Shown: positions 1 through 64,000 of the stretch, piece by piece
Layout: every line of letters starts with the position of its first letter
Position numbering within the stretch: the first letter of the stretch is position 1
Assembly (NCBI RefSeq): GCF_002813775.1
Contig: NZ_CP020370.1
Location: forward strand, 3,311,501-3,375,500
DNA length: 64,000 bases
Direction: 5' to 3'
DNA from: Candidatus Thiodictyon syntrophicum
GTDB lineage: Bacteria > Pseudomonadota > Gammaproteobacteria > Chromatiales > Chromatiaceae
Position numbers and translations under genes: made by a program
The notes under the pieces: generated by a model
What the model was told of the DNA's origin: nothing
Database searches by the model: none
What the model saw: only the letters and a program-made list of their open reading frames with translations

Positions 1-993
1 AAGTATTCAAACAAAGGGCGCGCCGACACTTCAAGCGCGAAAGTACCTGCTTGGGTATTGGCCGCGAGGCTGGCTGAGCGAGAGTCATTGAGCGACGGCA
101 TTAACGAAAGTCTATCGGCTGCTATCGCCAGCGCGCGGACCCTATTGAGCCAAGGCACAGAAGAGGATGAACCAGCGTGGCTCAAAGAGGCGAGAAATCG
201 GATGCGCGTGCATGTAATCGAAGCTCAGCGTCTGCTGCGTGTTGCATTCAATGATTTCCGAAACGACGCTGCCGATCCGAAAACCACTCTGACCGTTGTC
301 AATTACGCTAAGGATATGAGTGCCCTCGTCAAGGAGACGATGGCGCGCTATGGCCAGCAATCGCAAAGCCTTGACCAGTCTCTTCCCCAGCGATTATTGA
401 ATGCTCGGGCAGCCCCCTTTCCCCGAGAAGCCCTTAAGCAGCGTATGCGGGATCTAGATACCCGCCGTGCCGAATTGAAGGAAATCGGACTGCTCGACGA
501 ATCGGATAATCATCCGCTTGACAGTGGGGCACTTGATGGGCTGGATGAGTACCAGGAAAGCGTACTCAACCTATACGCAAACGATACCGAGCAAAAGCTC
601 TCCGTCCTCGATGACCTTGCCAGGCGCACGCGATTGCTTTTGAATAATGTCAACCAGAAATTCCAGCATAAACATATCCGAATCGATCCGGATCGAGGGA
701 TCGTTGCACAAGGTCGCAAGGGCGAGCGCCTGGAACTTGAACAGTTGTCCTCAGGCGAGCAGCACGAGTTGGTCCTGCATTACGACCTGCTGTTTCGAGT
801 GCGGCCAAACACCTTGGTCTTGATTGACGAGCCTGAGCTGTCACTGCATGTTGCCTGGCAGAAGCGCTTCCTCCCGGACCTCTTGGAGATCGTTGCAACC
901 GCTCAGTTCGATGTGCTGATGGCGACTCACTCGCCCTTTATCGTGGGCGATCGATCAGACCTGATGATCGGCTTGGGCGCGGAGTCGGTATGA
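1..993 (+). CDS. ABC-type AAA ATPase, 5' end cut by window edge (PARIS AriA-like)
   Basis: The reading frame is open from base 1, so the N-terminus, including Walker A, lies outside the window. The visible 330 residues hold a long helical stretch and then an ABC-type core: signature LSSGEQ, Walker B LVLIDEPELSLH and the H-switch MATHSPF. This is the arrangement of the AAA_15/AAA_21 ATPases found in OLD, retron and PARIS defence proteins. The stop overlaps the start of the DUF4435 gene by 4 nt (ATGA), so the two are translationally coupled. ATPase plus DUF4435 is the gene pair of PARIS, in which AriA holds the AriB nuclease until a phage anti-restriction protein releases it. Assignment to PARIS rather than another ATPase/TOPRIM system is inference, because the N-terminal half is missing. 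Confidence 0.8.
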   Translation, partial: KYSNKGRADTSSAKVPAWVLAARLAERESLSDGINESLSAAIASARTLLSQGTEEDEPAWLKEARNRMRVHVIEAQRLLRVAFNDFRNDAADPKTTLTVVNYAKDMSALVKETMARYGQQSQSLDQSLPQRLLNARAAPFPREALKQRMRDLDTRRAELKEIGLLDESDNHPLDSGALDGLDEYQESVLNLYANDTEQKLSVLDDLARRTRLLLNNVNQKFQHKHIRIDPDRGIVAQGRKGERLELEQLSSGEQHELVLHYDLLFRVRPNTLVLIDEPELSLHVAWQKRFLPDLLEIVATAQFDVLMATHSPFIVGDRSDLMIGLGAESV

Positions 994-1835
994 CGCTGAT
1001 CGACTACAAGGACGCCGGGGTAGTCGCCACCGAGGTCATCATGACGCGCCAACTCCACGCCGGCAGCTTCCTGATAGTGGAGGGCGAAGACGACCATAAA
1101 TTCTGGAGCCCGCGTGTTTTACCTGGTCATTGCGAACTCGTCATCGGCAATGGCAAGCCGAACGTAGAGGGGGCACTGGCGCGTTTGGACAGGGACCACT
1201 TCCGCGGCGCTCTCGGCGTCGTGGACGACGATTTCGATGGTCTGGAGGGGCGTCCCCGCCCTTCGCCTAATCTGATCGGTACGGATACCCACGACCTCGA
1301 GTGCATGTTGATTCGCTCGCCCGCTTTGGAGCGCGTTCTGGCGGAGCTTGCTGCTCCTGCCAAGATCCGGGATCTGGAGGCACGGCAGGGTCATTCTGTG
1401 CGGGATGCCCTATTGGAGCGTGGCTTGGAGTTCGGCCGGCTGCGTTGGGTGGCGCAGCGTCGGGCCTGGGAGATTCCGTTTCACAAGCTCGGACCCGAAC
1501 GGTTCCTCAACCGCGACACTTGGTTGGTCTCCCGGGACGATTTTCATGATGCAGCGGTAAGAACGGGCGCAGTCCCATCGATCGACGATCTGCATGCTGA
1601 GCTGGAAGCGTTACCGGCCGCCGATCCTTGGTCAATCTGCCAGGGTCACGACTTGGTGAGTATCCTGCGTATCGGTCTGACCAGGGTGTTGGGTAGTCTT
1701 AAGGCGAGCAAGGGAGTAGACGATATCGCGGCCATGTTGCGCAGCGCTTTCGACGATCAACAGCTTCACGGCGGCCATCTTGGCGCGGCGATTCGCGGCT
1801 GGGAGCAAGCGAACAAGCCTTATCTGGTGCTCTAG
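990..1835 (+). CDS. DUF4435 TOPRIM-like nuclease/effector (PARIS AriB-like)
   Basis: 281-residue protein beginning in the ATGA overlap with the ATPase gene. Near residue 30 is VEGEDDHKF, giving the TOPRIM glutamate; near residue 75 is GVVDDDFDG, giving the DxD metal site; then THDLECML, the hallmark of DUF4435. In PARIS this protein (AriB) is a TOPRIM RNase that cleaves host tRNA when released from the ATPase. The metal-binding acidic residues are all present, so an active enzyme is plausible. The position just upstream of pglZ and brxL fits an accessory defence cassette nested in a BREX island. A DUF4435 partner of a different OLD-like system remains possible. Confidence 0.75.
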   Translation: MTLIDYKDAGVVATEVIMTRQLHAGSFLIVEGEDDHKFWSPRVLPGHCELVIGNGKPNVEGALARLDRDHFRGALGVVDDDFDGLEGRPRPSPNLIGTDTHDLECMLIRSPALERVLAELAAPAKIRDLEARQGHSVRDALLERGLEFGRLRWVAQRRAWEIPFHKLGPERFLNRDTWLVSRDDFHDAAVRTGAVPSIDDLHAELEALPAADPWSICQGHDLVSILRIGLTRVLGSLKASKGVDDIAAMLRSAFDDQQLHGGHLGAAIRGWEQANKPYLVL

Positions 1836-1896
1836 AGGCGAACCTGAAAACACGTCCAGTCGCTGGACGGGACTTACACACTTGGAGGTTTCGACG

Positions 1897-2151
1897 ATGA
1901 GCACGGCGTACGAAAACGGCATGTGGCTCAAAGACCCGGACGCTCGCATCACCGTCCATTCGGACCTCTGCAACGGGCGTCCGACGATCCACGGCCTGCG
2001 GATCACCGTCGAGACGATCCTCGGATTCCTGAGCGCCGGCGAATCCCCGGATGAAATCCTACGCCAGTACCCGTCCCTTGAGTCCGCGGACCTCGACGCC
2101 TGTGTGCGGTTCGCCGCGGACTACAAGGCCCTAAGGCGCGAGGAGTCTTGA
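1897..2151 (+). CDS. DUF433 family antitoxin-like protein, orphan
   Basis: 84 residues. I chose ATG 1897 because GGAGG lies 8 nt upstream (1884-1888); the longer open frame from 1780 has no such support. The pattern GRPTIHGLRITVETIL followed by SPDEILRQYPSLE is typical of DUF433, small DNA-binding proteins that usually act as antitoxins next to a DUF5615 (PIN-like) toxin. No toxin follows: only a 6-codon frame (GTG 2153 to TGA 2173) lies before pglZ. It may be a solitary regulator of the defence operon or the remains of a toxin-antitoxin pair. Confidence 0.75.
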   Translation: MSTAYENGMWLKDPDARITVHSDLCNGRPTIHGLRITVETILGFLSAGESPDEILRQYPSLESADLDACVRFAADYKALRREES

Positions 2152-2169
2152 CGTGACTGAGACCACATC

Positions 2170-4617
2170 ATGAGCACGACCGTCCTTGAACAGTTGATCG
2201 ACCGACTCCGCGCCGCGGCGATCTATAACCGCCACGACCTGGCTGCACCGTCCGTGGTGTTGTGGACGGACGGGGAGGGGCTCTGGTCCCGGGCCATCCC
2301 GCTGCTGCGCGACGCCATGCCTGAGCTTTTTGTGCTGGCGCCGGAGATTGTCGATGAGAGGACTGGGCCGTCGACTTGGCTCCGTTACCAGCTCGCGCGG
2401 TCGGGCGGGTACCTGGCACGCACGGGCGGGACGCCCTCGCTCCTTTATCTGCCGGGTGTGGCGCGGTCTGCCTTTCGCGGCGCCGCCGGGTTTCCGGAGG
2501 CGGCGCGGCATTTGTTCGCACTCCAGTTCCAGGGGCAGTTCTGGGGCCAGCAGAACGGGAAGGACTGGACGCCCTTTGCTTTCCTGTCGTCCAAGGAGGG
2601 TGGGCTCGGGCTCGACCTGGCCCGTGATCGGGCCACGCAGGATGCGGTCGGCGCCCAATTGACCCAGGTGCTGCGCGCGCCGGTTGCGAGCCTTACCGGC
2701 CGGCGCCTGGAGGCGGCGGACTTCCATGGGCTGGCCGCCGCTGATCCGGTGGGCCTGCTGCTGGAGTGGATGGCCACCGGCGACGGTCGCCATGGCGACT
2801 GGTCTGCCGAGCGCTGGACCGGGTTCAGGGCGCTGTGCAAGCCGACCTTCGGCCTGGACCCTGACAAGGACGGCATCATCACGGCGGTAGACAAGCTGGT
2901 GGCGGGGGGCGGGGTTTGGGATCAGGTCTGGACGCGCTACCGCCAGGCACACAAGGCCTTTGCCGGGGTGCGCAAGGCGCTGGACCTGGCACACCCCAAG
3001 GACCTGCTCGATGATGCCAACGACCGGATGCCGGTGACCAATCGCAAGCTGGAGGCTGCCTTGCGCGCTGGGCTCCTGGGGCTCCAGGCGCTCCCGCGGG
3101 CGCAGGCGCTGACGCGGCTCACGCAACTCTGCGCCCAGCACGCCCGGCGTGCCGATGCGCTGTGGGCGGATCTGGGCGAGGCGTCCCTGGCACGGGCGGC
3201 CGTGCAGTTGAAGGCTCTGGCGGAAGGTATCACCGCGGGCGTCTGCGGGCACGATTGGGACACGCTGGCCGCCGCCTACCTGGAGCGCGGCTGGACGATC
3301 GACGCCGCCGCCTGGCGCGCGTTTGCCATGGTGCGCGATGCCCCGGACCTGGAGGCCGTAACGGCGGCGCTGCGGGCCGTCTATCTCCCGTGGCTGACGG
3401 GTCTCGCGGAGCAGGTGCAGGGTTGGGCCTTGGGCTACCCCGGAGCGCGGGCGTCCCGCCCGCGAGTCAAAGGAGCCCCGCCGCCGGGGCCGGGACTCAC
3501 GGGCCGGACGCCCTCGCTCCCATTCGCGGGCGGGACGCCCGCGCTCCAGACGGTCCTGGTGTTCGTCGATGGCCTGCGGTGCGACCTCGGCCTGGAGTTG
3601 GCCCGGCTGCTCCAGGCCGACGGACTCACGGTGGAGACGGCAAGGCGCTGGTCCGCCCTGCCGACGGTGACGGCGACGGCCAAACCCGCCTGGCGTCCGC
3701 TGGCAGACGCCTTGATCGGCAACAGCCTGCCGGAAGGGTTCGAGCCGCAGCTCGCCGAGACCGGCAAGAATCTTACGACTCAAGCCTTCCGAAACCTGCT
3801 GGCGACCCGGGGGTGGACCTGGCTGGAGGCGGCGTCCACCGGGGACCCGACCGGCGCCGCCTGGACCGAGATCGGCACCTTCGACCACGACGGCCACGCC
3901 CAGGGGGCGCGCCTGGCCTGGCGGCTGGACGAGGAACTGCGGGCGGTCGCCTTGCGGGTGCGGGACCTGCTCGCGGCCGGCTGGCAGCGGGCCGTCCTGG
4001 TGACGGACCATGGGTGGCTGCTGCTGCCAGGCGGCTTACCCAAGGCGGACCTGCCGGGACATCTGACCCAATCGCGCTGGCCGCGCTGCGCCGTGCCCCA
4101 GCCCGGCGCCCAACATGGGTTCCAGGAACTGCCCTGGTTCTGGGGCGGCGGCCACTCGGTGGTCTACGCCCCGGGGGTCTCGGCCTTCAAGTCCGGTGTC
4201 GAATACGCCCATGGGGGTCTGAGCCTGCAAGAGGCACTGACCCTGACACTGACGGTCACGGCCGAAGGGCAAACCACCCAGGCCGCCGTAACGATCGGCA
4301 GCGCCGACTGGAAGGGTCTGCGGCTGCGGGTGCAATTGCAGGGCGGATTCGCGGGGACCCTGCTCGACATCCGCACCAAGCCGGCGGATGCGGGGTCAAG
4401 CGTGCTCGACCCGGACCGACGGATGCAACCGCCCGACGCGGACGGCGCCGCCGCGCTGCTGGTGACCGACGACCAACACGAAGGCGCGGCGGCGGTGCTG
4501 GTGGCGGTTCGTGAGGATCAGGTCGTTGCCAAGCGGTCCTTGGTGATCGGAATGGAGCGGGGGCGTCCCGCCCCCGACACCGGGGCGGGACGCCCCGGCT
4601 CCTTTGAGGGAGATTGA
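2170..4617 (+). CDS. pglZ: BREX system phosphatase-like protein PglZ
   Basis: 815 residues. The N-terminal region (LWTDGEGLWSRAIPLL near residue 30, LYLPGVARSAF near 95) matches what I recall of PglZ of BREX type 1, probably the B form. The C-terminal half is an alkaline-phosphatase-superfamily PglZ domain: VFVDGLRCDLG near residue 465, PTVTATAKPAW near 500, DHDGHAQG near 575 and VTDHGWLLLPG near 615. PglZ is an essential BREX component acting with PglX, BrxB and BrxC, none of which is in the window. Two palindromic repeat elements lie inside the gene: one adds about 35 Gly/Pro/Arg-rich residues just before the catalytic domain (3442-3547), the other forms the last 20 or so codons (4554-4602). 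Neither breaks the frame. brxL starts 3 nt after the stop. Confidence 0.85.
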   Translation: MSTTVLEQLIDRLRAAAIYNRHDLAAPSVVLWTDGEGLWSRAIPLLRDAMPELFVLAPEIVDERTGPSTWLRYQLARSGGYLARTGGTPSLLYLPGVARSAFRGAAGFPEAARHLFALQFQGQFWGQQNGKDWTPFAFLSSKEGGLGLDLARDRATQDAVGAQLTQVLRAPVASLTGRRLEAADFHGLAAADPVGLLLEWMATGDGRHGDWSAERWTGFRALCKPTFGLDPDKDGIITAVDKLVAGGGVWDQVWTRYRQAHKAFAGVRKALDLAHPKDLLDDANDRMPVTNRKLEAALRAGLLGLQALPRAQALTRLTQLCAQHARRADALWADLGEASLARAAVQLKALAEGITAGVCGHDWDTLAAAYLERGWTIDAAAWRAFAMVRDAPDLEAVTAALRAVYLPWLTGLAEQVQGWALGYPGARASRPRVKGAPPPGPGLTGRTPSLPFAGGTPALQTVLVFVDGLRCDLGLELARLLQADGLTVETARRWSALPTVTATAKPAWRPLADALIGNSLPEGFEPQLAETGKNLTTQAFRNLLATRGWTWLEAASTGDPTGAAWTEIGTFDHDGHAQGARLAWRLDEELRAVALRVRDLLAAGWQRAVLVTDHGWLLLPGGLPKADLPGHLTQSRWPRCAVPQPGAQHGFQELPWFWGGGHSVVYAPGVSAFKSGVEYAHGGLSLQEALTLTLTVTAEGQTTQAAVTIGSADWKGLRLRVQLQGGFAGTLLDIRTKPADAGSSVLDPDRRMQPPDADGAAALLVTDDQHEGAAAVLVAVREDQVVAKRSLVIGMERGRPAPDTGAGRPGSFEGD
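3442..3547 (+). repeat. palindromic element inserted in frame within pglZ
   Basis: The ends are a perfect 24-bp inverted repeat: 3442-3465 (GGAGCGCGGGCGTCCCGCCC plus GCGA) and its reverse complement at 3524-3547. The 58 bp between them contain another partial copy (GGCCGGACGCCCTCGCTCCC, 3503-3522). Frame is kept, and the element encodes a Gly/Ala/Pro/Arg-rich linker between the N-terminal part and the phosphatase domain of PglZ. It behaves like a REP or MITE-type element. Confidence 0.8.
4554..4602 (+). repeat. second palindromic element forming the 3' end of pglZ
   Basis: Starts with GGAGCGGGGGCGTCCCGCCC and closes with GGGCGGGACGCCCCGGCTCC, a short version of the element at 3442-3547. It encodes the end of PglZ (MERGRPAPDTGAGRPGSFE), so the natural C-terminus was probably replaced or extended by the insertion. 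The brxL start codon follows 18 bp after the element. Confidence 0.75.
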
Positions 4618-4620
4618 TCC

Positions 4621-6420
4621 ATGCAACTCGACGCACTCGACCAGCTCGCCGCCCAGGCCTTCGATGGCTTCATCGTCCGCAAGGACCTGGTGCGCCGGTT
4701 CAAGGGCCAGTATCCGGTACCGACCTATGTGGGCGAGTTCCTGCTCGGGCGCTACTGCTCCAGCACCAACGAGGCGGAGATCCAGGAGGGCCTGGACATC
4801 GTGCAGCGCCAGCTCGCCAGCCGCACGGTGCGCGCCGGGGAGGAGGAGCTGTTCAAGGCCCGCGCCAAAGAGCAGGGCCGGGTGAAGCTGATCGACCTGA
4901 TCACCGCCCGACTGGATGCCAAGAACGATTGCTTCGTGGCGGAGTTGCCGAGCCTGCGGCTCAAGGAGGTCCGCATCGACGATGCCCTGGTCCACACCCA
5001 CGAGCGGATGCTCACCGGCGGCTTCTATGCCGAGCTGGATCTCAGCTACGACCCGAGTATCGCCGAGGAGAAGAACGGGCGGCCCTTCGGCATCGAGTCG
5101 CTGCGCGAGATCCAGCTCTCCAAACGCGATGCCCTGGAGACCATGGCCCGCGGGCGCGCCGCGTTCAGCTTCGAGCAGTGGCAGGCGTTTCTGCTGCGCA
5201 GTGTCGGCCTTGAACCTGAGAACTTGTCGCCGCGCACCCGCGACGTGATGTTGCTGCGCATGGTCCCCTTCGTCGAGAACAACTACAACGCGGTGGAACT
5301 GGGGCCGCGCGGGACCGGTAAGAGCCATTTGTTCCAGCAGGTGTCGCCCTACGCGCACCTGGTCTCGGGCGGCAAGGCATCGGTGGCGCGCATGTTCGTC
5401 AACAACAGCACCGGGCAACGGGGGCTGGTGTGTCAGTACGACGTGGTGTGCTTCGATGAGGTCTCGGGGATCAGCTTCGACCAGAAGGACGGGGTCAACA
5501 TCATGAAGGGCTACATGGAGTCCGGCGAGTTCAGCCGCGGCAAAGAGAGCATCCGCGGCTTCGGCAGCATCGTCATGGTCGGCAACTTCGAGGTGGATGT
5601 CGTCCACCAGCAGCGCGTCGGCCACCTGTTCGGACCCATGCCGCCGGAGATGCGCGACGACACCGCCTTCATGGACCGCATCCACGCCTACATGCCGGGT
5701 TGGGACATCCCCAAGGTCAACCGTGACCAGCTCACGGACCATTTCGGCCAGCGGATCGGCTCCGCGGAGTTTCGCAACACCCACTTCAGCTTCCAGATGG
5801 GCCTGGACGGGGTGGAACAGTTCGTCTCCACCCCAGAGCTGCAAAGCGAGGACAGTATCGGGGACGACCCGCTGCCGCCCGGGCAGGTCTGGGTCCTCTC
5901 GCCCGGGGGGCTGGAAGAGCATCCGGGGCTCTATCGCCTGGACGTGACCCAGGGGCCGGGCTCCGGGGTGAAGATCCTCAACCAGCCGCCGCCCGCACCC
6001 TTCAAGGAAAGCCTGCGCTGTGCCGAGCAGAACCTCTACACGCGGGCGAAAAACCTGGTCGGTGACCGGGACCCGCGGGCGCACGAGTTCTCAGTCCAAC
6101 TGCGTGCCTTCGACGCCGGCAAGTCCGGCAGCGCCACCGGGGTGGGGGCCTTACTGGCGCTGTGTTCGGCTCTGCTGGAGAAGAGCCTCAAGGGCGGACT
6201 GATCGTGGTCGGCGGGCTGAACCTGGGCGGGTCCATCGAGCCCGTCTACAACGTGGTCAGCGTGGTCGAGGCCGCCGCGGACAAGGGGGCCAAGACGATT
6301 CTCCTGCCGGTGACGACGCGCAAGCAGCTCATAGAGTTGGATGACGAGATCGCCACGCGGGTCACCGTGGTGTTCTATTCGGACGCCCGGGATGCGTTGC
6401 TCAAGGCGCTGATCGAATAA
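4621..6420 (+). CDS. brxL: BREX Lon-related ATPase BrxL with apparent internal deletion
   Basis: 599 residues. Walker A is ELGPRGTGKSHLF (about residues 225-237), Walker B VVCFDEVSGI (about 276-285), and the C-terminal third is a Lon-protease-like fold (FDAGKSGSATGVGALLALC, then GGLNLGGSIEP). By my alignment the catalytic lysine position of Lon is not a lysine, as I recall for other BrxL proteins. BrxL is a ring-forming DNA-associated AAA+ protein needed for BREX phage defence. Family members are usually about 680-690 residues. Here GWDIPKVNRDQLTDHFG joins QRIGSAEFRNTHFSF directly at about 5748-5752; the helical lid/sensor-2 segment of some 85-90 residues normally between them is missing, without frame loss. 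ATPase function may be lost. The comparison is from memory. Confidence 0.85.
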   Translation: MQLDALDQLAAQAFDGFIVRKDLVRRFKGQYPVPTYVGEFLLGRYCSSTNEAEIQEGLDIVQRQLASRTVRAGEEELFKARAKEQGRVKLIDLITARLDAKNDCFVAELPSLRLKEVRIDDALVHTHERMLTGGFYAELDLSYDPSIAEEKNGRPFGIESLREIQLSKRDALETMARGRAAFSFEQWQAFLLRSVGLEPENLSPRTRDVMLLRMVPFVENNYNAVELGPRGTGKSHLFQQVSPYAHLVSGGKASVARMFVNNSTGQRGLVCQYDVVCFDEVSGISFDQKDGVNIMKGYMESGEFSRGKESIRGFGSIVMVGNFEVDVVHQQRVGHLFGPMPPEMRDDTAFMDRIHAYMPGWDIPKVNRDQLTDHFGQRIGSAEFRNTHFSFQMGLDGVEQFVSTPELQSEDSIGDDPLPPGQVWVLSPGGLEEHPGLYRLDVTQGPGSGVKILNQPPPAPFKESLRCAEQNLYTRAKNLVGDRDPRAHEFSVQLRAFDAGKSGSATGVGALLALCSALLEKSLKGGLIVVGGLNLGGSIEPVYNVVSVVEAAADKGAKTILLPVTTRKQLIELDDEIATRVTVVFYSDARDALLKALIE

Positions 6421-6495
6421 GCTATTCAACTGGCATAGCTTCCGGGTCGGGGAGGGACGCCAGGGCCTCAGGGTCAAGTGGTTTGCGCGGCCCTG

Positions 6496-6562
6496 TCGCG
6501 GCCGCAGGCCGCTCCCACAGTGTCGCTGCGCGGCGTTCACGGTAAAGCCGCTCCCACGGGGA
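6496..6562. repeat. REP-like palindromic repeats downstream of brxL
   Basis: Between brxL and the kinase gene, GCGGCCGCAGGCCGCTCCCA and a related half (AAAGCCGCTCCCACGG) form REP-type units. The same core (GTGGGAGCGGCTTCAGCCGC) recurs near 19465, 38195 and 58020. The two flanking genes converge here, so the unit may double as a terminator or mRNA stabiliser. Nothing else is seen in 6421-6651. Confidence 0.55.
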
Positions 6563-6651
6563 CTTTCATCGCCCGGGGTGGCTGGTCTTGCTGCCATGGC
6601 TTCAGTGCGCGGGCCGCCCGCTGAAGCGTCGGCCTCCAGTTGGATTCGACC

Positions 6652-7557
6652 TTACGGGTGCTCGGCACCCCACAACCAGGCCGCGCCGCGCACGCCGCTG
6701 GAGTCGCCGTGGACCGGGGGGAGGATGCGGGTGGCCAGACCGTCGCAGAAGAGCCAGGGGCGGATCAGGGCGGGGAGGGCCTCGTAAAGGTGGGGGAGGT
6801 TGGACAGGCCCCCGCCCAGGACGATGACCGCGGGGTCGAGCAGGTTGATGACGGTCGCGAGGCTGCGCGCCAGGCGCTCGGCGTGGCGCGCGAGTGTGGC
6901 CGCGGCGGCCGGCTCGCCGCGGGCGGCGGCGGCCCGGATCTCCGGCGGCGTGCGCGTGAGACCAGTATGGCGCTGATGGTCGGCGGCCAGTCCCGGTCCG
7001 GACAGGAAGGTCTCGATGCATCCGTGTTTGCCGCAGTAGCAGGGCGGGCCGGGCGACTCGTCGGGCTGCGGCCAGGGCAGGGGGTTGTGGCCCCATTCGC
7101 CGGCGATGGCGTTGGGTCCGGCCAGGAGTCGGCCCCCGACCACGATCCCGCCGCCGGTCCCGGTGCCGATGATGACCCCGAAGACGCAGGCAGCCCCGCG
7201 GCCGGCGCCGTCGGTGGCCTCGGAGAGGGCGAAGCAGTCGGCGTCGTTGGCCAGGCGCACCGGCCGCCCCAGGCGCTCGGCCAGGTCCAGGTCCAGGGGC
7301 CGGTCGTTGAGCCAGACGGAGTTGGCGTTGCGCAGCCGCCCGGTGAAGGGTGAGAGTGCCCCGGGGGTACCGATGCCGATGCTGCCCGGTTGACCGGCCG
7401 CCGACTCGATGGCAGCGATCAGCCCGGTGATCGCCCCCAGGGTCGCGCCGTAGTCGCCCCGGGGCGCCGCGATCCGGTGCCGGGCCAAGACCCGGCCCTC
7501 GGAGTCAAGGGCGATGGCCTCGATCTTGGTTCCGCCCAGGTCCACGCCGATACGCAT
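6652..7557 (-). CDS. mak: ROK family sugar kinase, fructokinase/manno(fructo)kinase-like
   Basis: 301 residues from ATG 7557, which has GGGAG 8 nt upstream; a GTG at 7572 would add five residues. The N-terminus MRIGVDLGGTKIEAIAL is the ROK phosphate-binding motif. NDADCFALSEA, IGTGTGGGIVV and GEWGHNPLPWP follow, then the ROK zinc site made of that His and the cysteines in CYCGKHGC. VIVLGGGLSN and GDSSGVRGAAWLW complete the fold. The full pattern is closest to Mak/YajF-type kinases, cytoplasmic enzymes that phosphorylate fructose or mannose at C6. Sugar specificity cannot be proved from sequence. Confidence 0.85.
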   Translation of the reverse strand: MRIGVDLGGTKIEAIALDSEGRVLARHRIAAPRGDYGATLGAITGLIAAIESAAGQPGSIGIGTPGALSPFTGRLRNANSVWLNDRPLDLDLAERLGRPVRLANDADCFALSEATDGAGRGAACVFGVIIGTGTGGGIVVGGRLLAGPNAIAGEWGHNPLPWPQPDESPGPPCYCGKHGCIETFLSGPGLAADHQRHTGLTRTPPEIRAAAARGEPAAAATLARHAERLARSLATVINLLDPAVIVLGGGLSNLPHLYEALPALIRPWLFCDGLATRILPPVHGDSSGVRGAAWLWGAEHP

Positions 7558-7603
7558 CCGGTTGACTCCCACTCGAAGGCTTCAGACCGAGAAAGAGGAC
7601 TTG

Positions 7604-7684
7604 TCCGCAAATGAACGCAAATAAACGCAAATAGGACCAAAATCCGTTCCTCTTGATTTGCGTTTATTTGCGTTCATTTGCGGA
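7604..7684. repeat. perfect 29-bp inverted repeat of the GCAAATGAAC family
   Basis: Arms 7604-7632 and 7656-7684 are exact reverse complements built from iterated TCCGCAAATGAACGCAAATA units, with a 23-bp loop. Related elements lie at 17701-17828 and 50235-50377. It sits between two minus-strand genes. A MITE-like origin or a role in mRNA ends is possible. Confidence 0.85.
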
Positions 7685-7722
7685 CCGAATCTTCTTGCGG
7701 TGTTGGGACCTTGCCTGGACGC

Positions 7723-9183
7723 TCAGCCCTGGGGGCCGAAGGGGCTCTCGGAGCCGGACGGGTTGGTGAAGCGGTCATTGAGCGTCTGGACATAGGCATC
7801 GCAGTTCTGCAACACCTGCTCGACGCGCCGCCGTGCCTCGGGGCCCCAGCCGGCGGGGGTGGCGGCGAGGACGGTCCGCCAGGGCGTGGTGTTGTACGCA
7901 AAGGCGCCCGCCAGGTTGCCCTCCACATTGGACGCCGCGGCCCGCAGGCGCACCCAGTCCACCAGGCCCTTGGTGGCCAGGCGGCGGATCCCGAAGTGAG
8001 CGGCCAGGGCCAGCCCGGCCAGGATGCCGAACAGGGCCTTGGGTCCCCAACTGACCTGCTCGAGGACGGTGTACCAGGGCGGATCGTAGGTCAGACCCTG
8101 CCAGTGCCCGGCACCGATGCTCCAGAACAGAAACATGACCCCGACGATCGCCAGGAGGATCGCATCGGCGGTCAGGACCCGCCGGCGCCAGCGCGACAGG
8201 GCCTGCGTCAGGATGGGTGCGGCGCCCTCGCCGATGTCGTTGGCGGTCTTGTCCAGGGCGCCGACGATGCGGTAGGCGCGCTCCACCTCCACCGAGTGCA
8301 TCCGGCCGTGGATCTCGGCCAGATCCGTGTCGCGCTTGCTTTCATAGCGGCGGCGCAGGGCTGGCTCCTCGATCGGGCTGGCCGCCTCCGGGCAATAAAT
8401 GGTATAGAAGCGCCCGGCGGTCAGGCCCTCTTCCCCCAGTGCCCGTTGCCAGGCGGCCACGACGTCCTCCGGATTGTCCTCGCGGGCGGTCATGTCGATC
8501 TGGTTCAGGATGAACATGAACTTGCCGGGGTCGGCGCGGTGGATGGTCTTGCCCACCAGGTGGTGCAGGGTGTCGCGCATGGCGCCCGGCTCCGGGTGGC
8601 GGGCGTCGAAGAAGACCAGGACCAGGTCGGAGAGGTCGATGATGTGGTCGACGATGCGCAGCGTTGCGGTCCGCTGCTTGTCGGCGTCGAAGCCGGGGGA
8701 GTCGATCAGGATCTTGCCGCGCAGGACCTCGCTCGGGCAGGCCTTCAGTTGCAGATAGGCGTCGATGCGCGCCCCCTCACCGCTGGCCACCTGATTGATG
8801 CTGCTGGAGATCCGATACAGCGGGAAGCGCGGGTCCGCGTCCAGGGCAACCCCGGGCAGGGCCTGGGTGGTCGCGGCACGGCTGTAGCAGATGACGGTGA
8901 AGCGATCATCCACCGCCTGATTGCCGGTGCGCTGGACCTTCTGCCCCAGGTAGTGGTTGATGAAGGTGGACTTGCCGGAGGAGAAGGTCCCCAGGACCGA
9001 GATCAGGGGCCACCAGGGGATCTGGGTGGCGTAGGACTCGCCGGTCGGCAACAGCCCCATGGCGTGGGCGACCTTGTCCAGTTCCCGGAAGCTCTGCACG
9101 GCGCTCAGGAGCACCGGGTTTTCCTGCTCCAAATGACGTTCCAGGTTGATCAGGCGCTGGGACACGACCTCTTCTGACGGCAT
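7723..9183 (-). CDS. dynamin-like membrane-associated GTPase
   Basis: 486 residues, ATG preceded by AAGGA (about 8 nt). The N-terminal helical part is followed by a G domain: SVLGTFSSGKSTFIN (P-loop, about residues 63-77), ILIDSPGFD (G3, DxxG) and FILNQIDM (G4, NQxD-like). These features resemble EHD/dynamin-type GTPases that remodel or tether membranes. Two hydrophobic segments follow: LTADAILLAIVGVMFLFWSI (about 330-350) and LFGILAGLALAAHFGI (about 382-400), so it is probably an inner-membrane protein with the G domain in the cytoplasm. The C-terminus is helical. No partner dynamin lies next to it. The cellular role is unknown. Confidence 0.75.
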   Translation of the reverse strand: MPSEEVVSQRLINLERHLEQENPVLLSAVQSFRELDKVAHAMGLLPTGESYATQIPWWPLISVLGTFSSGKSTFINHYLGQKVQRTGNQAVDDRFTVICYSRAATTQALPGVALDADPRFPLYRISSSINQVASGEGARIDAYLQLKACPSEVLRGKILIDSPGFDADKQRTATLRIVDHIIDLSDLVLVFFDARHPEPGAMRDTLHHLVGKTIHRADPGKFMFILNQIDMTAREDNPEDVVAAWQRALGEEGLTAGRFYTIYCPEAASPIEEPALRRRYESKRDTDLAEIHGRMHSVEVERAYRIVGALDKTANDIGEGAAPILTQALSRWRRRVLTADAILLAIVGVMFLFWSIGAGHWQGLTYDPPWYTVLEQVSWGPKALFGILAGLALAAHFGIRRLATKGLVDWVRLRAAASNVEGNLAGAFAYNTTPWRTVLAATPAGWGPEARRRVEQVLQNCDAYVQTLNDRFTNPSGSESPFGPQG

Positions 9184-9521
9184 GGGAGATTCCTTATGAA
9201 AAGAATGAACTGCGAATGCTCAGGCGCGCCTGCCAGGGGCCGGCGGGCGAGGCCGCGTCCGCCTGCCGGCCGGGCTGCGCGAGCGGCGGCCGGCCTCGTG
9301 GTGGCGTTTTAATTGACCGCGGATGGTATACCGATCGACCTTGGCGCGGTAGTCTGGCGCTCGCCCGGGTCCCGTCCCAGGGGTAGCGGCGCCGGTCAGG
9401 GCCTTGTGCGGTCACTGGCAGGCGCGCCGGTGGTCGTGCGAGCGGCGCGGCGGGGGTTCTCGGACGCCCCCGGGGAGGTCCCGATTCCCCGCTGCTTTTT
9501 CCTCTGTTCTCCGCGCGTTGC

Positions 9522-9551
9522 TTGAATGCGTACGGGGCGCGCGTGCATACT
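9522..9551 (+). promoter_or_regulatory. candidate sigma70-like promoter for the RND efflux genes
   Basis: TTGAAT (9522-9527) and CATACT (9546-9551) are spaced by 18 bp, about 95 bp upstream of the periplasmic adaptor gene. The remainder of the 460-bp gap (9184-9645) between the divergent GTPase and efflux genes shows no gene I can support. Confidence 0.35.
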
Positions 9552-9645
9552 GTCCGGCGAACAGTGTCGCGGCGGTCGCGGCCGCCCTCGCCGGCCGATA
9601 TTTCGATCCGGACTATAGCGTTTCGTGTGCGATACGATGGGAACT

Positions 9646-10809
9646 ATGACTAGAAGTAAGCTCGGTGCCTGTTTTCTTGTCCTTGCCGCCTGGGTCGGAG
9701 CCGGCGCTGCCGCGCCGCCGCCCGCGGACCTTGGCGAGTCGGTCGTGGTCCAGCAGGCCCAGGGGGCGCCCAGCGTCTCCTTGGGCGGGACCGTGATCCC
9801 CTACAAGGAGGTGGTCCTGTCGGCCCAGTTGCCGGGCCGGGTCGCCTATCTGGCCGGGATCGAGGGCGATAACTTCAAGGCGTCCGACCTCCTGGTGGGG
9901 ATCGACGACGCCGAACTGCTCGCCAAGCGGCGCGCCATGGTCGCCCAGATGGCGAGCGCCGACGCCCAGTTGCGCAACGCCGGGGTGCAGTACAACCGGG
10001 AGATGTTCTCGCCGCGTACCAACGCCTCCCCGGGCGGCATGGGCGTGCCCAATCTGTTCGACCAGATGTTCACCCGGCCGATGGAGGGACTCGTCGGTGA
10101 TCGGGAGCGCGGCGCCGAGCGCGGCGCGGACCTCTTCGCCTCCGGCATCCAGGTGCAGGAGGCCCAGAATACGATCATGCGTCTCCAGGCCGAACTCCAG
10201 GCCTTAGATACCAAGATCCGCGACGCGCGCAGCATCGCCCCCTTCGCCGGGGTCATCGTGAAGAAGCTCGTCGAGGTGGGGGACACCGTCCAGCCCGGCC
10301 AGCCGCTGCTCAACTACGCCGATGTGGAGTATCTCCAGGTGGAGGTGGACGTGCCGGCGCGCCTGCGCCCGGGGCTGCGCGAGGGCATGGTGGTCACCGC
10401 GGAGTTGGACCTGCATAACCGCCGGGTGCCGGTGCGGGTGGCCCAGATCTTCCCCGTGGCCGACAGCCAGCGCCATACGGTCAAGGTCAAGTTCGATCTG
10501 CCCCAAGGCGTCTCCGCGCCTGGCATGTATGCCAAGGTGCTGATCCCCGACAGCAGCGACAGCGGCGCCGCGGCGCGTGCCAATCCGGTGATCCCGCGCA
10601 GCGCGATCCGCTACAACGGCAGCCTGCCCGGGGTCTACGTCCTGGGTGACGGCGGCGAACCCCAGTTGCGGCTGATCCGCATCGGCGAGGACCAGAGCGA
10701 CGGCTTCGTCACCGTGCTGAGCGGCCTGGCGGCGGGTGAGCGGGTGCTCGTGAACCCGGGGCCGCGCGTGACCGCGGGCTGGGCCAAAGAGGGTGTTCCG
10801 TCCCGGTAG
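9646..10809 (+). CDS. RND efflux periplasmic adaptor (membrane fusion protein)
   Basis: 387 residues from ATG 9646; this start puts a signal peptide (KLGACFLVLAAWVGAGAAA) at the very N-terminus, whereas the frame start at 9625 adds seven residues. The lipoyl half PYKEVVLSAQLPGRVAYL, a helical hairpin, and the second half APFAGVIVKKLVEVGDTVQP are the HlyD/AcrA-type elements. A beta-barrel and membrane-proximal domain follow. The protein links an inner-membrane RND pump to an outer-membrane channel. The pump gene begins 348 bp downstream, with a repeat element between them; no TolC-like gene is present. Confidence 0.85.
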   Translation: MTRSKLGACFLVLAAWVGAGAAAPPPADLGESVVVQQAQGAPSVSLGGTVIPYKEVVLSAQLPGRVAYLAGIEGDNFKASDLLVGIDDAELLAKRRAMVAQMASADAQLRNAGVQYNREMFSPRTNASPGGMGVPNLFDQMFTRPMEGLVGDRERGAERGADLFASGIQVQEAQNTIMRLQAELQALDTKIRDARSIAPFAGVIVKKLVEVGDTVQPGQPLLNYADVEYLQVEVDVPARLRPGLREGMVVTAELDLHNRRVPVRVAQIFPVADSQRHTVKVKFDLPQGVSAPGMYAKVLIPDSSDSGAAARANPVIPRSAIRYNGSLPGVYVLGDGGEPQLRLIRIGEDQSDGFVTVLSGLAAGERVLVNPGPRVTAGWAKEGVPSR

Positions 10810-10839
10810 CAGCGTCACCGCGGCTGAGAATAATTCGTA

Positions 10840-11046
<207 letters not shown>

Positions 11047-11157
11047 TTACCAACTGGCCGGCGCCCTTTTCCGCCAGCCTTTTCCATCCGATGTGCGGCA
11101 GCGGGCCCGCGCCCGACCTGAACGACGCCGCGCCGCAGCGGATTGACTGGAAATCTC

Positions 11158-14100
11158 ATGAGCCAAGAAGTGACTGTTGCCCCCGACCACCAAGAGCCGC
11201 CCGTGGCCGAGGAGCACCTGGGGATCGCCGGGCGCACCGCCCGGTTTTTCATCCGCTCCCCACTCTCCCCGCTCTTCTATGTCGCCATGCTGCTCATGGG
11301 GCTCCTGGGGCTGATCCTGACGCCGCGCCAGGAGGACCCGCAGATCTCGGTGCCCATGATCGACATCATGGTGCAGTACCCGGGGGCCTCGGCCCAGCAG
11401 GTCGCCAATATGGCGATGCAGCCCCTGGAGCGGATCATGAGCGAGATCCCCGGGGTCAAGCACGTCTACTCCGCCTCCCAGCGCGGCCGGGGCTTCGTCA
11501 CCGTCGAATTCGACGTGGGCCAGCCGATGGGGCCCTCGCTCGTGAAGGTGAACGACAAGCTCGCCTCCAACATGGACAAGATCCCCCCGGGGGTCCTGCC
11601 GCCGCTCGTGAAGAGCAAGGGTGTGGATGACGTGCCGATCGTTACCCTGACCCTGTGGTCCAAGGACCTGGACCAAAACGGCGCCCCGGATGTCGATGAC
11701 GGGCAGTTGCGCCTGCTCGCCCAGGACGTGCTCCAGGCGATCGGTCAGGTCAAGAACACGGGGCCCGGCATGATCACCGGCGGGCGGCGCGAGCAGGTTA
11801 CCGTCGATGTCTATCCGGAGCGCCTGTCCGGCTATCAGATCAGCCTGGACCAGGTGGCACAGACGCTCAAGACCGCTAATGCCGAGGCCTCCGCCGGCGG
11901 CCTGGAGACCAGTGGTTCACACTTCACCCTCACCAGCGGCTCCTTCCTGACGGGTGTGGATGACATCAACCGGCTGGTGGTCGGCACCTTCAACAAGGCG
12001 CCGGTCTATATCCGTGATCTGGCACGGGTCACCCTGGGGCCCGAGGATGCGACCCAGTTGGTGGCCTATTACACGGGGCCGGCGGCGGCGCGGCAGGACG
12101 CACCCCAGGGCCGTCCGGCGGTGACTATCGCCGTGGCCAAGAAGGAATTGACCAATGGCGTGACGGTCGCGAACGCCATCATGGACCGGGTGGAGGAGTT
12201 GAAGGGCAGCCGCATCCCCAACAATGTCGAGGTCAGCGTCACCCGCAACTACGGTCAGACGGCGGACCAAAAGGTCACAGAGCTGATCCTCAAGCTGATC
12301 AAGGCGACCTTCTTCGTCTTCGTGCTGGTGCTCTTTGCCTTCCGCGCGCTGCGCCCCGCTATCGTGGTCATGCTGGTGATCCCGGTGGTGCTCTTCATGA
12401 CGGTCTTCGTGGCCTGGATCTGGGGCATCACGATCGACCGGGTGAGTCTGTTCGCGCTCATCTTCTCGATCGGCATCCTGGTGGACGATGCCATCGTCGT
12501 GATCGAGAACATCTACCGGCGCTGGCTGGCGGACGGCCGCACCGACGACGCGACCGCGGTGGACGCGGTGCGCGAGGTCGGCAATCCCACCATCCTCGCC
12601 ACCTTCACCGTCATCGCCGCCCTGCTGCCCATGGGCTTCGTGAGCGGCATGATGGGGCCCTATATGGCGCCGATCCCCAAGCTCGGGTCGGTGGCGATGT
12701 TCATCTCACTGTTCGCGGCCTTTGTCTTCACCCCCTATCTCGCCATCTCCAAGTGGCTGCGTCCCTCGCTTGCGTACCTGGCCGCGGCGGAGAAGCGCGA
12801 GCACCGGGACGCCGAATATATCGAGCGCTTCTTCCGCGCCATCCTGACGCCCCTGATCGAGAGCCCGAAAAAGCGGCGCATCTTCCGCCTGGCCCTGTGG
12901 GGGAGTTTCCTGCTCGCCTGCTCCCTGTTCTATTTCCAATGGGTGGCGGTGAAGATGATGCCGCTCGACAACAAGCCCGAGTTCTCGGTCGTCATCGACA
13001 TGCCCCAGGGCACGGCCCTGCCGGTGACGGCGAACCTGGCCGACACCCTGGCGCAGAAGCTGCGGGAGCTGCCCGAGGTGACCGCCCTGCAGGTCTATGC
13101 CGGGACCGCGCGTCCCTTCGACTTCAACGGCATGGTCCGGCACTATTACATGCGCACCGAGCCCTGGCAGGCGGAGATCCAGGTGCAACTCACCGACAAG
13201 CACGAGCGTCACCGCACCAGTCACGAGATCGCGGTCGCGGCGCGCGAGACCCTGGACGCCCTGGTGGCGGACCTCAAACCGGCGCTGCGGCCGACGCTCG
13301 CGGTGGTGGAGATGCCCCCCGGGCCCCCGGTCCTGCAGTCGGTGGTGGCCGAGATCCATGGGCCTACGCCCGCCCTGCGGCGGCAGTTCGCCCAGGATCT
13401 CACCGATTTTTTCCGCAAAGCGGAGAGCGCCCGCGACGTGGACAATTATCTGCGCGGTGGCTATGACTATTGGCGCTTCGATGTGGACACCGAGAAGGCG
13501 GTGCGGCGCGGCATCTCGGTGGACACGATCAACCGCAATCTGACCATGGCCCTGGGCGGGGCCCCCATCGGGGACATCAAACAGGGGGCGGGCCAGCAGA
13601 GCGGCCACGAGCCCACCCAGATCGTCCTGCAGGTCCCGCTGGCGGAGCGCTCCCGGGTCGACGCCCTGGGCGACCTGCCGATCTCATCGAACCAGGGGTT
13701 CACGGTCCCCTTGCGTGAACTGGGCCAGTTGCGTCTCGCCAAGGAAGAGGATGTTATCTACAACAAGGACTTGCGGGGGGTGGAATATGTGGTGGCGGAT
13801 GTCGGCGGACGCCTCGCGGCGCCGGTCTATGCCATGTTCCAGGTGCAGGACCTGATGGCGGCGGCCGCCTACCGGGCCCCGGACGGCACCAGCCCCGCCG
13901 CCGGTGGGGGCTTGGACGACGCCTTTTACTGGCTGGGGCCCCCGCCGGCCTCCGACCGGCTGTCCCTGGCGTGGGCGGGGGAGTGGACCGTGACCTTCGA
14001 GACCTTCCGCGATATGGGCGGGGCCTTCATTGTCGCCCTGCTGCTGATCTATATCCTGGTGGTCTGGGAGTTCGGCAACTTCCGTATCCCGCTCGTGATC

Positions 14101-15402
14101 ATGGCGCCGATCCCGCTCACCCTGCTGGGCATCATCCCGGCCCATTTCATCATGTTCGAGATGGGCCTGGGGGGGGCCTTCACGGCCACCTCGATGATCG
14201 GCTGGATCGCGCTGGCCGGTATCATCGTGCGCAACTCGATCCTGCTGGTCGATTTCTCCATCCACGAGATACGCCAAGGCACCCCGGTGGCCGAGGCCGT
14301 GATCCGCGCCTGCAAGGTCCGCACGCGGCCCATCCTCATCACCGCCCTGGCGCTGGTCGCCGGCTCCAGCGTCATCATCACCGACCCGATCTTCCAAGGC
14401 ATGGCGATTTCGCTGCTGGCCGGTACCGTCGTCTCCACGGTCCTGACGCTGATCGTCATCCCCTTGGGCTGCGTGGCCAAGAGTCGCGATATGTGCGCGG
14501 TGGCCGCCGCCACGGCGCTGCATCTGCCGGCCGGCGGGCTGCCGTGCCAGGCCGAGGCGGCCGCGCTCGATGCCGCGCGGCGGGAATCCCGCACGGGCGG
14601 CGGGTCCGGGCTCCCGGCGAAGGTCGGGGAGGTCTTGATCCTGGTCTTCTACGCCGTGCGGGGCATCTTCATCCTGCTGTTCGAGTTGGCGAAAAACGCC
14701 TTCAGGCCCAAGCCGCCGCCGCGCGCGCGGACGCTGCGGCCGGGCGGCACGCCGTCGGCCGCGGCGCCTGAACGCCCGGCCGCACCGCCGCCGCGCCGCG
14801 GTATCCTGTCCGTGGTCCTGGAGAAGCTCTGGGAGGTGCTCACACTGGTCTTCTACGGGGTGCGCGGGATCTTTATCCTGCTGATCGACGTCGCGAAGAA
14901 CACCTTCAGACCCAAGCCGCCGCCGCGTCCCAGGCGCCCCAGGCCGGGACCGACGGCGGCGGCCGATGGCGGTTCCGGGACGGGCGCGGCTGGGGCCGGC
15001 TCTGCCGCGCCGGCCGGTCCGCTGCCCGCGGCGCCCGCGACCATGGACGCGGCGGTGACGGCCGCCGCCGCTCCCAAACCGCGCTCCGCCCTGGTGCTGC
15101 GTCCTCCTGCCGCGGCGACACCGGACGCGGACACGCAGGACCCGACACCGCCGTCAGCGCCGGCCCCGGGGACGCACCCCGCGGCACGCCCAGCCGGGAG
15201 TGCGCCGACCCGAACCACGGCGACTGGGGCCGCGGGCAGGACCGGCAGCGCCAAGAAGACCGTCGCCAAGCCATCGACCCGGGCGGGCACGGTCGCGCCC
15301 AAGGCCGAGGCACCGAAGGCCCAACCGGCACCGACGCGCTCCCCGCGGCGCGGCATCCGGCTGAAGAAGAGCGATGACGAACCCGGCGGGGACGCGTCTT
15401 GA
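11158..15402 (+). CDS. RND efflux transporter permease with long C-terminal extension
   Basis: 1414 residues from ATG 11158. Residues 1 to about 1105 form a complete RND pump: TM1 near 35-55, two large periplasmic loops, a TM4 segment IFSIGILVDDAIVVIENIY (about 432-450) with the proton-relay aspartate pair, and a second TM block to about 1105. Substrate class is not evident. Beyond it lie some 310 extra residues. Two copies of a hydrophobic unit, EVLILVFYAVRGIFILLFEL and EVLTLVFYGVRGIFILLIDV, each followed by a FRPKPPPR basic-proline motif (about 14608-14730 and 14821-14940), are followed by an Ala/Pro-rich tail ending in a Lys/Asp-rich stretch. I do not know this tail in other RND pumps. Confidence 0.85.
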   Translation: MSQEVTVAPDHQEPPVAEEHLGIAGRTARFFIRSPLSPLFYVAMLLMGLLGLILTPRQEDPQISVPMIDIMVQYPGASAQQVANMAMQPLERIMSEIPGVKHVYSASQRGRGFVTVEFDVGQPMGPSLVKVNDKLASNMDKIPPGVLPPLVKSKGVDDVPIVTLTLWSKDLDQNGAPDVDDGQLRLLAQDVLQAIGQVKNTGPGMITGGRREQVTVDVYPERLSGYQISLDQVAQTLKTANAEASAGGLETSGSHFTLTSGSFLTGVDDINRLVVGTFNKAPVYIRDLARVTLGPEDATQLVAYYTGPAAARQDAPQGRPAVTIAVAKKELTNGVTVANAIMDRVEELKGSRIPNNVEVSVTRNYGQTADQKVTELILKLIKATFFVFVLVLFAFRALRPAIVVMLVIPVVLFMTVFVAWIWGITIDRVSLFALIFSIGILVDDAIVVIENIYRRWLADGRTDDATAVDAVREVGNPTILATFTVIAALLPMGFVSGMMGPYMAPIPKLGSVAMFISLFAAFVFTPYLAISKWLRPSLAYLAAAEKREHRDAEYIERFFRAILTPLIESPKKRRIFRLALWGSFLLACSLFYFQWVAVKMMPLDNKPEFSVVIDMPQGTALPVTANLADTLAQKLRELPEVTALQVYAGTARPFDFNGMVRHYYMRTEPWQAEIQVQLTDKHERHRTSHEIAVAARETLDALVADLKPALRPTLAVVEMPPGPPVLQSVVAEIHGPTPALRRQFAQDLTDFFRKAESARDVDNYLRGGYDYWRFDVDTEKAVRRGISVDTINRNLTMALGGAPIGDIKQGAGQQSGHEPTQIVLQVPLAERSRVDALGDLPISSNQGFTVPLRELGQLRLAKEEDVIYNKDLRGVEYVVADVGGRLAAPVYAMFQVQDLMAAAAYRAPDGTSPAAGGGLDDAFYWLGPPPASDRLSLAWAGEWTVTFETFRDMGGAFIVALLLIYILVVWEFGNFRIPLVIMAPIPLTLLGIIPAHFIMFEMGLGGAFTATSMIGWIALAGIIVRNSILLVDFSIHEIRQGTPVAEAVIRACKVRTRPILITALALVAGSSVIITDPIFQGMAISLLAGTVVSTVLTLIVIPLGCVAKSRDMCAVAAATALHLPAGGLPCQAEAAALDAARRESRTGGGSGLPAKVGEVLILVFYAVRGIFILLFELAKNAFRPKPPPRARTLRPGGTPSAAAPERPAAPPPRRGILSVVLEKLWEVLTLVFYGVRGIFILLIDVAKNTFRPKPPPRPRRPRPGPTAAADGGSGTGAAGAGSAAPAGPLPAAPATMDAAVTAAAAPKPRSALVLRPPAAATPDADTQDPTPPSAPAPGTHPAARPAGSAPTRTTATGAAGRTGSAKKTVAKPSTRAGTVAPKAEAPKAQPAPTRSPRRGIRLKKSDDEPGGDAS

Positions 15403-16112
15403 CCCCCGGGGGTATCCCGGCCCTGGCATGGACGGCGCACTGGGACCCTGGCGGCGACCCGCGCGGCGCGGGGTCTGGCCGTCGGCCGGCGCCGCTGCTC
15501 GTTGCGGCGGGGCTTCTGGCCTATCTTCAGTTGGCGCAGGGCAATCCCTGGGGGTTGCCGGTGGACAATGAGGCCAATCAAAGCGGCAGCGCGCGGGACC
15601 AGCGCCCCCCTGGCCCCGACTGGATCCAGGGCACCAATACCCCGACCGGGGCCGCTCGCGGTGCGGGGCCGGGTGAGTTGCCCCGCGCCCGGTTTGGGCA
15701 GTCGCCGGACCCTGGTCGCGCCGCGGACCAGCCACCCGCATGGAATGGCGGCTGGTCCGGCGCCGGCGGGCCACCGCAAGGAGCGGGCGCCGGCGCCGAT
15801 CGTTTTCGTTCCGATGTCGACGCGACCGATGCGTCGGCGGACCCCCGGGCCTGGCCGCCCGGGTCGGCGCCCGCCGCCGCGGGTTATCGTTATCGCGGCG
15901 ACCCGCCGCAACCGGCCGGCAGTGCGGGTGGGTGGGCGGACCCCGGGGCTTACCGTTTCCGTCCCTTGACGGAACGCGAGCAGGCGCGTCAGGGGGCGCG
16001 TGGGCGCCCGCTGGACGCAGGCCAGGGAGCGCCCCACCCGTCCGGCACCCTGCCGGCCTGGCCCCCGGGCGCCGCCCCCGACGACGAGGCCGGCCCCTGG
16101 GGGTCGCGTTGA
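15399..16112 (+). CDS. low-complexity Gly/Pro/Arg-rich protein, unknown function
   Basis: 237 residues if translation starts at TTG 15399, which overlaps the pump stop (TTGA) and follows a GGCGGGG stretch. One hydrophobic segment, PLLVAAGLLAYLQLAQG (about residues 32-48), could anchor it in the membrane. The rest is Gly/Pro/Ala/Asp/Arg rich with motifs such as YRYRGDPP and YRFRPLTEREQ near the C-terminus. The aromatic/charged motifs make it more protein-like than the other frames. No family recognised; the start is uncertain. Confidence 0.45.
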   Translation: MTPGGIPALAWTAHWDPGGDPRGAGSGRRPAPLLVAAGLLAYLQLAQGNPWGLPVDNEANQSGSARDQRPPGPDWIQGTNTPTGAARGAGPGELPRARFGQSPDPGRAADQPPAWNGGWSGAGGPPQGAGAGADRFRSDVDATDASADPRAWPPGSAPAAAGYRYRGDPPQPAGSAGGWADPGAYRFRPLTEREQARQGARGRPLDAGQGAPHPSGTLPAWPPGAAPDDEAGPWGSR

Positions 16113-16162
16113 TCCGGACATCCCGATGTTGTGACTGCTAGAGACAGACGAGGAAAGACGAC

Positions 16163-16969
16163 ATGAAAATCGACAAGCGCATGGTTTCGGCGGCACTGCT
16201 GGGCGCCGTGATGGTCGCCGCCGGGGCGGCCCGGGCCGATGAGGCAGGGGCCCAGTTTGCGGCGGACATGGTGCGGCGCGCCCCGGACGGTCAGGTCGTC
16301 GGGGGCAAGATGTTCGTCGGCGACGCGCGCACCCGCATGGAGATGTCCCAGAAGGGTCGGGATGTGGTGCGAATCTCCGACCAGAAGCGCGGCCAGGAAT
16401 GGATCCTGTTCCCGGCGGAGAAGAGCTATCTGGAGCGCGCCACCCCCCCGGGGGCCGCGGCGCCCGTCCCGGCCGCGCCGTCCGCCGAGAGCGATCCCTG
16501 CGTCGGTATGGCGGGGCTGACCTGTCGCCGGGTCGGGATCGAGGACGTGAACGGGCGCCCCGCGGTGAAGTGGGAGATGTCCATGACCGACAAGGGTCAG
16601 ACCCTGACCGCCACGCAGTGGCTGGACGTGCAGCGGGGCCTGCCCTTGAAGCATGTGCTGCCCAATGGTCAGACGATGGAACTGACGCTGCTCGGCAATG
16701 AAACCCTCGACGGCCGCGCGACCGAGAAGTGGCAGATGACGACGGCGGTGCCCAGCCAGCCGCCGGCGGTCAGTCTCCAATGGTATGACCCGCAACTGAA
16801 GCTGGCGGTACGCGAGGAGTTTCCCGGCGGCTACGTAAGCGAGCTCAAGGCCATCCGCGTCGGCCCCCAGCCCGACGACCTGTTTACGGTCCCGGCCGAC
16901 TATACCAAAAAGGCCCCGCCCCAGGGGGGGCCGACCCCGGCCGACGCGCCCAAGCCGGGCGCGCAATAG
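16163..16969 (+). CDS. exported protein with lipoprotein-carrier-like features, unknown function
   Basis: 268 residues; ATG preceded by GAGGAAAG. Signal peptide MVSAALLGAVMVAAGAARA with cleavage near residue 26. The mature part has alternating strand patterns (GGKMFVGDARTRMEM, EWILFPAEKSYLE, QWLDVQRGLPLKHVL, VSLQWYDPQLKLAVREEF) reminiscent of the LolA/LolB or DUF4412-type beta-sheet fold. Two cysteines flank VGMAGLT and could form a disulfide. The C-terminus is Pro-rich. A ParA-like gene follows 25 bp downstream. Periplasmic location is likely; function unknown. Confidence 0.65.
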   Translation: MKIDKRMVSAALLGAVMVAAGAARADEAGAQFAADMVRRAPDGQVVGGKMFVGDARTRMEMSQKGRDVVRISDQKRGQEWILFPAEKSYLERATPPGAAAPVPAAPSAESDPCVGMAGLTCRRVGIEDVNGRPAVKWEMSMTDKGQTLTATQWLDVQRGLPLKHVLPNGQTMELTLLGNETLDGRATEKWQMTTAVPSQPPAVSLQWYDPQLKLAVREEFPGGYVSELKAIRVGPQPDDLFTVPADYTKKAPPQGGPTPADAPKPGAQ

Positions 16970-16994
16970 CACCTGCATCGGGTAGACAAGCCGC

Positions 16995-17627
16995 ATGATC
17001 ACGCTGGTGGCCAGTCTCAAGGGCGGATCGGGCAAGAGCACGGTCGCATTCAATCTCGGGGTCTGGCTGGCGCAGGGGGCGCTCGCCTGCCGCTTGGTGG
17101 ACATCGACCCCCAGGCGACCCTGACGGACGTGCTCGAGGTCCGGCGCGAGGAAGGTTACACGCCGCCCCTGCAGGTCCTTGATAAGCGGGCACTGACCCG
17201 CGAGCAACTGACCGAGGTGGAGCAGGTCGTCATCGACGCCGGCACGGCGGACATGGACAGCCTGCGCCTGGCGCTCGCCTTGTGTGATCGGGTGGTCGTG
17301 CCGGTGCAGCCGTCGCAGGCGGACATCTGGTCGGTCCAGCGCTTCATCCGCCTGGTGGCGACGGTGGCGCGGGAACGCCCCCCGGAGATCATCGGCTTCA
17401 TCAACCGCGGCGACACCCATCACGCGGTGCGTGAGACCGACGAGGCCGCCGCCGCCCTGGTCGCGGCCCCCGGCATCCGTTTCATCAAGCCGCGCCTGTC
17501 GCAGCGAACCGTCTTCCGGCGCTCCTTCAGCGAGGGCCTCGCGGTCTTTGAACTGGAGTCCAAGGGCAAGGCCGCCCGCGAGTTTCTGGGCCTGGCGGCG
17601 GTGCTCTATGCCGATCTCGTGCGTTGA
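16995..17627 (+). CDS. ParA/MinD-family ATPase
   Basis: 210 residues. Deviant Walker A SLKGGSGKST (residues 8-17) with the signature lysine, switch I region DIDPQATLTD, and VIDAGTADMDS in the Walker B position. ParA-type ATPases dimerise on ATP and position plasmids, chromosomes or protein complexes. No ParB or centromere-like site is nearby, so this is an orphan ParA, which usually positions protein cargo. It is probably co-transcribed with the exported protein upstream. Confidence 0.8.
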   Translation: MITLVASLKGGSGKSTVAFNLGVWLAQGALACRLVDIDPQATLTDVLEVRREEGYTPPLQVLDKRALTREQLTEVEQVVIDAGTADMDSLRLALALCDRVVVPVQPSQADIWSVQRFIRLVATVARERPPEIIGFINRGDTHHAVRETDEAAAALVAAPGIRFIKPRLSQRTVFRRSFSEGLAVFELESKGKAAREFLGLAAVLYADLVR

Positions 17628-17700
17628 GGCCGGCGCGCGGGAAGGCCCGCACCAGCGCGCCGGGTCGGTAGACGGGATTATCCTAAAGAAGAGTATTTGG

Positions 17701-17828
17701 CCGCAAATGAACGCAAATGAGCGCAAATAGACCTGCTGGTTGGGATCGTCGCGGGCGTCGCCCGGCCGGCGAACATGCAGAAAAAACCATGTTTCTGATT
17801 ATTTGCGTTAATTTGCGTTCAATTGCGG
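17701..17828. repeat. imperfect inverted repeat of the GCAAATGAAC family, copy 2
   Basis: Arms 17701-17728 (CCGCAAATGAACGCAAATGA and on) and 17801-17828 are 28 bp each, with about four mismatches and a 72-bp loop. It fills most of the gap between the ParA-like gene and the next gene (17628-17943), in which no coding sequence is evident. Confidence 0.8.
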
Positions 17829-17943
17829 CAAAACTGTTTCCCCCGGGATTACCGGTTATCCGTCGGAGACTTGTCCGGGGGATTTTCTGTTAAGCTCCGG
17901 GGTCTAAGACCGAGCAACTTCCGAACCCTTCCGGTGATTACAC

Positions 17944-18498
17944 ATGGCGGCTCCCGAGACATCCAATGGCACGCCGACCCCTGCCGAACCGCTTCACGAT
18001 GGGGGCGACGGCGTGAGCGGGCCGGTCAGCATCCCGTCGGATTTGACCGAGGCCCGGGTCAATGCCTTCGCCATCGACCGCCTGTCCCAGTCGTTCGAGG
18101 CCAGCGCCAAGCGCTGGGAACTGATCGTCTATCCCTCGCTCTTCGCCTTCATCATCCTGGCCGCCTACGGATTTTATCTGGTGTTCAGCCTGGCCAAGGA
18201 CGTCCATTACCTGGCCATCAGCGTTGATTCAAACATGACGGTGCTCGCAAGCAACATGCAATCCATCTCGGAGAACATGGGGCAGATCAGCACCAATGTC
18301 CGCAACATGTCCAACAGCGTGGATTCCATGTCCCGCGACGTGAAGACCCTGGAGCCCATGCTCGCCAGTATCGTGAACATGGACAGGTCGATGCAGGAGA
18401 TGACGCACAACACCGCCGTCATGCGCGACGACATGTCGAACATGAACCAGAACATCGGCCGCCCCATGCACTTCATGAACTCCTTCATGCCCTGGTAG
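17944..18498 (+). CDS. single-pass membrane protein with Met/Asn-rich coiled coil
   Basis: 184 residues. A polar N-terminus is followed by one membrane segment (LIVYPSLFAFIILAAYGFYL, about 60-80) and then a long region rich in Met, Asn and Ser with heptad-like spacing (SNMQSISENMGQISTNVRNM). The C-terminal part is probably an extended coiled coil outside the cytoplasmic membrane. I do not recognise a named family. The next gene begins 28 bp downstream, and an orphan ParA-like ATPase lies upstream. Confidence 0.65.
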   Translation: MAAPETSNGTPTPAEPLHDGGDGVSGPVSIPSDLTEARVNAFAIDRLSQSFEASAKRWELIVYPSLFAFIILAAYGFYLVFSLAKDVHYLAISVDSNMTVLASNMQSISENMGQISTNVRNMSNSVDSMSRDVKTLEPMLASIVNMDRSMQEMTHNTAVMRDDMSNMNQNIGRPMHFMNSFMPW

Positions 18499-18526
18499 GT
18501 TGAACGCGACGAGAGCAACGCCGCTC

Positions 18527-19447
18527 ATGACCCCCGCGGCCCCGCCGGCGGTGCGTCTCATCGTCGCCATCTCCTCGCGCGCCCTGTTCGACTTGAGCGA
18601 GTCCCATCGCGTCTTCGAGACCGCCGGCGTCGATGCCTACCGCGCCTACCAGGTCGCCCACGAGAACGACACCCTGGAACCCGGGGTGGCCTTTCCCCTG
18701 GTCCGCAAGCTGATGAACCTCAACGCCACCCTGGGCGAGCGCGGCCGGGTGGAGGTGATCCTGCTGTCGCGCAACAGCTCCGACACGGGGCTGCGGGTGT
18801 TGACCTCCGCCCACCGCCACGGGCTCGACATCACCCGTGCCGCCTTCACCGGCGGCGCCAGCCCCTACCGCTATATCGCCGCCTTCGGGGCCCACCTCTT
18901 CCTGTCCGCCGACCCCAATGACGTGCGCCTGGCGCTGAGCGCCGGCTGTGCCGCCGCCACCGTGCTGCCGGCGGCGTCCGCCGACCGCGCGGCGGACGAC
19001 GGGCAGGTGCGCATCGCCTTCGACGGCGACGCCGTACTGTTCTCCGACGATGCGGAGCGTCTCTATCGGGAGGAGGGACTGGCCGTGTTCAACGCCAGCG
19101 AGAGTGCATCCGCCTACGAGCCGCTCCCCGGCGGTCCCTTCAAGGGGCTCCTGGTCGCCATCGCGCAACTCCAGGCCCTGTTCCCCACCGACGCCTCACC
19201 GCTGCGCACCGCGCTCGTGACCGCCCGCGGCGTACCCTCCCACGAGCGTGTGGTACGGACCCTGCGCGCCTGGGACATCCGCATTGACGAGGCCCTGTTT
19301 CTAGGCGGACTCTCCAAGGCCAGCTTCCTCGCCGCCTTCGACGCCGACATCTTCTTCGACGACCAGGAGGTCCACTGCGACGAGGCCCGGCTGCATGTGG
19401 CCACCGGGCATGTGCCGCATGGGGTTGCGAATCAGTCCGCGCCGTAA
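18527..19447 (+). CDS. 5'-nucleotidase family protein (cytosolic NT5C1-like)
   Basis: 306 residues from ATG 18527; an in-frame TTG at 18500 is the alternative. The segments LIVAISSRALFDLSESHRVF, VILLSRNSSDTGLRVL, AAFGAHLFLSADPNDV and RIAFDGDAVLFSDDAE, ending in ALFLGGLSKASFLAAFDADIF (two overlapping motifs), are the conserved blocks of the PF06189-type 5'-nucleotidases, HAD-like enzymes that dephosphorylate nucleoside monophosphates. The FDGDAVLFSDD block looks like the acidic metal site. Cytoplasmic; probably co-transcribed with the membrane protein upstream. Confidence 0.75.
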   Translation: MTPAAPPAVRLIVAISSRALFDLSESHRVFETAGVDAYRAYQVAHENDTLEPGVAFPLVRKLMNLNATLGERGRVEVILLSRNSSDTGLRVLTSAHRHGLDITRAAFTGGASPYRYIAAFGAHLFLSADPNDVRLALSAGCAAATVLPAASADRAADDGQVRIAFDGDAVLFSDDAERLYREEGLAVFNASESASAYEPLPGGPFKGLLVAIAQLQALFPTDASPLRTALVTARGVPSHERVVRTLRAWDIRIDEALFLGGLSKASFLAAFDADIFFDDQEVHCDEARLHVATGHVPHGVANQSAP

Positions 19448-19462
19448 ACGTCGCGCACCGAC

Positions 19463-19585
19463 ACTGTGGGAGCGGCTTCAGCCGCGCCGGGCCGCGCCGG
19501 GAGCGCAGCCTTGGGTTGGCAGGACCGGTGGGAGCGTGGACTCAAGGAGATTCGGCGGATCGCCATGCGGGCATCCGCTCTGCGG
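19463..19585. repeat. REP-like units overlapping the 3' end of an XRE gene
   Basis: A GTGGGAGCGGCTTCAGCCGC unit (about 19468-19487) lies next to a GGCGGATCGCCATGCGGGCA unit (about 19554). The latter resembles units at 20630-20645 and 35597-35623. The convergent XRE gene on the minus strand reads into them, and its C-terminal tail (CPHGDPPN and beyond) is encoded by repeat sequence. Confidence 0.6.
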
Positions 19586-19819
19586 TGCGTCCGACGCTGT
19601 CGGCGCCATCCGCGTCAGGTCGCCAACCTCAATGCCGATGGCTGTGCATAGTTTCACCAGGACTTCGAGGGTTACGTTCTTCTCGCTACGCTCGATCTGG
19701 CCAACGTAGCTCTGGCCGATCCCGACCAGCGCCCCGAGTTCGGTTTGCGTCAGACCCGCAAGCTTGCGCGCCCGGCGCAGGTTGCGGCCGATGAGCCGTA
19801 TTTTTTCAGCGTTGTTCAT
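19478..19819 (-). CDS. XRE-family transcriptional regulator
   Basis: 113 residues; ATG preceded by AGAGAGG. A Cro/C1-type helix-turn-helix occupies residues 8-65, with LTQTELGALVGIGQSYVGQI as the HTH and ERSEKNVTLEVLVKLCTAIG after it. After about residue 72 the sequence turns low-complexity and Pro-rich and coincides with REP-like DNA, so the original C-terminus was probably shorter. It is divergent from a second XRE gene at 19937, with a dyad operator between, as in repressor/antirepressor switches. Confidence 0.8.
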   Translation of the reverse strand: MNNAEKIRLIGRNLRRARKLAGLTQTELGALVGIGQSYVGQIERSEKNVTLEVLVKLCTAIGIEVGDLTRMAPTASDAPQSGCPHGDPPNLLESTLPPVLPTQGCAPGAARRG

Positions 19820-19859
19820 GATTTAACCTCTCTGATCGCTGTGATCTCCAACCTAAGAA

Positions 19860-19895
19860 GCTCTTTCGGTGATTATTATAAAATACCAAAAGAGC
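19860..19895. promoter_or_regulatory. dyad operator and overlapping divergent promoters between two XRE genes
   Basis: GCTCTTTCGGT (19860-19870) and ACCAAAAGAGC (19885-19895) match as an inverted repeat in 10 of 11 positions around an AT-rich centre (GATTATTATAAAAT). The centre contains TATTAT and TATAAA, suitable -10 elements. The surrounding 115 bp is much richer in A/T than its neighbours. One or both XRE proteins probably bind here and autoregulate. Confidence 0.65.
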
Positions 19896-19936
19896 CTTTT
19901 CCTCATGAAATCGCCAATGGTGAAAATTGAAAACCC

Positions 19937-20503
19937 ATGTCCGAACTCAATACTACCCGTCTCCGTCTCGCCCGCGAACGGCGCGGGCTCAACCAAATCG
20001 AGCTGTCAGCCCTCCTCGGCACTGCTGCGGGACTTGCGGGGCAGTGGGAGCGCGGCAGTAAGGAGCCGTCGCTCAAGAAGCTCAAGCAACTGGCAAAAGC
20101 CCTGGAAGTCCGCATCGGCTGGTTACTCGGCGAGGGCGAGGCCGAGGGCGAAGACGAGGGCGATCCGCTCGCCGTGGTGCAGGAACAGGCGCACGGATAT
20201 ACGCGGCGACGAGCCGACAAGTACAACTCGCGTGATGCCGTGTTGTCCGACTACAAGGCCCCGGTTGGACTGCGCGATCTGGCGAGCGATGCGGTTTTGG
20301 TCCAGGCCCTCGGGATCACCGCCTGCGAGTGGACGGCGCTCGGCTCCTTCGAGTTCTCCGACGGGCTGACGAAAGAAGGCTACTGCGCGGTCATCATGAT
20401 CCTGCGAACATGCAGCGTCGATGCGCGGCGGCGGGAACTGGACAGCAAACCAGGGCGTCATGTTGCTACCCCCGCGAATTCGGCATCCAGCGTGAACCTG
20501 TGA
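19937..20503 (+). CDS. XRE-family regulator with unrecognised C-terminal domain
   Basis: 188 residues. The N-terminal HTH spans residues 5-62 (LNQIELSALLGTAAGLAGQW as recognition region, then ERGSKEPSLKKLKQLAKAL). An acidic linker (GEGEAEGEDEGD) leads to a C-terminal domain of about 100 residues (GLRDLASDAVLVQALGITAC, WTALGSFEFSDGLTKEGYCA) that I do not recognise; it may sense a ligand or partner. It is transcribed divergently from the XRE gene at 19478-19819 across a shared operator. Confidence 0.75.
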   Translation: MSELNTTRLRLARERRGLNQIELSALLGTAAGLAGQWERGSKEPSLKKLKQLAKALEVRIGWLLGEGEAEGEDEGDPLAVVQEQAHGYTRRRADKYNSRDAVLSDYKAPVGLRDLASDAVLVQALGITACEWTALGSFEFSDGLTKEGYCAVIMILRTCSVDARRRELDSKPGRHVATPANSASSVNL

Positions 20504-20604
20504 CGCCAGTGTGACGCACTCCGGTCGTTCCCGGGTCGACGATGACATCAGGAGTCATGCGGCCCGGGTAGGGCGGAGCGCTGCCGGCGGTTCCGCCGCT
20601 ATGC

Positions 20605-21201
20605 TCATAGCGCAGTCGCGGATTGCCCTGCGGGCATCCGCCCCACCATGCCTGCCCGTCGGCGGGCGCGCGCCCGCAAGGCGAACGCCAAGGCCGGCAG
20701 GGCGAGGGGCCAGGGGTTCGGCTCCGGCACCAGGCTGAGGTACAGGTTGTCCGGCGTCAGGGCGATTGGGCCGGTGTCGCCGCCAAGATCGCCGACACCC
20801 TGAAAGGTCCCCAGATCGTCCCGGCTGAGACCAAAGCCGGGGGTAAAGTCGATGCTGTCGCCGTCCTTGCTGCCGCTCAGGTCCAAGCCAACGAAGAGGT
20901 CCGGTTCGAGTGCGACATTGTCCCCGTAGAACCAGGCCCCTTGACCGGTCACATCGGCCACCGCAAAGAGGCTCCCGTCAAAACTGAAGTGAAAGTTCAG
21001 GAATTTGTCCAGTGCCAGGACGCCGCCGTCCACCGCGTGATCGGCGCCCCAAACGATGTCGACATCATCGAAGGCAAAGGCGCCTGATCCATAGGGACCC
21101 AGATTCAGTTCATAGTTCTGGACCGTGGCCCCGGCCGGGGCGGTCAGGATGACCGCCAGTACCAGGGCGGTTGGAAAGCAGTGACGTGGTAAGGGGCGCA
21201 T
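20605..21201 (-). CDS. PEP-CTERM sorted exported protein
   Basis: 198 residues. Signal peptide TALVLAVILTAPAGATV at the N-terminus. The mature part is a beta-rich domain (FAFDDVDIVWGADHAVDGGV, FLNFHFSFDGSLFAVADVTG). Near the C-terminus is VPEPNPWPLALPALAFALRA followed by RARRR, the PEP motif, membrane segment and basic tail read by an exosortase/PEP-CTERM sorting system. About 14 residues after the Arg cluster come from a repeat element, an unusual extension for this signal. The substrate-recognition domain is unknown. Confidence 0.75.
   Translation of the reverse strand: MRPLPRHCFPTALVLAVILTAPAGATVQNYELNLGPYGSGAFAFDDVDIVWGADHAVDGGVLALDKFLNFHFSFDGSLFAVADVTGQGAWFYGDNVALEPDLFVGLDLSGSKDGDSIDFTPGFGLSRDDLGTFQGVGDLGGDTGPIALTPDNLYLSLVPEPNPWPLALPALAFALRARARRRAGMVGRMPAGQSATAL
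20618..20648. repeat. GCGGAT-palindrome repeat at the 3' end of a PEP-CTERM gene
   Basis: GCGGATTGCCCTGCGGGCAT followed by CCGCCC, similar to units near 19554 and 35597. It overlaps the end of the minus-strand gene at 20605-21201 and encodes its last residues (GRMPAGQSATAL). The rest of 20504-20604 holds no clear gene. Confidence 0.6.
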
Positions 21202-21299
21202 GGGCCTGTACTCCGATTGTGTGGGCTATATGGGGTGGCGCGGCTTGCGGGCCGGTCGCCCGGGCCCGGCGGGGCCCGGGGACCTTTTCGCGAACCTCA

Positions 21300-24200
21300 T
21301 CAGAAGTTGAAGTTCGCCCGCTCGCACAGGGTCGCCGACCTGACCCCCGGTCCCTTCACCAGTGCATAAACGGTCGCCGCGCCCCCGCCGGGCCCGTCCC
21401 TGTCGAGCTTCAGATAGGCCCCGCCGGTCACGGTGTCGCACAGCAGGCGGCCGTCGGCGAGTGGGTTAGCCCCGGGGTAACCCACCACGGCGAGGACGCC
21501 GCGGAGATCCAGCCGGTCTACCCCGAGCTCGAAGTCGTTGATCACGTCGCTGTCGGGGTAATAGAGCCAGACCACGACGTCACGACCGGCACCCAGGGTG
21601 ATCACCTGACGCCCGGGTGCGGACAGGATGACATCGTCCCCGGCCCCGGCCAGGACGCTGGTATTGCTGCGCTGGGTTACGATGGTGTCGGCGCCGTTGG
21701 TCCCGGGGACGGTGGCCGCACTCGCCAGGGTCTGCTCATAGGCCCCCATATCGACGGTACCCTGCTGGGTGCGCGGGGCGGCGCCCAGGTCGGTGGTCGA
21801 CCCGGCCCCCTGGGCGGCGGCATTGCTGCCGGCATTGACCGCCGCGGATGCGGCACTGCCCAGGCGCAGATCGCCCTTGGCCGCATCGAGATAGAGCGGG
21901 TCCGCATCGCGGTTGTTGCCGCCGTCGCCCCCGGCACTCCCGTTCCAGGCCGCGCCGCCGGACCCCTTGACCAGGCTGTAACGGAAGGTCGCGTTCCCGG
22001 CCAAGACGGCGACCTCGTTCGGGCCGTCGCCCCACAGGACCGCGTTGGCAAACTCGGCCGTGCCGCCGTCCACCACCAAGGCCCCACCCGTGTCGCTGGC
22101 ATTGTTGGCCCCAAAGCTCAGATGGACGGCGGTGGCGCCGGCGCCCGTAAGGTACAGTGCCCCACCCTGGCGGGCCGCACTGCCGGCAAAGGCGCTGTCG
22201 GTAATCCGCGGCGCCCCGTCGCTCCACAGGGCGCCGCCCAAGTCGGCCCGGTTGCCGAGGAACAGCAGGTGCCCGAGTACGGGGGCACCGCCCCCGGTGT
22301 CCAGCCAGCCGCCGCCGTGCTCCCCGGCCGCGTCGCCCGCGGTGATGACGAAGCCGTCCAGCGCCGTGTAACCGTCGGCCGCCTGGGTCCGCAGCACATG
22401 GGCGCTGTTGCCCCCACGGATCTGAGCGGCAGCCTCGGCCACGCGGTTGCCATCGGCATTGGCGTCGTCCTGACGGAGGTCGCCGCTCAGCACCGTCCGG
22501 TTCAGGTACCAGTTGCGCCCGACGAGCGCGGTCTCGTCACCGGCGAAGCCGCCCCAGACCCGCACGCCGGAGGGGATGACAAAGCTGTCGGCCGGGTCGT
22601 CGGTATCAGTGCCGCCGCGCTGGTCGGGGTAGTAGACCCCCTTTGCCACCCACAGGTCGTCACCGGCGTCGGCGGTCTCCAAGGCGTCCGCCAGGCTCGC
22701 GTAGGCATTCGCCCAGTCGCTGCCGTCGCCCGTGCCGCCGACCACCGCCACGTTGACATAGAGTCGCCGCTCGCAGGCGTCGCCGACGGTATCGGCATCC
22801 GCGTCCGACTGGTTGGGATTAGCGATCAGCGGACAGTTGTCGGTGCCGTCCGCGACATCGTCGCCGTCGTCGTCCGGATCGGCGTTGTCCCCGATACCGT
22901 CATGGTCACTATCGATCTGCTCGTTCGCGTCCAGCGGGAAGGCGTCCGCGCTATCCGGCGTGCCGTCACCGTCGTCGTCCAGGTCGGCGTTATTGCCGAT
23001 CCCGTCGTGGTCGGTGTCCAGCGACTCGGCGGGGTCGAGGGGGAAGGCGTCCTGGGCGTCGGCGACGCCATCGTTGTCGTCGTCGGGGTCGCAGGCGTCG
23101 CCGAGGGCGTCCGTGTCGTGGTTCGCCTGGTCGACATTGGCGATCAGCGGACAGTTGTCGGCCACATCGGGGATCGTGTCGAAGTCGGCATCGGGGTAGG
23201 CGCCCGGGATACCACGGATCATCAGTCTGCCATGGTCCGTGGTATAGACATAGCCCCCGGCGACCGCGACCTTGTCGGCAAAGACCGCGGTGTCATCGCC
23301 GCCCACGCGTACCGGGGCGGCGGGGTTGCGGATGTCGATAATCTGCACGCCGCAGTCTCCCACGAGATAGATATAGCCGTCCAAGACCGCGATGCCCCAG
23401 GGAGACCCCAACGAGGTCTCGTAGCCGCCGATCTGCACCGGGGCGGCCGGATTGCGGACATCGACCACCTGCAGGCCGACATCCGAGTCCGATTCCCAGA
23501 CCGCGACATAGGCATAGCCCCCAGCGACCGCCACGGCATAGGCATAGCCATCGGTGTTGTAGCGCCCCACCCACACCGGAGCAGCCGGGTTGCTGACATT
23601 GATGATTTGAAGGCCGGAGCTGTCGTCAGCGACATAGGCATAACCCCCCATGATCGCGACGTCGTTAGCAGTCCCCGATGTGTTGAAGCCACCCACTCGC
23701 ACGGGAGCGGCCGGGTTGCGGACATCGATCACCTGAAGGCCAGCGTCGTAGTCTGCCACATAGGCATAGCCGCCCACGACCGCCACGTCAAAGGCATAGC
23801 CCGACGTGTTGTAGCTACCCACCAAGACCGGCGTGGCGGGGTTGCGGACATCGATCACTTGTAAGCCAGCGTCGTCGTCCGCGACGTAGGCATAGTTTCC
23901 ATCGACCGCGACGCCGGAGGCATAACCAGCGGTGTCGTAGCTCCCCACTGGAAGCGGTGCGACGGGGTTGCTGACATCAAGGATCAGCAGCCCGCCGACG
24001 CCATCCGCGATATACGCATACTTTCCAGCGATGGTAACGTCATAGGGTTCTCCTGAGCGGTCATAGCCTCCCGCGCGCACTGGGGCGGCCGTGTTGGTGA
24101 CATCAATGACCTGCAGTCCCGCGTAGACGTCTGCAACATAGGCGTAGCCACCCACCACCGCAACCGCTGAGGCGTATCCGGAGGTGTCATAGCCGCCGAC

Positions 24201-27200
24201 TCGCGCCGGGGCAGCCGGATTGGCGACATTGATGACTTGGAGGCCCGCGTCATCGTCAGCAACGTAGGCGAAACCTCCGGCAAACGCAACACCCGCCGCT
24301 TGACCGACCGTATTGTAGACACCGACCCATACCGGAGCGGCGGCATTACGGATATTGATCACCTGCAATCCGGCGGAGCCATCCGCAACATAGGCATAAT
24401 CCCCCGCGACCGCGACACCATAGGCAATTCCCGCGGTATTGTAGACGCCCACCCAGACGGGAGCAGCGGGGTTGCTGACATCGATGACCTGGAGGCCGGC
24501 AGCGTCGTCTGCCACATAGGCATAGCTGCCCACAACCGCCACGTTATGGGCAAGGCCGGCCGTGTCGTAGCGACCAATCAACACCGGCGCAGCGGGATTA
24601 CGGACATCAATGATCTGCAAGCCCGCAGACAAGCACGCAACGTAGGCATAGCCCCCAACGACTGCCACGCCGAGGGCTTCCCTCGAGGTGTAGTAGCCGC
24701 CTACCCGCACCGGCGCAGCAGGATTCCGGACATCAATGACCTGCAACCCAGACAAGCCATCGGCAACGTAGGCATAGCCCCCCGCGACTGCCACGCCCGT
24801 GGCGTTTCCCCCGGTGTCGTAAAGCCCTATCCGCATGGGGGACCCTGGGTCTCGAACGTCGAAAATGTCCAAACCCGTGCGGCCTGCGGCAGCGTAGGCA
24901 TAGTTCCCTTCCAGCGCGATCGAGTGGTAAAGACCCGAGCCCCACTGCCCAATCGTGGTCAAGGTCTTGGGGTCCTTGCAGTCCGGAATCTGGTCGCGGT
25001 CGATGTCGAGCGTGTCATGCGCCCCGGGGCACTGATCCGCGACGTCCGGAACCCCGTCGTTGTCGTCGTCGGGGTCGGCGTTGTTGCCGATGCCGTCGCC
25101 GTCGGTGTCCAGGGTTTCGGCCGGGTCTAGGGGCAGGGCATCCGCAGCGTCCGGGGTACCGTCGCCATCGTCGTCATCGTCACAGGCATTGCCAAGGCTG
25201 TCGCCATCAGTATTCAATTGCTCCGCATTGGAGATAACCGGACAATTGTCTACTGCATCGACAATGCCGTCGTTGTCGTCGTCAGGGTCGGCGTTGTTGC
25301 CGATGGCGTCGTTGTCGGTGTCGACCGACTCGGCGGGGTCGAGGGGGAAGGCGTCCTGGGCGTCGGCTACGCCATCGTTGTCGTCGTCCGGATCGGCGTT
25401 GTTGCCGATCCCATCGTTGTCCGTGTCCACTGACTCGGCCGGGTCGAGGGGGAAGGCATCCTGGGCATCGGCAACGCCGTCGTTGTCGTCGTCCGAGTCG
25501 CAGGCATCGCCCAGGGCGTCCGTGTCGTGGTTGGCTTGGTCGGGATTAGAAACGGCGGAACAGTTATCGAAGGTGTCGGGGATGCCGTCCGCGTCGGCAT
25601 CGGCATCGGCGTCGAGGTCTGGGACACCCAGGACCACCAGTCGGCCATGGGAGTCTGCGACGTAGGCATAGTCCCCCGCGACCTCAACATCGCTGCCATA
25701 ACCCTCGGTGTCATAGCCCCCCACCCGCACAGGGGCAGCGGGGTTTCTGATGTCGATGACGTGCAGACCGGCGGTGTAGTCCGCGACATAGGCATAGTTA
25801 CCCATGACCACGATGTCCCAGGCAGATCCCGCGGTATCGTAGCTGCCGACCCGCACCGGGGCTGAGGGGTTTCTGATGTCGATCACCTGCATGCCAGCGG
25901 TGGCATCCGCGATATACGCATAGCCCTCCGCAAGCGCGACGCCAAAGGCGTATCCCGCGGTGTTGTAACCCCCAACCCGCACCGGGGTGCCGGGGTTGCG
26001 GACATCAATGATTAAGAGGCCCGCGGTGTCGTCCGCGACGTAGGCATAGCCGCCAGCAACGGCGACGCCCCTGGCATACACGGTGTCGTAGCCTCCCGTC
26101 CGCACCGGGGCGGCGGGGTTACTGATGTCGATCACCTGAAGACCAGCGCTACCGTCCGCGACATAGGCATAGCTCCCTGATACCACGACACCAACAGCAT
26201 TACCCGCAGTGCGATAACCTCCCGTCCGCACCGGGGCGGCGGGGTTGCGGACGTCGATGACCTGCAGGCCCGACCAACTGTCCGCCACATAGGCATAGCC
26301 CCCCGCGATCGCAATGCCCACGGCAGACCCCGTGGTGTCGTAGCGCCCCACCCTGACCGGGGCGGTGGGGTCGCGGACGTCGATCACCTGTAGGCCGGCG
26401 CGTTCGTCCGCGAGATAGGCATAGCCCCCCGTGACGGCAATGCCCTCGGCAAACCCCGAGATACTGTAGAATCCCACGCGCACCGGGGCAGCCGGGTTGC
26501 TGATGTCGTTGATCTGCAGGCCAGTGCTGGCAGCCGCGGTATAGGCATAGCGCCCAACGACCGCGACGCCAGAAGCAAAGTCTCCGGTATCGTAGCCCCC
26601 TACCCGCACCGGGGCGGCTGGGTTACTGATGTCGATTACCTGCTGACCACCGTAACCATCCGAAACGTAGGCAAAGCCCCCGGCGACTGCGACGTCGGAG
26701 GCAGAGTCCGCAGTGTCGTAGCTTCCCACCCGCACCGGTGCGGCCGGGTTGCTGATGTCGATCACCAGTAGGCCGCCACTGCCAGCCGCGACATAGGCAT
26801 AGCTCCCCATGGTCGCGACACCGTAGTAAGAAAATTCCTGAGAGTAGTGCTGCCCTACCCGCACCGGAGCTGCGGGGTTGCTGATGGCGATAACTTGAAG
26901 GCCCGTGCTACCGTCCGCGACATAGGCATAGCCTCCCGCAACCGCAACGCCTTGGGCGTATCCGCCAGTGTTGTAGCCCCCGACCCGCGCCGGAGCGGCG
27001 GGATTGCTCAGATCAATGATCTGCAGACCGGCGTCGTAGTCCGCGACGTAGGCATAGCGTCCGGCCACGGCGACCGCATAGGCGCTCCCCACCGTGTCGT
27101 AGCCCCCAACCCGTACCGGGGTGGCGGGGTCGCTGACATCAATGATCTGTAGGCCGGAGGATCCGTCAGCGACATAGGCATAGCCCCCGATGACCGCGAC

Positions 27201-27440
27201 GCCGCCGGCCGCCCCTGATGTGTCGTAGCCCCCAACCCGCGCCGGGGCGGTAGGATTAGAGATGTCGATAATGTCCAACCCGGTGAGACCAGCGGCGGCA
27301 TAGGCATAGTTGCCATCCACTGCCACAGCATAGTAACGCCCGGAGCCCCATTTCCCGACCGGGGAAAGGGTCACATCGGCGAGTAGGTTCGCAGCGAAAC
27401 AGAAGGCCAAGAGGCCCCAGACATGCGTCAGGTGTCGCAA
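21300..27440 (-). CDS. giant secreted protein: LVIVD beta-propeller blocks, TSP3 repeats, beta-helix, RTX-like C-terminus
   Basis: About 2046 residues from TTG 27440, which I chose because a hydrophobic leader (HVWGLLAFCFAANLLA) follows; the start is uncertain. Fourteen LVIVD repeats of about 42 residues (pattern GGYAYVADGSAGLQVIDVRN) are followed by thrombospondin type-3 Ca-binding repeats (DPDDDNDGVADAQDAFPLDP), then a second set of fourteen LVIVD repeats, a second TSP3 block, a parallel beta-helix domain (about 22780-21730) and a C-terminal RTX-like module (GAGDDVILSAPGRQVITLGA) resembling type I secretion targets. Fourteen repeats fit two seven-bladed propellers per block. Probably a cell-surface or released adhesin. 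The frame also runs upstream through a 24-nt poly-C (coding strand), discussed with the tract. Confidence 0.75.
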   Translation of the reverse strand: MRHLTHVWGLLAFCFAANLLADVTLSPVGKWGSGRYYAVAVDGNYAYAAAGLTGLDIIDISNPTAPARVGGYDTSGAAGGVAVIGGYAYVADGSSGLQIIDVSDPATPVRVGGYDTVGSAYAVAVAGRYAYVADYDAGLQIIDLSNPAAPARVGGYNTGGYAQGVAVAGGYAYVADGSTGLQVIAISNPAAPVRVGQHYSQEFSYYGVATMGSYAYVAAGSGGLLVIDISNPAAPVRVGSYDTADSASDVAVAGGFAYVSDGYGGQQVIDISNPAAPVRVGGYDTGDFASGVAVVGRYAYTAAASTGLQINDISNPAAPVRVGFYSISGFAEGIAVTGGYAYLADERAGLQVIDVRDPTAPVRVGRYDTTGSAVGIAIAGGYAYVADSWSGLQVIDVRNPAAPVRTGGYRTAGNAVGVVVSGSYAYVADGSAGLQVIDISNPAAPVRTGGYDTVYARGVAVAGGYAYVADDTAGLLIIDVRNPGTPVRVGGYNTAGYAFGVALAEGYAYIADATAGMQVIDIRNPSAPVRVGSYDTAGSAWDIVVMGNYAYVADYTAGLHVIDIRNPAAPVRVGGYDTEGYGSDVEVAGDYAYVADSHGRLVVLGVPDLDADADADADGIPDTFDNCSAVSNPDQANHDTDALGDACDSDDDNDGVADAQDAFPLDPAESVDTDNDGIGNNADPDDDNDGVADAQDAFPLDPAESVDTDNDAIGNNADPDDDNDGIVDAVDNCPVISNAEQLNTDGDSLGNACDDDDDGDGTPDAADALPLDPAETLDTDGDGIGNNADPDDDNDGVPDVADQCPGAHDTLDIDRDQIPDCKDPKTLTTIGQWGSGLYHSIALEGNYAYAAAGRTGLDIFDVRDPGSPMRIGLYDTGGNATGVAVAGGYAYVADGLSGLQVIDVRNPAAPVRVGGYYTSREALGVAVVGGYAYVACLSAGLQIIDVRNPAAPVLIGRYDTAGLAHNVAVVGSYAYVADDAAGLQVIDVSNPAAPVWVGVYNTAGIAYGVAVAGDYAYVADGSAGLQVINIRNAAAPVWVGVYNTVGQAAGVAFAGGFAYVADDDAGLQVINVANPAAPARVGGYDTSGYASAVAVVGGYAYVADVYAGLQVIDVTNTAAPVRAGGYDRSGEPYDVTIAGKYAYIADGVGGLLILDVSNPVAPLPVGSYDTAGYASGVAVDGNYAYVADDDAGLQVIDVRNPATPVLVGSYNTSGYAFDVAVVGGYAYVADYDAGLQVIDVRNPAAPVRVGGFNTSGTANDVAIMGGYAYVADDSSGLQIINVSNPAAPVWVGRYNTDGYAYAVAVAGGYAYVAVWESDSDVGLQVVDVRNPAAPVQIGGYETSLGSPWGIAVLDGYIYLVGDCGVQIIDIRNPAAPVRVGGDDTAVFADKVAVAGGYVYTTDHGRLMIRGIPGAYPDADFDTIPDVADNCPLIANVDQANHDTDALGDACDPDDDNDGVADAQDAFPLDPAESLDTDHDGIGNNADLDDDGDGTPDSADAFPLDANEQIDSDHDGIGDNADPDDDGDDVADGTDNCPLIANPNQSDADADTVGDACERRLYVNVAVVGGTGDGSDWANAYASLADALETADAGDDLWVAKGVYYPDQRGGTDTDDPADSFVIPSGVRVWGGFAGDETALVGRNWYLNRTVLSGDLRQDDANADGNRVAEAAAQIRGGNSAHVLRTQAADGYTALDGFVITAGDAAGEHGGGWLDTGGGAPVLGHLLFLGNRADLGGALWSDGAPRITDSAFAGSAARQGGALYLTGAGATAVHLSFGANNASDTGGALVVDGGTAEFANAVLWGDGPNEVAVLAGNATFRYSLVKGSGGAAWNGSAGGDGGNNRDADPLYLDAAKGDLRLGSAASAAVNAGSNAAAQGAGSTTDLGAAPRTQQGTVDMGAYEQTLASAATVPGTNGADTIVTQRSNTSVLAGAGDDVILSAPGRQVITLGAGRDVVVWLYYPDSDVINDFELGVDRLDLRGVLAVVGYPGANPLADGRLLCDTVTGGAYLKLDRDGPGGGAATVYALVKGPGVRSATLCERANFNF

Positions 27441-27537
27441 CCGACGATGGACGAGGCCGCCAGACGCCCCGTTGTCAGGTATCGCGCCCCCATGGGGCGA
27501 CCGGGTCGACGCCTCAGTCAGAAGCGCCGTTCTTCGC

Positions 27538-27561
27538 GGGGGGGGGGGGGGGGGGGGGGGG
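27538..27561. repeat. 24-nt poly-G tract upstream of the giant protein gene
   Basis: Unbroken run of 24 G on the + strand (poly-C on the coding strand). On the minus strand an ATG at 27661 with an excellent Shine-Dalgarno (AAGGAGAT, 6 nt spacing) opens a frame MTGRSLVQTLWHLLARAV that crosses the tract as polyproline and stops shortly after it. Adding one C or losing two would bring this start into the frame of the giant gene. This is the geometry of a slipped-strand on/off switch. A run of this length can also be a sequencing or assembly artefact. Confidence 0.7.
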
Positions 27562-27944
27562 TAACAAAAAGTGTAAAGCCGCCCCTTGGCAGGACATCGG
27601 GACCCGGCACCGCCCGCGCGAGCAGGTGCCACAGGGTTTGGACAAGCGAGCGACCGGTCATGGCGTGATCTCCTTAGCTGCAATCGGACCCAGGGACAGG
27701 CTGCCGCTTGGCTCGGGCGGGGAGACACCCCAGGGTCCGAACACGCGCGGCGGTCATTCCTTCAGCACCGCTGTGCCTGGGTGTGGTCTGAGTCACACCA
27801 GGATGGGGTCGAGGGACTTGACAATCGACTGTTTACCGGATTTCAAGCCTTACGTCAACAGAGTTTCTCGGTCGGGTTTCGTGTCCGCGCGCCTGCTCGA
27901 CCGGGCTTTCCGCGGAACCAGAAAGTGACGACAGGCCGAGATCA

Positions 27945-28916
27945 CTACCCCGTTCCGGGGCCAGACGGTTCCGGCTGGTCCGCGAGCAAGCGCTTCAGCC
28001 GCTCGTTCTCGGCCAATGCTTCGTCCTTGGCAGCCCGCTCTTGCTCCTTAGCGGCCCGCTCCTGCTCCTTCGCCGCCCGCTCCTGCTCCGCGTACGCCTG
28101 CGCCTGCTCCTTGGCGGCTCGTTCCTGCTCCGCGTCCGTCCGTGCCTGCTCCTTCGCCGCCCGCTCTTGCTCCACGTCCGCCCGCGCCTGCTCGACCTCC
28201 GCGCGCAGGTCCTCGAATTCGAGCTGGATGCTCTGCTGTTCGCGCAGATAGTCCTGCCGCGCCTGGTAGGCGTGGTAGGCGTGCTCTTTCTCGGAAAATG
28301 CCCTCAGCGTGTTCATGGCTCGCCTCATCTCTGGGGTCTGCATCCAGGCCGGCAGGGCGTCCTCGTCCAGGCACTCTGCCTCGTTGAAGAATTTCAGCCA
28401 GCGCTGCCGCTCGGTTTCGACCGTGTCGGCGGCGAACTTGCTCAGTTCCAGCAGCCAGATACCGCCGTGGTCCAGAAAGACGCGACCGTGCTGGTCGCGC
28501 AGCCGGAACTCGTGGGCATACTCCGGGTCATCCGCCAGCAGCGTCTGACCCAGCAGCCAGATGGCGTAGGTGGGGCGCAGCTTGCGGTAGCTCTCACCCT
28601 CCTTGATCTGGCTGCGATAAAGGTTCGCCCAGCCGTAGAGGATACGCGCCGGCAGGTCGCGGTGATTGAGCAGCTGGACCTCGACCTGGAACATCTGCCC
28701 GGTCGCGTCGCGGGCCTTGACATCGACGACGGTCAGCTTGTCGTCCAGGAATTCCTTCTCGTTGTAGGGGTTCTGGATCTCCACGGCGACGATCGGCCGC
28801 GGCAGGTCCGCGCCCAAGACGGCGTTGAGGAAATGGATCAACAGGTCGCGATTGGACTCGGCCCCCAGCAGGGCCTTGAAGACGCAGTCGACTTTGGGAT
28901 CGATGGGATGGCGCAT
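27945..28916 (-). CDS. Rpn-family recombination-promoting nuclease/putative transposase (PD-(D/E)XK)
   Basis: 323 residues. The N-terminus (DPKVDCVFKALLG, then NRDLLIHFLNAVLG) and the pattern LTVVDVKARDATGQMFQVEV, giving the D...ExQ nuclease core, are typical of the PDDEXK_2 Rpn/transposase_31 family, cytoplasmic DNA nucleases scattered through genomes. LPARILYGWANLYRSQIKEG and WLKFFNEAECLDED are further family blocks. From about residue 235 the protein is a coiled coil of repeated EQERAAKEQ heptads encoded by near-identical 21-bp DNA units, so length is likely variable between strains. Confidence 0.8.
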   Translation of the reverse strand: MRHPIDPKVDCVFKALLGAESNRDLLIHFLNAVLGADLPRPIVAVEIQNPYNEKEFLDDKLTVVDVKARDATGQMFQVEVQLLNHRDLPARILYGWANLYRSQIKEGESYRKLRPTYAIWLLGQTLLADDPEYAHEFRLRDQHGRVFLDHGGIWLLELSKFAADTVETERQRWLKFFNEAECLDEDALPAWMQTPEMRRAMNTLRAFSEKEHAYHAYQARQDYLREQQSIQLEFEDLRAEVEQARADVEQERAAKEQARTDAEQERAAKEQAQAYAEQERAAKEQERAAKEQERAAKDEALAENERLKRLLADQPEPSGPGTG

Positions 28917-28990
28917 GTTTAAAGTGTAGGCAGGCGAAGCCGGTGCGACAAGGGGCGCGTCCCCCGGGGGAACCGCGCCCGGCGGGAGCA

Positions 28991-29024
28991 GGAAACCAGG
29001 GACCAGGGACCAGGAAACCAGGGG
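28991..29024. repeat. short tandem ACCAGGG repeats
   Basis: GGAAACCAGGGACCAGGGAC followed by CAGGAAACCAGGGG, a small direct-repeat array in the 186-bp gap between the Rpn gene and the downstream diguanylate cyclase gene. No function evident. Confidence 0.6.
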
Positions 29025-29102
29025 CAGGCTACAGTGCGGGCTGCGCGGCGGTGACCCAGGGATTCCGACGACAGTTTACTCAATGACTGTCGTGCGCGAC
29101 TG

Positions 29103-30527
29103 TCATCCGGCCTCCCATGCGGAAAGACAAACGCGGTTTCTGCCCCCGGCCTTGGCCGCGTAGAGTGCATCGTCGGTCCGCTTGATCCAGGCATTATCGC
29201 TTTCGTGAGGCTGGTATTCTGCAGCGCCGATACTCACGGTGACCGCGCCGACCGCGGGGAAGGCTCGATCCGCAACGAGGGCACGCAGCCTTTCCGCCGC
29301 GCCCCGCGCCTCGTTCGCCTCGCAGTGAGGCATCAGGATCACGAATTCCTCACCGCCCCAACGGGCCAGGACGTCGACCTCCCGCAGATGGTGTGCGAGA
29401 CGACGGGTAACCTCGATCAGGATCCGGTCACCGACGAGATGGCCATAGGTGTCGTTGATCGCCTTGAAGTGATCGATATCGAGCATCAGCAGCGACACTG
29501 GAGCTTTGACGCGCGCGGCGCGCGCGATCTCGGTCGCGACGGCCTCCTCGAAATAGGCCCGGTTCCAAATGCCGGTGAGGCGGTCCGTGAGGGCGAGACG
29601 CTGGAGCTCCGCGTTGGCCTTGCGGAGCGCTCTATTCGCCATTTCAGCCGCATTCCGCGCCTGATCCAACTCTGCCTCGATGCGCTTGTGCTCGCTGATG
29701 TCGACGAAGGAGCAGATCAGCCGGTCGTCGATGACCGTACCGCCGATGATGATATCCTTAACCCGTCCGTCCCGGCTTGTCACACGATATTCGTGCGGCG
29801 TCACCTGCCCCTGCTGCTCGGCTGCCTGTGCGATCGCCGCGTTCCATTCGTCGAGCACGGCGCGGCGATAGTCTTCGTTCGGGTAGGCCCGCACGAACCA
29901 ATCCTCGTGGGTCGGGATCTCCTCCGGTGTCCAGCCGAAGAGCTGATCGAACTTGGTATTGCGATGAAGAATCCGTTGGTCCGGCTGCAAGCTCGCCGCC
30001 GCGATGCCGACCGGCAGATGCTGCAGCGTCTTGCGGATGCGTTCCTCGCTGCGCTTCGCCTCGCTCTGCGCCCGTTTCACGGCGGTGATGTCCCGCGACA
30101 TCCCGAGTAATTCCACCGGAATCCCGTCCGCGGAGTAAACCGGCAATACGTGGACATCGCACCAGATGGTCGAGCCGTCCTTGCAGCGATATTCGAGCTC
30201 GTTGCGTGCTCGCTCCAGAGGGAGTTCGGCTTGGAGAAGACCCGCCAAGCGCGAGAAATAGTCCACTGTGATCGCCTGAGACTCGGGCGTCAGGATCTCC
30301 TCGAGTGGCTGCTGCATGGCCTCCTGCGGAGTGAATCCGCGCTGTCGCTCCACTGACGGACTGACGTAGGTGGTCCGGCCGTCCAGCGACATGGTCCAGA
30401 TGACATCCGATGCGTTCTCGGCCAGCAGACGACACCGCGCTTCGGTGACCCGCAGCCGCAGTTCGGTCTGCTGCCGCGCCTGTTCGATCGACATCGGCTG
30501 GTCTTGGGTGTTGTCGAGCCCGTCCAT
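29103..30527 (-). CDS. PAS-PAS-GGDEF diguanylate cyclase
   Basis: 474 residues from ATG 30527 (GGGAG 5 nt upstream). PAS 1 spans about 30-150 (LLAENASDVIWTMSLDGRTT, ending in PAC motif LGMSRDITAVKRAQ), PAS 2 about 165-285 (LPVGIAAASLQPD, ending SFVDISEHKRIE). A coiled-coil signalling helix precedes the GGDEF domain (LTDRLTGIWNRAYFEEAV, then FKAINDTYGHLVGDRIL, then RWGGEEFVILM). The active-site GGEEF is intact, so the enzyme should make cyclic di-GMP from two GTP. No membrane segment, so cytoplasmic sensing is likely. It stands alone. Confidence 0.9.
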   Translation of the reverse strand: MDGLDNTQDQPMSIEQARQQTELRLRVTEARCRLLAENASDVIWTMSLDGRTTYVSPSVERQRGFTPQEAMQQPLEEILTPESQAITVDYFSRLAGLLQAELPLERARNELEYRCKDGSTIWCDVHVLPVYSADGIPVELLGMSRDITAVKRAQSEAKRSEERIRKTLQHLPVGIAAASLQPDQRILHRNTKFDQLFGWTPEEIPTHEDWFVRAYPNEDYRRAVLDEWNAAIAQAAEQQGQVTPHEYRVTSRDGRVKDIIIGGTVIDDRLICSFVDISEHKRIEAELDQARNAAEMANRALRKANAELQRLALTDRLTGIWNRAYFEEAVATEIARAARVKAPVSLLMLDIDHFKAINDTYGHLVGDRILIEVTRRLAHHLREVDVLARWGGEEFVILMPHCEANEARGAAERLRALVADRAFPAVGAVTVSIGAAEYQPHESDNAWIKRTDDALYAAKAGGRNRVCLSAWEAG

Positions 30528-30825
30528 CACACTCCCATTTCGTGCTCCCAGAACCGGGGAATCCAGCGCGAAATCCCCGGTGCCATAATATTTAAGGTGG
30601 ATGCGGTGCCGTCGGGTCGATCACCGTGCACGTCGCAACGGGCGTAGTCGACGCGCCCCGCGGTTGCCGCAGTAACGCTGCGCGGGGGGGGCCGTCGCGC
30701 GGCTCGCGGCTCCGCGTGGCTCCGCGGGTTTTGCGATCAAGGCGTTAAGACTGAAGATTACGAAATTTGCGGACCGCGGGCAAGCTGTCAAGCGCCACCG
30801 CAGCCCGCGGGAGGCGAGCCGGATA

Positions 30826-30844
30826 GGGTCCGCTGAGCGGACCC
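30826..30844. repeat. perfect 9-bp hairpin in a 426-bp gene-free stretch
   Basis: GGGTCCGCT (30826-30834), one base, AGCGGACCC (30836-30844), then TTT. A related AAAGCGGACCCTGCC follows at about 30880. It may be a terminator for the OmpA-domain gene, whose 3' end faces it, or a REP unit. The remainder of 30531-30956 shows no gene. Confidence 0.5.
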
Positions 30845-30956
30845 TTTGCCGACGGAGTTGACGCGCGGGTCGGCCCGCAAAGCGGACCCTGCCCGGCTAT
30901 CCCGGGAAGGTGGCGAACGCACCGTGCGAGGCGGATCGCCCGAACGAAAAGCCACC

Positions 30957-31610
30957 CTACGGTTCGGTGAGATAGACCTCGATGCGCCGGTTGCGTCCGC
31001 GTCCTTCCGCGGTGCCGTTGTCGGCGACCGGGCGTGCTACGCCCATCCCGCGGGACTGGATGCGCTCCGGGGCACTGCCGAGTTTGACCAAGGCCGCCTT
31101 GACCGCCTTGGCGCGCTGGGCGGAGAGGGTCAGGTTAGCCGCGGCCGTACCGCGATTGTCCGTGTAGCCCTCGATCTGGACCAAGAGACTGGGTTCCTGC
31201 GCCAAGAGGGCCGCTAAGGCGGTCAGGCCGGCGGGCAGCGGACTCGGCAGGGTGGACTTGCCGGCGCCGAATTGCAGTTCAGGCTCGCCCAGCGTGACGA
31301 GGATGCCCTGCCCGGTAAAGTGTGCACCAAGTGTTGAATATGCCAGGTGTTTCGCCTGGAGGCCGGCGACGGTCCGCTCCAGGTCTGCAATGCGCTGCCG
31401 GGCGGCGGCAAGTTCCGCGGCGGGGCTCGGCGCCGGCGCCAGGGACTTGGCGGCGGTCGGCGCGCGTGGCGCCAGGTGCGGTGGGTTGACGACATAGACG
31501 AGCAGGACGCCGGCGCCAAAGAGCAGGACCAGGCCGAAGGGGAGCAGGCGGGCGAGCATCCGGCTGGTCGCCGAGGGGACCGGCATGGGGTCGGGCATGG
31601 GGTCTGACAT
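30957..31610 (-). CDS. inner-membrane-anchored OmpA-domain (peptidoglycan-binding) protein
   Basis: 217 residues; ATG preceded by AGGAG. One transmembrane segment (LLPFGLVLLFGAGVLLVYVV, about 22-41), a Pro/Ala linker, a coiled coil (AAARQRIADLERTVAGLQAK) and a C-terminal OmpA/MotB domain (about 110-217) with VQIEGYTDNRG, LSAQRAKAVKAALVKLG and GRGRNRRIEVYL, which bind the diaminopimelate of peptidoglycan. The architecture is like MotB-type or ArfA-like tethering proteins, but no MotA/ExbB-like partner is adjacent. Confidence 0.85.
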   Translation of the reverse strand: MSDPMPDPMPVPSATSRMLARLLPFGLVLLFGAGVLLVYVVNPPHLAPRAPTAAKSLAPAPSPAAELAAARQRIADLERTVAGLQAKHLAYSTLGAHFTGQGILVTLGEPELQFGAGKSTLPSPLPAGLTALAALLAQEPSLLVQIEGYTDNRGTAAANLTLSAQRAKAVKAALVKLGSAPERIQSRGMGVARPVADNGTAEGRGRNRRIEVYLTEP

Positions 31611-31989
31611 GGGAACTCCTGAGGCGACCCGCGGGTCGCGGACGATGGCGGTAAAGGGTGCGCTGGGGTCCGGCCCGGGAGGCTTGGATGGATGCCGACC
31701 GGGGCGGGCCGCGGCGCCCCGCCGGCCGCCCCCGGCGGGCGGCGGCGTGGCGCAGGTGGCCGCGGATCCGGTTGGCGGCTAGTCTACGGGACCCGGCGCG
31801 CGGCGGCATCGATAAACGTCGCGGTCGGACCCTCGGATATTCTCTCCTGGCTGGCTGCGTCGGCGCGCGGTTGGCCGGGTGGTTGCTTCCCTGCCGAACC
31901 CCTACAATGGGCGGCAATCCGCGGCAAGCCCTCAGTCGAACGACCCCGGCCGCCGCCTCACCACCGCATCCCGCCATCAAGTCTCCGCT

Positions 31990-32097
31990 ATGACCGCTGA
32001 CACCGATTCACCCATCCGCATTTGCATCCCGCTGCCCCGGGAGCTGGATACCCGTCTGCCTCTGGCCGTGCGCCCCTTGGCCGGCGGTCCCCGATGA
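31990..32097 (+). CDS. small ORF overlapping the start of cobO
   Basis: 35 codons from ATG 31990, ending in a TGA that overlaps the cobO ATG by 4 nt (ATGA). The peptide (MTADTDSPIRICIPLPRELD and on) matches nothing I recognise. The exact overlap suggests translational coupling, as with a leader peptide, or a small protein. No cobalamin riboswitch consensus was found in the 400 bp before it. Confidence 0.35.
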   Translation: MTADTDSPIRICIPLPRELDTRLPLAVRPLAGGPR

Positions 32098-32699
32098 CCG
32101 ACGACGCGGCCCGGGAACGCCACCGCCGACGCATGCAGCGTCAGAAGGAGATCGTGGACGCGCGGGTGGCCGGCGCCACGCTGGAGCGCGGGGTGCTGGT
32201 GGTCAACACCGGCAACGGCAAGGGTAAGAGTTCCGCTGCCTTCGGGATGGTGGCGCGGGCGCTCGGCCACGGTATGAAGGTGGGCGTGGTCCAGTTTATC
32301 AAAGGTAGTCATGCCACCGGTGAGGAGGCCTTCTTCCGGCGCTTCCCCGAACTCGCATACCATGTGATGGGGGAGGGCTTCACCTGGGAGACCCAGGACC
32401 CGGACCTGGATCGACGCGCCGCCCTCGCCGCCTGGGGTCAGGCGGCGGAGTTGCTGGCCGATCCCGCCTTCCAACTGGTGGTCCTGGATGAACTCAACAT
32501 CGCGCTGAAGCTGGGTCTGGTGCCCCTGGACCGGGTGCTGGAGGCGCTCGAGGGTCGCCCCGCCCACCAGCACGTGGTGGTGACCGGGCGCGGCGCCCCG
32601 GCGGCGCTGATCGAGATCGCCGATACCGTGACCGAGATGCGCCCCATCAAGCACGCCTTCGACGCCGGGGTCAAGGCCCAGAAGGGCGTCGAGCTGTGA
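32094..32699 (+). CDS. cobO: cob(I)yrinic acid a,c-diamide adenosyltransferase
   Basis: 201 residues from ATG 32094. P-loop VNTGNGKGKSSAAFGM (about residues 36-51), VGVVQFIKGS, ELAYHVMGEGFTWETQDPD split over adjoining blocks, and LVVLDELNIALKLGL are the conserved features of the CobA/CobO/BtuR family. The enzyme transfers the adenosyl group of ATP to cob(I)alamin or its precursors. It starts the cobO-cobU-cobT cluster and overlaps cobU by 4 nt (GTGA). Confidence 0.93.
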   Translation: MTDDAARERHRRRMQRQKEIVDARVAGATLERGVLVVNTGNGKGKSSAAFGMVARALGHGMKVGVVQFIKGSHATGEEAFFRRFPELAYHVMGEGFTWETQDPDLDRRAALAAWGQAAELLADPAFQLVVLDELNIALKLGLVPLDRVLEALEGRPAHQHVVVTGRGAPAALIEIADTVTEMRPIKHAFDAGVKAQKGVEL

Positions 32700-33250
32700 A
32701 TCCAACCGTGGCGCCGCGCACTCTGGTCCTGGGCGGGGTGCGCTCCGGCAAGAGCCGGTTCGCCGAGGGGCTGGCCCGGGTCGCGGCCCTTCCCGTCACC
32801 TATATCGCCACCGCTCGGGGCGCGGACGGGGAGATGGCGCGCCGGATCGCGGACCACCAGCGCCGCCGTCCTGCCGCTTGGGACCTGGTGGAGGAACCCC
32901 TGGCCCTGGCCGCGGCGCTGGCGGCGGCGGCTGCCCCGGGGCGTTGCGTCCTGGTCGAGTGCCTGACCCTGTGGATTACCAACCTCTTGGTGGATGAGAC
33001 ACCGGAGCGGATCGAGCACGCGTTCGAGGCCCTGCTCGGGGTCGTGGAGCGCAGCCCGGGGCGGGTGATCCTGGTCGGCAATGAGACCAACATGGGCGTA
33101 ACCCCGCTGGGGGAACTGTCGCGGCGCTACTGCGACCTGGCCGGCGGCCTGCACCAGGCGCTGGCCGAACGCTGCGACCAGGTCATCCTGGTAGTCGCCG
33201 GCCTGCCGCTGGTCCTGAAGGGGCCGGCACCGATCGCATTACCCAACTGA
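32696..33250 (+). CDS. cobU: adenosylcobinamide kinase/adenosylcobinamide-phosphate guanylyltransferase
   Basis: 184 residues from GTG 32696, overlapping the cobO stop. P-loop LGGVRSGKSRFAE (12-24), the RGADGEMARRIADHQ block with the histidine (H54) expected to carry GMP, and LVECLTLWITNLL and VVAGLPLVLKG further on. CobU phosphorylates adenosylcobinamide and then converts it to the GDP form for nucleotide-loop assembly. cobT follows, but 262 bp away because a repeat element and a heptamer array intervene. cobS and cobC are not in the window. Confidence 0.92.
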   Translation: MNPTVAPRTLVLGGVRSGKSRFAEGLARVAALPVTYIATARGADGEMARRIADHQRRRPAAWDLVEEPLALAAALAAAAAPGRCVLVECLTLWITNLLVDETPERIEHAFEALLGVVERSPGRVILVGNETNMGVTPLGELSRRYCDLAGGLHQALAERCDQVILVVAGLPLVLKGPAPIALPN

Positions 33251-33258
33251 GTAATCAG

Positions 33259-33422
33259 CCAAGTACAAGCTAAACACAACACAATCGTTGCGATGCTTGC
33301 AAAGCCCGGACGGCGAAACGACGAGGTGCGAAAGAATCCTCGCGGGTATCGTAACCTCGATTACGACAACGGCGCCGACGGCATTCCCTAATTGACTTTT
33401 TGGGTGATTGGCGAACCGTTCC
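33259..33422 (+). repeat. GTCGTT-armed hairpin element, diverged copy 3
   Basis: Shares with copy 1 the AAGCTAAACACA-type start, the GTAACCTCGATTACGACAAC block (33351-33370) and the end ATTCCCTAATTGAC...GCGAACCGTTCC. The GTCGTT arms are largely degraded. It lies between cobU and cobT in a same-strand cluster. Confidence 0.6.
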
Positions 33423-33490
33423 GAACTCCGAACTCCGAACTCCGAACTCCGAACTCCGAACTCCGAACCCCGAACCCCGAACCCCGAACC
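33421..33490 (+). repeat. heptamer tandem repeat upstream of cobT
   Basis: Six CCGAACT units followed by four CCGAACC units, 70 bp, ending 22 bp before the cobT ATG. Seven-bp units shift frame when copy number changes. If translation began at an upstream in-frame TTG (33408) the array would encode a repeating Arg-Thr-Pro-Asn-Ser-Glu-Leu pattern, but the normal cobT N-terminus is after it. Confidence 0.85.
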
Positions 33491-33512
33491 CCCGGACTCT
33501 GACCACTCGCCC

Positions 33513-34565
33513 ATGACCGATTCGCTCGACTGGCTCGCCAACCCCTGTCCCGCCCCCTCGCACGCCGCCGCCGCGGCGGCGCGGCTGCGCCAGGACCAAC
33601 TCACCAAGCCGCGGGGCGCGCTGGGCCGGCTGGAGTCCCTGGCGATCCGCCTGGCGGCCCTCCAGGACAGCCCGAGTCCGCGGGTGGACCCGGTGCAGAT
33701 CTGCCTCTTTGCTGGTGATCACGGGGTGGTGGCGGAGGCCGTCTCCGCCTACCCCCAGTCGGTCACGGTGGCGATGGTGCGCAATATCGCCGGCGGCGGG
33801 GCGGCCATCTCGGTCCTGGCACGGGCCCTGGGCGCGGGGCTGGAGGTGATCGACTGCGGCACCCTGGGGGATCTGCGCGACGTACCCGGGGTGCGGTGTG
33901 AGGGCGTCGGCCCCGGCACCGCCAATCTGGCCCAGGGGCCGGCCATGACCAGGGGGCAAGTCGCCGGGGCCCTCGGGATCGGCCGGGCCGCCGCCGCCCG
34001 CGCCGCCGGGCAGGGCGTGCGCCTTCTGATCGGCGGGGAGATGGGGATCGGCAATACCACCGCCGCGGCGGCGCTCGCCTGTGCTTTGCTCGGACTGCCG
34101 GCCGCCGACCTGGTGGGTCCCGGGACCGGACTCGACGGGGCCGGTGTCCGGCACAAGGCGCAGGTGGTGGCCCGGGCCTTGGCCCTGCACGCGCAAGGGC
34201 AGGGCGATCCCCTGGTCCTCCTGGAGCGCCTCGGCGGTTTCGAGATCGCGGCCCTGGTGGGGTGTTACCTCGCGTGCGGCCAAGGGCGCATCCTGGTCCT
34301 CGTCGATGGCTTCATCGCCACCGCGGCGGCCCTGTGTGCCTGCCGGATCAATCCCGGACTGCGCGACTGGCTGCTGTTCTCCCACGGCTCGGCGGAACCG
34401 GGTCATCGCGCCCTGCTCGCCGCCCTGGACGCGGAGCCATTACTCGACCTGGGGATGCGGTTGGGGGAGGGCAGCGGCGCGGCCATGGCCCTGCCCCTGG
34501 TGCGCCTCGCCTGCGAACTGCACAACACGATGGCGACCTTCGCGGAGGCGGGGGTTGCGGGCTGA
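33513..34565 (+). CDS. cobT: nicotinate-nucleotide-dimethylbenzimidazole phosphoribosyltransferase
   Basis: 350 residues from ATG 33513, which matches the usual CobT N-terminus and length. Conserved blocks: [35 protein letters not shown] over adjoining positions, [30 protein letters not shown], and [13 protein letters not shown] with the catalytic glutamate. It makes alpha-ribazole phosphate from dimethylbenzimidazole and nicotinate mononucleotide for the lower ligand of cobalamin. The upstream region carries a repeat element and a heptamer array that may affect expression. Confidence 0.93.
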
Positions 34566-34568
34566 CTG

Positions 34569-35543
34569 TCAGTGAACCCGCCGACCCCGCGCCGCCAACA
34601 GCAACCCGGGGAGCAGCAAGAGCATGATCGGCGGCTCCGGGATCAGACCGGCGAGGTCTGCCAGGGTCGCGGCGCTGGCCTGGGTGACCTTGTAGGCGAA
34701 GCCGTAGTCCAGTCGGTCCGCGGTGTCAGTGGTCTTGTGATAGTAGGGATTGGAATTGCTCCAGATATCCGTTGCGGTATCCTCGATTCCAAACAGCGAG
34801 GACGAGCCCGGATATCGACTTGAATGGAAGTAGTAATGGTCGCTGCCGTAATAGTCGCCGTACCAGGCCTGGGTCAAGAGCCCGGGCACATAGGTCGCCG
34901 CATCGGCGATGAAGCGGTCCACCAGCCACTTATCCCCCATGACCTCCAGGTCCTGCGTGGCGAGGCCGGCGGTGTAGGCGATCATGTCCAGATTCAGCAT
35001 CCCGACGATCGTGTCACCCCTGACCTGGGCGGCGGCAGCATAGGCGTTGCTGCCGATCAGTCCCTGCTCCTCGGCGTTGAAGCCAATGAAACGGATGGTG
35101 GACGCGAACTGGTACTGACTCAGAACGCTTGCGATCTCCAGCATGGCGGCGGTGCCGCTGGCGTTGTCGTCCGCGCCCGGGGCATTGGTCTGCGGGTCAT
35201 TGGAGGTAGAGTCGAAGTGGGCGCCGATGATGAAGATCTGGTTGGGGGTAACCAGGCCCGGCAAGGTCGCCTCCACGTTGTAGCGCGTGCCCCCGTAGTC
35301 GAAGGCGTCTTGGCGTACACTCAGGCCGAATGAGTTCAGGGTGTCGGCGAGATAGTTGGTCGCCTTGACATTACCCTGGGTGTTGAAATAACGGGTGCCG
35401 AAAGCCTGCAGGTTCCCGACATAGTCCTGGTAGTCGAACTGCGAGAGTTGCCCCAGCAGATTGGTCATCGGGCTGGCCGCGAGCCACCCGCTGAACAAGG
35501 CGAGACCAAGGGCGAGCGGCGGACGGATCAGCGATTTGCGCAT
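34569..35543 (-). CDS. M28-family zinc aminopeptidase with PEP-CTERM signal
   Basis: 324 residues from ATG 35543 (GGAGT upstream); the longer frame to 35669 lacks support. Signal peptide RPPLALGLALFSGWLAAS. The M28 zinc ligands are visible in order: IGAHFDS (His), GADDNASG (Asp), FNAEEQGLIGS (catalytic and metal Glu), LNLDMIAY (Asp) and YYHKTTDT (His). The C-terminus LIPEPPIMLLLLPGLLLAAR followed by GRRVH is a PEP-CTERM sorting signal. It is thus an exported dinuclear zinc peptidase delivered by an exosortase system. Confidence 0.88.
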   Translation of the reverse strand: MRKSLIRPPLALGLALFSGWLAASPMTNLLGQLSQFDYQDYVGNLQAFGTRYFNTQGNVKATNYLADTLNSFGLSVRQDAFDYGGTRYNVEATLPGLVTPNQIFIIGAHFDSTSNDPQTNAPGADDNASGTAAMLEIASVLSQYQFASTIRFIGFNAEEQGLIGSNAYAAAAQVRGDTIVGMLNLDMIAYTAGLATQDLEVMGDKWLVDRFIADAATYVPGLLTQAWYGDYYGSDHYYFHSSRYPGSSSLFGIEDTATDIWSNSNPYYHKTTDTADRLDYGFAYKVTQASAATLADLAGLIPEPPIMLLLLPGLLLAARGRRVH

Positions 35544-35596
35544 GGCGGACTCCAGTTGAAGTTTGGGATGGGGCGATGGTCCGGGTGGCGGCGGGT

Positions 35597-35623
35597 GGCG
35601 GATCGCCCTGCGGGCATCCGCCC
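35597..35623. repeat. GCGGAT-palindrome repeat
   Basis: GGCGGATCGCCCTGCGGGCA followed by TCCGCCC, an inverted repeat (GGCGGAT / ATCCGCC), related to units near 19554 and 20630. It lies in the 304-bp gap between the divergent M28 and GH13 genes (35544-35847); no other gene is seen there. Confidence 0.7.
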
Positions 35624-35847
35624 GACGGTCCTGCTTGCGGAGCATCGGTCCGGCGCGCGCTCTGGTCAATCAGATTGCGCCGGACGGTGGCGGTTGCAGT
35701 CGCGCCCACCGGCGCCCCATCATGTCGGGTCGGCGTCTTGCGCCCCCGGCGCGACCGCCGCCGCTGGGGTCTGCCCCTTGCGAGGCCCAGTTCAATACGC
35801 CCGCTGCTGCCCGCGTGCCTCCCCCTTCACCACACCCAGGACCCCCC

Positions 35848-38040
35848 ATGCCGAAAAAGAAGCCAACCCCAGCCGCCGATCTCGTCGTTGCCTGTGAGCG
35901 CCCCGCGGGTTGGGCCGAGCCGCTGCGCGTCCACTTCTGGGACCAGTCGCCGGGTGGGGCAGGGAGCGCCTGGCCCGGCATCCCCATGACCCCGGACCCG
36001 GAGCACCCGGGGTGGTGGTCGTATCGCTTTCCGGCGACCCGCTCGGTGCGCCTGCTGTTCACCGACGCCGCGGGCCGCCAGACCCCGGACCTGACGCGCG
36101 AGCGCACCGGTTGGCTGGACGCCGCCGGGCACTGGCACGACCAGCGGCCCGCGCCCGGCACGGCGGCGCCCGCACCACCCCCGCCGCCGCGCCCGCGCCC
36201 GCCGGTCCCCGAACAGTTGGCACCGGTCGCGCAGCGTACGGACTTCCGGGCGGAGACCATCTATTTTTTGATCACCACCCGCTTCTATGACGGCGACCCG
36301 AGCAACAACTTTTTCTGTCGCGACCGTATCCGCTTCGACGGCAACGGCCAGGCGATCGATCCCCATTGGCGCGGCGACTTCAAGGGTCTGATGGAGCGCC
36401 TGGACTACATCCGGGACTTAGGGTTCACAGCCATCTGGATCACCCCGCCGGTGGAAAACCGCTCCGGGCTCGACTACCACGGCTATCACCCCTACGACTG
36501 GACGCGCATCGACCCGCGCCTGGAGTCCCCCGGCGCAACCTATCAGGATCTCATCGACGCCGCCCACGCCCGCGGGCTCAAAATCATCCAGGACGTGGTG
36601 GTCAACCACTCCTGCCAGTATGGCATCCGCGGCCAGGTCCACATCGACCACCTGCCGATCAAATACTATTGCCCCCAGGGTTCGGCGCCGGGCGCGGTCG
36701 ATCACGGTCCCTATCAGGGCAGCCTGGGCAATTACGCCTGGCCCAACCGCGATGACATCGACAACCCCCTGGCCCCCGACTGGTGGCGGGAGCGGCACGC
36801 CCGCGACCCGGAGGGCCTCGAACCCCTGGTCGACCCCAAGACCGGGGAAACAGTTCCCAAACCCGGCTACAACCCGGGGCGCTTCTTCGGTGTCGATGCC
36901 AACCACCTGGACCCCAACTGGTACCACCAGGAGGGCTTCATCTGCGGCGGCGACTGGGAGAGCGCCTGGCCGCTCCAGCACAAGCACCTGGCCGGGGACT
37001 GCATCGATCTGGCCACGGACCGGCAGAATGTGAAGGACTATCTCATCGGCGCCATCAATCGGTATCTCGACATGGGTGTGGATGCACTGCGCATCGACAC
37101 CGTCAAGCATGTGGAACGTGACAACCTGCTCGAATACGTCAACGCCTGGAAGGCGCACAAACCGGGGCTCTTCGTCTTCGGTGAAAACCTGGTCAAGGGG
37201 TACGGCTGGGGGGACTTGGGCGGCGGTGACAATGGCCCGAGCCAGATCCGGCCCTGGTGGTACACGCGCCTGGGTCATGACCCGCGCGACCCCACGTCGG
37301 GCGGTGACTCCGGTTTCTCCGTACTCGACTTCGGGCTCTTCTCCACCTTCCGCGACACGGTGAGCAAGGGCACCTATGGCGGCACCGCCCAGATCCTCTC
37401 CATGGATTGGATCTACGGCGATGCGACGCGCCTGGTGACCTTCCTGCAGAACCACGACGTAGGCCCGGACAACGACTTCAAATACCGCTTCAAGGGCGAC
37501 CAATGGATGGCGGCGGCGGCCTATAATCTGATCTGGACCGCGCGCGGTATTCCCTGCCTCTATTATGGGGAGGAGATCGAATTCATGAAGGGCGCCCCCC
37601 AGGATGTCGAGGGCGAAAGGGACACCCTGGACCAGACCGGGCGCGCCTATTTCGGCGACCACCTGACCGCGGAGGCCATCGGCGCCACCCAGGCCCATCC
37701 GCTCTACCAGCACATCCGGCGTCTGAACCAGATCCGCCGCGCCGTGCCCGCCCTGCAGCAGGCCCCTATGACCCAGGTCGCGGAGTGGGGCAGCGGCATG
37801 AGCTTCGTGCGTGATCTCTCTGACCAGGGTGACTATGCCGTCATTGGTCTTGCCATCGGCTCCGATCAGCAGATCAGCGTCGGCGGCGTGCGCGACGGCA
37901 CCTACCGTGACGCCGTGACCGGCCGCGAGGTCCAGGTCAGCGGCGGGCACCTGAGCTTCAGCGTGCGCGCCAACTCTGCCGGCATCTATGTCCTCGACGG
38001 TCCCGGCAAGGTGGGCGAGGACGGCGCCTATCTGCGGTAG
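35848..38040 (+). CDS. GH13 alpha-amylase-family enzyme with N-terminal starch-binding-like module
   Basis: 730 residues from ATG 35848; earlier in-frame sequence is non-conserved. Residues 12-95 (LRVHFWDQSPGG, WWSYRFPATRSVRLLFTDAA) look like a CBM25/26-type starch-binding module. A Pro-rich linker precedes the GH13 barrel: ETIYFLITTRFYDGDPSNNF, DVVVNHS, DALRIDTVKHV (nucleophile D417), FVFGENLV (acid/base E446) and FLQNHDVGPDN (D537). The C-terminal beta domain is short. No signal peptide, so a cytoplasmic role on glycogen or maltodextrins is suggested, though the family also includes secreted amylases. Confidence 0.85.
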   Translation: MPKKKPTPAADLVVACERPAGWAEPLRVHFWDQSPGGAGSAWPGIPMTPDPEHPGWWSYRFPATRSVRLLFTDAAGRQTPDLTRERTGWLDAAGHWHDQRPAPGTAAPAPPPPPRPRPPVPEQLAPVAQRTDFRAETIYFLITTRFYDGDPSNNFFCRDRIRFDGNGQAIDPHWRGDFKGLMERLDYIRDLGFTAIWITPPVENRSGLDYHGYHPYDWTRIDPRLESPGATYQDLIDAAHARGLKIIQDVVVNHSCQYGIRGQVHIDHLPIKYYCPQGSAPGAVDHGPYQGSLGNYAWPNRDDIDNPLAPDWWRERHARDPEGLEPLVDPKTGETVPKPGYNPGRFFGVDANHLDPNWYHQEGFICGGDWESAWPLQHKHLAGDCIDLATDRQNVKDYLIGAINRYLDMGVDALRIDTVKHVERDNLLEYVNAWKAHKPGLFVFGENLVKGYGWGDLGGGDNGPSQIRPWWYTRLGHDPRDPTSGGDSGFSVLDFGLFSTFRDTVSKGTYGGTAQILSMDWIYGDATRLVTFLQNHDVGPDNDFKYRFKGDQWMAAAAYNLIWTARGIPCLYYGEEIEFMKGAPQDVEGERDTLDQTGRAYFGDHLTAEAIGATQAHPLYQHIRRLNQIRRAVPALQQAPMTQVAEWGSGMSFVRDLSDQGDYAVIGLAIGSDQQISVGGVRDGTYRDAVTGREVQVSGGHLSFSVRANSAGIYVLDGPGKVGEDGAYLR

Positions 38041-38049
38041 GGTCGCCCC

Positions 38050-38220
38050 AAGTTGAGCCTCTTCTCGTTCCCACGCTCCGCGTGGGAATGCCGTGCGGGC
38101 GCTCCGCGTCCGGTCTTGGCACTGGACGCGGAGCGCCCGCACTGGCTCCCACGCGGGAGCCGGAAGGCGAGGCCAAGTCCGCTTGCGAGGTCGCGTCGCG
38201 GCTGAAGCCGCTCCCACCGG
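38050..38220. repeat. cluster of palindromic repeats
   Basis: GTTCCCACGCTCCGCGTGGG (about 38059), a GCGGGCGCTCCGCGTCC / GGACGCGGAGCGCCCGC inverted pair (38096-38144), and a reversed copy of the CGGCTGAAGCCGCTCCCAC unit (about 38198-38216). Several REP-type families are stacked in the gap between the GH13 gene and the membrane protein gene. Confidence 0.75.
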
Positions 38221-38266
38221 GTCCCAGTCGGCCGGACGGGGGCGCCATCGAGAGCCGATTACATCA

Positions 38267-39451
38267 ATGAAACTATCGATCCGACAAATCAGAAAGGCGT
38301 TGGCCGAGAGAAGCCAGGCGCCGGGGATGCTCGAACAGCTGGGAGTGAAATACTATCGCTATCTCGGCCGCACCGCCGGCACCGCCGCGCTGCGCAACGT
38401 CACCATCGACGAATTACCCGATGATGCGACGCTGCAGGCCCTGGCCGGCAATATCACGACCTTCGCCGTAATCATCGCCTTCGCCGTCGGCGCCCTGACC
38501 ACCTTTGCCACGATCTGGGTCGATGCGACCTATAGAGAGTCCATGGCGGCAGTGCCCTATTGGCTGCTGTACGGCGGTGTGCTGACCGCCATGTTGGTCA
38601 TCGAAGTGGCCGCGCTGTATTGGCTGGGCCTCAAGACGGTCTACAGTCTGGCGTGCCTGACCGGCCAGCATCAGGCAGTCGAGGATTATTTTCTGCCCGT
38701 CAATGATTCTGTGCCCAATATCCTGGCCCGGGCCGCGCTGGAGGTGCCGGACCCGGTGATTCATTATCTCGGGATCGACCCGCTCAAGCACCTGTCGAAA
38801 TCGCGGCTCTTCCTGGTCGCCGCCCTCTACAAGCTCAAGGTCATACTGAGCAGCCTGGTAGTCAAGTTCCTGTTGCTGCGCATGGTCGGCAAGGGCGGGT
38901 CGCGCACGGCGTTCAATTGGGTGGCCATTCCGATCACCGGCCTGTGGGACGCCGTCACCCTCCTCCGGGTCGCGCGCGATGCGCGGCTGCGGCTATTCGG
39001 GCTCAAGCTGACCGAGCATATCGTCACCGCGATTCTGACCGACGACCGGCTGGCACGGTTGAGCCCGGCCGCGCGTGAGGGCGCGGTCAGGGCGGTCGCC
39101 ACCATGATGGTGCTGTCGCAACATTATCATCCCAATCTTCTGGTCCTGATCATCAGACTCTGCACGGCCTTCAACATCAGGGAAGGTCATGGATACGACA
39201 ACTGGGATGATTTTCTGGCCCTGCTCGATCGGGTGTCCGCCACGGAACGGTACTTCCTGCTGGATCTCCTCAGCGTCGCCGCGGCCTTCGATGGTCAGGT
39301 CTCGCGTCTGGAGAAACACCATCTGCCGGAAGCCTTCAAGGAGTTGACCGACATCTATATGCTGCGCACCAACCGCTTGACGCGGATGCTGGCGGCCGGG
39401 CAACTGCACGCCGCGAAGGCGCTTTGTACCTTGGATTTTCAGCCGGGGTGA
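38267..39451 (+). CDS. multi-pass membrane protein, unknown function
   Basis: 394 residues from ATG 38267; upstream frame is repeat sequence. Hydrophobic segments at about 55-85 (ITTFAVIIAFAVGALTTFAT) and 95-120 (YWLLYGGVLTAMLVIEVAAL), and a less hydrophobic pair near 185-235 (VILSSLVVKFLLLRMV, TAFNWVAIPITGLWDAVTLL). The C-terminal 150 residues are soluble and helical, ending in an EF-hand-less TerB-like pattern (LSVAAAFDGQVSRLEKHHLP). The LBF_2804-type membrane family is a possible match, from memory only. Confidence 0.6.
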   Translation: MKLSIRQIRKALAERSQAPGMLEQLGVKYYRYLGRTAGTAALRNVTIDELPDDATLQALAGNITTFAVIIAFAVGALTTFATIWVDATYRESMAAVPYWLLYGGVLTAMLVIEVAALYWLGLKTVYSLACLTGQHQAVEDYFLPVNDSVPNILARAALEVPDPVIHYLGIDPLKHLSKSRLFLVAALYKLKVILSSLVVKFLLLRMVGKGGSRTAFNWVAIPITGLWDAVTLLRVARDARLRLFGLKLTEHIVTAILTDDRLARLSPAAREGAVRAVATMMVLSQHYHPNLLVLIIRLCTAFNIREGHGYDNWDDFLALLDRVSATERYFLLDLLSVAAAFDGQVSRLEKHHLPEAFKELTDIYMLRTNRLTRMLAAGQLHAAKALCTLDFQPG

Positions 39452-39533
39452 GTGCTCAGCGACCGGTCATTTGCTCCAGCCGTTCAGAAAAGTCCGCCGC
39501 CGACGGCGTCAGTTACTCCAATGCTTCCCTTCT

Positions 39534-39824
39534 TCATCCCTGACGCTGTACGGATCTCACATAGTCTTTCAGTACCTCGTCCATACGCGTCTGCCATCCT
39601 TTACCTGTCGCCTTGAAATAAGTCACCACCTCCTCGGAGAGGCGGACGGAGACGGATTGCTTGGTCGACTCTGGCTGCGGATGACTCATGGGGTGCAGGC
39701 GCTGGAGTTCTTCGTCCGACAACTCGCAAACGTCTGGATCGTCCACCATGCCCGCGCGAATCTCAGTCTCTTCGTGCGGCGTCGGCAGATCGAAGATGCG
39801 TCCGGTTCTAGATCTTACGTGCAT
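39534..39824 (-). CDS. brnA: BrnA-like antitoxin
   Basis: 96 residues. The N-terminus contains PHEETEIRAGMVDDPDVCEL and the C-terminus a ribbon-helix-helix pattern (KQSVSVRLSEEVVTYFKATG, then KGWQTRMDEVLKDYV), as in BrnA and related antitoxins. It follows brnT with a 17-nt overlap, the usual toxin-first order of this module. BrnA neutralises BrnT and represses the operon as a dimer. Confidence 0.85.
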   Translation of the reverse strand: MHVRSRTGRIFDLPTPHEETEIRAGMVDDPDVCELSDEELQRLHPMSHPQPESTKQSVSVRLSEEVVTYFKATGKGWQTRMDEVLKDYVRSVQRQG

Positions 39825-40083
39825 AATCTCTCACCTCTTTCGGCAGGGCCTTGCGCAAGCTGATGATACGATAGACATCCTCATCTTCCACGAACACCAC
39901 GCAATAGACTGTCCGCCCGATAGGCGCAAAGCCGACCATGCGAATTTCGCCATAGGTCTCACGTGTATCCTCCTCGGCCCGGAGCAGATCCCATTCGAGC
40001 GCCTCCGCCAGCGTCAGCGACAAACCGCGTTTGGCGATGTTCTTGGCGTCCTTGGCAGGGTCGAAGGTGATCTTCATGGACAT
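39808..40083 (-). CDS. brnT: BrnT-like ribonuclease toxin
   Basis: 91 residues. FDPAKDAKNIAKRGLSL at the N-terminus, then LEWDLL, ETYGEIRMVGFAPIGRTVYC and VYRIISLRKALPKEVRDYA match the BrnT (DUF4258-like/RelE fold) family. The segment IGRTVYCVVFVED and the basic ISLRKA cluster correspond to the RNase core. First gene of a type II toxin-antitoxin pair, so expression probably starts upstream near 40090-40150. Confidence 0.88.
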   Translation of the reverse strand: MSMKITFDPAKDAKNIAKRGLSLTLAEALEWDLLRAEEDTRETYGEIRMVGFAPIGRTVYCVVFVEDEDVYRIISLRKALPKEVRDYARKI

Positions 40084-40289
40084 GCCGAGCGGTTCAGTGG
40101 GGCGTGCGTCGTGCCGGCGACATTACGGAATCTCCGCCTGCGAGGCAAGGACAGCGCCACCTTCTGCCGCCCCTGGTCCCCAAGCGGAGCTTGAGGACGA
40201 GGAATTCCCCATGCGCCGGCGGCGCTCCCGTCCGGCTGAAACCTCGACCTCCAGTGCGGGCGTGGGCGCCCAGGCGGTCGAGGTTTAAG

Positions 40290-40680
40290 CCGGTCTTGTG
40301 CCCGCTTGCGGGTCTGCCGGCGTTGTACCAGTCGGCGACCCATTCATAGACATTGCCTGCCATGTCGTGACGGCCAGAGGGACTCTCGCCTGCGGGGTAG
40401 GTGCCCACCGGGGGTGTGCCGCGACCGCCGAGGTTGCAGCGGGTCCCGTCCCAGCGCTCGCCCCGGGGGCGCGCCGCCCGTTGGTGCCCGTGCCGCCTTC
40501 TCCCACTCGGCCTCGGTGGGCAGGCGTTTGCCGCACCGCTGGGCATAGGCGTCGGCATCCTCCCAGGAGCAATAGACGACCGGGTGCCGCTCCTTGCCGG
40601 GCTGGAAGGCCGTGCGCCAGTCGTTCCGGCTGAAAAGACCTGTCAGGACCAGCGTGCCCTAGCGGAGAGATTGTGAGAGT
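40290..40680 (-). pseudogene. decayed formylglycine-generating-enzyme-like (SUMF1 family) gene
   Basis: Two frames carry consecutive parts of one FGE-sulfatase domain. The first reads [20 protein letters not shown] then [20 protein letters not shown] and EWEKAARA (40640-40475); the next frame continues [33 protein letters not shown] and ADWYNA (40470-40320). A frameshift lies near 40460-40480, the N-terminal part is absent (a TAG is in frame near 40663), and the C-terminus is replaced by dispersed repeat sequence (40100-40290). Such domains often accompany caspase/STAND proteins like the divergent neighbour. Confidence 0.75.
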
Positions 40681-40756
40681 ATTCGCCGCACGTCGGGCCG
40701 AGGAAGGAGGCCCAACTGTGCTCCAGAATCGTTGATGGGCTGAAGGTGCCCATGCC

Positions 40757-42184
40757 ATGGCCACCCACGCCCTCATCGTCGGTATCAACTGTTACGACGC
40801 GGCTGCGCCCCTGTACCTGCCCGCGGCGGATGCGCAGGCCATCGCACAGCGCTTATCCGAGTTCGGCGAATTCCGGAAAATCAGCCGCCTACCGGAGCGG
40901 ATCAGCCCGGATCGCAGCGGTCTTTGTGTCGATCCCGAGGGTCGGGTCACGGCGGTGCAACTGGAGCGGGCGATTTGCGACCTGTTCCTGCCGATTGGCG
41001 GCGGCGCGCCGGATACGGCACTGCTGTTTGTCGCCGGGCATGGTTTGCGCAAAGAGGCAGGCGTCCCGGAGAGCTTTCTGGCCGCGAGTGACACCGACGC
41101 GGCGCGGGGTAACTGGGTGCTGTCCCTGCTGTGGTTGCACCGCATCCTCGCCGCCAGCCCGGTACCCAATCAGATCGTCTGGCTCGATACCTGCCACAGT
41201 GGCGCCCTGCTCGATTTCCAACAGGTAGACCCCGGTCGCGGCACACGCTGTCTGATCGCCGCCTCCCGCCCCTTTGAATATGCCTACGAGGAGTTTGCGC
41301 GCAGCACGGCGGAACGCCCCCGGCATGGCGTCCTCACCGGCGCCCTGCTGCGCGCCCTGGACCCCGCCGGGACCCCGGACGGTCGGGTCACCAACCTGAC
41401 CCTGGCCGAGCGCGTCCAGCGCGCCCTGGCGGCGGAGCCCCAGCACCCCCTGATCGCCAATTCCGGCGAGCCCATCGTACTCACCCGCGCTGCGGCCCGG
41501 TCGGCGCCGGTGGCCGCCGCCAGCGGTCGCTGCCCCTACAAAGGGCTGGCCTTCTTTCAGCGTGACAACGAAGACCCGGACGACTTCTTCGGCCGCACCC
41601 GGCTTACCGACGAGTTGCTGGAGCGGCTGCGCACCGGTGCCTTCCTCGCCCTGGTCGGGGTCTCCGGCAGCGGCAAGTCCTCGGTGGTGCGGGCCGGCCT
41701 GCTGCACCAGTTGCGGCTCGGCCAGCGTGTCGGCGGCAGCCGGGACTGGCCACAGGTCATCATGGTGCCGGGCGCCGATCCCTTTGTGAATCTGGCCGCC
41801 GCCCTGATCGAGCAGACCGCCGCGGATCGCGCCGCCGCCATCGCCGTGGGTCGTTGCGGCACAGCGCAACAGCTTGTCACACTGGTCGATGGTCTGACTG
41901 CCGACCCGCCCGGCACCCGCCTGATCCTGCTGATCGACCAATTCGAGGAACTGTTCACCCAGAGCCCGCCCGCGGTCGTCGCGCCCTTCCTTGCCACCCT
42001 GCTCGACGCCCTGGACCTGAGCCAGGGGCGGTTGACGCTCATCCTCACCCTGCGGGCGGACTTCTACGCCAAGTGCGCGGAGCAGGACTATTCGGGGCTG
42101 GCCCGCCGTATCCAGGGCGGACAAGTCATCGTCCAGCCGATGGACGGCACCGAACTGACCCAGGCCATCTGTGCCCCCGCGTAA
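40757..42184 (+). CDS. caspase-like peptidase plus nSTAND ATPase, N-terminal part of a split gene
   Basis: 475 residues. Residues 1-240 form a peptidase C14 (metacaspase-like) domain: MATHALIVGINCYD, the catalytic dyad H95 in VAGHGLRK and C146 in WLDTCHSG. After a linker (CPYKGLAFFQ, DDFFGRT) begins a STAND-type ATPase with Walker A LVGVSGSGKSSVVRAG (about 298-313) and Walker B LILLIDQFEELF. A TAA at 42182-42184 stops the frame at APA, in the middle of the ATPase; the same frame goes on in the next entry. The whole would be a 1688-residue stress or defence protein that triggers proteolysis on sensing. It is probably inactivated, unless the stop is a sequencing error. Confidence 0.85.
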   Translation: MATHALIVGINCYDAAAPLYLPAADAQAIAQRLSEFGEFRKISRLPERISPDRSGLCVDPEGRVTAVQLERAICDLFLPIGGGAPDTALLFVAGHGLRKEAGVPESFLAASDTDAARGNWVLSLLWLHRILAASPVPNQIVWLDTCHSGALLDFQQVDPGRGTRCLIAASRPFEYAYEEFARSTAERPRHGVLTGALLRALDPAGTPDGRVTNLTLAERVQRALAAEPQHPLIANSGEPIVLTRAAARSAPVAAASGRCPYKGLAFFQRDNEDPDDFFGRTRLTDELLERLRTGAFLALVGVSGSGKSSVVRAGLLHQLRLGQRVGGSRDWPQVIMVPGADPFVNLAAALIEQTAADRAAAIAVGRCGTAQQLVTLVDGLTADPPGTRLILLIDQFEELFTQSPPAVVAPFLATLLDALDLSQGRLTLILTLRADFYAKCAEQDYSGLARRIQGGQVIVQPMDGTELTQAICAPA

Positions 42185-42187
42185 CGG

Positions 42188-45100
42188 GTGGGCCTCACCG
42201 TGGACCCGAACCTGCTCGGCGCGCTGCTCGCCGACGTCCGCGACGCCCCCGGCCACCTGCCGCTGCTGGAGGACTGTCTCACCGAGCTATGGACTCGCGA
42301 GCGTGACCGCCCCGACCAACGCCTGACCCTGGCCGGCTACCAGGCCCTGGGCGGCCTCCATGGGACCCTGGCGCGGCGCGCCGACGCGCTGTTCGCGACG
42401 CTGTCGATGCAAGAGCAGGCCGCCGTGCGCTGGATATTGGTGCAGCTCACCCGCATGGGCGAAGGCACCGAAGACACCCGCCGCCGCGTCGTTCAAGCCG
42501 ATTTGGTCAATGACCGCTATCCAGCCGAACTGATCGCCCGCACCCTGGTCCGGCTCGCCGATGCCCGGTTGGCGGTCAGTTCCGCACTCCAGGCCCGCCG
42601 AGTGGCGACTGGCGACGGTGCGGGCGCTGCCGGTGAAGGGGAGGGCGCGGCGGCCCCGCCGGAGGCACTCACTATCCCAACGGTCGAGGTTGCACACGAA
42701 GCGCTGATCCGCCACTGGCCGCGGCTGCGCGACTGGCTGGACCGTGACCGGGCCTTTCAGACCTGGCTGCGCCGCATCCAGCCCGAGGCTCAGGACTGGG
42801 GTGGCCCGGACGGTGACCAGGACCCCGAGCGCCTGCCCCGCGGCGCCCGTCTCGCCGTCGCCTTGGAGCAGCGCGCGGCCAATCCGGGGCTGCTGGACCC
42901 AGTGACGCAGTCATTTATCGATACGGCCGTTCAGCGACGGGACCAGGAGCGTACAGCCGAACAGGAGCGGCAGGAGCGGGAGTTCTGGGAGGAAGCCGCG
43001 CGTCGGGAGGCGCAACGTCGAGCCGAGCTACAGGCGCACGAGGATCGCCAGCGGACCCGTCTCAAACGGACCCGGCTGGCCGCCGCCCTGACCTCGATTG
43101 GCCTCGTCGTCTCGATTTGGCTCGGCTACCTCATTTCCGCGGCGCGTGACCAGGCCCAAGCCGCGCGCAACCAAGCCCAGGCCGCCGCCCAGACGAGCAA
43201 GGAGGACCTGTTCGAGGCGCGCCTTACTCAGGCTGCGCTCCTCGCCCGGGAGGAGGACTACGCCGGGGCCTGGCGGGTGCTCGGACAGAGCGCCGACCTC
43301 GACCCAGCCATCCGTCCCGATCGCCGCCACGCCCGCAACCTGCTGGCGGGCCTGGTGAACCTGTATCGCGGTGTGTCGGATCAGGTCTATCGGGGGCCAG
43401 GGGCGGCCCTGATGGCACTGGCTGTCAGCCCCGATGGGCATTGGCTCGCGGCTGGCGGGGAGCGCGGCACCCTGGTGGCCTTCGATAGGACGGGCGGCGA
43501 GCAGCCCGCGCCTCTGGCGACCCATGACCCGGCGGCCGGGGCCGTTGGTGCCGTGACGGCGGTCGCGTTCTCGCCGGACGGGGGGCGTCTCTACAGTGCC
43601 GGCGAGGACGGCCGCATCCTTGCCTGGTCCGTGCCGGATTGGCAGCCGCAGGAGCTTGGGAAGACCCGGGACGGCGTGCGATCCATGGCCCTGAGCCCAA
43701 AGGGTGAGGTCCTCGCCAGCGCCGGTCAGGGCGCTGGGATCACCCTGTGGTCGACGGCCTCCGGTGCGGTGCTCGGCGAGTTGGTTGGTGAAAGCAGCGC
43801 GGTCGCGCTGGGTACGAACCTCGCATGGTTTTCCGATGGCGTTCGGCTGGTGAGTGAGGGACGCAACGGCAAGGTCGGCATTTGGGACACCGCGACCCGC
43901 AAGGAGCGACTCTTGGCCGGGGAGCATAGCCCGGCCCTGTCCGGTCTGGCCACTGGCGGTGTCGCGATCAGTCCTGGCGGGGCTCTGGTTGCCAGCGACG
44001 GGGAGGACGGTCTGATCGTGCTGGCCGACACCGTTACCGGCAAGACGGTCCGGGTACTCAAGGCGCAGGACACGGACGTCTCCAGCCTCGTATTCGATGG
44101 TTCGGACCAGCGCCTGATCGCGGTCGACAAAGACCAGAGCGTCAAGGTTTGGGACACGCCGACCGGCACGACACTGCGGGTCTATCAGGGACACGACGCC
44201 GGCATCGGGCCCATTGTGTTGCACGATGGGGTCTTCTACACCGCCTCCAATGACGGCACCGTCCAGCGCTGGCCCTTGGGGCTACCCGACCAATGGGCCT
44301 GGGACCTGGACGACGCCGTGCCCTGGTCGGTGGCCTTGGACCCTGACCGGGGCTTGGTCCTGGTGGGCCTGGCGGAGGGCTCCATCCGCGCCTATGCCTT
44401 GCCGGGGCCGGGGTCCCGCGATACCGCCGACGTCGCCGACTCATCGTCGGATACCGCCAGTGGGTCCGCGCCGAAAGGCGAAGCCAGCCGGGTGATCGAC
44501 AGCCTGCGGTGGCCCTCATTGGCTACGTCGCTCCTTGGTGTCATCGCACCCGTGAATACGGCATTGGCTCAATCGTGGGTTCTTGGGCCGGAGCGGGATG
44601 CGCGGGGCGTGGAGGAGGCGCGGGTGAGGGCGCGCACGGCGGAGGATGCGCGGGTGCGGGCGCGCATGGCGCTGGAGGCGGAGCAGAAGGCGGGGGGGCC
44701 GGAGCGGGATGCGCGGAAGGCGGAGGCGGCGCGCATGACGCTGAAGGCGAAGAGGGCGGCGGAGTCGGAGCGGTCGGAACATCCTCGGCGGCCCCCGCGT
44801 TCTAACGTGTCCGGCTTCTCGGCGGGCGCTAATAAGGATCTACAGAGCGCAAAGGAGCGGCTCGGGCGGATCGAGCCGCCCGATAACCCCCCCGAGGGAA
44901 TGCCGGAGCCGAGAGGGTTGGAACAGCCCGCGCATCTGATGCCCCGGAATGTCGCGGCGACACAAGGCCCCGCCCCCCAAGTGACTCTGCTGCGGCCCAC
45001 ACTCGGCGGCGCGTTCAGCAGCTTTGCATTGAGTCCGGACGGCCGAATCCTGGCGATTGCCGGTGACGATCATCGCGTCCGTCTCTGGGCAATCGTCGGC

Positions 45101-45823
45101 GCATCCGGCGATGCCCAGATCAAGCCCTTGGACCGCCCGATGAAGGACCATCAAGGTGCGGTCCGCGCGGTTGCGTTCTCACCGGACGGACGCCGGCTCG
45201 TCACGGCGAGCGATGATCGTCAGGTGGGCATCTTCGACGTAGCGAGCGGGACCGGCGAGTTCTACCCGGTCGATGAGCCTGGGCAGTTCGAGTCGGTCCA
45301 GATCGACGGCTCGGGCACGCGCGTCGTCACGGCGAATCTGGAGGAGCGTACCGTCCAACTCTGGCACCTGGACGGCCGGCGGCTCGTCAAGGGTCAACCC
45401 ATCGCCACCTTTGCGGACAAGCCCCTCTGGGCCACCCTCAACCCCGATGGCCGCCAGATCGCCGCGGTCGGACGCGGCTCCAATGTCACCCTCATCGACC
45501 TGGACGCCGCGGACCGCCCCATGCATTCGCGCCGACTCCGCGGCCACCAGGATACCGTCTACCGGGCCATCTACAGCCCGGACGGCGGTCTGCTCGCCAC
45601 CGTGAGCGCCGATAGGACGCTGCGCGTCTGGGACCTGAAGACCGATGCGGCCCTGTTCACCCTGCATCTGCCGGCCGAGAATCTCGACCCAGGTCCGCTC
45701 TGGGACTTCGACTTCCGCTGCACCCAAAACCAGCGCACCTGCTGGATCGCGGTGCCGCTGACCATGGGGCGCCTCGCGCTCTACCGCCTTCCTTATGCCG
45801 ACCCGCCGCCCGCGATGCACTAG
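42188..45823 (+). CDS. STAND ATPase remainder, transmembrane helix and WD40 repeats, C-terminal part of split gene
   Basis: 1211 residues in the same frame as the caspase part, opening at GTG 42188 just two codons after the stop, so reinitiation is conceivable. The start continues the nSTAND winged-helix region (LLADVRDAPGHLPLLEDCL, VEVAHEALIRHWPRLRDWLD). A coiled coil (RREAQRRAELQAHEDRQRTR) and one membrane helix (LAAALTSIGLVVSIWLGYLI) follow near residue 300, then WD40 repeats (AVAFSPDGRRLVTASDDRQV; LYSAGEDGRILAWS; LLATVSADRTLRVWDL). Around 44580-44780 a repetitive Glu/Arg/Ala-rich insert interrupts the propeller. WD40 repeats in such proteins act as sensors. Confidence 0.8.
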   Translation: MGLTVDPNLLGALLADVRDAPGHLPLLEDCLTELWTRERDRPDQRLTLAGYQALGGLHGTLARRADALFATLSMQEQAAVRWILVQLTRMGEGTEDTRRRVVQADLVNDRYPAELIARTLVRLADARLAVSSALQARRVATGDGAGAAGEGEGAAAPPEALTIPTVEVAHEALIRHWPRLRDWLDRDRAFQTWLRRIQPEAQDWGGPDGDQDPERLPRGARLAVALEQRAANPGLLDPVTQSFIDTAVQRRDQERTAEQERQEREFWEEAARREAQRRAELQAHEDRQRTRLKRTRLAAALTSIGLVVSIWLGYLISAARDQAQAARNQAQAAAQTSKEDLFEARLTQAALLAREEDYAGAWRVLGQSADLDPAIRPDRRHARNLLAGLVNLYRGVSDQVYRGPGAALMALAVSPDGHWLAAGGERGTLVAFDRTGGEQPAPLATHDPAAGAVGAVTAVAFSPDGGRLYSAGEDGRILAWSVPDWQPQELGKTRDGVRSMALSPKGEVLASAGQGAGITLWSTASGAVLGELVGESSAVALGTNLAWFSDGVRLVSEGRNGKVGIWDTATRKERLLAGEHSPALSGLATGGVAISPGGALVASDGEDGLIVLADTVTGKTVRVLKAQDTDVSSLVFDGSDQRLIAVDKDQSVKVWDTPTGTTLRVYQGHDAGIGPIVLHDGVFYTASNDGTVQRWPLGLPDQWAWDLDDAVPWSVALDPDRGLVLVGLAEGSIRAYALPGPGSRDTADVADSSSDTASGSAPKGEASRVIDSLRWPSLATSLLGVIAPVNTALAQSWVLGPERDARGVEEARVRARTAEDARVRARMALEAEQKAGGPERDARKAEAARMTLKAKRAAESERSEHPRRPPRSNVSGFSAGANKDLQSAKERLGRIEPPDNPPEGMPEPRGLEQPAHLMPRNVAATQGPAPQVTLLRPTLGGAFSSFALSPDGRILAIAGDDHRVRLWAIVGASGDAQIKPLDRPMKDHQGAVRAVAFSPDGRRLVTASDDRQVGIFDVASGTGEFYPVDEPGQFESVQIDGSGTRVVTANLEERTVQLWHLDGRRLVKGQPIATFADKPLWATLNPDGRQIAAVGRGSNVTLIDLDAADRPMHSRRLRGHQDTVYRAIYSPDGGLLATVSADRTLRVWDLKTDAALFTLHLPAENLDPGPLWDFDFRCTQNQRTCWIAVPLTMGRLALYRLPYADPPPAMH

Positions 45824-45958
45824 CCCGGGACGTCAAGGCTGGTCGTTGGAAGCTGCCGACAACCCAACCCTGAAATCATGGGCGCGGGGCGGTGCTTTTC
45901 TCGTACCCGGCGAGCGTTCCGGGGGCGCGGCCCGCGCCGCGGGCTTATACTCGCGCCC

Positions 45959-46750
45959 ATGTCCCGACATCCCGCAGTAGCCCCCATGGAACAACCCCCA
46001 GTCCCCCGCAAACGTCCCCGCGGCATCTATCTGCTGCCCAATCTGTTCACGACCGCGGCCCTCTTCGCCGGGTTCTACGCCATCCTGGCGGCGACGCAAG
46101 GGCGCTTCGAGGCGTCGTCCATCGCCATCTTCGCGGCCATGCTGCTGGACGGGTTCGACGGGCGGGTGGCGCGCATGACCCACACCCAGACCGCCTTCGG
46201 GGCCGAGTACGACAGCCTCTCGGACATGGTCGCCTTCGGCGTGGCGCCGGCGCTGGTGGCCTATCACTGGGCCCTGGGCGGGCTCGGCAAGCTGGGCTGG
46301 CTGGTCGCCTTCGTCTACTGCGCGGCGGCGGCCCTACGTCTGGCGCGCTTCAACACCCAGGTGGGCACGGCCGACAAGCGCTTTTTCCAGGGCCTACCCA
46401 GCCCGTCGGCGGCGGCCCTGGTGGCGGGCGGGGTCTGGATCGGGGCGGATCAGGGGATAGACCCGTCCTACGTCTCCTGGATCGCCGCGGCCGTGACCGC
46501 GGGGGCCGGGTTGCTCATGGTCAGTAACTTCAGGTATTACAGCTTCAAGCAACTCGATCTGCATGGGCGGGTGCCCTTCATGCTGGCCGTGGCGGTGATG
46601 CTCGGAGTCGCCCTGATCCTGATCCAACCGCCGATCGTCCTGTTCCTGGGCTTCCTGGGCTACGCCATCTCGGGCCCGGTCTGGACCCTGATCAGCCTGC
46701 GCGACCGGCGCGCCTCCCGGCGCCGGGGCCGGACCGGCGGCGGGGTCTAG
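45959..46750 (+). CDS. pssA: CDP-diacylglycerol-serine O-phosphatidyltransferase
   Basis: 263 residues from ATG 45959. Membrane protein with the CDP-alcohol phosphatidyltransferase signature DGRVARMTHTQTAFGAEYDS followed by LSD, matching DGx2ARx8Gx3Dx3D. The leading RGIYLLPNLFTTAALFAGFY and later AAAALRLARFNTQ and FFQGLPSPSAAALVAG are typical of the PssA (type II-like, Bacillus-type) subgroup rather than its PgsA relatives. It makes phosphatidylserine, precursor of phosphatidylethanolamine. TTATACT lies a few bases upstream of the ATG and could be a -10 for a short leader. Confidence 0.88.
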   Translation: MSRHPAVAPMEQPPVPRKRPRGIYLLPNLFTTAALFAGFYAILAATQGRFEASSIAIFAAMLLDGFDGRVARMTHTQTAFGAEYDSLSDMVAFGVAPALVAYHWALGGLGKLGWLVAFVYCAAAALRLARFNTQVGTADKRFFQGLPSPSAAALVAGGVWIGADQGIDPSYVSWIAAAVTAGAGLLMVSNFRYYSFKQLDLHGRVPFMLAVAVMLGVALILIQPPIVLFLGFLGYAISGPVWTLISLRDRRASRRRGRTGGGV

Positions 46751-46758
46751 GGTTGCGC

Positions 46759-46917
46759 TTAGAGCTTGCCCAGTAAGACCAGGATCAGCAGGATCAACAG
46801 GACCAGCCCGACCCCGCCGCTGGGGGCATAGCCCCAGGATTGGCTATGGGGCCAGGTCGGCAGGACCCCCAGCAGGATCAGAATCAGAACGACGACCAGA
46901 ATGGTACCGAGTGACAT
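46759..46917 (-). CDS. DUF3309-like small membrane protein
   Basis: 52 residues, too short for most ORF cut-offs. MSLGTILVVVLILILLGVLP is followed by WPHSQSWGYAPSGGVGLVLL and another hydrophobic stretch. The two helices joined by the TWPHSxxWGYxPSGG loop are the hallmark of DUF3309, small hydrophobic proteins often induced by stress. Convergent with pssA, 8 bp apart. Confidence 0.85.
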   Translation of the reverse strand: MSLGTILVVVLILILLGVLPTWPHSQSWGYAPSGGVGLVLLILLILVLLGKL

Positions 46918-47164
46918 GGTGTTTCTCCGGATTGGGGCAGTGGGTCAAGGGTGGGAACTGCGCCGCGCGCGCCTGACCGGTGGGTTGGCAGGCGCGGACC
47001 GCCGCTGTCATCGGGTATTGGCTCAGGGCCAAGACCCGGCCGACAGGGCTTTCGATGGAGTAGCCGCGGGTCGGTTCGCACCTGCTCCATTACACCCGAG
47101 TCTAGCCCCGATCGTCGTGCCGTTCGGTGCGTTGGCGTACATAGCCTGGGCCTTGATCATAAAC

Positions 47165-47353
47165 AACGGTTCACTGATAGGTTAAACAAGTCCAGCAGAG
47201 ACTGCTCTTGGCGTCGTTGTCGTTGTCGTTGTCGTTGTCGTCATCAAGGTTACCATCGCGCCCCGGATTCCCTCCCACCCCAAATCGCATCGCTTCTTCG
47301 ATTACGACAACGACAACGATTGCGTCTGTGTTTAACTTGTTCTTGACTCGTCA
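47165..47353 (-). repeat. GTCGTT-armed hairpin element, copy 2 (inverted)
   Basis: On the minus strand it reads like copy 1 at 10840-11046: CGAGTCAAGAACAAGTTAAA, a GTCGTTGTCGTAATCG arm, GAAGCGATGCGATTTGGGG, then ACGACAACGACAACG and a TTGTTTAACC end followed by TCAGTGAACC. It abuts the stop codon of the ABC transporter gene. The remainder of 46918-47164 shows no gene. Confidence 0.8.
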
Positions 47354-49105
47354 CTAACTCCGGCAACACCCGTACGGCCGCGATGGCTGGGTGATGTCCC
47401 AGGTTCCCGACCGATCCAGCCGCAGGACGCGATCATGATATTGGATCAAGGTGGTGCGGTGGCCGACGCTGATGAAGCCGATACCGGAGTCCTTGAGCAT
47501 TGAATAAAACCGCTCCTGATTGTCTTCATCGAGTGCACTGGTGGCCTCGTCCAGGAAGGCAAAGGCGGGGCCGTGGAGGAAGAGTCGCGCGAAGGCCACG
47601 CGCTGCTGCTCCCCGATCGAGAGTACGTTGGTCCAGTCCAGCACGCGCCCCAGATCACTGTCGACGCGCTCCAGCACGTCCGCCAGATTGACCTTGCCTA
47701 CCACCGCGATGATCTGTTCGTCGCTGAGGTCGCTGGCGGGATAGGGATAGAGCAACTGATCGCGCAGATTGCCGTCGATCATGTAGGGGCGCTGGGGGAG
47801 GAACATCATGTCGCGCAGCGGCGGGCGTTCGATCGTACCGGAGCCGATAGGCCAGAGCCCGGCGATGGTGCGCAGCACCGAGCTTTTGCCCGTGCCGCTG
47901 GCGCCCATGATCAGCAGGCTCTGACGGCGGCGCAGTTCCAGGGAGAGTCCGATCACCAGGGTCTTTGCGTCATCCGGGGTGCGCACCGTGAGATTGTCCA
48001 GCTTTACCATGCGGCCGTCGTCCGCGGGTGCCGGGTCGCCCGCCGGCGCCGCGCGCTCCTCATCGGCGTCGAACTCATCCAGCTCGTCCCATAACATGCC
48101 AAGCCGCCGGACGCCCGCCAGGTAGGCGCTCAAGCGTTCAAACTGGGTAATGATCAATGAGACAGCCGCCAGCACCTGGGCGAAGGCCCCGGCCGACTGG
48201 GTGACGACGCCGAACTCGACCTTCCCGGCCATGAATAAGGGCGCCACGATCACCACCGGCAGGATGATGGCGGCATAGTTGTAGCCGGTGACGAAGAATG
48301 CCAGGTTGCGATTCCAGCCGATAATACTCAGCATGTTCAGGACCGCCGCCCCCAGACGCCCCACCAGGTCGCGCTGTTCGCGCCCCTCTCCGCGATAGAA
48401 GGCGATGGATTCGGCGTTATCGCGAACCCGCACCAGGCCATAGCGGAAATCTGCTTCCTTCTGATACTGCAAATAATTCAGCCCGATCAGGCGCCGGCCG
48501 ATCAGGATGCTGAAGCCGGTGCCCGCGATGGCATAACACAACAGCACGCCCACCAGGGTTGCAGAGATCGACCACAGCACGCCGACGAAGGCGATCAAGG
48601 TTACCGTGGCGTTGAGGGTGATGAGCAGGAAGGACAAGGAGGTACCGGTAAAGTTGCGCACATCCTCACTGATACGCTGGTCCGGGTTGTCGATGCTCGA
48701 TGACCCGCGCAACCGGTAGTAGGCACGGTTGTTGAAATAGCGTCGGATCAGGTGTTGTGCCATCCATTCCCGCCACAGCAGGGCGAGGCGCTCCTCCGTC
48801 CACCGGTAATAGACCCCCAGCGGGATAGCCAGCACGAAGGTGCCGAGATACCACCAGAGCCATTGCCGGTAGGCCGGCACATCCTTGTCGGCGATGGCGG
48901 TCATGAAGTATCTCGCCACATAGCTCATGAGCACCTGCACGCCGCCGACCGACAGGGCCAAGGCGAGCAGAATGACGACGAAAACAAGCGCCTTGTAGCG
49001 GATCTGCGAGCCGAAAAAGAACGCCTTGGAGATGATCCACAACTGCCGCACGAGTCCGCGGTCAGACCCCTGTCTCTCTGCGTTCTGATCGGTAGCTTTG
49101 ACCAT
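47354..49105 (-). CDS. SbmA/BacA/YddA-like ABC transporter, fused permease and ATPase
   Basis: 583 residues. The N-terminal 350 residues have six membrane segments with the SbmA_BacA/ABC_membrane_2 pattern (LWWYLGTFVLAIPLGVYYRW; RISEDVRNFTGTSLSFLL; FWSISATLV-like VLWSISATLVGVLLCY). The C-terminal ATPase has Walker A LIMGASGTGKSSVLR, signature LSIGEQQRVAFARLF, Walker B FAFLDEATSALDE and the H-loop VGHRTTL. Relatives (YddA, ABCD-like) import or export peptides, fatty acids or B12; the substrate here is not readable from sequence. The 3' end touches a repeat element. Confidence 0.85.
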   Translation of the reverse strand: MVKATDQNAERQGSDRGLVRQLWIISKAFFFGSQIRYKALVFVVILLALALSVGGVQVLMSYVARYFMTAIADKDVPAYRQWLWWYLGTFVLAIPLGVYYRWTEERLALLWREWMAQHLIRRYFNNRAYYRLRGSSSIDNPDQRISEDVRNFTGTSLSFLLITLNATVTLIAFVGVLWSISATLVGVLLCYAIAGTGFSILIGRRLIGLNYLQYQKEADFRYGLVRVRDNAESIAFYRGEGREQRDLVGRLGAAVLNMLSIIGWNRNLAFFVTGYNYAAIILPVVIVAPLFMAGKVEFGVVTQSAGAFAQVLAAVSLIITQFERLSAYLAGVRRLGMLWDELDEFDADEERAAPAGDPAPADDGRMVKLDNLTVRTPDDAKTLVIGLSLELRRRQSLLIMGASGTGKSSVLRTIAGLWPIGSGTIERPPLRDMMFLPQRPYMIDGNLRDQLLYPYPASDLSDEQIIAVVGKVNLADVLERVDSDLGRVLDWTNVLSIGEQQRVAFARLFLHGPAFAFLDEATSALDEDNQERFYSMLKDSGIGFISVGHRTTLIQYHDRVLRLDRSGTWDITQPSRPYGCCRS

Positions 49106-49359
49106 TGCTGCTCGGGGGCATAAGGCGGTGAGAAGAGGTCAGATCGACCTGAGTCCGGCAGTTGCTCACGCCAAGATTACCGTGCAGTCTAGTGCCAAGG
49201 CGCCGCGCGCTCTGTCTGTTACCGCACCGACGGGCCTGGTCCTTTCGCCTATTCTCAAGACGATGGCGGTACCCCGCTCTCGCGACGCCAAGCAATTGGT
49301 CGCCGTCCCCTGAGCGCCGGCCGCCGCTATCGCCTCCCAAATCCTGGAGATATCAAGAC

Positions 49360-49632
49360 ATGTCCATGAAATATTCGATCATTAGCGGGGCCGGGGCGAT
49401 CGCCATCGCTTTGTCGGGCGTGCTCTGCGCGCAGCTCGTGGTGGATCAGGTGCCGAGTGACAGCGCCGACCAGTACAAGCAGTTGAAGGTGGACGAGGCC
49501 ACCGCCGCGGATGCCAGGTATCACGCCAATCGTACCGAACCCAACCGCCAGGCCCGCGACCAGGCCGAAGCGCAGGCCGGGGCTGCGATCGAGCGGGCCA
49601 ACGGGCCGGCGCCGCAACAAAGCCCGCGCTGA
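49360..49632 (+). CDS. small exported protein, unknown function
   Basis: 90 residues from ATG 49360 (GGAGA 10 nt upstream). N-terminal hydrophobic signal/anchor ISGAGAIAIALSGVLCAQLV. The remainder is hydrophilic, Ala/Gln/Glu-rich and helical (QYKQLKVDEATAADARYHAN). A cysteine at the end of the hydrophobic segment is not in a clear lipobox. It is followed on the same strand by further small membrane proteins, a cluster with a stress-envelope look. Confidence 0.6.
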   Translation: MSMKYSIISGAGAIAIALSGVLCAQLVVDQVPSDSADQYKQLKVDEATAADARYHANRTEPNRQARDQAEAQAGAAIERANGPAPQQSPR

Positions 49633-49706
49633 AAGGCTCAACCCCGGTACGACGCCGCACTCGCGACGCGGTAGCGGGCCACTAAACCTGTGAGAGAGAG
49701 AACGCA

Positions 49707-49925
49707 ATGAACGCAATGAAATTGGTAGCAGTCGCGCTGATCGTCGCCGGCGCCCTGGGACTGGCGTATGGCCGTTTCAGCTATACCAAGGAGACGCAAC
49801 AAGCCCAGATCGGGCCGCTGGAGCTGACGGTCAGCGATCAGCAGACCATCAATATCCCGGTGTGGGCCGGCGCGGCCGCCATTGCCGCGGGCCTGTTGTT
49901 GCTGGTGATACCCAAGAGCGCTTGA
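49707..49925 (+). CDS. small two-helix membrane protein
   Basis: 72 residues; AGAGAGAGAA precedes the ATG. Hydrophobic helix KLVAVALIVAGALGLAYG, a polar loop with the motif FSYTKETQQAQIGPLELTV, and a second helix IPVWAGAAAIAAGLLLLVIP. Similar proteins are widespread in Proteobacteria and lack a known role. A decayed second copy follows immediately. Confidence 0.7.
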   Translation: MNAMKLVAVALIVAGALGLAYGRFSYTKETQQAQIGPLELTVSDQQTINIPVWAGAAAIAAGLLLLVIPKSA

Positions 49926-49977
49926 TGGGATGGGATGGCGAGCGCCGAAACAACCTCGGGTCTTGCGGAGAACGACG

Positions 49978-50217
49978 CTGAACGCACCGAAAATCGTCGC
50001 CATCGCCCTGATCATCACCGGGGGGCTGGGCCTGACATCCGGCGGCCTCCCTTCATCCAGTGAGATACCCGGCACGACCTTGGGTCCGGTCGTCAAGTGT
50101 CAAGGTGCCTGTCGCATCGCCGACGACCCGGGGCCGTCGCTCCATTCATCGGCGCTATTGGGCATCAGTGCGGCAACGAACAGACCTGGCTTGTGCCTTC
50201 TGACAGACTGCTCCTGA
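49978..50217 (+). pseudogene. degenerate tandem copy of the small two-helix membrane protein
   Basis: LNAPKIVAIALIITGGLGL (from CTG 49978) parallels MNAMKLVAVALIVAGALGL of the gene just upstream, but there is no ATG at the matching place. The loop is degraded (SSSEIPGTTLGPVV for SYTKETQQAQIGPL) and the second helix is lost. It looks like a recent duplication that has decayed. Confidence 0.55.
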
Positions 50218-50234
50218 CCTCAGAAAGAGCAGTT

Positions 50235-50377
50235 ATCCACAGATGAACACAGATGAATACAGATTAATAAATTGACTTACGCCTGGTCAGGGACTCACCT
50301 TGCCGGTGATGATGACAATAGCGATAAGCGCTTGACATTTCAAATAGCATCTGTGTTCATCTGTGTCCATCTGTGGA
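50235..50377. repeat. inverted repeat of ATCCACAGATGAACACAGAT units
   Basis: Arms 50235-50265 and 50348-50377 pair with about three mismatches. The layout of iterated units is the same as in the GCAAATGAAC elements at 7604 and 17701, with G/A exchanges in the unit, suggesting a common ancestry. It fills most of the gene-free stretch 50218-50503. Confidence 0.75.
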
Positions 50378-50503
50378 TTGCAGGATTAGATGAAAGGCAG
50401 GAAGCCTTGCCCGCAGTCGCTCGTTTCCTCGCTTGGAGACTGAGCGGACCAACCCCAACCCGGCCAGCGGCCGGATGACCGATCAACCACCGGAGATATC
50501 AGC

Positions 50504-50794
50504 ATGTCGACCAAAGACGACTATATTGCGAAGATGAAATCCCAACTCGACTCATGGAGCGCGGAGATCGACGCACTCGAGGCGAAGGCGAATGACGTCA
50601 GGGAGGATGCCAAGATGAAATACGCCGAGCAACTCGCCGCGCTGCGCGTCAAGCGCGAAGAGGGCGAGCAGAAGCTGGTCGAGATGCGGGAGGCCGGCGA
50701 AAGCGCCTGGGAGCAGGTGAAGGCCGAATCGGAAAAGGCCTGGGCGGCGTTCAAGGACTCGGTGCAGGCTTTTCAAGCGCACTACAAGGCCTAA
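50504..50794 (+). CDS. small coiled-coil protein, unknown function
   Basis: 96 residues; GGAGAT upstream of the ATG. The entire chain is a charged amphipathic helix (YIAKMKSQLDSWSAEIDALE; AEQLAALRVKREEGEQKLVE), with no membrane segment. Similar small helical proteins occur as cytoplasmic stress-induced proteins. Neighbours on both sides are small membrane proteins. Confidence 0.7.
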   Translation: MSTKDDYIAKMKSQLDSWSAEIDALEAKANDVREDAKMKYAEQLAALRVKREEGEQKLVEMREAGESAWEQVKAESEKAWAAFKDSVQAFQAHYKA

Positions 50795-50901
50795 GCGGCC
50801 GGCGCCCGCCGCGGTGGGCGCCGTCCCGGAACGCGCGGTCGGAGTCTGAACTCCGGTCGCCGTGAGGGTAGAGGCGGGGCGTCAATAACCCGCCGTCGTG
50901 C

Positions 50902-51168
50902 TCAAGCAGGTTTGTGCTTGAGGAAGCTGGCGAGCCAGATCACCAGCACGGCCCCGAGCAGCGCGGTGACGATACTGCCGACCAGCCACACGAAGTTGGC
51001 CAGATCCCCGATCAGGGCGAGCAGGATACCGCCCACGGCGCCCCCGGCCATGCCGAGGAGCACATCCCCGATGGTTCCGAAGGGCGGGTTTCCGCCGATC
51101 AGCTTGCGGGTGACCAGTCCGGCAAAGGCGCCGATCAGCATCCAGATCAGGATTGTTGTAGAGAACAT
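50902..51168 (-). CDS. GlsB/YeaQ/YmgE family membrane protein
   Basis: 88 residues from ATG 51168; a longer frame to 51219 lacks support. WMLIGAFAGLVTRKLIGGNP, then GTIGDVLLGMAGGAVGGILL and VGSIVTALLGAVLVIWLASF match the transglycosylase-associated (PF04226) family: small inner-membrane proteins with three helices, often stress-induced. Confidence 0.85.
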   Translation of the reverse strand: MFSTTILIWMLIGAFAGLVTRKLIGGNPPFGTIGDVLLGMAGGAVGGILLALIGDLANFVWLVGSIVTALLGAVLVIWLASFLKHKPA

Positions 51169-51626
51169 AACGGGAAGCTCCGAAGGTTGCAGGGAGTCCG
51201 ATGAGGGACTGCTGGACAAGGTGTGATGCGCCTGGTCGGCACGCGGTCATGCCGCCGGCGATGAGACTGGCCCCACCGCCGCCGTGACGGCGTCTCACTG
51301 GCAGGGGCACCCTACTGAAGTTTAGCCCACCCATCGCGCTGCCTCTGTTCGGTACCGCACGGCAGGCCGGGCCTGCGCCGGGCGAGAAGCCGGGACCCCT
51401 GGTGCAACCCACCGGGATCGGCGCCCGGAAACCTGGCTACCTATGTGTCTCGCCGCACCGAGTCCCGCGCGGCAGGCGGTTAGCCTGCCGCTGGAGCAAT
51501 CGGGATCATCATCCCTCGTTCGCACCGGCGGCGGGCAAGGCACCCGGGTCACCGGTGCCCGGGGCTCCACGGAGTCGCGGCGCACCCCACCGGGTGCAGC
51601 CGGCGCGCCGAGCGCATTTACATAAT

Positions 51627-51651
51627 CCAACCCAACCCAACCCAACCCAAC
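51627..51651 (+). repeat. pentamer tandem repeat (CCAAC) x5
   Basis: Five CCAAC units end 12 bp before the ATG at 51664 of a PEP-CTERM-like gene. The 440-bp stretch 51220-51663 contains no gene I can support apart from this array. Confidence 0.85.
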
Positions 51652-51663
51652 TGAGCAATCCCA

Positions 51664-52158
51664 ATGACGGCCGATGGCAATGGGCCCCAGGGCGCGACAA
51701 GCAGCGCGAGCAATACGCTCAATCCGTCGACCCTGGTGATCGGCAACGAGGGCAACGCGACCGGCATCGTCACCCTGCAGTGGTCCGGGATCCAAGACCT
51801 CGACTTCACCGACGGCGGCGCCTTGGGAATCTACGTGGCCTTCCTGAATCCCATCGACCACAACCTGACGATCATCTTCGACGTCGTCGATGATCTGGTG
51901 ACGTCGACAGTGGCCCGAACCTTCCCGAACCTCTCCCAGGGCGGCGGCTTCTTCCCGTTCTTGAGCTTCAGCGATCCCAGCGTGTTCACGAGCGTGAACA
52001 GCGTCAAGGCGGTCTTCAGCAGCACGGCTGCCAACTGGGACGCCGGTATCGACTTCATCGAAACCACCGACGTCCCGGTCCCCGGGGTCTTGGCCCTCAT
52101 GGCCCTCATGGCCCTGGGCCTGACGGGCCTGCGGGTCACCCGTCGTCGCCCGGTCTGA
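51664..52158 (+). CDS. PEP-CTERM-like protein lacking a signal peptide, probably 5'-truncated
   Basis: 164 residues. A beta-rich domain (LVIGNEGNATGIVTLQWSGI; GALGIYVAFLNPIDHNLTII) is followed by DVPVPGVLALMALMALGLTG and RVTRRR, a VPxxP-type variant of the PEP-CTERM signal with membrane helix and basic tail. Such proteins normally start with a signal peptide; here none precedes the domain in any frame back to 51300. The gene has probably lost its 5' end, and may not be functional. Confidence 0.6.
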   Translation: MTADGNGPQGATSSASNTLNPSTLVIGNEGNATGIVTLQWSGIQDLDFTDGGALGIYVAFLNPIDHNLTIIFDVVDDLVTSTVARTFPNLSQGGGFFPFLSFSDPSVFTSVNSVKAVFSSTAANWDAGIDFIETTDVPVPGVLALMALMALGLTGLRVTRRRPV

Positions 52159-52162
52159 TGTC

Positions 52163-54016
52163 TCAGTCCGCCGCCAGGCGTTCGGTCCCGGCGGCGGTCT
52201 CAGTGGCTGCCCCGGGCCGCCCGGCGCACTCGCGGAAGATGCGCGCGGTACAGGTGCGGCAGGTCTCCGGATCGAGGCGCGCGACCACCGTGGCGATGGC
52301 CTCGGTCTTGCCTTTGAACAGATTTTCCCGTCCGATCGCGTCGATATAACCGCCTCGGTTGAGCGGCTCGCAGACCCCGGGCTTGAGCCGGATCAGATAG
52401 AGCCCGCCCCCCTCGGCGCGGCGGCGTGTCGCCTGCTCCACCAGGAATTCGGCCCCGGCCACGTCGATGAAGTTGATGCCGGTGGCGGAGATGATCAGGT
52501 GGCGTTGCGCGGGGCGTGCCTCCTCCAGGCGGTGCAGGGTCTCGGCGACAAAGTTGACCGCGCCGAAGAAGAGTGAACCGTCGAGCCGTGCGATCTTGAT
52601 CTGGGGGCACTCCGGCAGGGCCGGGTCGGTCACGAAGTCGCGCCCCGGGGTGCGTGGGTCCGGCACCCGGGAGATCAGCTTGGGGCGCGAGGTGCGATTC
52701 AGATAGAGCCCGAGCGACAGGAGCACCCCGGCCAGGATGGCGAATTCCAACTGGAGAAACAGGGTGCTGAAGAAGGTCACTCCCAGCACCGTCGTCTCCG
52801 AGCGGCTGGTGCGCAGGATGTTGCGCACGGCGTGAAAATCGATCAGTCCCCAGGCGACCAGGAACAGGATGGCCGCCATGGCGGCGTTGGGCAGATAGGC
52901 GGCCATGGGGGCGACCAGCACCACCACCCCGACCAGGAAGGCCCCGGCCAGGACCGCCGCCAGCGGCGTCTTGGCCCCGGCCTGGTAGTTGAGCCCGCTG
53001 CGGTTGAAGGACCCGGTGGCCACATAGCCGGAGAAGAAGGCGCCGCCGATGTTGGACAGCCCCTGGCCGATGAACTCCTGATTGCCGTCGATGTGCTGGT
53101 GGGCGCGCGAGCCCAGTGAGCGGGCGATGGAGACCGCCTCGGTCAGGGCGAAGAGGCTCACCGCCAGGGCTGCCGGGGCGAGCTGGCGGATGGTGTCCAG
53201 CGAGAAGTCGGGCATGGACAGGGGCGGCAGCCCGGACGGCAGGGCGCCCACGGTGCTGATGCCGGTGGTCTGCACGCCCAGCACCTGATTCAGGCCGTAG
53301 GCGATCAGGCTGCCGCCGACCATGGCCGCGATCATGTACGGGAACCTGGGGAAGAACTGCCGCACGGCCAGGCCCAGCGCCAGGGTCGCCACCGCGACCC
53401 CGGTCACGAATGGATTCACATGCTCGACATTCAGCAGCAGGGTCCCGACGACCTCGTGCAGTCCCAGGCCGCGGGCGATGTCCAGTCCGAAGAAGTTCTT
53501 CACCTGGTTGCCGGCGATCAGGAAGGCCGCCCCGGCGGTGAAGCCGACCACCACCGAGTGCGAGATGAAGTTGACCAGGGTTCCGAGCCGTGCGAGCCCC
53601 ATGGCCAGTTCCAGGATGCCGACCATGAAGGTCAGGGTCAGCGCCAGGCGCACATAGTCGGCCGTGCCGGGCTCGGCGAAGACGCTGAGCGTGGAGAAGA
53701 GCACGATGGAGGCCGCCGTGGTCGGACCCGAGACCAGGTGCCAGGAGGACCCCCAGAGGGCGGCGATGACGGCCGGGACCATGCCGGCGTAGAGCCCGTA
53801 TTCCGGCGGCATCCCGGCGATGGTCGCGAAGGCTACACCCTGGGGCAGCACCACCACGGCGCCGGTGAGACCGGCGATCAGGTCGAACCTGAGGGTGTGT
53901 CGGTCGACCCGCTTCCACCAGCGCAGAAAGGGGAACAGGATCAGCAGCCAGGGCGGCAGACCGGGCGGCTTGGCGTGGTGGGCGGGCAGGGCGCCCGGGG
54001 CCGGACGGGAAGACAT
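52163..54016 (-). CDS. SulP-family anion transporter with STAS domain
   Basis: 617 residues. About 12 membrane segments (residues 20-420) begin with the SulP signature (FDLIAGLTGAVVVLPQGVAF; GMPPEYGLYAGMVPAVIAAL) and include GNQEFIGQGLSNIGGAFFSG. The STAS domain (about 455-570) contains LIISATGINFIDVAGAEFLV. The C-terminal tail carries CRTCTARIFREC, three closely spaced cysteines that could bind metal or be redox-active. SulP proteins carry sulfate, bicarbonate or dicarboxylates; the substrate is unknown. Divergent from cytochrome b561. Confidence 0.9.
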   Translation of the reverse strand: MSSRPAPGALPAHHAKPPGLPPWLLILFPFLRWWKRVDRHTLRFDLIAGLTGAVVVLPQGVAFATIAGMPPEYGLYAGMVPAVIAALWGSSWHLVSGPTTAASIVLFSTLSVFAEPGTADYVRLALTLTFMVGILELAMGLARLGTLVNFISHSVVVGFTAGAAFLIAGNQVKNFFGLDIARGLGLHEVVGTLLLNVEHVNPFVTGVAVATLALGLAVRQFFPRFPYMIAAMVGGSLIAYGLNQVLGVQTTGISTVGALPSGLPPLSMPDFSLDTIRQLAPAALAVSLFALTEAVSIARSLGSRAHQHIDGNQEFIGQGLSNIGGAFFSGYVATGSFNRSGLNYQAGAKTPLAAVLAGAFLVGVVVLVAPMAAYLPNAAMAAILFLVAWGLIDFHAVRNILRTSRSETTVLGVTFFSTLFLQLEFAILAGVLLSLGLYLNRTSRPKLISRVPDPRTPGRDFVTDPALPECPQIKIARLDGSLFFGAVNFVAETLHRLEEARPAQRHLIISATGINFIDVAGAEFLVEQATRRRAEGGGLYLIRLKPGVCEPLNRGGYIDAIGRENLFKGKTEAIATVVARLDPETCRTCTARIFRECAGRPGAATETAAGTERLAAD

Positions 54017-54148
54017 CGTGATACCTCTGGCGGGTCTGTCGGTCCCCCGCTGACGCGGGGCGGGTCAAGCGAGCCGATCCCCATCATCCGGCGCCCGGCG
54101 CCCGGCAGGGGTGTCGCCCGAGCAGTGCGAGGCAGTGGGACAGGCCGC

Positions 54149-54180
54149 ACTCAATGAGTCTTTAACGATATGCTAATATA
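54149..54180 (+). promoter_or_regulatory. AT-rich region with ACTCAATGAGT palindrome, possible promoter
   Basis: The 245-bp gap between divergent sulP and cytochrome b561 genes contains a perfect palindrome ACTCAATGAGT (54149-54159) followed by TTTAACGATATGCTAATATA, which has plausible -10 hexamers. No direct evidence shows which gene it serves. Confidence 0.3.
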
Positions 54181-54261
54181 TTCCCCCTTCAGATTCCAGC
54201 TTTCATGCCGATTCCTGTGCGATCATAGGGGGACTTGTCAACCCGCGGAGACCCTGAACCC

Positions 54262-54825
54262 ATGAACGCAAACCCCTCCCTGCAACGCTACAACCTGCTC
54301 TCCCAACTCTTTCACTGGTCGGTGGTGGCCCTGATGATCGGCCTCGTGGTCACCGACAAGCTGCGCGCGGGCGCCCTCAAGGACACCCCGGAGCGCCTGG
54401 AGTGGCTGAACCTGCACATGTCGCTCGGCATCCTGCTGTTTCTGATCGTGATCGCCCGCATCGTCTGGACCCGCCTGAGCCCCCAGCCGGCACCGCTGCC
54501 CGGCGCCCAGTGGACCCTGATCACCGCCACGCTGACCCACGGGCTGCTCAATCTCGCGACGCTCCTGGTCCCGATCTTCGGCTACCTGCGCGCCGCCTCC
54601 AAGCCGCGGATGAGCGACTTCTTCGGCATCCAGATCCCGTCGGTGACCGGCGAACTCCCCTGGCTCAACGACGCCATGCACATCTTCCACGGTGAGCCAA
54701 TGGAAGTCTTCTTTTACGCGGTGATCGCACTGCACGTCGCCGCGGCCCTCTGGCACCAGTACTACAAGCACGACGGGGCCTTGACGCGGATGCTGCCCTG
54801 GGGGGCGAGCGACCGGACGGTTTAG
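54262..54825 (+). CDS. cytochrome b561 family protein
   Basis: 187 residues from ATG 54262 (GGAGA upstream). Four membrane helices with the heme-ligand histidines H18 (LSQLFHW), H52 (LNLHMSLGI) and those in DAMHIFHGEP and IALHVAAALWHQYYKH. This is the bacterial CybB-like di-heme b561 pattern, an inner-membrane quinol or superoxide oxidoreductase. The kinase gene follows within 10 bp, but is functionally unrelated by sequence. Confidence 0.9.
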   Translation: MNANPSLQRYNLLSQLFHWSVVALMIGLVVTDKLRAGALKDTPERLEWLNLHMSLGILLFLIVIARIVWTRLSPQPAPLPGAQWTLITATLTHGLLNLATLLVPIFGYLRAASKPRMSDFFGIQIPSVTGELPWLNDAMHIFHGEPMEVFFYAVIALHVAAALWHQYYKHDGALTRMLPWGASDRTV

Positions 54826-54831
54826 CCTGCA

Positions 54832-56595
54832 TTGATCACCAACCCGATGCGTGATCAAGGCGGGGCGCAACGACCGCCCAGCGATCCCAGGCCGGTCGAG
54901 GACCCGGCGACCGCCGCGCAACGGATTGCGCGTGAGGGCCTGGCCTTCAATCGCCTGATCCTGGACTCGGTCAGCGCCGAGATCGCCGTACTGGACGGTA
55001 ACGGGGTCATCCTGGCGGTCAACCAACCCTGGCAGCGGGTCGCGCTGGAGAACGGCAGCGAGCCCGCCCAGCCGGCCGCGGGAACCGGCGTCGGCGCCAA
55101 TTACCTGGCGGTCTGCTGTGCCGTGGCCGACGCCGACGCGCAATCCAATGAGGCCGCGGTCGGTGCCGGCAACGGCATCCGGGCGGTGCTGACCGGCCAG
55201 ATCGCCGACTTCCAGATGGAACTGCCCTGCCATTCACCGCACCGACAGCGCTGGTTCAGCATGAGTGTCACCCCGCTGGGATGCGCCGGCGCCGGCGTGG
55301 TCGTCGCGCATACCGACATCACCAACAAGCGCAAGCAGGCGGAGATCGCGCTGCAAAAATCCAACGAACTGTTCCAGTCCGTCTTGGACAATGTGCCGGC
55401 CCGCGTCTTCTGGAAGGATCGGCAGTCGTGCTATCTTGGCTGTAACAAATTGTTTGCGAACGATGCCGGGTGCGCCGACCCGGACGCTCTGAGCGGCAGG
55501 ACCGACCTCGACCTGGCGTGGGCAGATCAGGCTGAATTATATCGCGCCGACGATCAGGCGGTGATGGACTCCGGCCGTCCCAGGCTGAATTACGAGGAGC
55601 CGCAGACGACGCCGGACGGTGACCTGATCTGGCTGCGCACCTCCAAGGTGCCGATGCGTGATGAAGACCATCAGGTCATCGGCATCCTGGGGGTCTACGA
55701 GGATATCACCGACGCGAAGCGCAGCGCCGATGAACTGGATCGACATCGCCACCACCTGGAGGAACTGGTTGAGACCCGCACCTGCGACCTGGAGGCCGCC
55801 AGGACCGCGGCGGATCGAGCTAACCGCGCCAAGACTGAATTCATTTCCACGATGAGCCATGAACTGCGCAGCCCGCTCAATGCGATCCTTGGATTCGCCC
55901 AACTACTGGAGTTCGAGGCCCCCCCGCCGACCCCCACGCAGCAGGATAGCATCACCCAGATCGTGCAGGCGGGTTGGCACTTGCTGACCCTGATCAACGA
56001 CATCCTCGATCTCGGGAAGGTGGAGTCCGGTCGGACGCCGCTGACGCTGACGGCGGTGCCCCTGACCGAAATTGCAGGCGAATGCTGCGACATGATCGAA
56101 CCGCAGGCGCAACAGCAGGGCATCCGGGTGACCAGGCAGCGGATCAGCACACCCCAGTGGGTGCGTGCCGACCGCACCAGGGTCAAGCAGGTGCTCATCA
56201 ACCTGTTGTCGAACGCGGTTAAATATAACAGCCAGCCGGGGACGATCGAGGTGGACTGTGCCGCGAGCACCGCGGGACGCATCCGCGTGAGCGTCACGGA
56301 CAGCGGCGCGGGATTGTCGCCGGAGCAACTGACACAGATCTTCCAACCGTTCAATCGTCTCGGCCAGGAGAAGAGCGGTAAGGAAGGTACCGGCATCGGG
56401 CTGGTGCTGGCCAAGCGGCTGGTCGAACTGATGGGGGGCGTCGTCGGCGTGGACAGCACCGTCGGGGTGGGCAGCGTATTTTGGTTTGAACTCGTCGCGA
56501 CCGATGAACCGCTGACGCTGCCGCAGCCGGCGACGGAAGATTCAAAAGAGGGCGACGACGTGCCAATCGAGGGGATTGCTGGATATTATGATTGA
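54832..56595 (+). CDS. PAS-PAS sensor histidine kinase
   Basis: 587 residues from TTG 54832; ATG 54847 is an alternative start. PAS-like domain 1 about 35-165 (LDSVSAEIAVLDGNGVILAV; VVVAHTDITNKRKQ), PAS 2 about 175-300 (VLDNVPARVFWKDRQSCYLG; ILGVYEDITDAKRS). HisKA has the phospho-acceptor H343 (STMSHELRSPLNAIL), and the ATPase domain has the N box NLLSNAVKYNS, VTDSGAGLSPEQL and GTGIGLVLAKRLVELMGG. No membrane segment, so a cytoplasmic sensor. It overlaps the next gene by 8 nt, making an evident two-component pair. Confidence 0.9.
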   Translation: MITNPMRDQGGAQRPPSDPRPVEDPATAAQRIAREGLAFNRLILDSVSAEIAVLDGNGVILAVNQPWQRVALENGSEPAQPAAGTGVGANYLAVCCAVADADAQSNEAAVGAGNGIRAVLTGQIADFQMELPCHSPHRQRWFSMSVTPLGCAGAGVVVAHTDITNKRKQAEIALQKSNELFQSVLDNVPARVFWKDRQSCYLGCNKLFANDAGCADPDALSGRTDLDLAWADQAELYRADDQAVMDSGRPRLNYEEPQTTPDGDLIWLRTSKVPMRDEDHQVIGILGVYEDITDAKRSADELDRHRHHLEELVETRTCDLEAARTAADRANRAKTEFISTMSHELRSPLNAILGFAQLLEFEAPPPTPTQQDSITQIVQAGWHLLTLINDILDLGKVESGRTPLTLTAVPLTEIAGECCDMIEPQAQQQGIRVTRQRISTPQWVRADRTRVKQVLINLLSNAVKYNSQPGTIEVDCAASTAGRIRVSVTDSGAGLSPEQLTQIFQPFNRLGQEKSGKEGTGIGLVLAKRLVELMGGVVGVDSTVGVGSVFWFELVATDEPLTLPQPATEDSKEGDDVPIEGIAGYYD

Positions 56596-57652
56596 CCAAA
56601 CTGCAATTCTTGACGCACGCATTTTGATCGTTGACGATCTGGAAGTGAATGTCAAGTTGCTGGCACGCATACTGGGCTCGGCCAAGTATCGCTGCGTCAG
56701 TTCGACCATGGACCCGGGCGCGGTCTGTTCGCTTCATCGCCGGCACCGCTACGACCTCATCGTGCTCGATCTGCTGATGCCGGATATGGACGGATTCCAG
56801 GTGATGGAAGGGCTCAAGGAGATCGAGCCGGACGGCTATCTGCCGGTGCTGGTCATCAGTGCTCAACCGGGGCACAAGCTGCGGGCGCTCAAGGCCGGCG
56901 CGCGCGATTTCATCAGCAAGCCATTTGAATTGCCCGAGGTGCTGGCGCGCGTCCACAACCAACTGGAAATGCACTTGATGCACAAGGAGTTACGTGATTT
57001 CAACGGCATTCTGGAGCAACGCGTTGCGGACCGCACCAGGGCCCTGAAGGACAGCTATCTGGAGACCATCTTCACGATGACGCGCGCGGCCGAGCACAAG
57101 GACGAGGACCTCGGTTCCCATGTGCAGCGCATCAGTCATTACAGCCGCGCGCTCGCCGTGCAGCTCGGCCTGGATAAAGAGTTCGTCGACCTGATTTTTT
57201 TCGCCAGCCCGATGCACGACATCGGCAAGATCGGTATCCCCGACCAGCTCCTGCTCAAGCCGGGCGCCTTGACGCCGGACGAGTGGGAGATCATGAAGCG
57301 GCACACCACGATGGGCGCTCGGATCCTCGGCCAGGGGACCTCGCCCTATCTCAGGATGGGTGCCGAGATCGCACGCAGTCACCACGAGCGGTGGGACGGC
57401 GGTGGTTATCCGCACGGCACGCGTGGTGAGGCGATTCCACTGGCGGCGCGCATCATGAATATCTGTGACATCTACGACGCCCTGCGCAGCAAGCGACCCT
57501 ATAAGCCCGCCTTCGATCATCACCAGGCGTGCGAGATCATCATTCGGGGCGATAACCGCATCCAGCCCGAACATTTCGATCCGGCGATTCTGGCGGCGTT
57601 TACGCAGCACCAGCAGGTATTCGGCGACATTTTCGAGGAATGCACCACATAG
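56588..57652 (+). CDS. response regulator with HD-GYP c-di-GMP phosphodiesterase domain
   Basis: 354 residues from ATG 56588, overlapping the kinase gene. The receiver domain (8-125) has acidic pair D16/D17, phospho-acceptor D61 (LIVLDLLMPDMDG) and the conserved lysine in DFISKPFE. After a coiled coil, the HD-GYP domain (about 165-350) shows MHDIGKIGIPDQLLLKPG with H210 and D211, RHTTMGARIL, SHHERWDGGGYPHG and NICDIYDALRSKRPYK. Active HD-GYP proteins hydrolyse c-di-GMP to GMP; all motif residues look intact. Confidence 0.92.
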   Translation: MIDQTAILDARILIVDDLEVNVKLLARILGSAKYRCVSSTMDPGAVCSLHRRHRYDLIVLDLLMPDMDGFQVMEGLKEIEPDGYLPVLVISAQPGHKLRALKAGARDFISKPFELPEVLARVHNQLEMHLMHKELRDFNGILEQRVADRTRALKDSYLETIFTMTRAAEHKDEDLGSHVQRISHYSRALAVQLGLDKEFVDLIFFASPMHDIGKIGIPDQLLLKPGALTPDEWEIMKRHTTMGARILGQGTSPYLRMGAEIARSHHERWDGGGYPHGTRGEAIPLAARIMNICDIYDALRSKRPYKPAFDHHQACEIIIRGDNRIQPEHFDPAILAAFTQHQQVFGDIFEECTT

Positions 57653-58114
57653 CGGTGTTGATGGACCTGCCGATGCCGCTCATGGCCGGACTCGCTAATG
57701 ATCCTCAAGGCCCGGTGAAGAACCGTCTGCACCGCCGACCGCTGGTCGGTGCGTCAACTCATCGCCGGCGACACGACTCCCGACCGCTGGTCTATCAGCA
57801 CCAATCTTTGCTGTGTTTCGGCGCTGACTGTTCGCAGCCATTCCCAATATTTGGGGCATCTTGCAGAATCCTTTTGGAGGACAAAAGGGGCCGGGCCGGA
57901 ATGGCGCTAAGTTAATCACGCGACCACATGAAAACAGCGACTGACGCGGCCAGCCGGCTGGCCGAAACGCTCCCATACCAGGCGGAACCCGGAAGAACCC
58001 GGATGAAAGGCGCGCGTGGGAGCGGCTTCAGCCGCGACGGGGCCAGGGCGGCTTGCGCGGTCGCGTCGCGGCTAACGTGGCATTGCAACTGTGTCATCGG
58101 GGCGCCATTCAGAT
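57653..58114. other. 462-bp gene-free stretch with a REP-like unit
   Basis: Between the HD-GYP gene and convergent kaiC. GTGGGAGCGGCTTCAGCCGC (about 58016-58035) and a mirrored GCGTCGCGGCT (about 58063) form a REP-type unit at the 3' end of the kai operon; the rest has no supported gene. Confidence 0.5.
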
Positions 58115-59650
58115 TCAGACCCCGAGCGGTCCCTCGTTGGTGAACAGTTGCCCCAGGCGTTCGATTTCGGCGGGGGGGACGTGGCGCGGGTGGCCGGCGA
58201 GGATGCCGGTGACGTTGCGGAAGGGGGCGCCGATATGCATGCCGGCGCCGTCGATGGTGAAGGCGCGGATGTCCTTGTCGTGGGCGGAGCCGCGCATCTT
58301 GAGCACCGTCAGGCCGCGCTTCATCTCGCCGAACATCTCCACATAGCGCAACAGGATGATGGCGTCGGTGATGGTGGAGATGTGGGTTTCGGTGACCGAC
58401 TCGCCGCCCATCAGGCTGCTGGTGGTGGCGGTGAAGAGGCCGGCGATCTCCTGGTGCTTGATGAAGCTCGTGAGGCTGATCACGAACTCGCGAAAGCCCT
58501 TGATGGAGCTGACCCGCTCCAGGGCGGAGAGGCTGTCCACCGCGACCCGGTTGGGTTTGAACGACTCGATCTCGCGCTTGATGCGGATCAAATGGTCTTC
58601 CAGCCCGGCGGCCTCCGGATAGACGGCGACCACCCGCAGCAGGCCTTCGCGCTCGTAGCGGTCGAAGTCGCGGCCCCAGCCGGAGGCATTGCGGCTCAAT
58701 TGGTCGCGACTCTCCTCAAACGCCATCAGCAGTGAGCGCTCGCCCTGGGCCACGCCCCCGGCGATGAATTCGGTGGAGGTCAGGGTCTTGCCGCAGCCGG
58801 TGGCCCCGGATACCAGGATGACCGAATCGCGGAAGAAGCCGCCCCCGCACATGGCGTCGAGTTCGACATTGCCGGAGGTGATGCGCGTATAGGAGGAGCG
58901 CTGGTCCAACTCGATGGCGGAGAGCGGGATCACCACGATGCCCTGGTCGGGCATGATGGTGAAGGGGTACTCGCCCTTCTGGTGGACGGTGCCGCGGAAC
59001 TTCAGGACCTCCATGGTGCGGCGGCGCTTCTCGCCCTCCAGGACGTTGCGCAGGATCAGCACGTTGTCGGTGACGAATTCCTCCACCCCGTGGCGGCTGA
59101 TCTCGCCGTATTCATGGGTGCGCTCGGCCGTCATCACCGAGGTGACGCCCATGGCCTTGAGCGCGGAGGCGAGCCGGAACAGCTCGGCGCGGACGATGAC
59201 CTCGTTCTCGAAGCGGGAGAACACGGCCCCCAGTGAGTCGATGGCCACCCGCGTGGCCCCGACCCGGCGCACCGCCGCCTCCACCCGGACCACCAGCGCG
59301 CCCAGGTCGAAGGCCCCGCTCACCACCACCTCGTCCCCCGGCTGGGGGGCGGCATCGACAAAGGTCCACTTGCCGGCCGCCTCCCAGGCGGCGACGTCCC
59401 AGCCGAGCGAGCCGACGTTGGCGCGGATGTCCGCGCCGGACTCCTCGAAGGTGACGAAGACCCCGGACTGGTCGAATTGGCGGATGCCCTCGGCCAGGAA
59501 CTGGGCGGCGAAGATGGTCTTGGCGCTCCCGGCGGTGCCGGCCACCAGGGTGGTGCGGCCGGCGGGGATGCCGCCCAGGCCGATGTGGTCGAAGCCGTCG
59601 ATGCCGGTGGCCAGCTTGGTGACGGAGGGAAGCTTGCCGGGTTCAGTCAT
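58115..59650 (-). CDS. kaiC: circadian clock ATPase/kinase KaiC, two-domain
   Basis: 511 residues from ATG 59650 (GGAGA 6 nt upstream), close to cyanobacterial KaiC. Two RecA-like domains: CI with P-loop GTAGSAKT (38-45) and CII with GATGCGKT (about 285). The CII autophosphorylation segment ESVTETHISTITD aligns with the cyanobacterial site, giving S425 and T426, with T420 preceding them. IILLRYVEMFGEMKRGLTVL and KMRGSAHDKDIRAF are further KaiC blocks. The cyanobacterial C-terminal peptide that binds KaiA is partly replaced by a different tail. KaiC overlaps kaiB by 8 nt. All residues for a phosphorylating ATPase are present; whether it oscillates is unknown. Confidence 0.92.
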   Translation of the reverse strand: MTEPGKLPSVTKLATGIDGFDHIGLGGIPAGRTTLVAGTAGSAKTIFAAQFLAEGIRQFDQSGVFVTFEESGADIRANVGSLGWDVAAWEAAGKWTFVDAAPQPGDEVVVSGAFDLGALVVRVEAAVRRVGATRVAIDSLGAVFSRFENEVIVRAELFRLASALKAMGVTSVMTAERTHEYGEISRHGVEEFVTDNVLILRNVLEGEKRRRTMEVLKFRGTVHQKGEYPFTIMPDQGIVVIPLSAIELDQRSSYTRITSGNVELDAMCGGGFFRDSVILVSGATGCGKTLTSTEFIAGGVAQGERSLLMAFEESRDQLSRNASGWGRDFDRYEREGLLRVVAVYPEAAGLEDHLIRIKREIESFKPNRVAVDSLSALERVSSIKGFREFVISLTSFIKHQEIAGLFTATTSSLMGGESVTETHISTITDAIILLRYVEMFGEMKRGLTVLKMRGSAHDKDIRAFTIDGAGMHIGAPFRNVTGILAGHPRHVPPAEIERLGQLFTNEGPLGV

Positions 59651-59945
59651 GATGGTCTCCAACCAGATCGTCCGGACCGCTGAGGTCCAGACCGACCAGT
59701 ACCTTGTCTTTGTTCGAGAGGTCTCCGATGATGCGCCGCAGCGGCGGGGGCAGGGCCTTGATCAGGGTCGGGGTGGCGATGATGCGCGCGTCCTCGGCCG
59801 CCTGGGGGTCCTCGATCACGTCGATGACCTCCATCTCGTAGCGCCCCGCCAGTTCCGTCTGGCAGATGCGCTGCAGGTTGGCGATGGCCCGGTTGCCCTG
59901 GGGCGTCCGGCCGGTGATATAGAGCCTCAAGAGGTACTTACCCAT
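59643..59945 (-). CDS. kaiB: clock protein KaiB
   Basis: 100 residues. YLLRLYITGRTPQGNRAIAN, MEVIDVIEDPQAAEDARIIA, TPTLIKALPPPLRRIIGDLS and VLVGLDL follow the KaiB pattern throughout, including the ATPTL and PPP-RRIIGDL blocks of the fold-switching C-terminal half. In cyanobacteria KaiB binds phosphorylated KaiC and sequesters KaiA. It lies 56 bp after the KaiA-like candidate and overlaps kaiC by 8 nt, so it is in the same operon. Confidence 0.93.
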   Translation of the reverse strand: MGKYLLRLYITGRTPQGNRAIANLQRICQTELAGRYEMEVIDVIEDPQAAEDARIIATPTLIKALPPPLRRIIGDLSNKDKVLVGLDLSGPDDLVGDHHD

Positions 59946-60001
59946 GATGCGGTGCGATCCGATCGTGTGTGGCGATGATGGCGCCCATGATTGACCTGGG
60001 G

Positions 60002-60937
60002 TCAGCCTGGTTGCGGTTCGGCGCTGAGCGACATGCGGCTCAGATAATAGCGGCGATAGTAGCCCGCCAGATAGCCCATGAGTTCCAGGACGACGATGCG
60101 GCCCTCCAGGGCGATGTGGCGCTCCTGCGTCGGGCTGATGCGTTGGCTGAGGCGCCGCAGGGCTTCGGTGTGCAACTCAATCACGTCGCGCGGCCCGGCC
60201 CCCATGAACCCCAGCCGTTCGGCCAGGGGGCGGGCGCTGCGCTCCTCCCCCGGTCGCAGGCGGAAGACCTGGCCGGCGGCGGTTTGTTCGATCAGGCCCT
60301 GGTAGTCCGTCAGCAATTCCTCGAACAGCCCGGGGTCGCTGTCGCGCAGGTTCGCCGCCCCGTAAAGGCGCGCCGTCTCCCCGGCCCGCCCGGTTTGCGA
60401 GAGCAGGCGCCCGACCCCGCGCTGCTCGCTCTCGCGCTGGTCGACCAGGTCCGCGGCCTCCGCCCGGCGCCGCTGCTGGCCGCGCAGCCGGTGGCGCTCC
60501 ACCGCGTGGCGCAGGGCGCGGGCGAGTTGTCGGGCGTCCTGGTCGGCCGGGGACAGGTAATCCTCGGCGCCCGCCGCGATCAGGGTGCGGCCCAGGGACT
60601 CGTCCTCACTGGCGCCGCAGACCAGGATCGGCAGGTCCGGCGCCAGGGCGCGCAACTCGACCAGGGTCGGCGCCCATTGCTGCGCCGGCGGCTCCAGGCT
60701 CAGCAGGATGCAGTCGAACGGCCCGGCGGCCAGGCACTCGCGCCCGGCGGCCAGGCTCGCGGCCAGGGTCAACCGGAGCAAGCCGCCGCCGGGGCCATCC
60801 AAGAGCCGCCCGAGCGCGCGGCCGCGAGCCGGATCGGCCGCGATCAGCAGGACGGCGAGGCCCGGGTCGACCAGGCCGCCAGGGCAGCACGCCGACGGCG
60901 GCAGCGCGGCGGCCGGCGCGGTCTCCAACTCGGTCAT
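60002..60937 (-). CDS. pseudo-receiver protein with KaiA/RsbU-like C-terminal domain (KaiA-like candidate)
   Basis: 311 residues from ATG 60937, overlapping the preceding gene by 4 nt (ATGA); GTG 60949 is an alternative. Residues 27-145 look like a receiver fold lacking phospho-chemistry: LLIAADPARG retains one acidic residue, the phospho-acceptor position in FDCILLSLEPP is S80, and the lysine position in GAEDYLSPADQ is S129. Residues 203-305 form a helical domain (LFEELLTDYQGLIEQ; LAERLGFMGAGPRDVIELHT; LELMGYLAGYYRRYYL) like the KaiA/RsbU domain superfamily. Cyanobacterial KaiA also joins a pseudo-receiver to a helical KaiC-binding domain. A KaiA-like role is inference from architecture and position. 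Confidence 0.6.
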   Translation of the reverse strand: MTELETAPAAALPPSACCPGGLVDPGLAVLLIAADPARGRALGRLLDGPGGGLLRLTLAASLAAGRECLAAGPFDCILLSLEPPAQQWAPTLVELRALAPDLPILVCGASEDESLGRTLIAAGAEDYLSPADQDARQLARALRHAVERHRLRGQQRRRAEAADLVDQRESEQRGVGRLLSQTGRAGETARLYGAANLRDSDPGLFEELLTDYQGLIEQTAAGQVFRLRPGEERSARPLAERLGFMGAGPRDVIELHTEALRRLSQRISPTQERHIALEGRIVVLELMGYLAGYYRRYYLSRMSLSAEPQPG

Positions 60938-63486
60938 GGTGCGGGGCACTCGGGGGTCGGTGAAGGAGGCTGATCCGAGTTGCGCGGGGTCGCGTCGGTC
61001 GGTGCAGCGGCAAGGATACCCGATCGCGCGGCGGGCGCGTCGGCCCAGGCGTCATGATCATCGCCCCCGGGTTGCCCGGCAGCGCGATCGGCGTGCCGCG
61101 CCAGCCACCGCGGGAGTTCCTGCGCGGCCATCGGCCGGCCGAAGAAGTAGCCCTGGGCCAGGTCGCAGCCCATGTCGCGCAAGGCCGCGGCGGCGGCCGC
61201 CGTCTCCACCCCCTCGGCGATCACCTGTTTGCCGTTGCCGTGGGCCAGGGTCAGGATCGCGCTGACCAGGGCGGCATTGCCGGCGTCGCCGACCAGGTCG
61301 TGGATAAAGCGCCCGTCGATCTTGATGGCCGCGATCGGCAGACGCCGCAGCGCCGGCAGCGAGGAATAGCCGGTCCCGAAGTCGTCCACATGCAGTGCCA
61401 CCCCCAGGTCGGCGAAGCGTTGCAGCAGCGTGGGCGCGCGGTTGGTATAGGCGAACAGGGCGCCCTCGGCGATCTCCAGCACCAGCCGCCAGGGCGGGAC
61501 CCGGTAGAGATCCAGGGCGGAAGCGACCAAGGCGAACAGGTCCCCCTGGGCGGACTGGATCGGCGAGAGGTTAACCGCCAGGGTGAAGGGCTCGGCCCCA
61601 GTGTCCAACCACTCACGCAACTGGCGGCACGCCTGGTCGATCACCCAGCGCCCGACATCGACGATCAGTCCGGTGCTCTCCAGCAGGGGCAGGAAATCGG
61701 CCGGACCGACGCGTCCGCACCCCGGGCGCTCCCAGCGCAGCAGGGCCTCGAAGCCAACGCAGCGCCCGGAATCGAGCGCCACCTGGGGCTGATAGTGCAG
61801 CACCAACTCGGAGTGGAGCAGTGCCTTGCGCAGGTCCCGCTCGATCTGCAGCCGGGATTCGGCGACCTGTGCGGTATCGCGGTCGAAGACCCGGAAGGCG
61901 TTGCCGCCCTCGCGTTTGGCCTCGTACATGGCGGAGTCGGCGCGGCGCACCAGTTCGTCCGCGTCCAGTGTCCCTCCCTGAAACAGGCTGATGCCGATGC
62001 TCGGGGTCACATAGAGTTCGTGTCCCTGCGGGTTGAAGGGCAGCAGGAATGAATCCAGCAAGCGCCGCCCGACCCGCTCCGCGCCCTGTTGGTCGGCCAC
62101 ATCGTAGAACACGGCCGTGAACTCGTCCCCGCCCCAGCGGGCCACCGTATCGGAGGTGCGCGGCAGGGCCTGCAGGCGCTCGGCCACCGCGCGCAGCACG
62201 GCATCGCCCATCTCGTGGCCCAGGGTGTCGTTGATCTCCTTGAAATGATCCAGGTCCATGAACAAGACCGCCAGGCCCTTGTGTTCCCGGATGGCGAGGG
62301 TGCGTGCATGCGCGAGGCGGTCGAAGAACAGGTCGCGGTTGGCGAGGCCCGTCAGGCGGTCCTCGAAGGCGAGGCGCTGGATGCGGGTCTCCTCGACCTT
62401 GCGCTCGGTGACGTCATGGAGCATGACCAGAAAGGCGGACTGTCCCTGCCAGCGCGTCTCCGTGACCCCCATGGCGGCTACCCCGGCGCTGCCGTCGTGG
62501 CGCACGATGCGGATCTCGGTCTGACTGATATCAGCGGAGTCCTGGGTAACGGGGATGCCGAACGGCTGCCCGATGAGGCCGCCCGGCGCCGCGTCCAACA
62601 GCGTCTCGGCCGCCCGATTGGCGAACCGGATACTGCCCAGGGCGTCCAGGATCAGGATGCCGGTGCGGTTGTCTTGGATCAGGCTGTGGAAATTCTGGCG
62701 GGTCTCGTCCAGGTCGCGCGCCATCGCCGTGCGCTCGGTATGGTCGCGCATCAGTGCGATGGCGTGCCAGGACTGGTCCAGCCACAGCGGCAGTACCGAC
62801 AGTTCCACGGCAACCCGGCTGCCGTCGTAGCGCAGGGCGGTCTGGGTGACGGTCTTACCGAGCACCTCCCCGCGGCCGTCCCGGGCGAAACTCTCCAGGC
62901 CCCGCCGACAGCGCTCCTGGAGCTCCGGCGGCGCCAGGGTGGCGTGGGCGTCGCGCCCGATCAGGGTGCCGGGGGGATAGCCGAGCAGGTGTTCCGCCGC
63001 GGGGTTGGCATAGGCGATCCGCCCCCGGTCGTCGGTCAGAAAGACCCCGTCCAGGGCGGTGTCGGCGACCGCGCGCAGGGTCCCCCGCTGGGCCTCCAGG
63101 GCGGTACCGGGGGCCGCCGTGGGTGCTGCCTGACCGACTGCGGTCGGGGTCGCCCGGTGGGCGCCGCGCAGCCGCCAGCCCAGCACGAGCCCGACTATCA
63201 GCAGGGCGACGAGGGCCAGGGCGTGCGAGCGCGCCGCGCGTGGTGCGGCGCTCGTGCCGGGCGGCAGTCCCGACGGGGCGAGGGACCGGTCCACCGGCTG
63301 GCCGGAGGTCGGGATCGTCCCGTGCGTCGGCGCCTGCGGGGCCTCTCCCGCGGCGGCCTGATCAGGGCGCGCCGCGCCCAGCGCCGCCGCGGGCGCGCAG
63401 AGCACGGCCAGGGTCAAGGTCAACAGCAGGGTCCGCGCCAGGGACCGGGTCGGTCCCAGGTCGCGCGACGGAATCGCCTCAGCCAT
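60934..63486 (-). CDS. membrane-bound PAS-PAS-GGDEF-EAL protein
   Basis: 850 residues from ATG 63486; the longer frame to 63657 precedes a clear signal/anchor (TLLLTLTLAVLCAPAAALGA), so the ATG is preferred. A second membrane segment SHALALVALLIVGLVLGW follows at about 85-105. PAS domains about 135-260 (AVADTALDGVFLTDDRGRIA) and 262-375. GGDEF has RWGGDEFTAVF intact, and EAL has FEALLRWERP, VNLSPIQ, DDFGTGYSSLPALRR and VIAEGVET, so both c-di-GMP synthesis and breakdown sites look complete. The stop overlaps the KaiA-like gene by 4 nt. The operon is GGDEF-EAL, KaiA-like, KaiB, KaiC. Confidence 0.88.
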   Translation of the reverse strand: MAEAIPSRDLGPTRSLARTLLLTLTLAVLCAPAAALGAARPDQAAAGEAPQAPTHGTIPTSGQPVDRSLAPSGLPPGTSAAPRAARSHALALVALLIVGLVLGWRLRGAHRATPTAVGQAAPTAAPGTALEAQRGTLRAVADTALDGVFLTDDRGRIAYANPAAEHLLGYPPGTLIGRDAHATLAPPELQERCRRGLESFARDGRGEVLGKTVTQTALRYDGSRVAVELSVLPLWLDQSWHAIALMRDHTERTAMARDLDETRQNFHSLIQDNRTGILILDALGSIRFANRAAETLLDAAPGGLIGQPFGIPVTQDSADISQTEIRIVRHDGSAGVAAMGVTETRWQGQSAFLVMLHDVTERKVEETRIQRLAFEDRLTGLANRDLFFDRLAHARTLAIREHKGLAVLFMDLDHFKEINDTLGHEMGDAVLRAVAERLQALPRTSDTVARWGGDEFTAVFYDVADQQGAERVGRRLLDSFLLPFNPQGHELYVTPSIGISLFQGGTLDADELVRRADSAMYEAKREGGNAFRVFDRDTAQVAESRLQIERDLRKALLHSELVLHYQPQVALDSGRCVGFEALLRWERPGCGRVGPADFLPLLESTGLIVDVGRWVIDQACRQLREWLDTGAEPFTLAVNLSPIQSAQGDLFALVASALDLYRVPPWRLVLEIAEGALFAYTNRAPTLLQRFADLGVALHVDDFGTGYSSLPALRRLPIAAIKIDGRFIHDLVGDAGNAALVSAILTLAHGNGKQVIAEGVETAAAAAALRDMGCDLAQGYFFGRPMAAQELPRWLARHADRAAGQPGGDDHDAWADAPAARSGILAAAPTDATPRNSDQPPSPTPECPAP

Positions 63487-63721
63487 GGTGGTCTGCGCGG
63501 GTCTTGCAGGGTGTAGGGACCATGGGTCTGACCCGCGTCGCGACAGGGTTGAAGGGGTGCCGACGCCGCATGATATGGGTGCGGCTAGGCGGCCGGTTCG
63601 AGCAAAAAAATGCGTGCATGGCGGGTGCGTCCGCCGACGCGCAGTACGGTTGTCCACCTCTCAATGGTAGCCGATTTCTCCCGGTTTTAGCACGGACCCT
63701 GGCCGCTCGATCCTGCACAAT

Positions 63722-63760
63722 AAAAGACCCCCGATGCCGGGGGGAGGCAACGGGGGTTTC
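63722..63760 (+). terminator. possible hairpin with T-run
   Basis: AAAAGACCCCCGATGCCGGG leads through GGGAGGCAA to CGGGGGTTTC. GACCCCCG can pair with CGGGGGTTT, or CCCCCG with CCGGGGG. The short A-run and T-run on either side resemble a bidirectional terminator between the kai operon promoter region and the gene at 63951. Weak. Confidence 0.3.
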
Positions 63761-63950
63761 GGGCAGGTCGGGCCGCACCGGTGGAGGGGACACCAGGCAC
63801 CGCTCAACCTGCTTGAAGTCTAGGCCGGCGCGGGCTCATGGCGTGTGTCCGCCGTCACAGGTTCGACACCGGCGGTCGGCGGTCGGCGGTCGCGTCGGAT
63901 CGGGGCGGGCGTTAGAATCACCCGGACCCCACCACCCACGGACGCCACCC

Positions 63951-64000
63951 ATGCCGCATCGCCCCCTCCCCACCGGCTCGCACCGCTACCGGCTTCCCGT
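63951..64000 (+). CDS. start of an unidentified gene cut by the window edge
   Basis: ATG 63951 opens a frame of 16 residues (MPHRPLPTGSHRYRLP) that continues past base 64000. TTAGAAT at 63912 could be a -10 element. Divergent from the kai operon. Too little remains to identify it. Confidence 0.3.
   Translation, partial: MPHRPLPTGSHRYRLP

Follow-up and report, generated by a model that had tools for sequence, protein, structure and literature searches.

Organization of the kai operon

Does a kaiBC locus outside the Cyanobacteria carry its own kaiA? This question is raised by a gene of Candidatus Thiodictyon syntrophicum that precedes kaiB and kaiC and was analysed here within a 64,000-nucleotide stretch of DNA (the window). 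A sequence-only reading had described it as a KaiA-like gene 56 bp before kaiB; spacing and gene order were confirmed, the KaiA-like interpretation was supported while the underlying observation was confirmed in part, and the gene is assigned to the KaiA3 type. We conclude, with a probability of roughly 0.83, that this purple sulfur bacterium has a three-gene KaiA3-KaiB3-KaiC3 timer to which the gene contributes the KaiA3; an action of this KaiA3 on KaiC3 is predicted.

The features of the operon are listed in Table 1. The end of the PAS-PAS-GGDEF-EAL gene and the kaiA3 ATG share 4 bases, and the start of kaiC overlaps the kaiB stop. A homologue of the PAS-GGDEF-EAL gene was also found upstream of kaiA3 in G147, G148 and G150. 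At 54832-57652 the window harbors a PAS histidine kinase followed by an HD-GYP response regulator, convergent with kaiC, so that c-di-GMP turnover genes lie on both flanks of the operon. A plus-strand open frame of 334 aa at 59969-60973, opposite kaiA3, is expected in a GC-rich genome. A genome-wide search for KaiB domains detected three; the open frames encoding them, 128-177 aa long, are too short for a SasA kinase.

Table 1. Features of the kai operon (window coordinates) and positions of the shorter KaiA-like genes (coordinates within the respective loci)
Feature	Position	Strand	Remarks
kaiA3-like gene	60002..60937	minus	311 aa; ATG at 60937, stop ends at 60002
pseudo-receiver	60536..60859	minus	residues 27-134; A33-A34 at acidic pair, S80 at phospho-Asp, P130 at Lys
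S80 codon (phospho-Asp position)	60698..60700	minus
P130 codon (conserved Lys position)	60548..60550	minus
inter-domain long helix and linker	60383..60535	minus	residues 135-185
KaiA-like four-helix C-terminal domain	60011..60382	minus	residues 186-309
kaiB	59643..59945	minus	KaiB3 type inferred from position and partner KaiC
kaiC, KaiC3 type	58115..59647	minus	phosphosite T421-H-I-S424-T425-I426; GILAG at 481 in C-terminal tail
PAS-PAS-GGDEF-EAL gene	60934..63657	minus	first gene of operon
shorter KaiA-like type	L127 6795-7619; L155 1600-2436; L161 1087-1899; L071-L074, L081, L082

The C-terminal half resembles KaiA

The C-terminal half had been likened to the KaiA/RsbU superfamily, and the likeness to KaiA held. 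By family profile KaiA ranked first, with the structure 1w53 of the RsbU N-terminal domain (RsbU_N, which we take to be PF08673) at E 0.9, and KaiA again ranked first when the predicted C-terminal model was aligned structurally. KaiA was found by family profiles only: single-sequence Pfam and PDB searches with the window protein gave chiefly receiver domains and no KaiA, and NCBIfam gave response regulators. The Pfam KaiA model itself (PF07688), which had been proposed for the comparison, matched neither the window protein nor any of 11 family members, and for a cyanobacterial KaiA3 its E of 7.9e-4 was below the cut-off. Foldseek with the C-terminal model returned nothing at E 0.001 or better, and for the whole-protein model receiver proteins alone appeared among the 50 matches listed. 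When KaiA3 and KaiA profiles were aligned with hhalign, probabilities were 6%, 6% and 32%. In this register (numbering transferred from the L191 motif), KaiA positions M241, D242, E251, L265 and D267, given as invariant in cyanobacterial KaiA in the available text of PMC8113500, face L, R, a gap, V and E.

RsbU may carry the same kind of helical domain, but its match was weaker than that of KaiA, and no phosphatase domain was seen in the window protein. That the protein is an RsbU/RsbR-type partner-switching regulator lying beside kaiBC by chance is hardly credible: KaiA scored better in both the profile and the structural test, and in its N-terminal half, its KaiC class and its operon the protein agrees with KaiA3.

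The receiver has lost its phosphorylation residues

The N-terminus of the window KaiA3 is a response-regulator-like (receiver) domain, which was predicted as an intact fold in an open reading frame. All four phosphotransfer residues (two acidic residues, Asp and Lys) are gone. The previously reported serine at the phospho-Asp position (S80) was correct, whereas the position of the conserved Lys is occupied by P130 and not by S129.

Among 82 aligned family proteins, 60 were scored for their receiver (the others comprise 17 with a different N-terminus, 3 truncated and 2 unclear ones), and 51 of these keep an acidic residue, the Asp and the Lys. The nine non-intact receivers comprise six of the Thiodictyon/Lamprocystis clade, L152 and L146, in which only the Lys is missing, and L170 (Phaeovibrio), whose class rests on the alignment because it has no Pfam receiver match. 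Within the clade the Asp is replaced by S, T, N or E in four proteins and kept in two, and the Lys position is P, A, A, a gap, R and R. Erosion is graded: two Lamprocystis-type proteins have the Asp together with Arg in place of Lys, in two Thiodictyon relatives the Asp is replaced by T or N while one acidic residue is left, and the window protein has lost all four.

Such variation at Asp and Lys among congeners would also be seen if the gene were decaying, with the input of KaiA3 lost and the protein drifting to loss of function in Thiodictyon. Further points in this direction are the G149 homologue, which lacks the first 46 residues including the first receiver strand and has an in-frame stop before its start, the match in three pieces in G147, whose kaiC is in pieces as well, and G156, which lies outside the clade and has a KaiC3-type kaiC without kaiA3. 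The pieces in G147 and the truncation in G149 may reflect assembly error or real decay. Receiver dN/dS was 0.33-0.86 over seven pairs of the clade, compared to 0.04-0.26 in 14 of 16 pairs of intact-receiver relatives (one further pair at 0.46, one with saturated dS). For the three closest congener pairs, however, receiver dN/dS was 0.42-0.57 with upper bootstrap ends below 1 (0.69, 0.79 and 0.99), and the C-terminal domain had 0.21-0.24 (KaiB and KaiC 0.04-0.065). Compared with the intact relatives, these values indicate that constraint on the receiver is relaxed but not gone. Together with the intact predicted fold and the open frame this makes decay of the gene unlikely, and from these sequence data we interpret the domain as a pseudo-receiver that has been retained and is not dead.

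The partner is a KaiC3-type KaiC

When compared to three kaiA3-carrying cyanobacteria, the window KaiC was 68%, 68% and 69% identical to their second KaiC (the last over partial length) and 55-56% to their canonical KaiC. The gene of the second KaiC adjoins kaiA3 in one of them, lies elsewhere in another and is on a separate contig in the third. In a FastTree phylogeny of 94 KaiCs, the KaiA3-linked KaiCs and the cyanobacterial second KaiCs used formed one group (support 82), with canonical KaiC1 and a second, KaiC2-like class outside of it (support 100 each). The window KaiC has the canonical pair of phosphosite residues and a loop motif near its C-terminus. The phosphosite ST or SS and the tail motif GIL[SATG]G were kept in all 68 KaiA3-linked KaiCs; a similar GVLTG aligned at the position of the tail motif in 10 of 19 class B KaiCs.

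The KaiC of G156, a Chromatiaceae genome lacking KaiA3, fell inside the KaiA3-linked group on a long branch, and both its phosphosite pair (AS) and its tail motif (GIVAA) are lost. Its locus (L113, 5250-7582) contains a KaiC3-type kaiC and two kaiB genes, and kaiA3 is absent across 14 kb. G156 is thus one natural case of change in KaiC where KaiA3 is absent.

Distribution of KaiA3

Searching 210 genomes of the order with the window protein gave a match in 142, mostly through the receiver alone. Counted from the aligned ranges, a homologue of both halves was present in 12 genomes besides the window's own, including G147 (three pieces), G149 (from residue 51) and G180 (residues 62-298). Six of the seven other records of the genus have the homologue and G144 does not. 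In 11 of the 12 homologue loci kaiB and kaiC follow directly downstream, G147 having a KaiC fragment only. The distant KaiA3-like protein of G180 (L050, 8104-8955) has an intact receiver and a kinase of the family described below upstream, and no kaiBC was found within the 18 kb examined. The receiver plus HD-GYP proteins of L051 (G141) and L052 (G140) were rejected as homologues because they have no KaiA-like half; their receiver closely resembles the KaiA3 receiver, and kinases of the KaiA3-neighbour type lie nearby.

The converse search of the 210 genomes detected KaiC at 39 places, spread over 28 genomes; 12 of these KaiCs were 58-100% identical to the window KaiC (KaiC3-type) and 27 were 37-41% identical (KaiC2-like). 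With the KaiA3 profile the gene was found at 11 of the 12 KaiC3-type loci, as anticipated for related kaiBC loci, and at none of 19 KaiC2-like loci examined (flanks covered about 1.5 kb at 18 of these and 18 kb at the other). In these genomes the expectation that kaiBC loci outside the Cyanobacteria lack a kaiA therefore held for the KaiC2-like class only.

In a phylum-wide sample of 398 genomes 27 matches were obtained. Five weak ones were rejected because, judged from their sequences, three encode galactokinases and two encode outer-membrane efflux proteins, which sets the noise level of this search at E ~0.01; 22 were left, including the window's own. A scan of viral contigs with the window protein revealed no relative. 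Named genomes were scanned with two C-terminal peptide patterns, which contain neither kaiB nor kaiC but whose source proteins come mostly from kaiBC loci. This yielded 70 loci from 15 phyla and one record without a phylum; many are metagenome bins, so phylum labels may be wrong. Within the DNA examined, both kaiB and kaiC were present in 66 of the 70, kaiB alone in one (L152, a cyanobacterium) and neither in L142, L145 and L186, the last being cut by a contig end.

These counts bear on the idea that the protein works with the product of the overlapping PAS-GGDEF-EAL gene in a c-di-GMP pathway and has no role with KaiC, for which the four-base overlap, the homologous neighbour in three further genomes and the HD-GYP regulator downstream of kaiC could be cited. 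Yet kaiBC is the usual neighbour, and at three Lamprocystis-like kaiA3 loci all of which have kaiBC, no GGDEF/EAL motif was seen in the flanks examined (5 kb, 1.7 kb and 0.1 kb upstream). We regard a c-di-GMP role of this kind as very improbable.

A second kai locus in the same genome

A second locus at 4.75 Mb (L038, chromosome 4742001-4760000, 7432-12006) has the order kaiC-kaiB-kaiB followed by a GGDEF/EAL gene, and its KaiC, which has a long charged tail, belongs to the KaiC2-like class. For strain Cad16T 'kaiCBB' plus a diguanylate cyclase was mentioned in the accessible part of PMC5944118. As a GGDEF/EAL gene adjoins both loci, the kaiA3 locus was considered for this description and set aside; because of the gene order and of tag 19820, placed at ~4.65 Mb by locus-tag arithmetic, it is probably the second locus.

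A candidate cognate histidine kinase

The cognate histidine kinase of KaiA3 was described as not yet identified in the available text of the KaiA3 paper (PMC11372060), and a PAS histidine kinase, Rru_A3296, was reported earlier at the kaiA3 cluster of Rhodospirillum rubrum (PMC10931921). Within about 5 kb, 26 of 46 intact-receiver loci have a histidine kinase that is encoded on the same strand and belongs to one type (profile score at least 280 bits); it lies upstream in 25 and overlaps the kaiA3 start in the 26th. At the same threshold, with some flanks short, it was detected at none of seven pseudo-receiver, 17 other-N-terminus and six unclear loci. The kinase cores are mostly 40-56% identical among Chromatiaceae, Competibacter, Magnetococcales and Roseiflexus, and the sensor parts of six kinases examined differ (HAMP, PAS, CHASE5, HK_sensor). 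In G049, G050, G055, a Competibacter and a Roseiflexus the best kinase match of the genome (360-373 bits) was the kaiA3 neighbour. Four of these five kinases had contributed to the query profile, and a second kinase of the Competibacter genome, next to a stand-alone receiver, also reached 360 bits. The best score was 207-237 bits in the four genomes with a pseudo-receiver that were searched (G000, G145, G148 and G150).

Row by row, intact receivers were strongly associated with any upstream same-strand kinase found by motif (Fisher p 8e-6, 70 rows that are not independent); on independent tree pairs there were 3 to 5 pairs, too few for significance. The association is thus a lead, not proof. 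Since G080 and G177 (both Chromatiaceae) have an intact receiver and lack the family kinase, absence of the kinase alone does not mean a dead receiver. A kinase family specific for kaiA3, suggested by the core identity, was dropped because relatives also adjoin a stand-alone receiver (L217, scoring as high as kaiA3 neighbours) and the HD-GYP regulators L051/L052. The kinase beside many intact-receiver kaiA3 genes is nevertheless a concrete candidate for the cognate KaiA3 kinase.

Comparison to known Kai systems and proposed function

As described in PMC11372060, KaiA3 (Sll0485) of Synechocystis PCC 6803 also combines a receiver-like N-terminus with a KaiA-like C-terminus, its gene type lies directly before kaiB3 and usually then kaiC3, this synteny is already known from other bacteria, and with KaiA3 and KaiB3 the phosphorylation of Synechocystis KaiC3 cycles in vitro. 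The Thiodictyon protein differs from published KaiA3 in that phospho-Asp, Lys and acidic pair are all replaced, its operon starts with the PAS-GGDEF-EAL gene, and Chromatiaceae are absent from the genera named in the available text of that paper. There, Pleurocapsa and Microcystis are given as the exceptions to conservation of the Asp, which is therefore no defining trait of the family. Rru_A3293 of the phototrophic R. rubrum, named a KaiA3 ortholog in PMC10931921, likewise precedes kaiB and kaiC; its host is an alphaproteobacterium, unlike Thiodictyon, and the comparison is with its published description. Among the papers listed in a literature search, with subscription journals mostly outside its coverage, none dealt with Chromatiaceae KaiA or KaiA3, and none was found showing a KaiA-driven three-component timer biochemically in a phototrophic proteobacterium.

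With canonical cyanobacterial KaiA (PF07688) the protein shares a pseudo-receiver without phospho-Asp, a four-helix domain and the position before kaiBC. It differs in scoring below the Pfam model with few of the invariant residues, in having KaiC3 rather than KaiC1 as partner, and in keeping helix alpha4 in its model, which is absent from the KaiA pseudo-receiver (PMC11372060, in part). As relatives outside the clade mostly keep the Asp, we infer that the two pseudo-receivers are convergent. Thus the KaiA3 type is already known; new is a KaiA3 whose receiver became a pseudo-receiver within one lineage.

Judged from its family, KaiA3 would act on KaiC3: the C-terminal domain would work as a dimer, bind the C-terminal loop or tail of KaiC3 and raise autophosphorylation at S424/T425, and KaiB3 would then counteract KaiA3, the dimer, tail-binding and KaiB steps being as in canonical KaiABC. 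The receiver of relatives is probably phosphorylated by a neighbouring histidine kinase. In the Thiodictyon/Lamprocystis lineage, where the kinase was not found and the receiver is eroded, the domain is therefore probably kept as a structural or a ligand- or partner-binding module, as in the cyanobacterial KaiA pseudo-receiver.

KaiA-like proteins with other N-terminal halves

In L137, L144, L154, L165 and L180 a KaiA-like C-terminal domain before kaiBC is preceded by PAS domains; elsewhere it is fused to MASE3 (L148), a HisKA-HATPase core (L168) or a receiver plus PAS (L166). L167 and its kin also belong to these fusions (to PAS, MASE3 or histidine-kinase halves), which immediately precede kaiBC. 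In the available text of Dvornyk and Mei (PMC8113500), varied KaiA N-termini (REC, AtoC, PHA02030) are described for cyanobacteria, and KaiA for two non-cyanobacterial records.

Tentatively, and with somewhat more doubt than belief, KaiA-like proteins may be seen as widespread modular KaiC3 activators with an exchangeable sensor half (receiver, pseudo-receiver, PAS, MASE3 or histidine kinase), whose receiver form would be driven by the adjoining ASHDLQEPLR-type histidine kinase and whose pseudo-receivers would follow kinase loss, in Thiodictyon and perhaps in the ancestor of cyanobacterial KaiA. If this is true, purple sulfur bacteria would have a timer that is driven by KaiA and whose input is independent of phosphorylation. 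The three receiver states within a single family (intact beside the kinase, intact where it is missing, eroded where it is missing) suggest how the cyanobacterial KaiA pseudo-receiver could have arisen, and strain Cad16T, being cultured, could serve to test a KaiA-driven timer in a phototrophic proteobacterium.

A second, shorter KaiA-like type (motif like ARLVLVELLGHLTDFYRER; Table 1) was observed next to a different kaiB-kaiC set, in some cases with a kaiB on either side. The KaiC beside it, in the three cases examined, forms a separate group with the altered tail NIILG or NIVLG.
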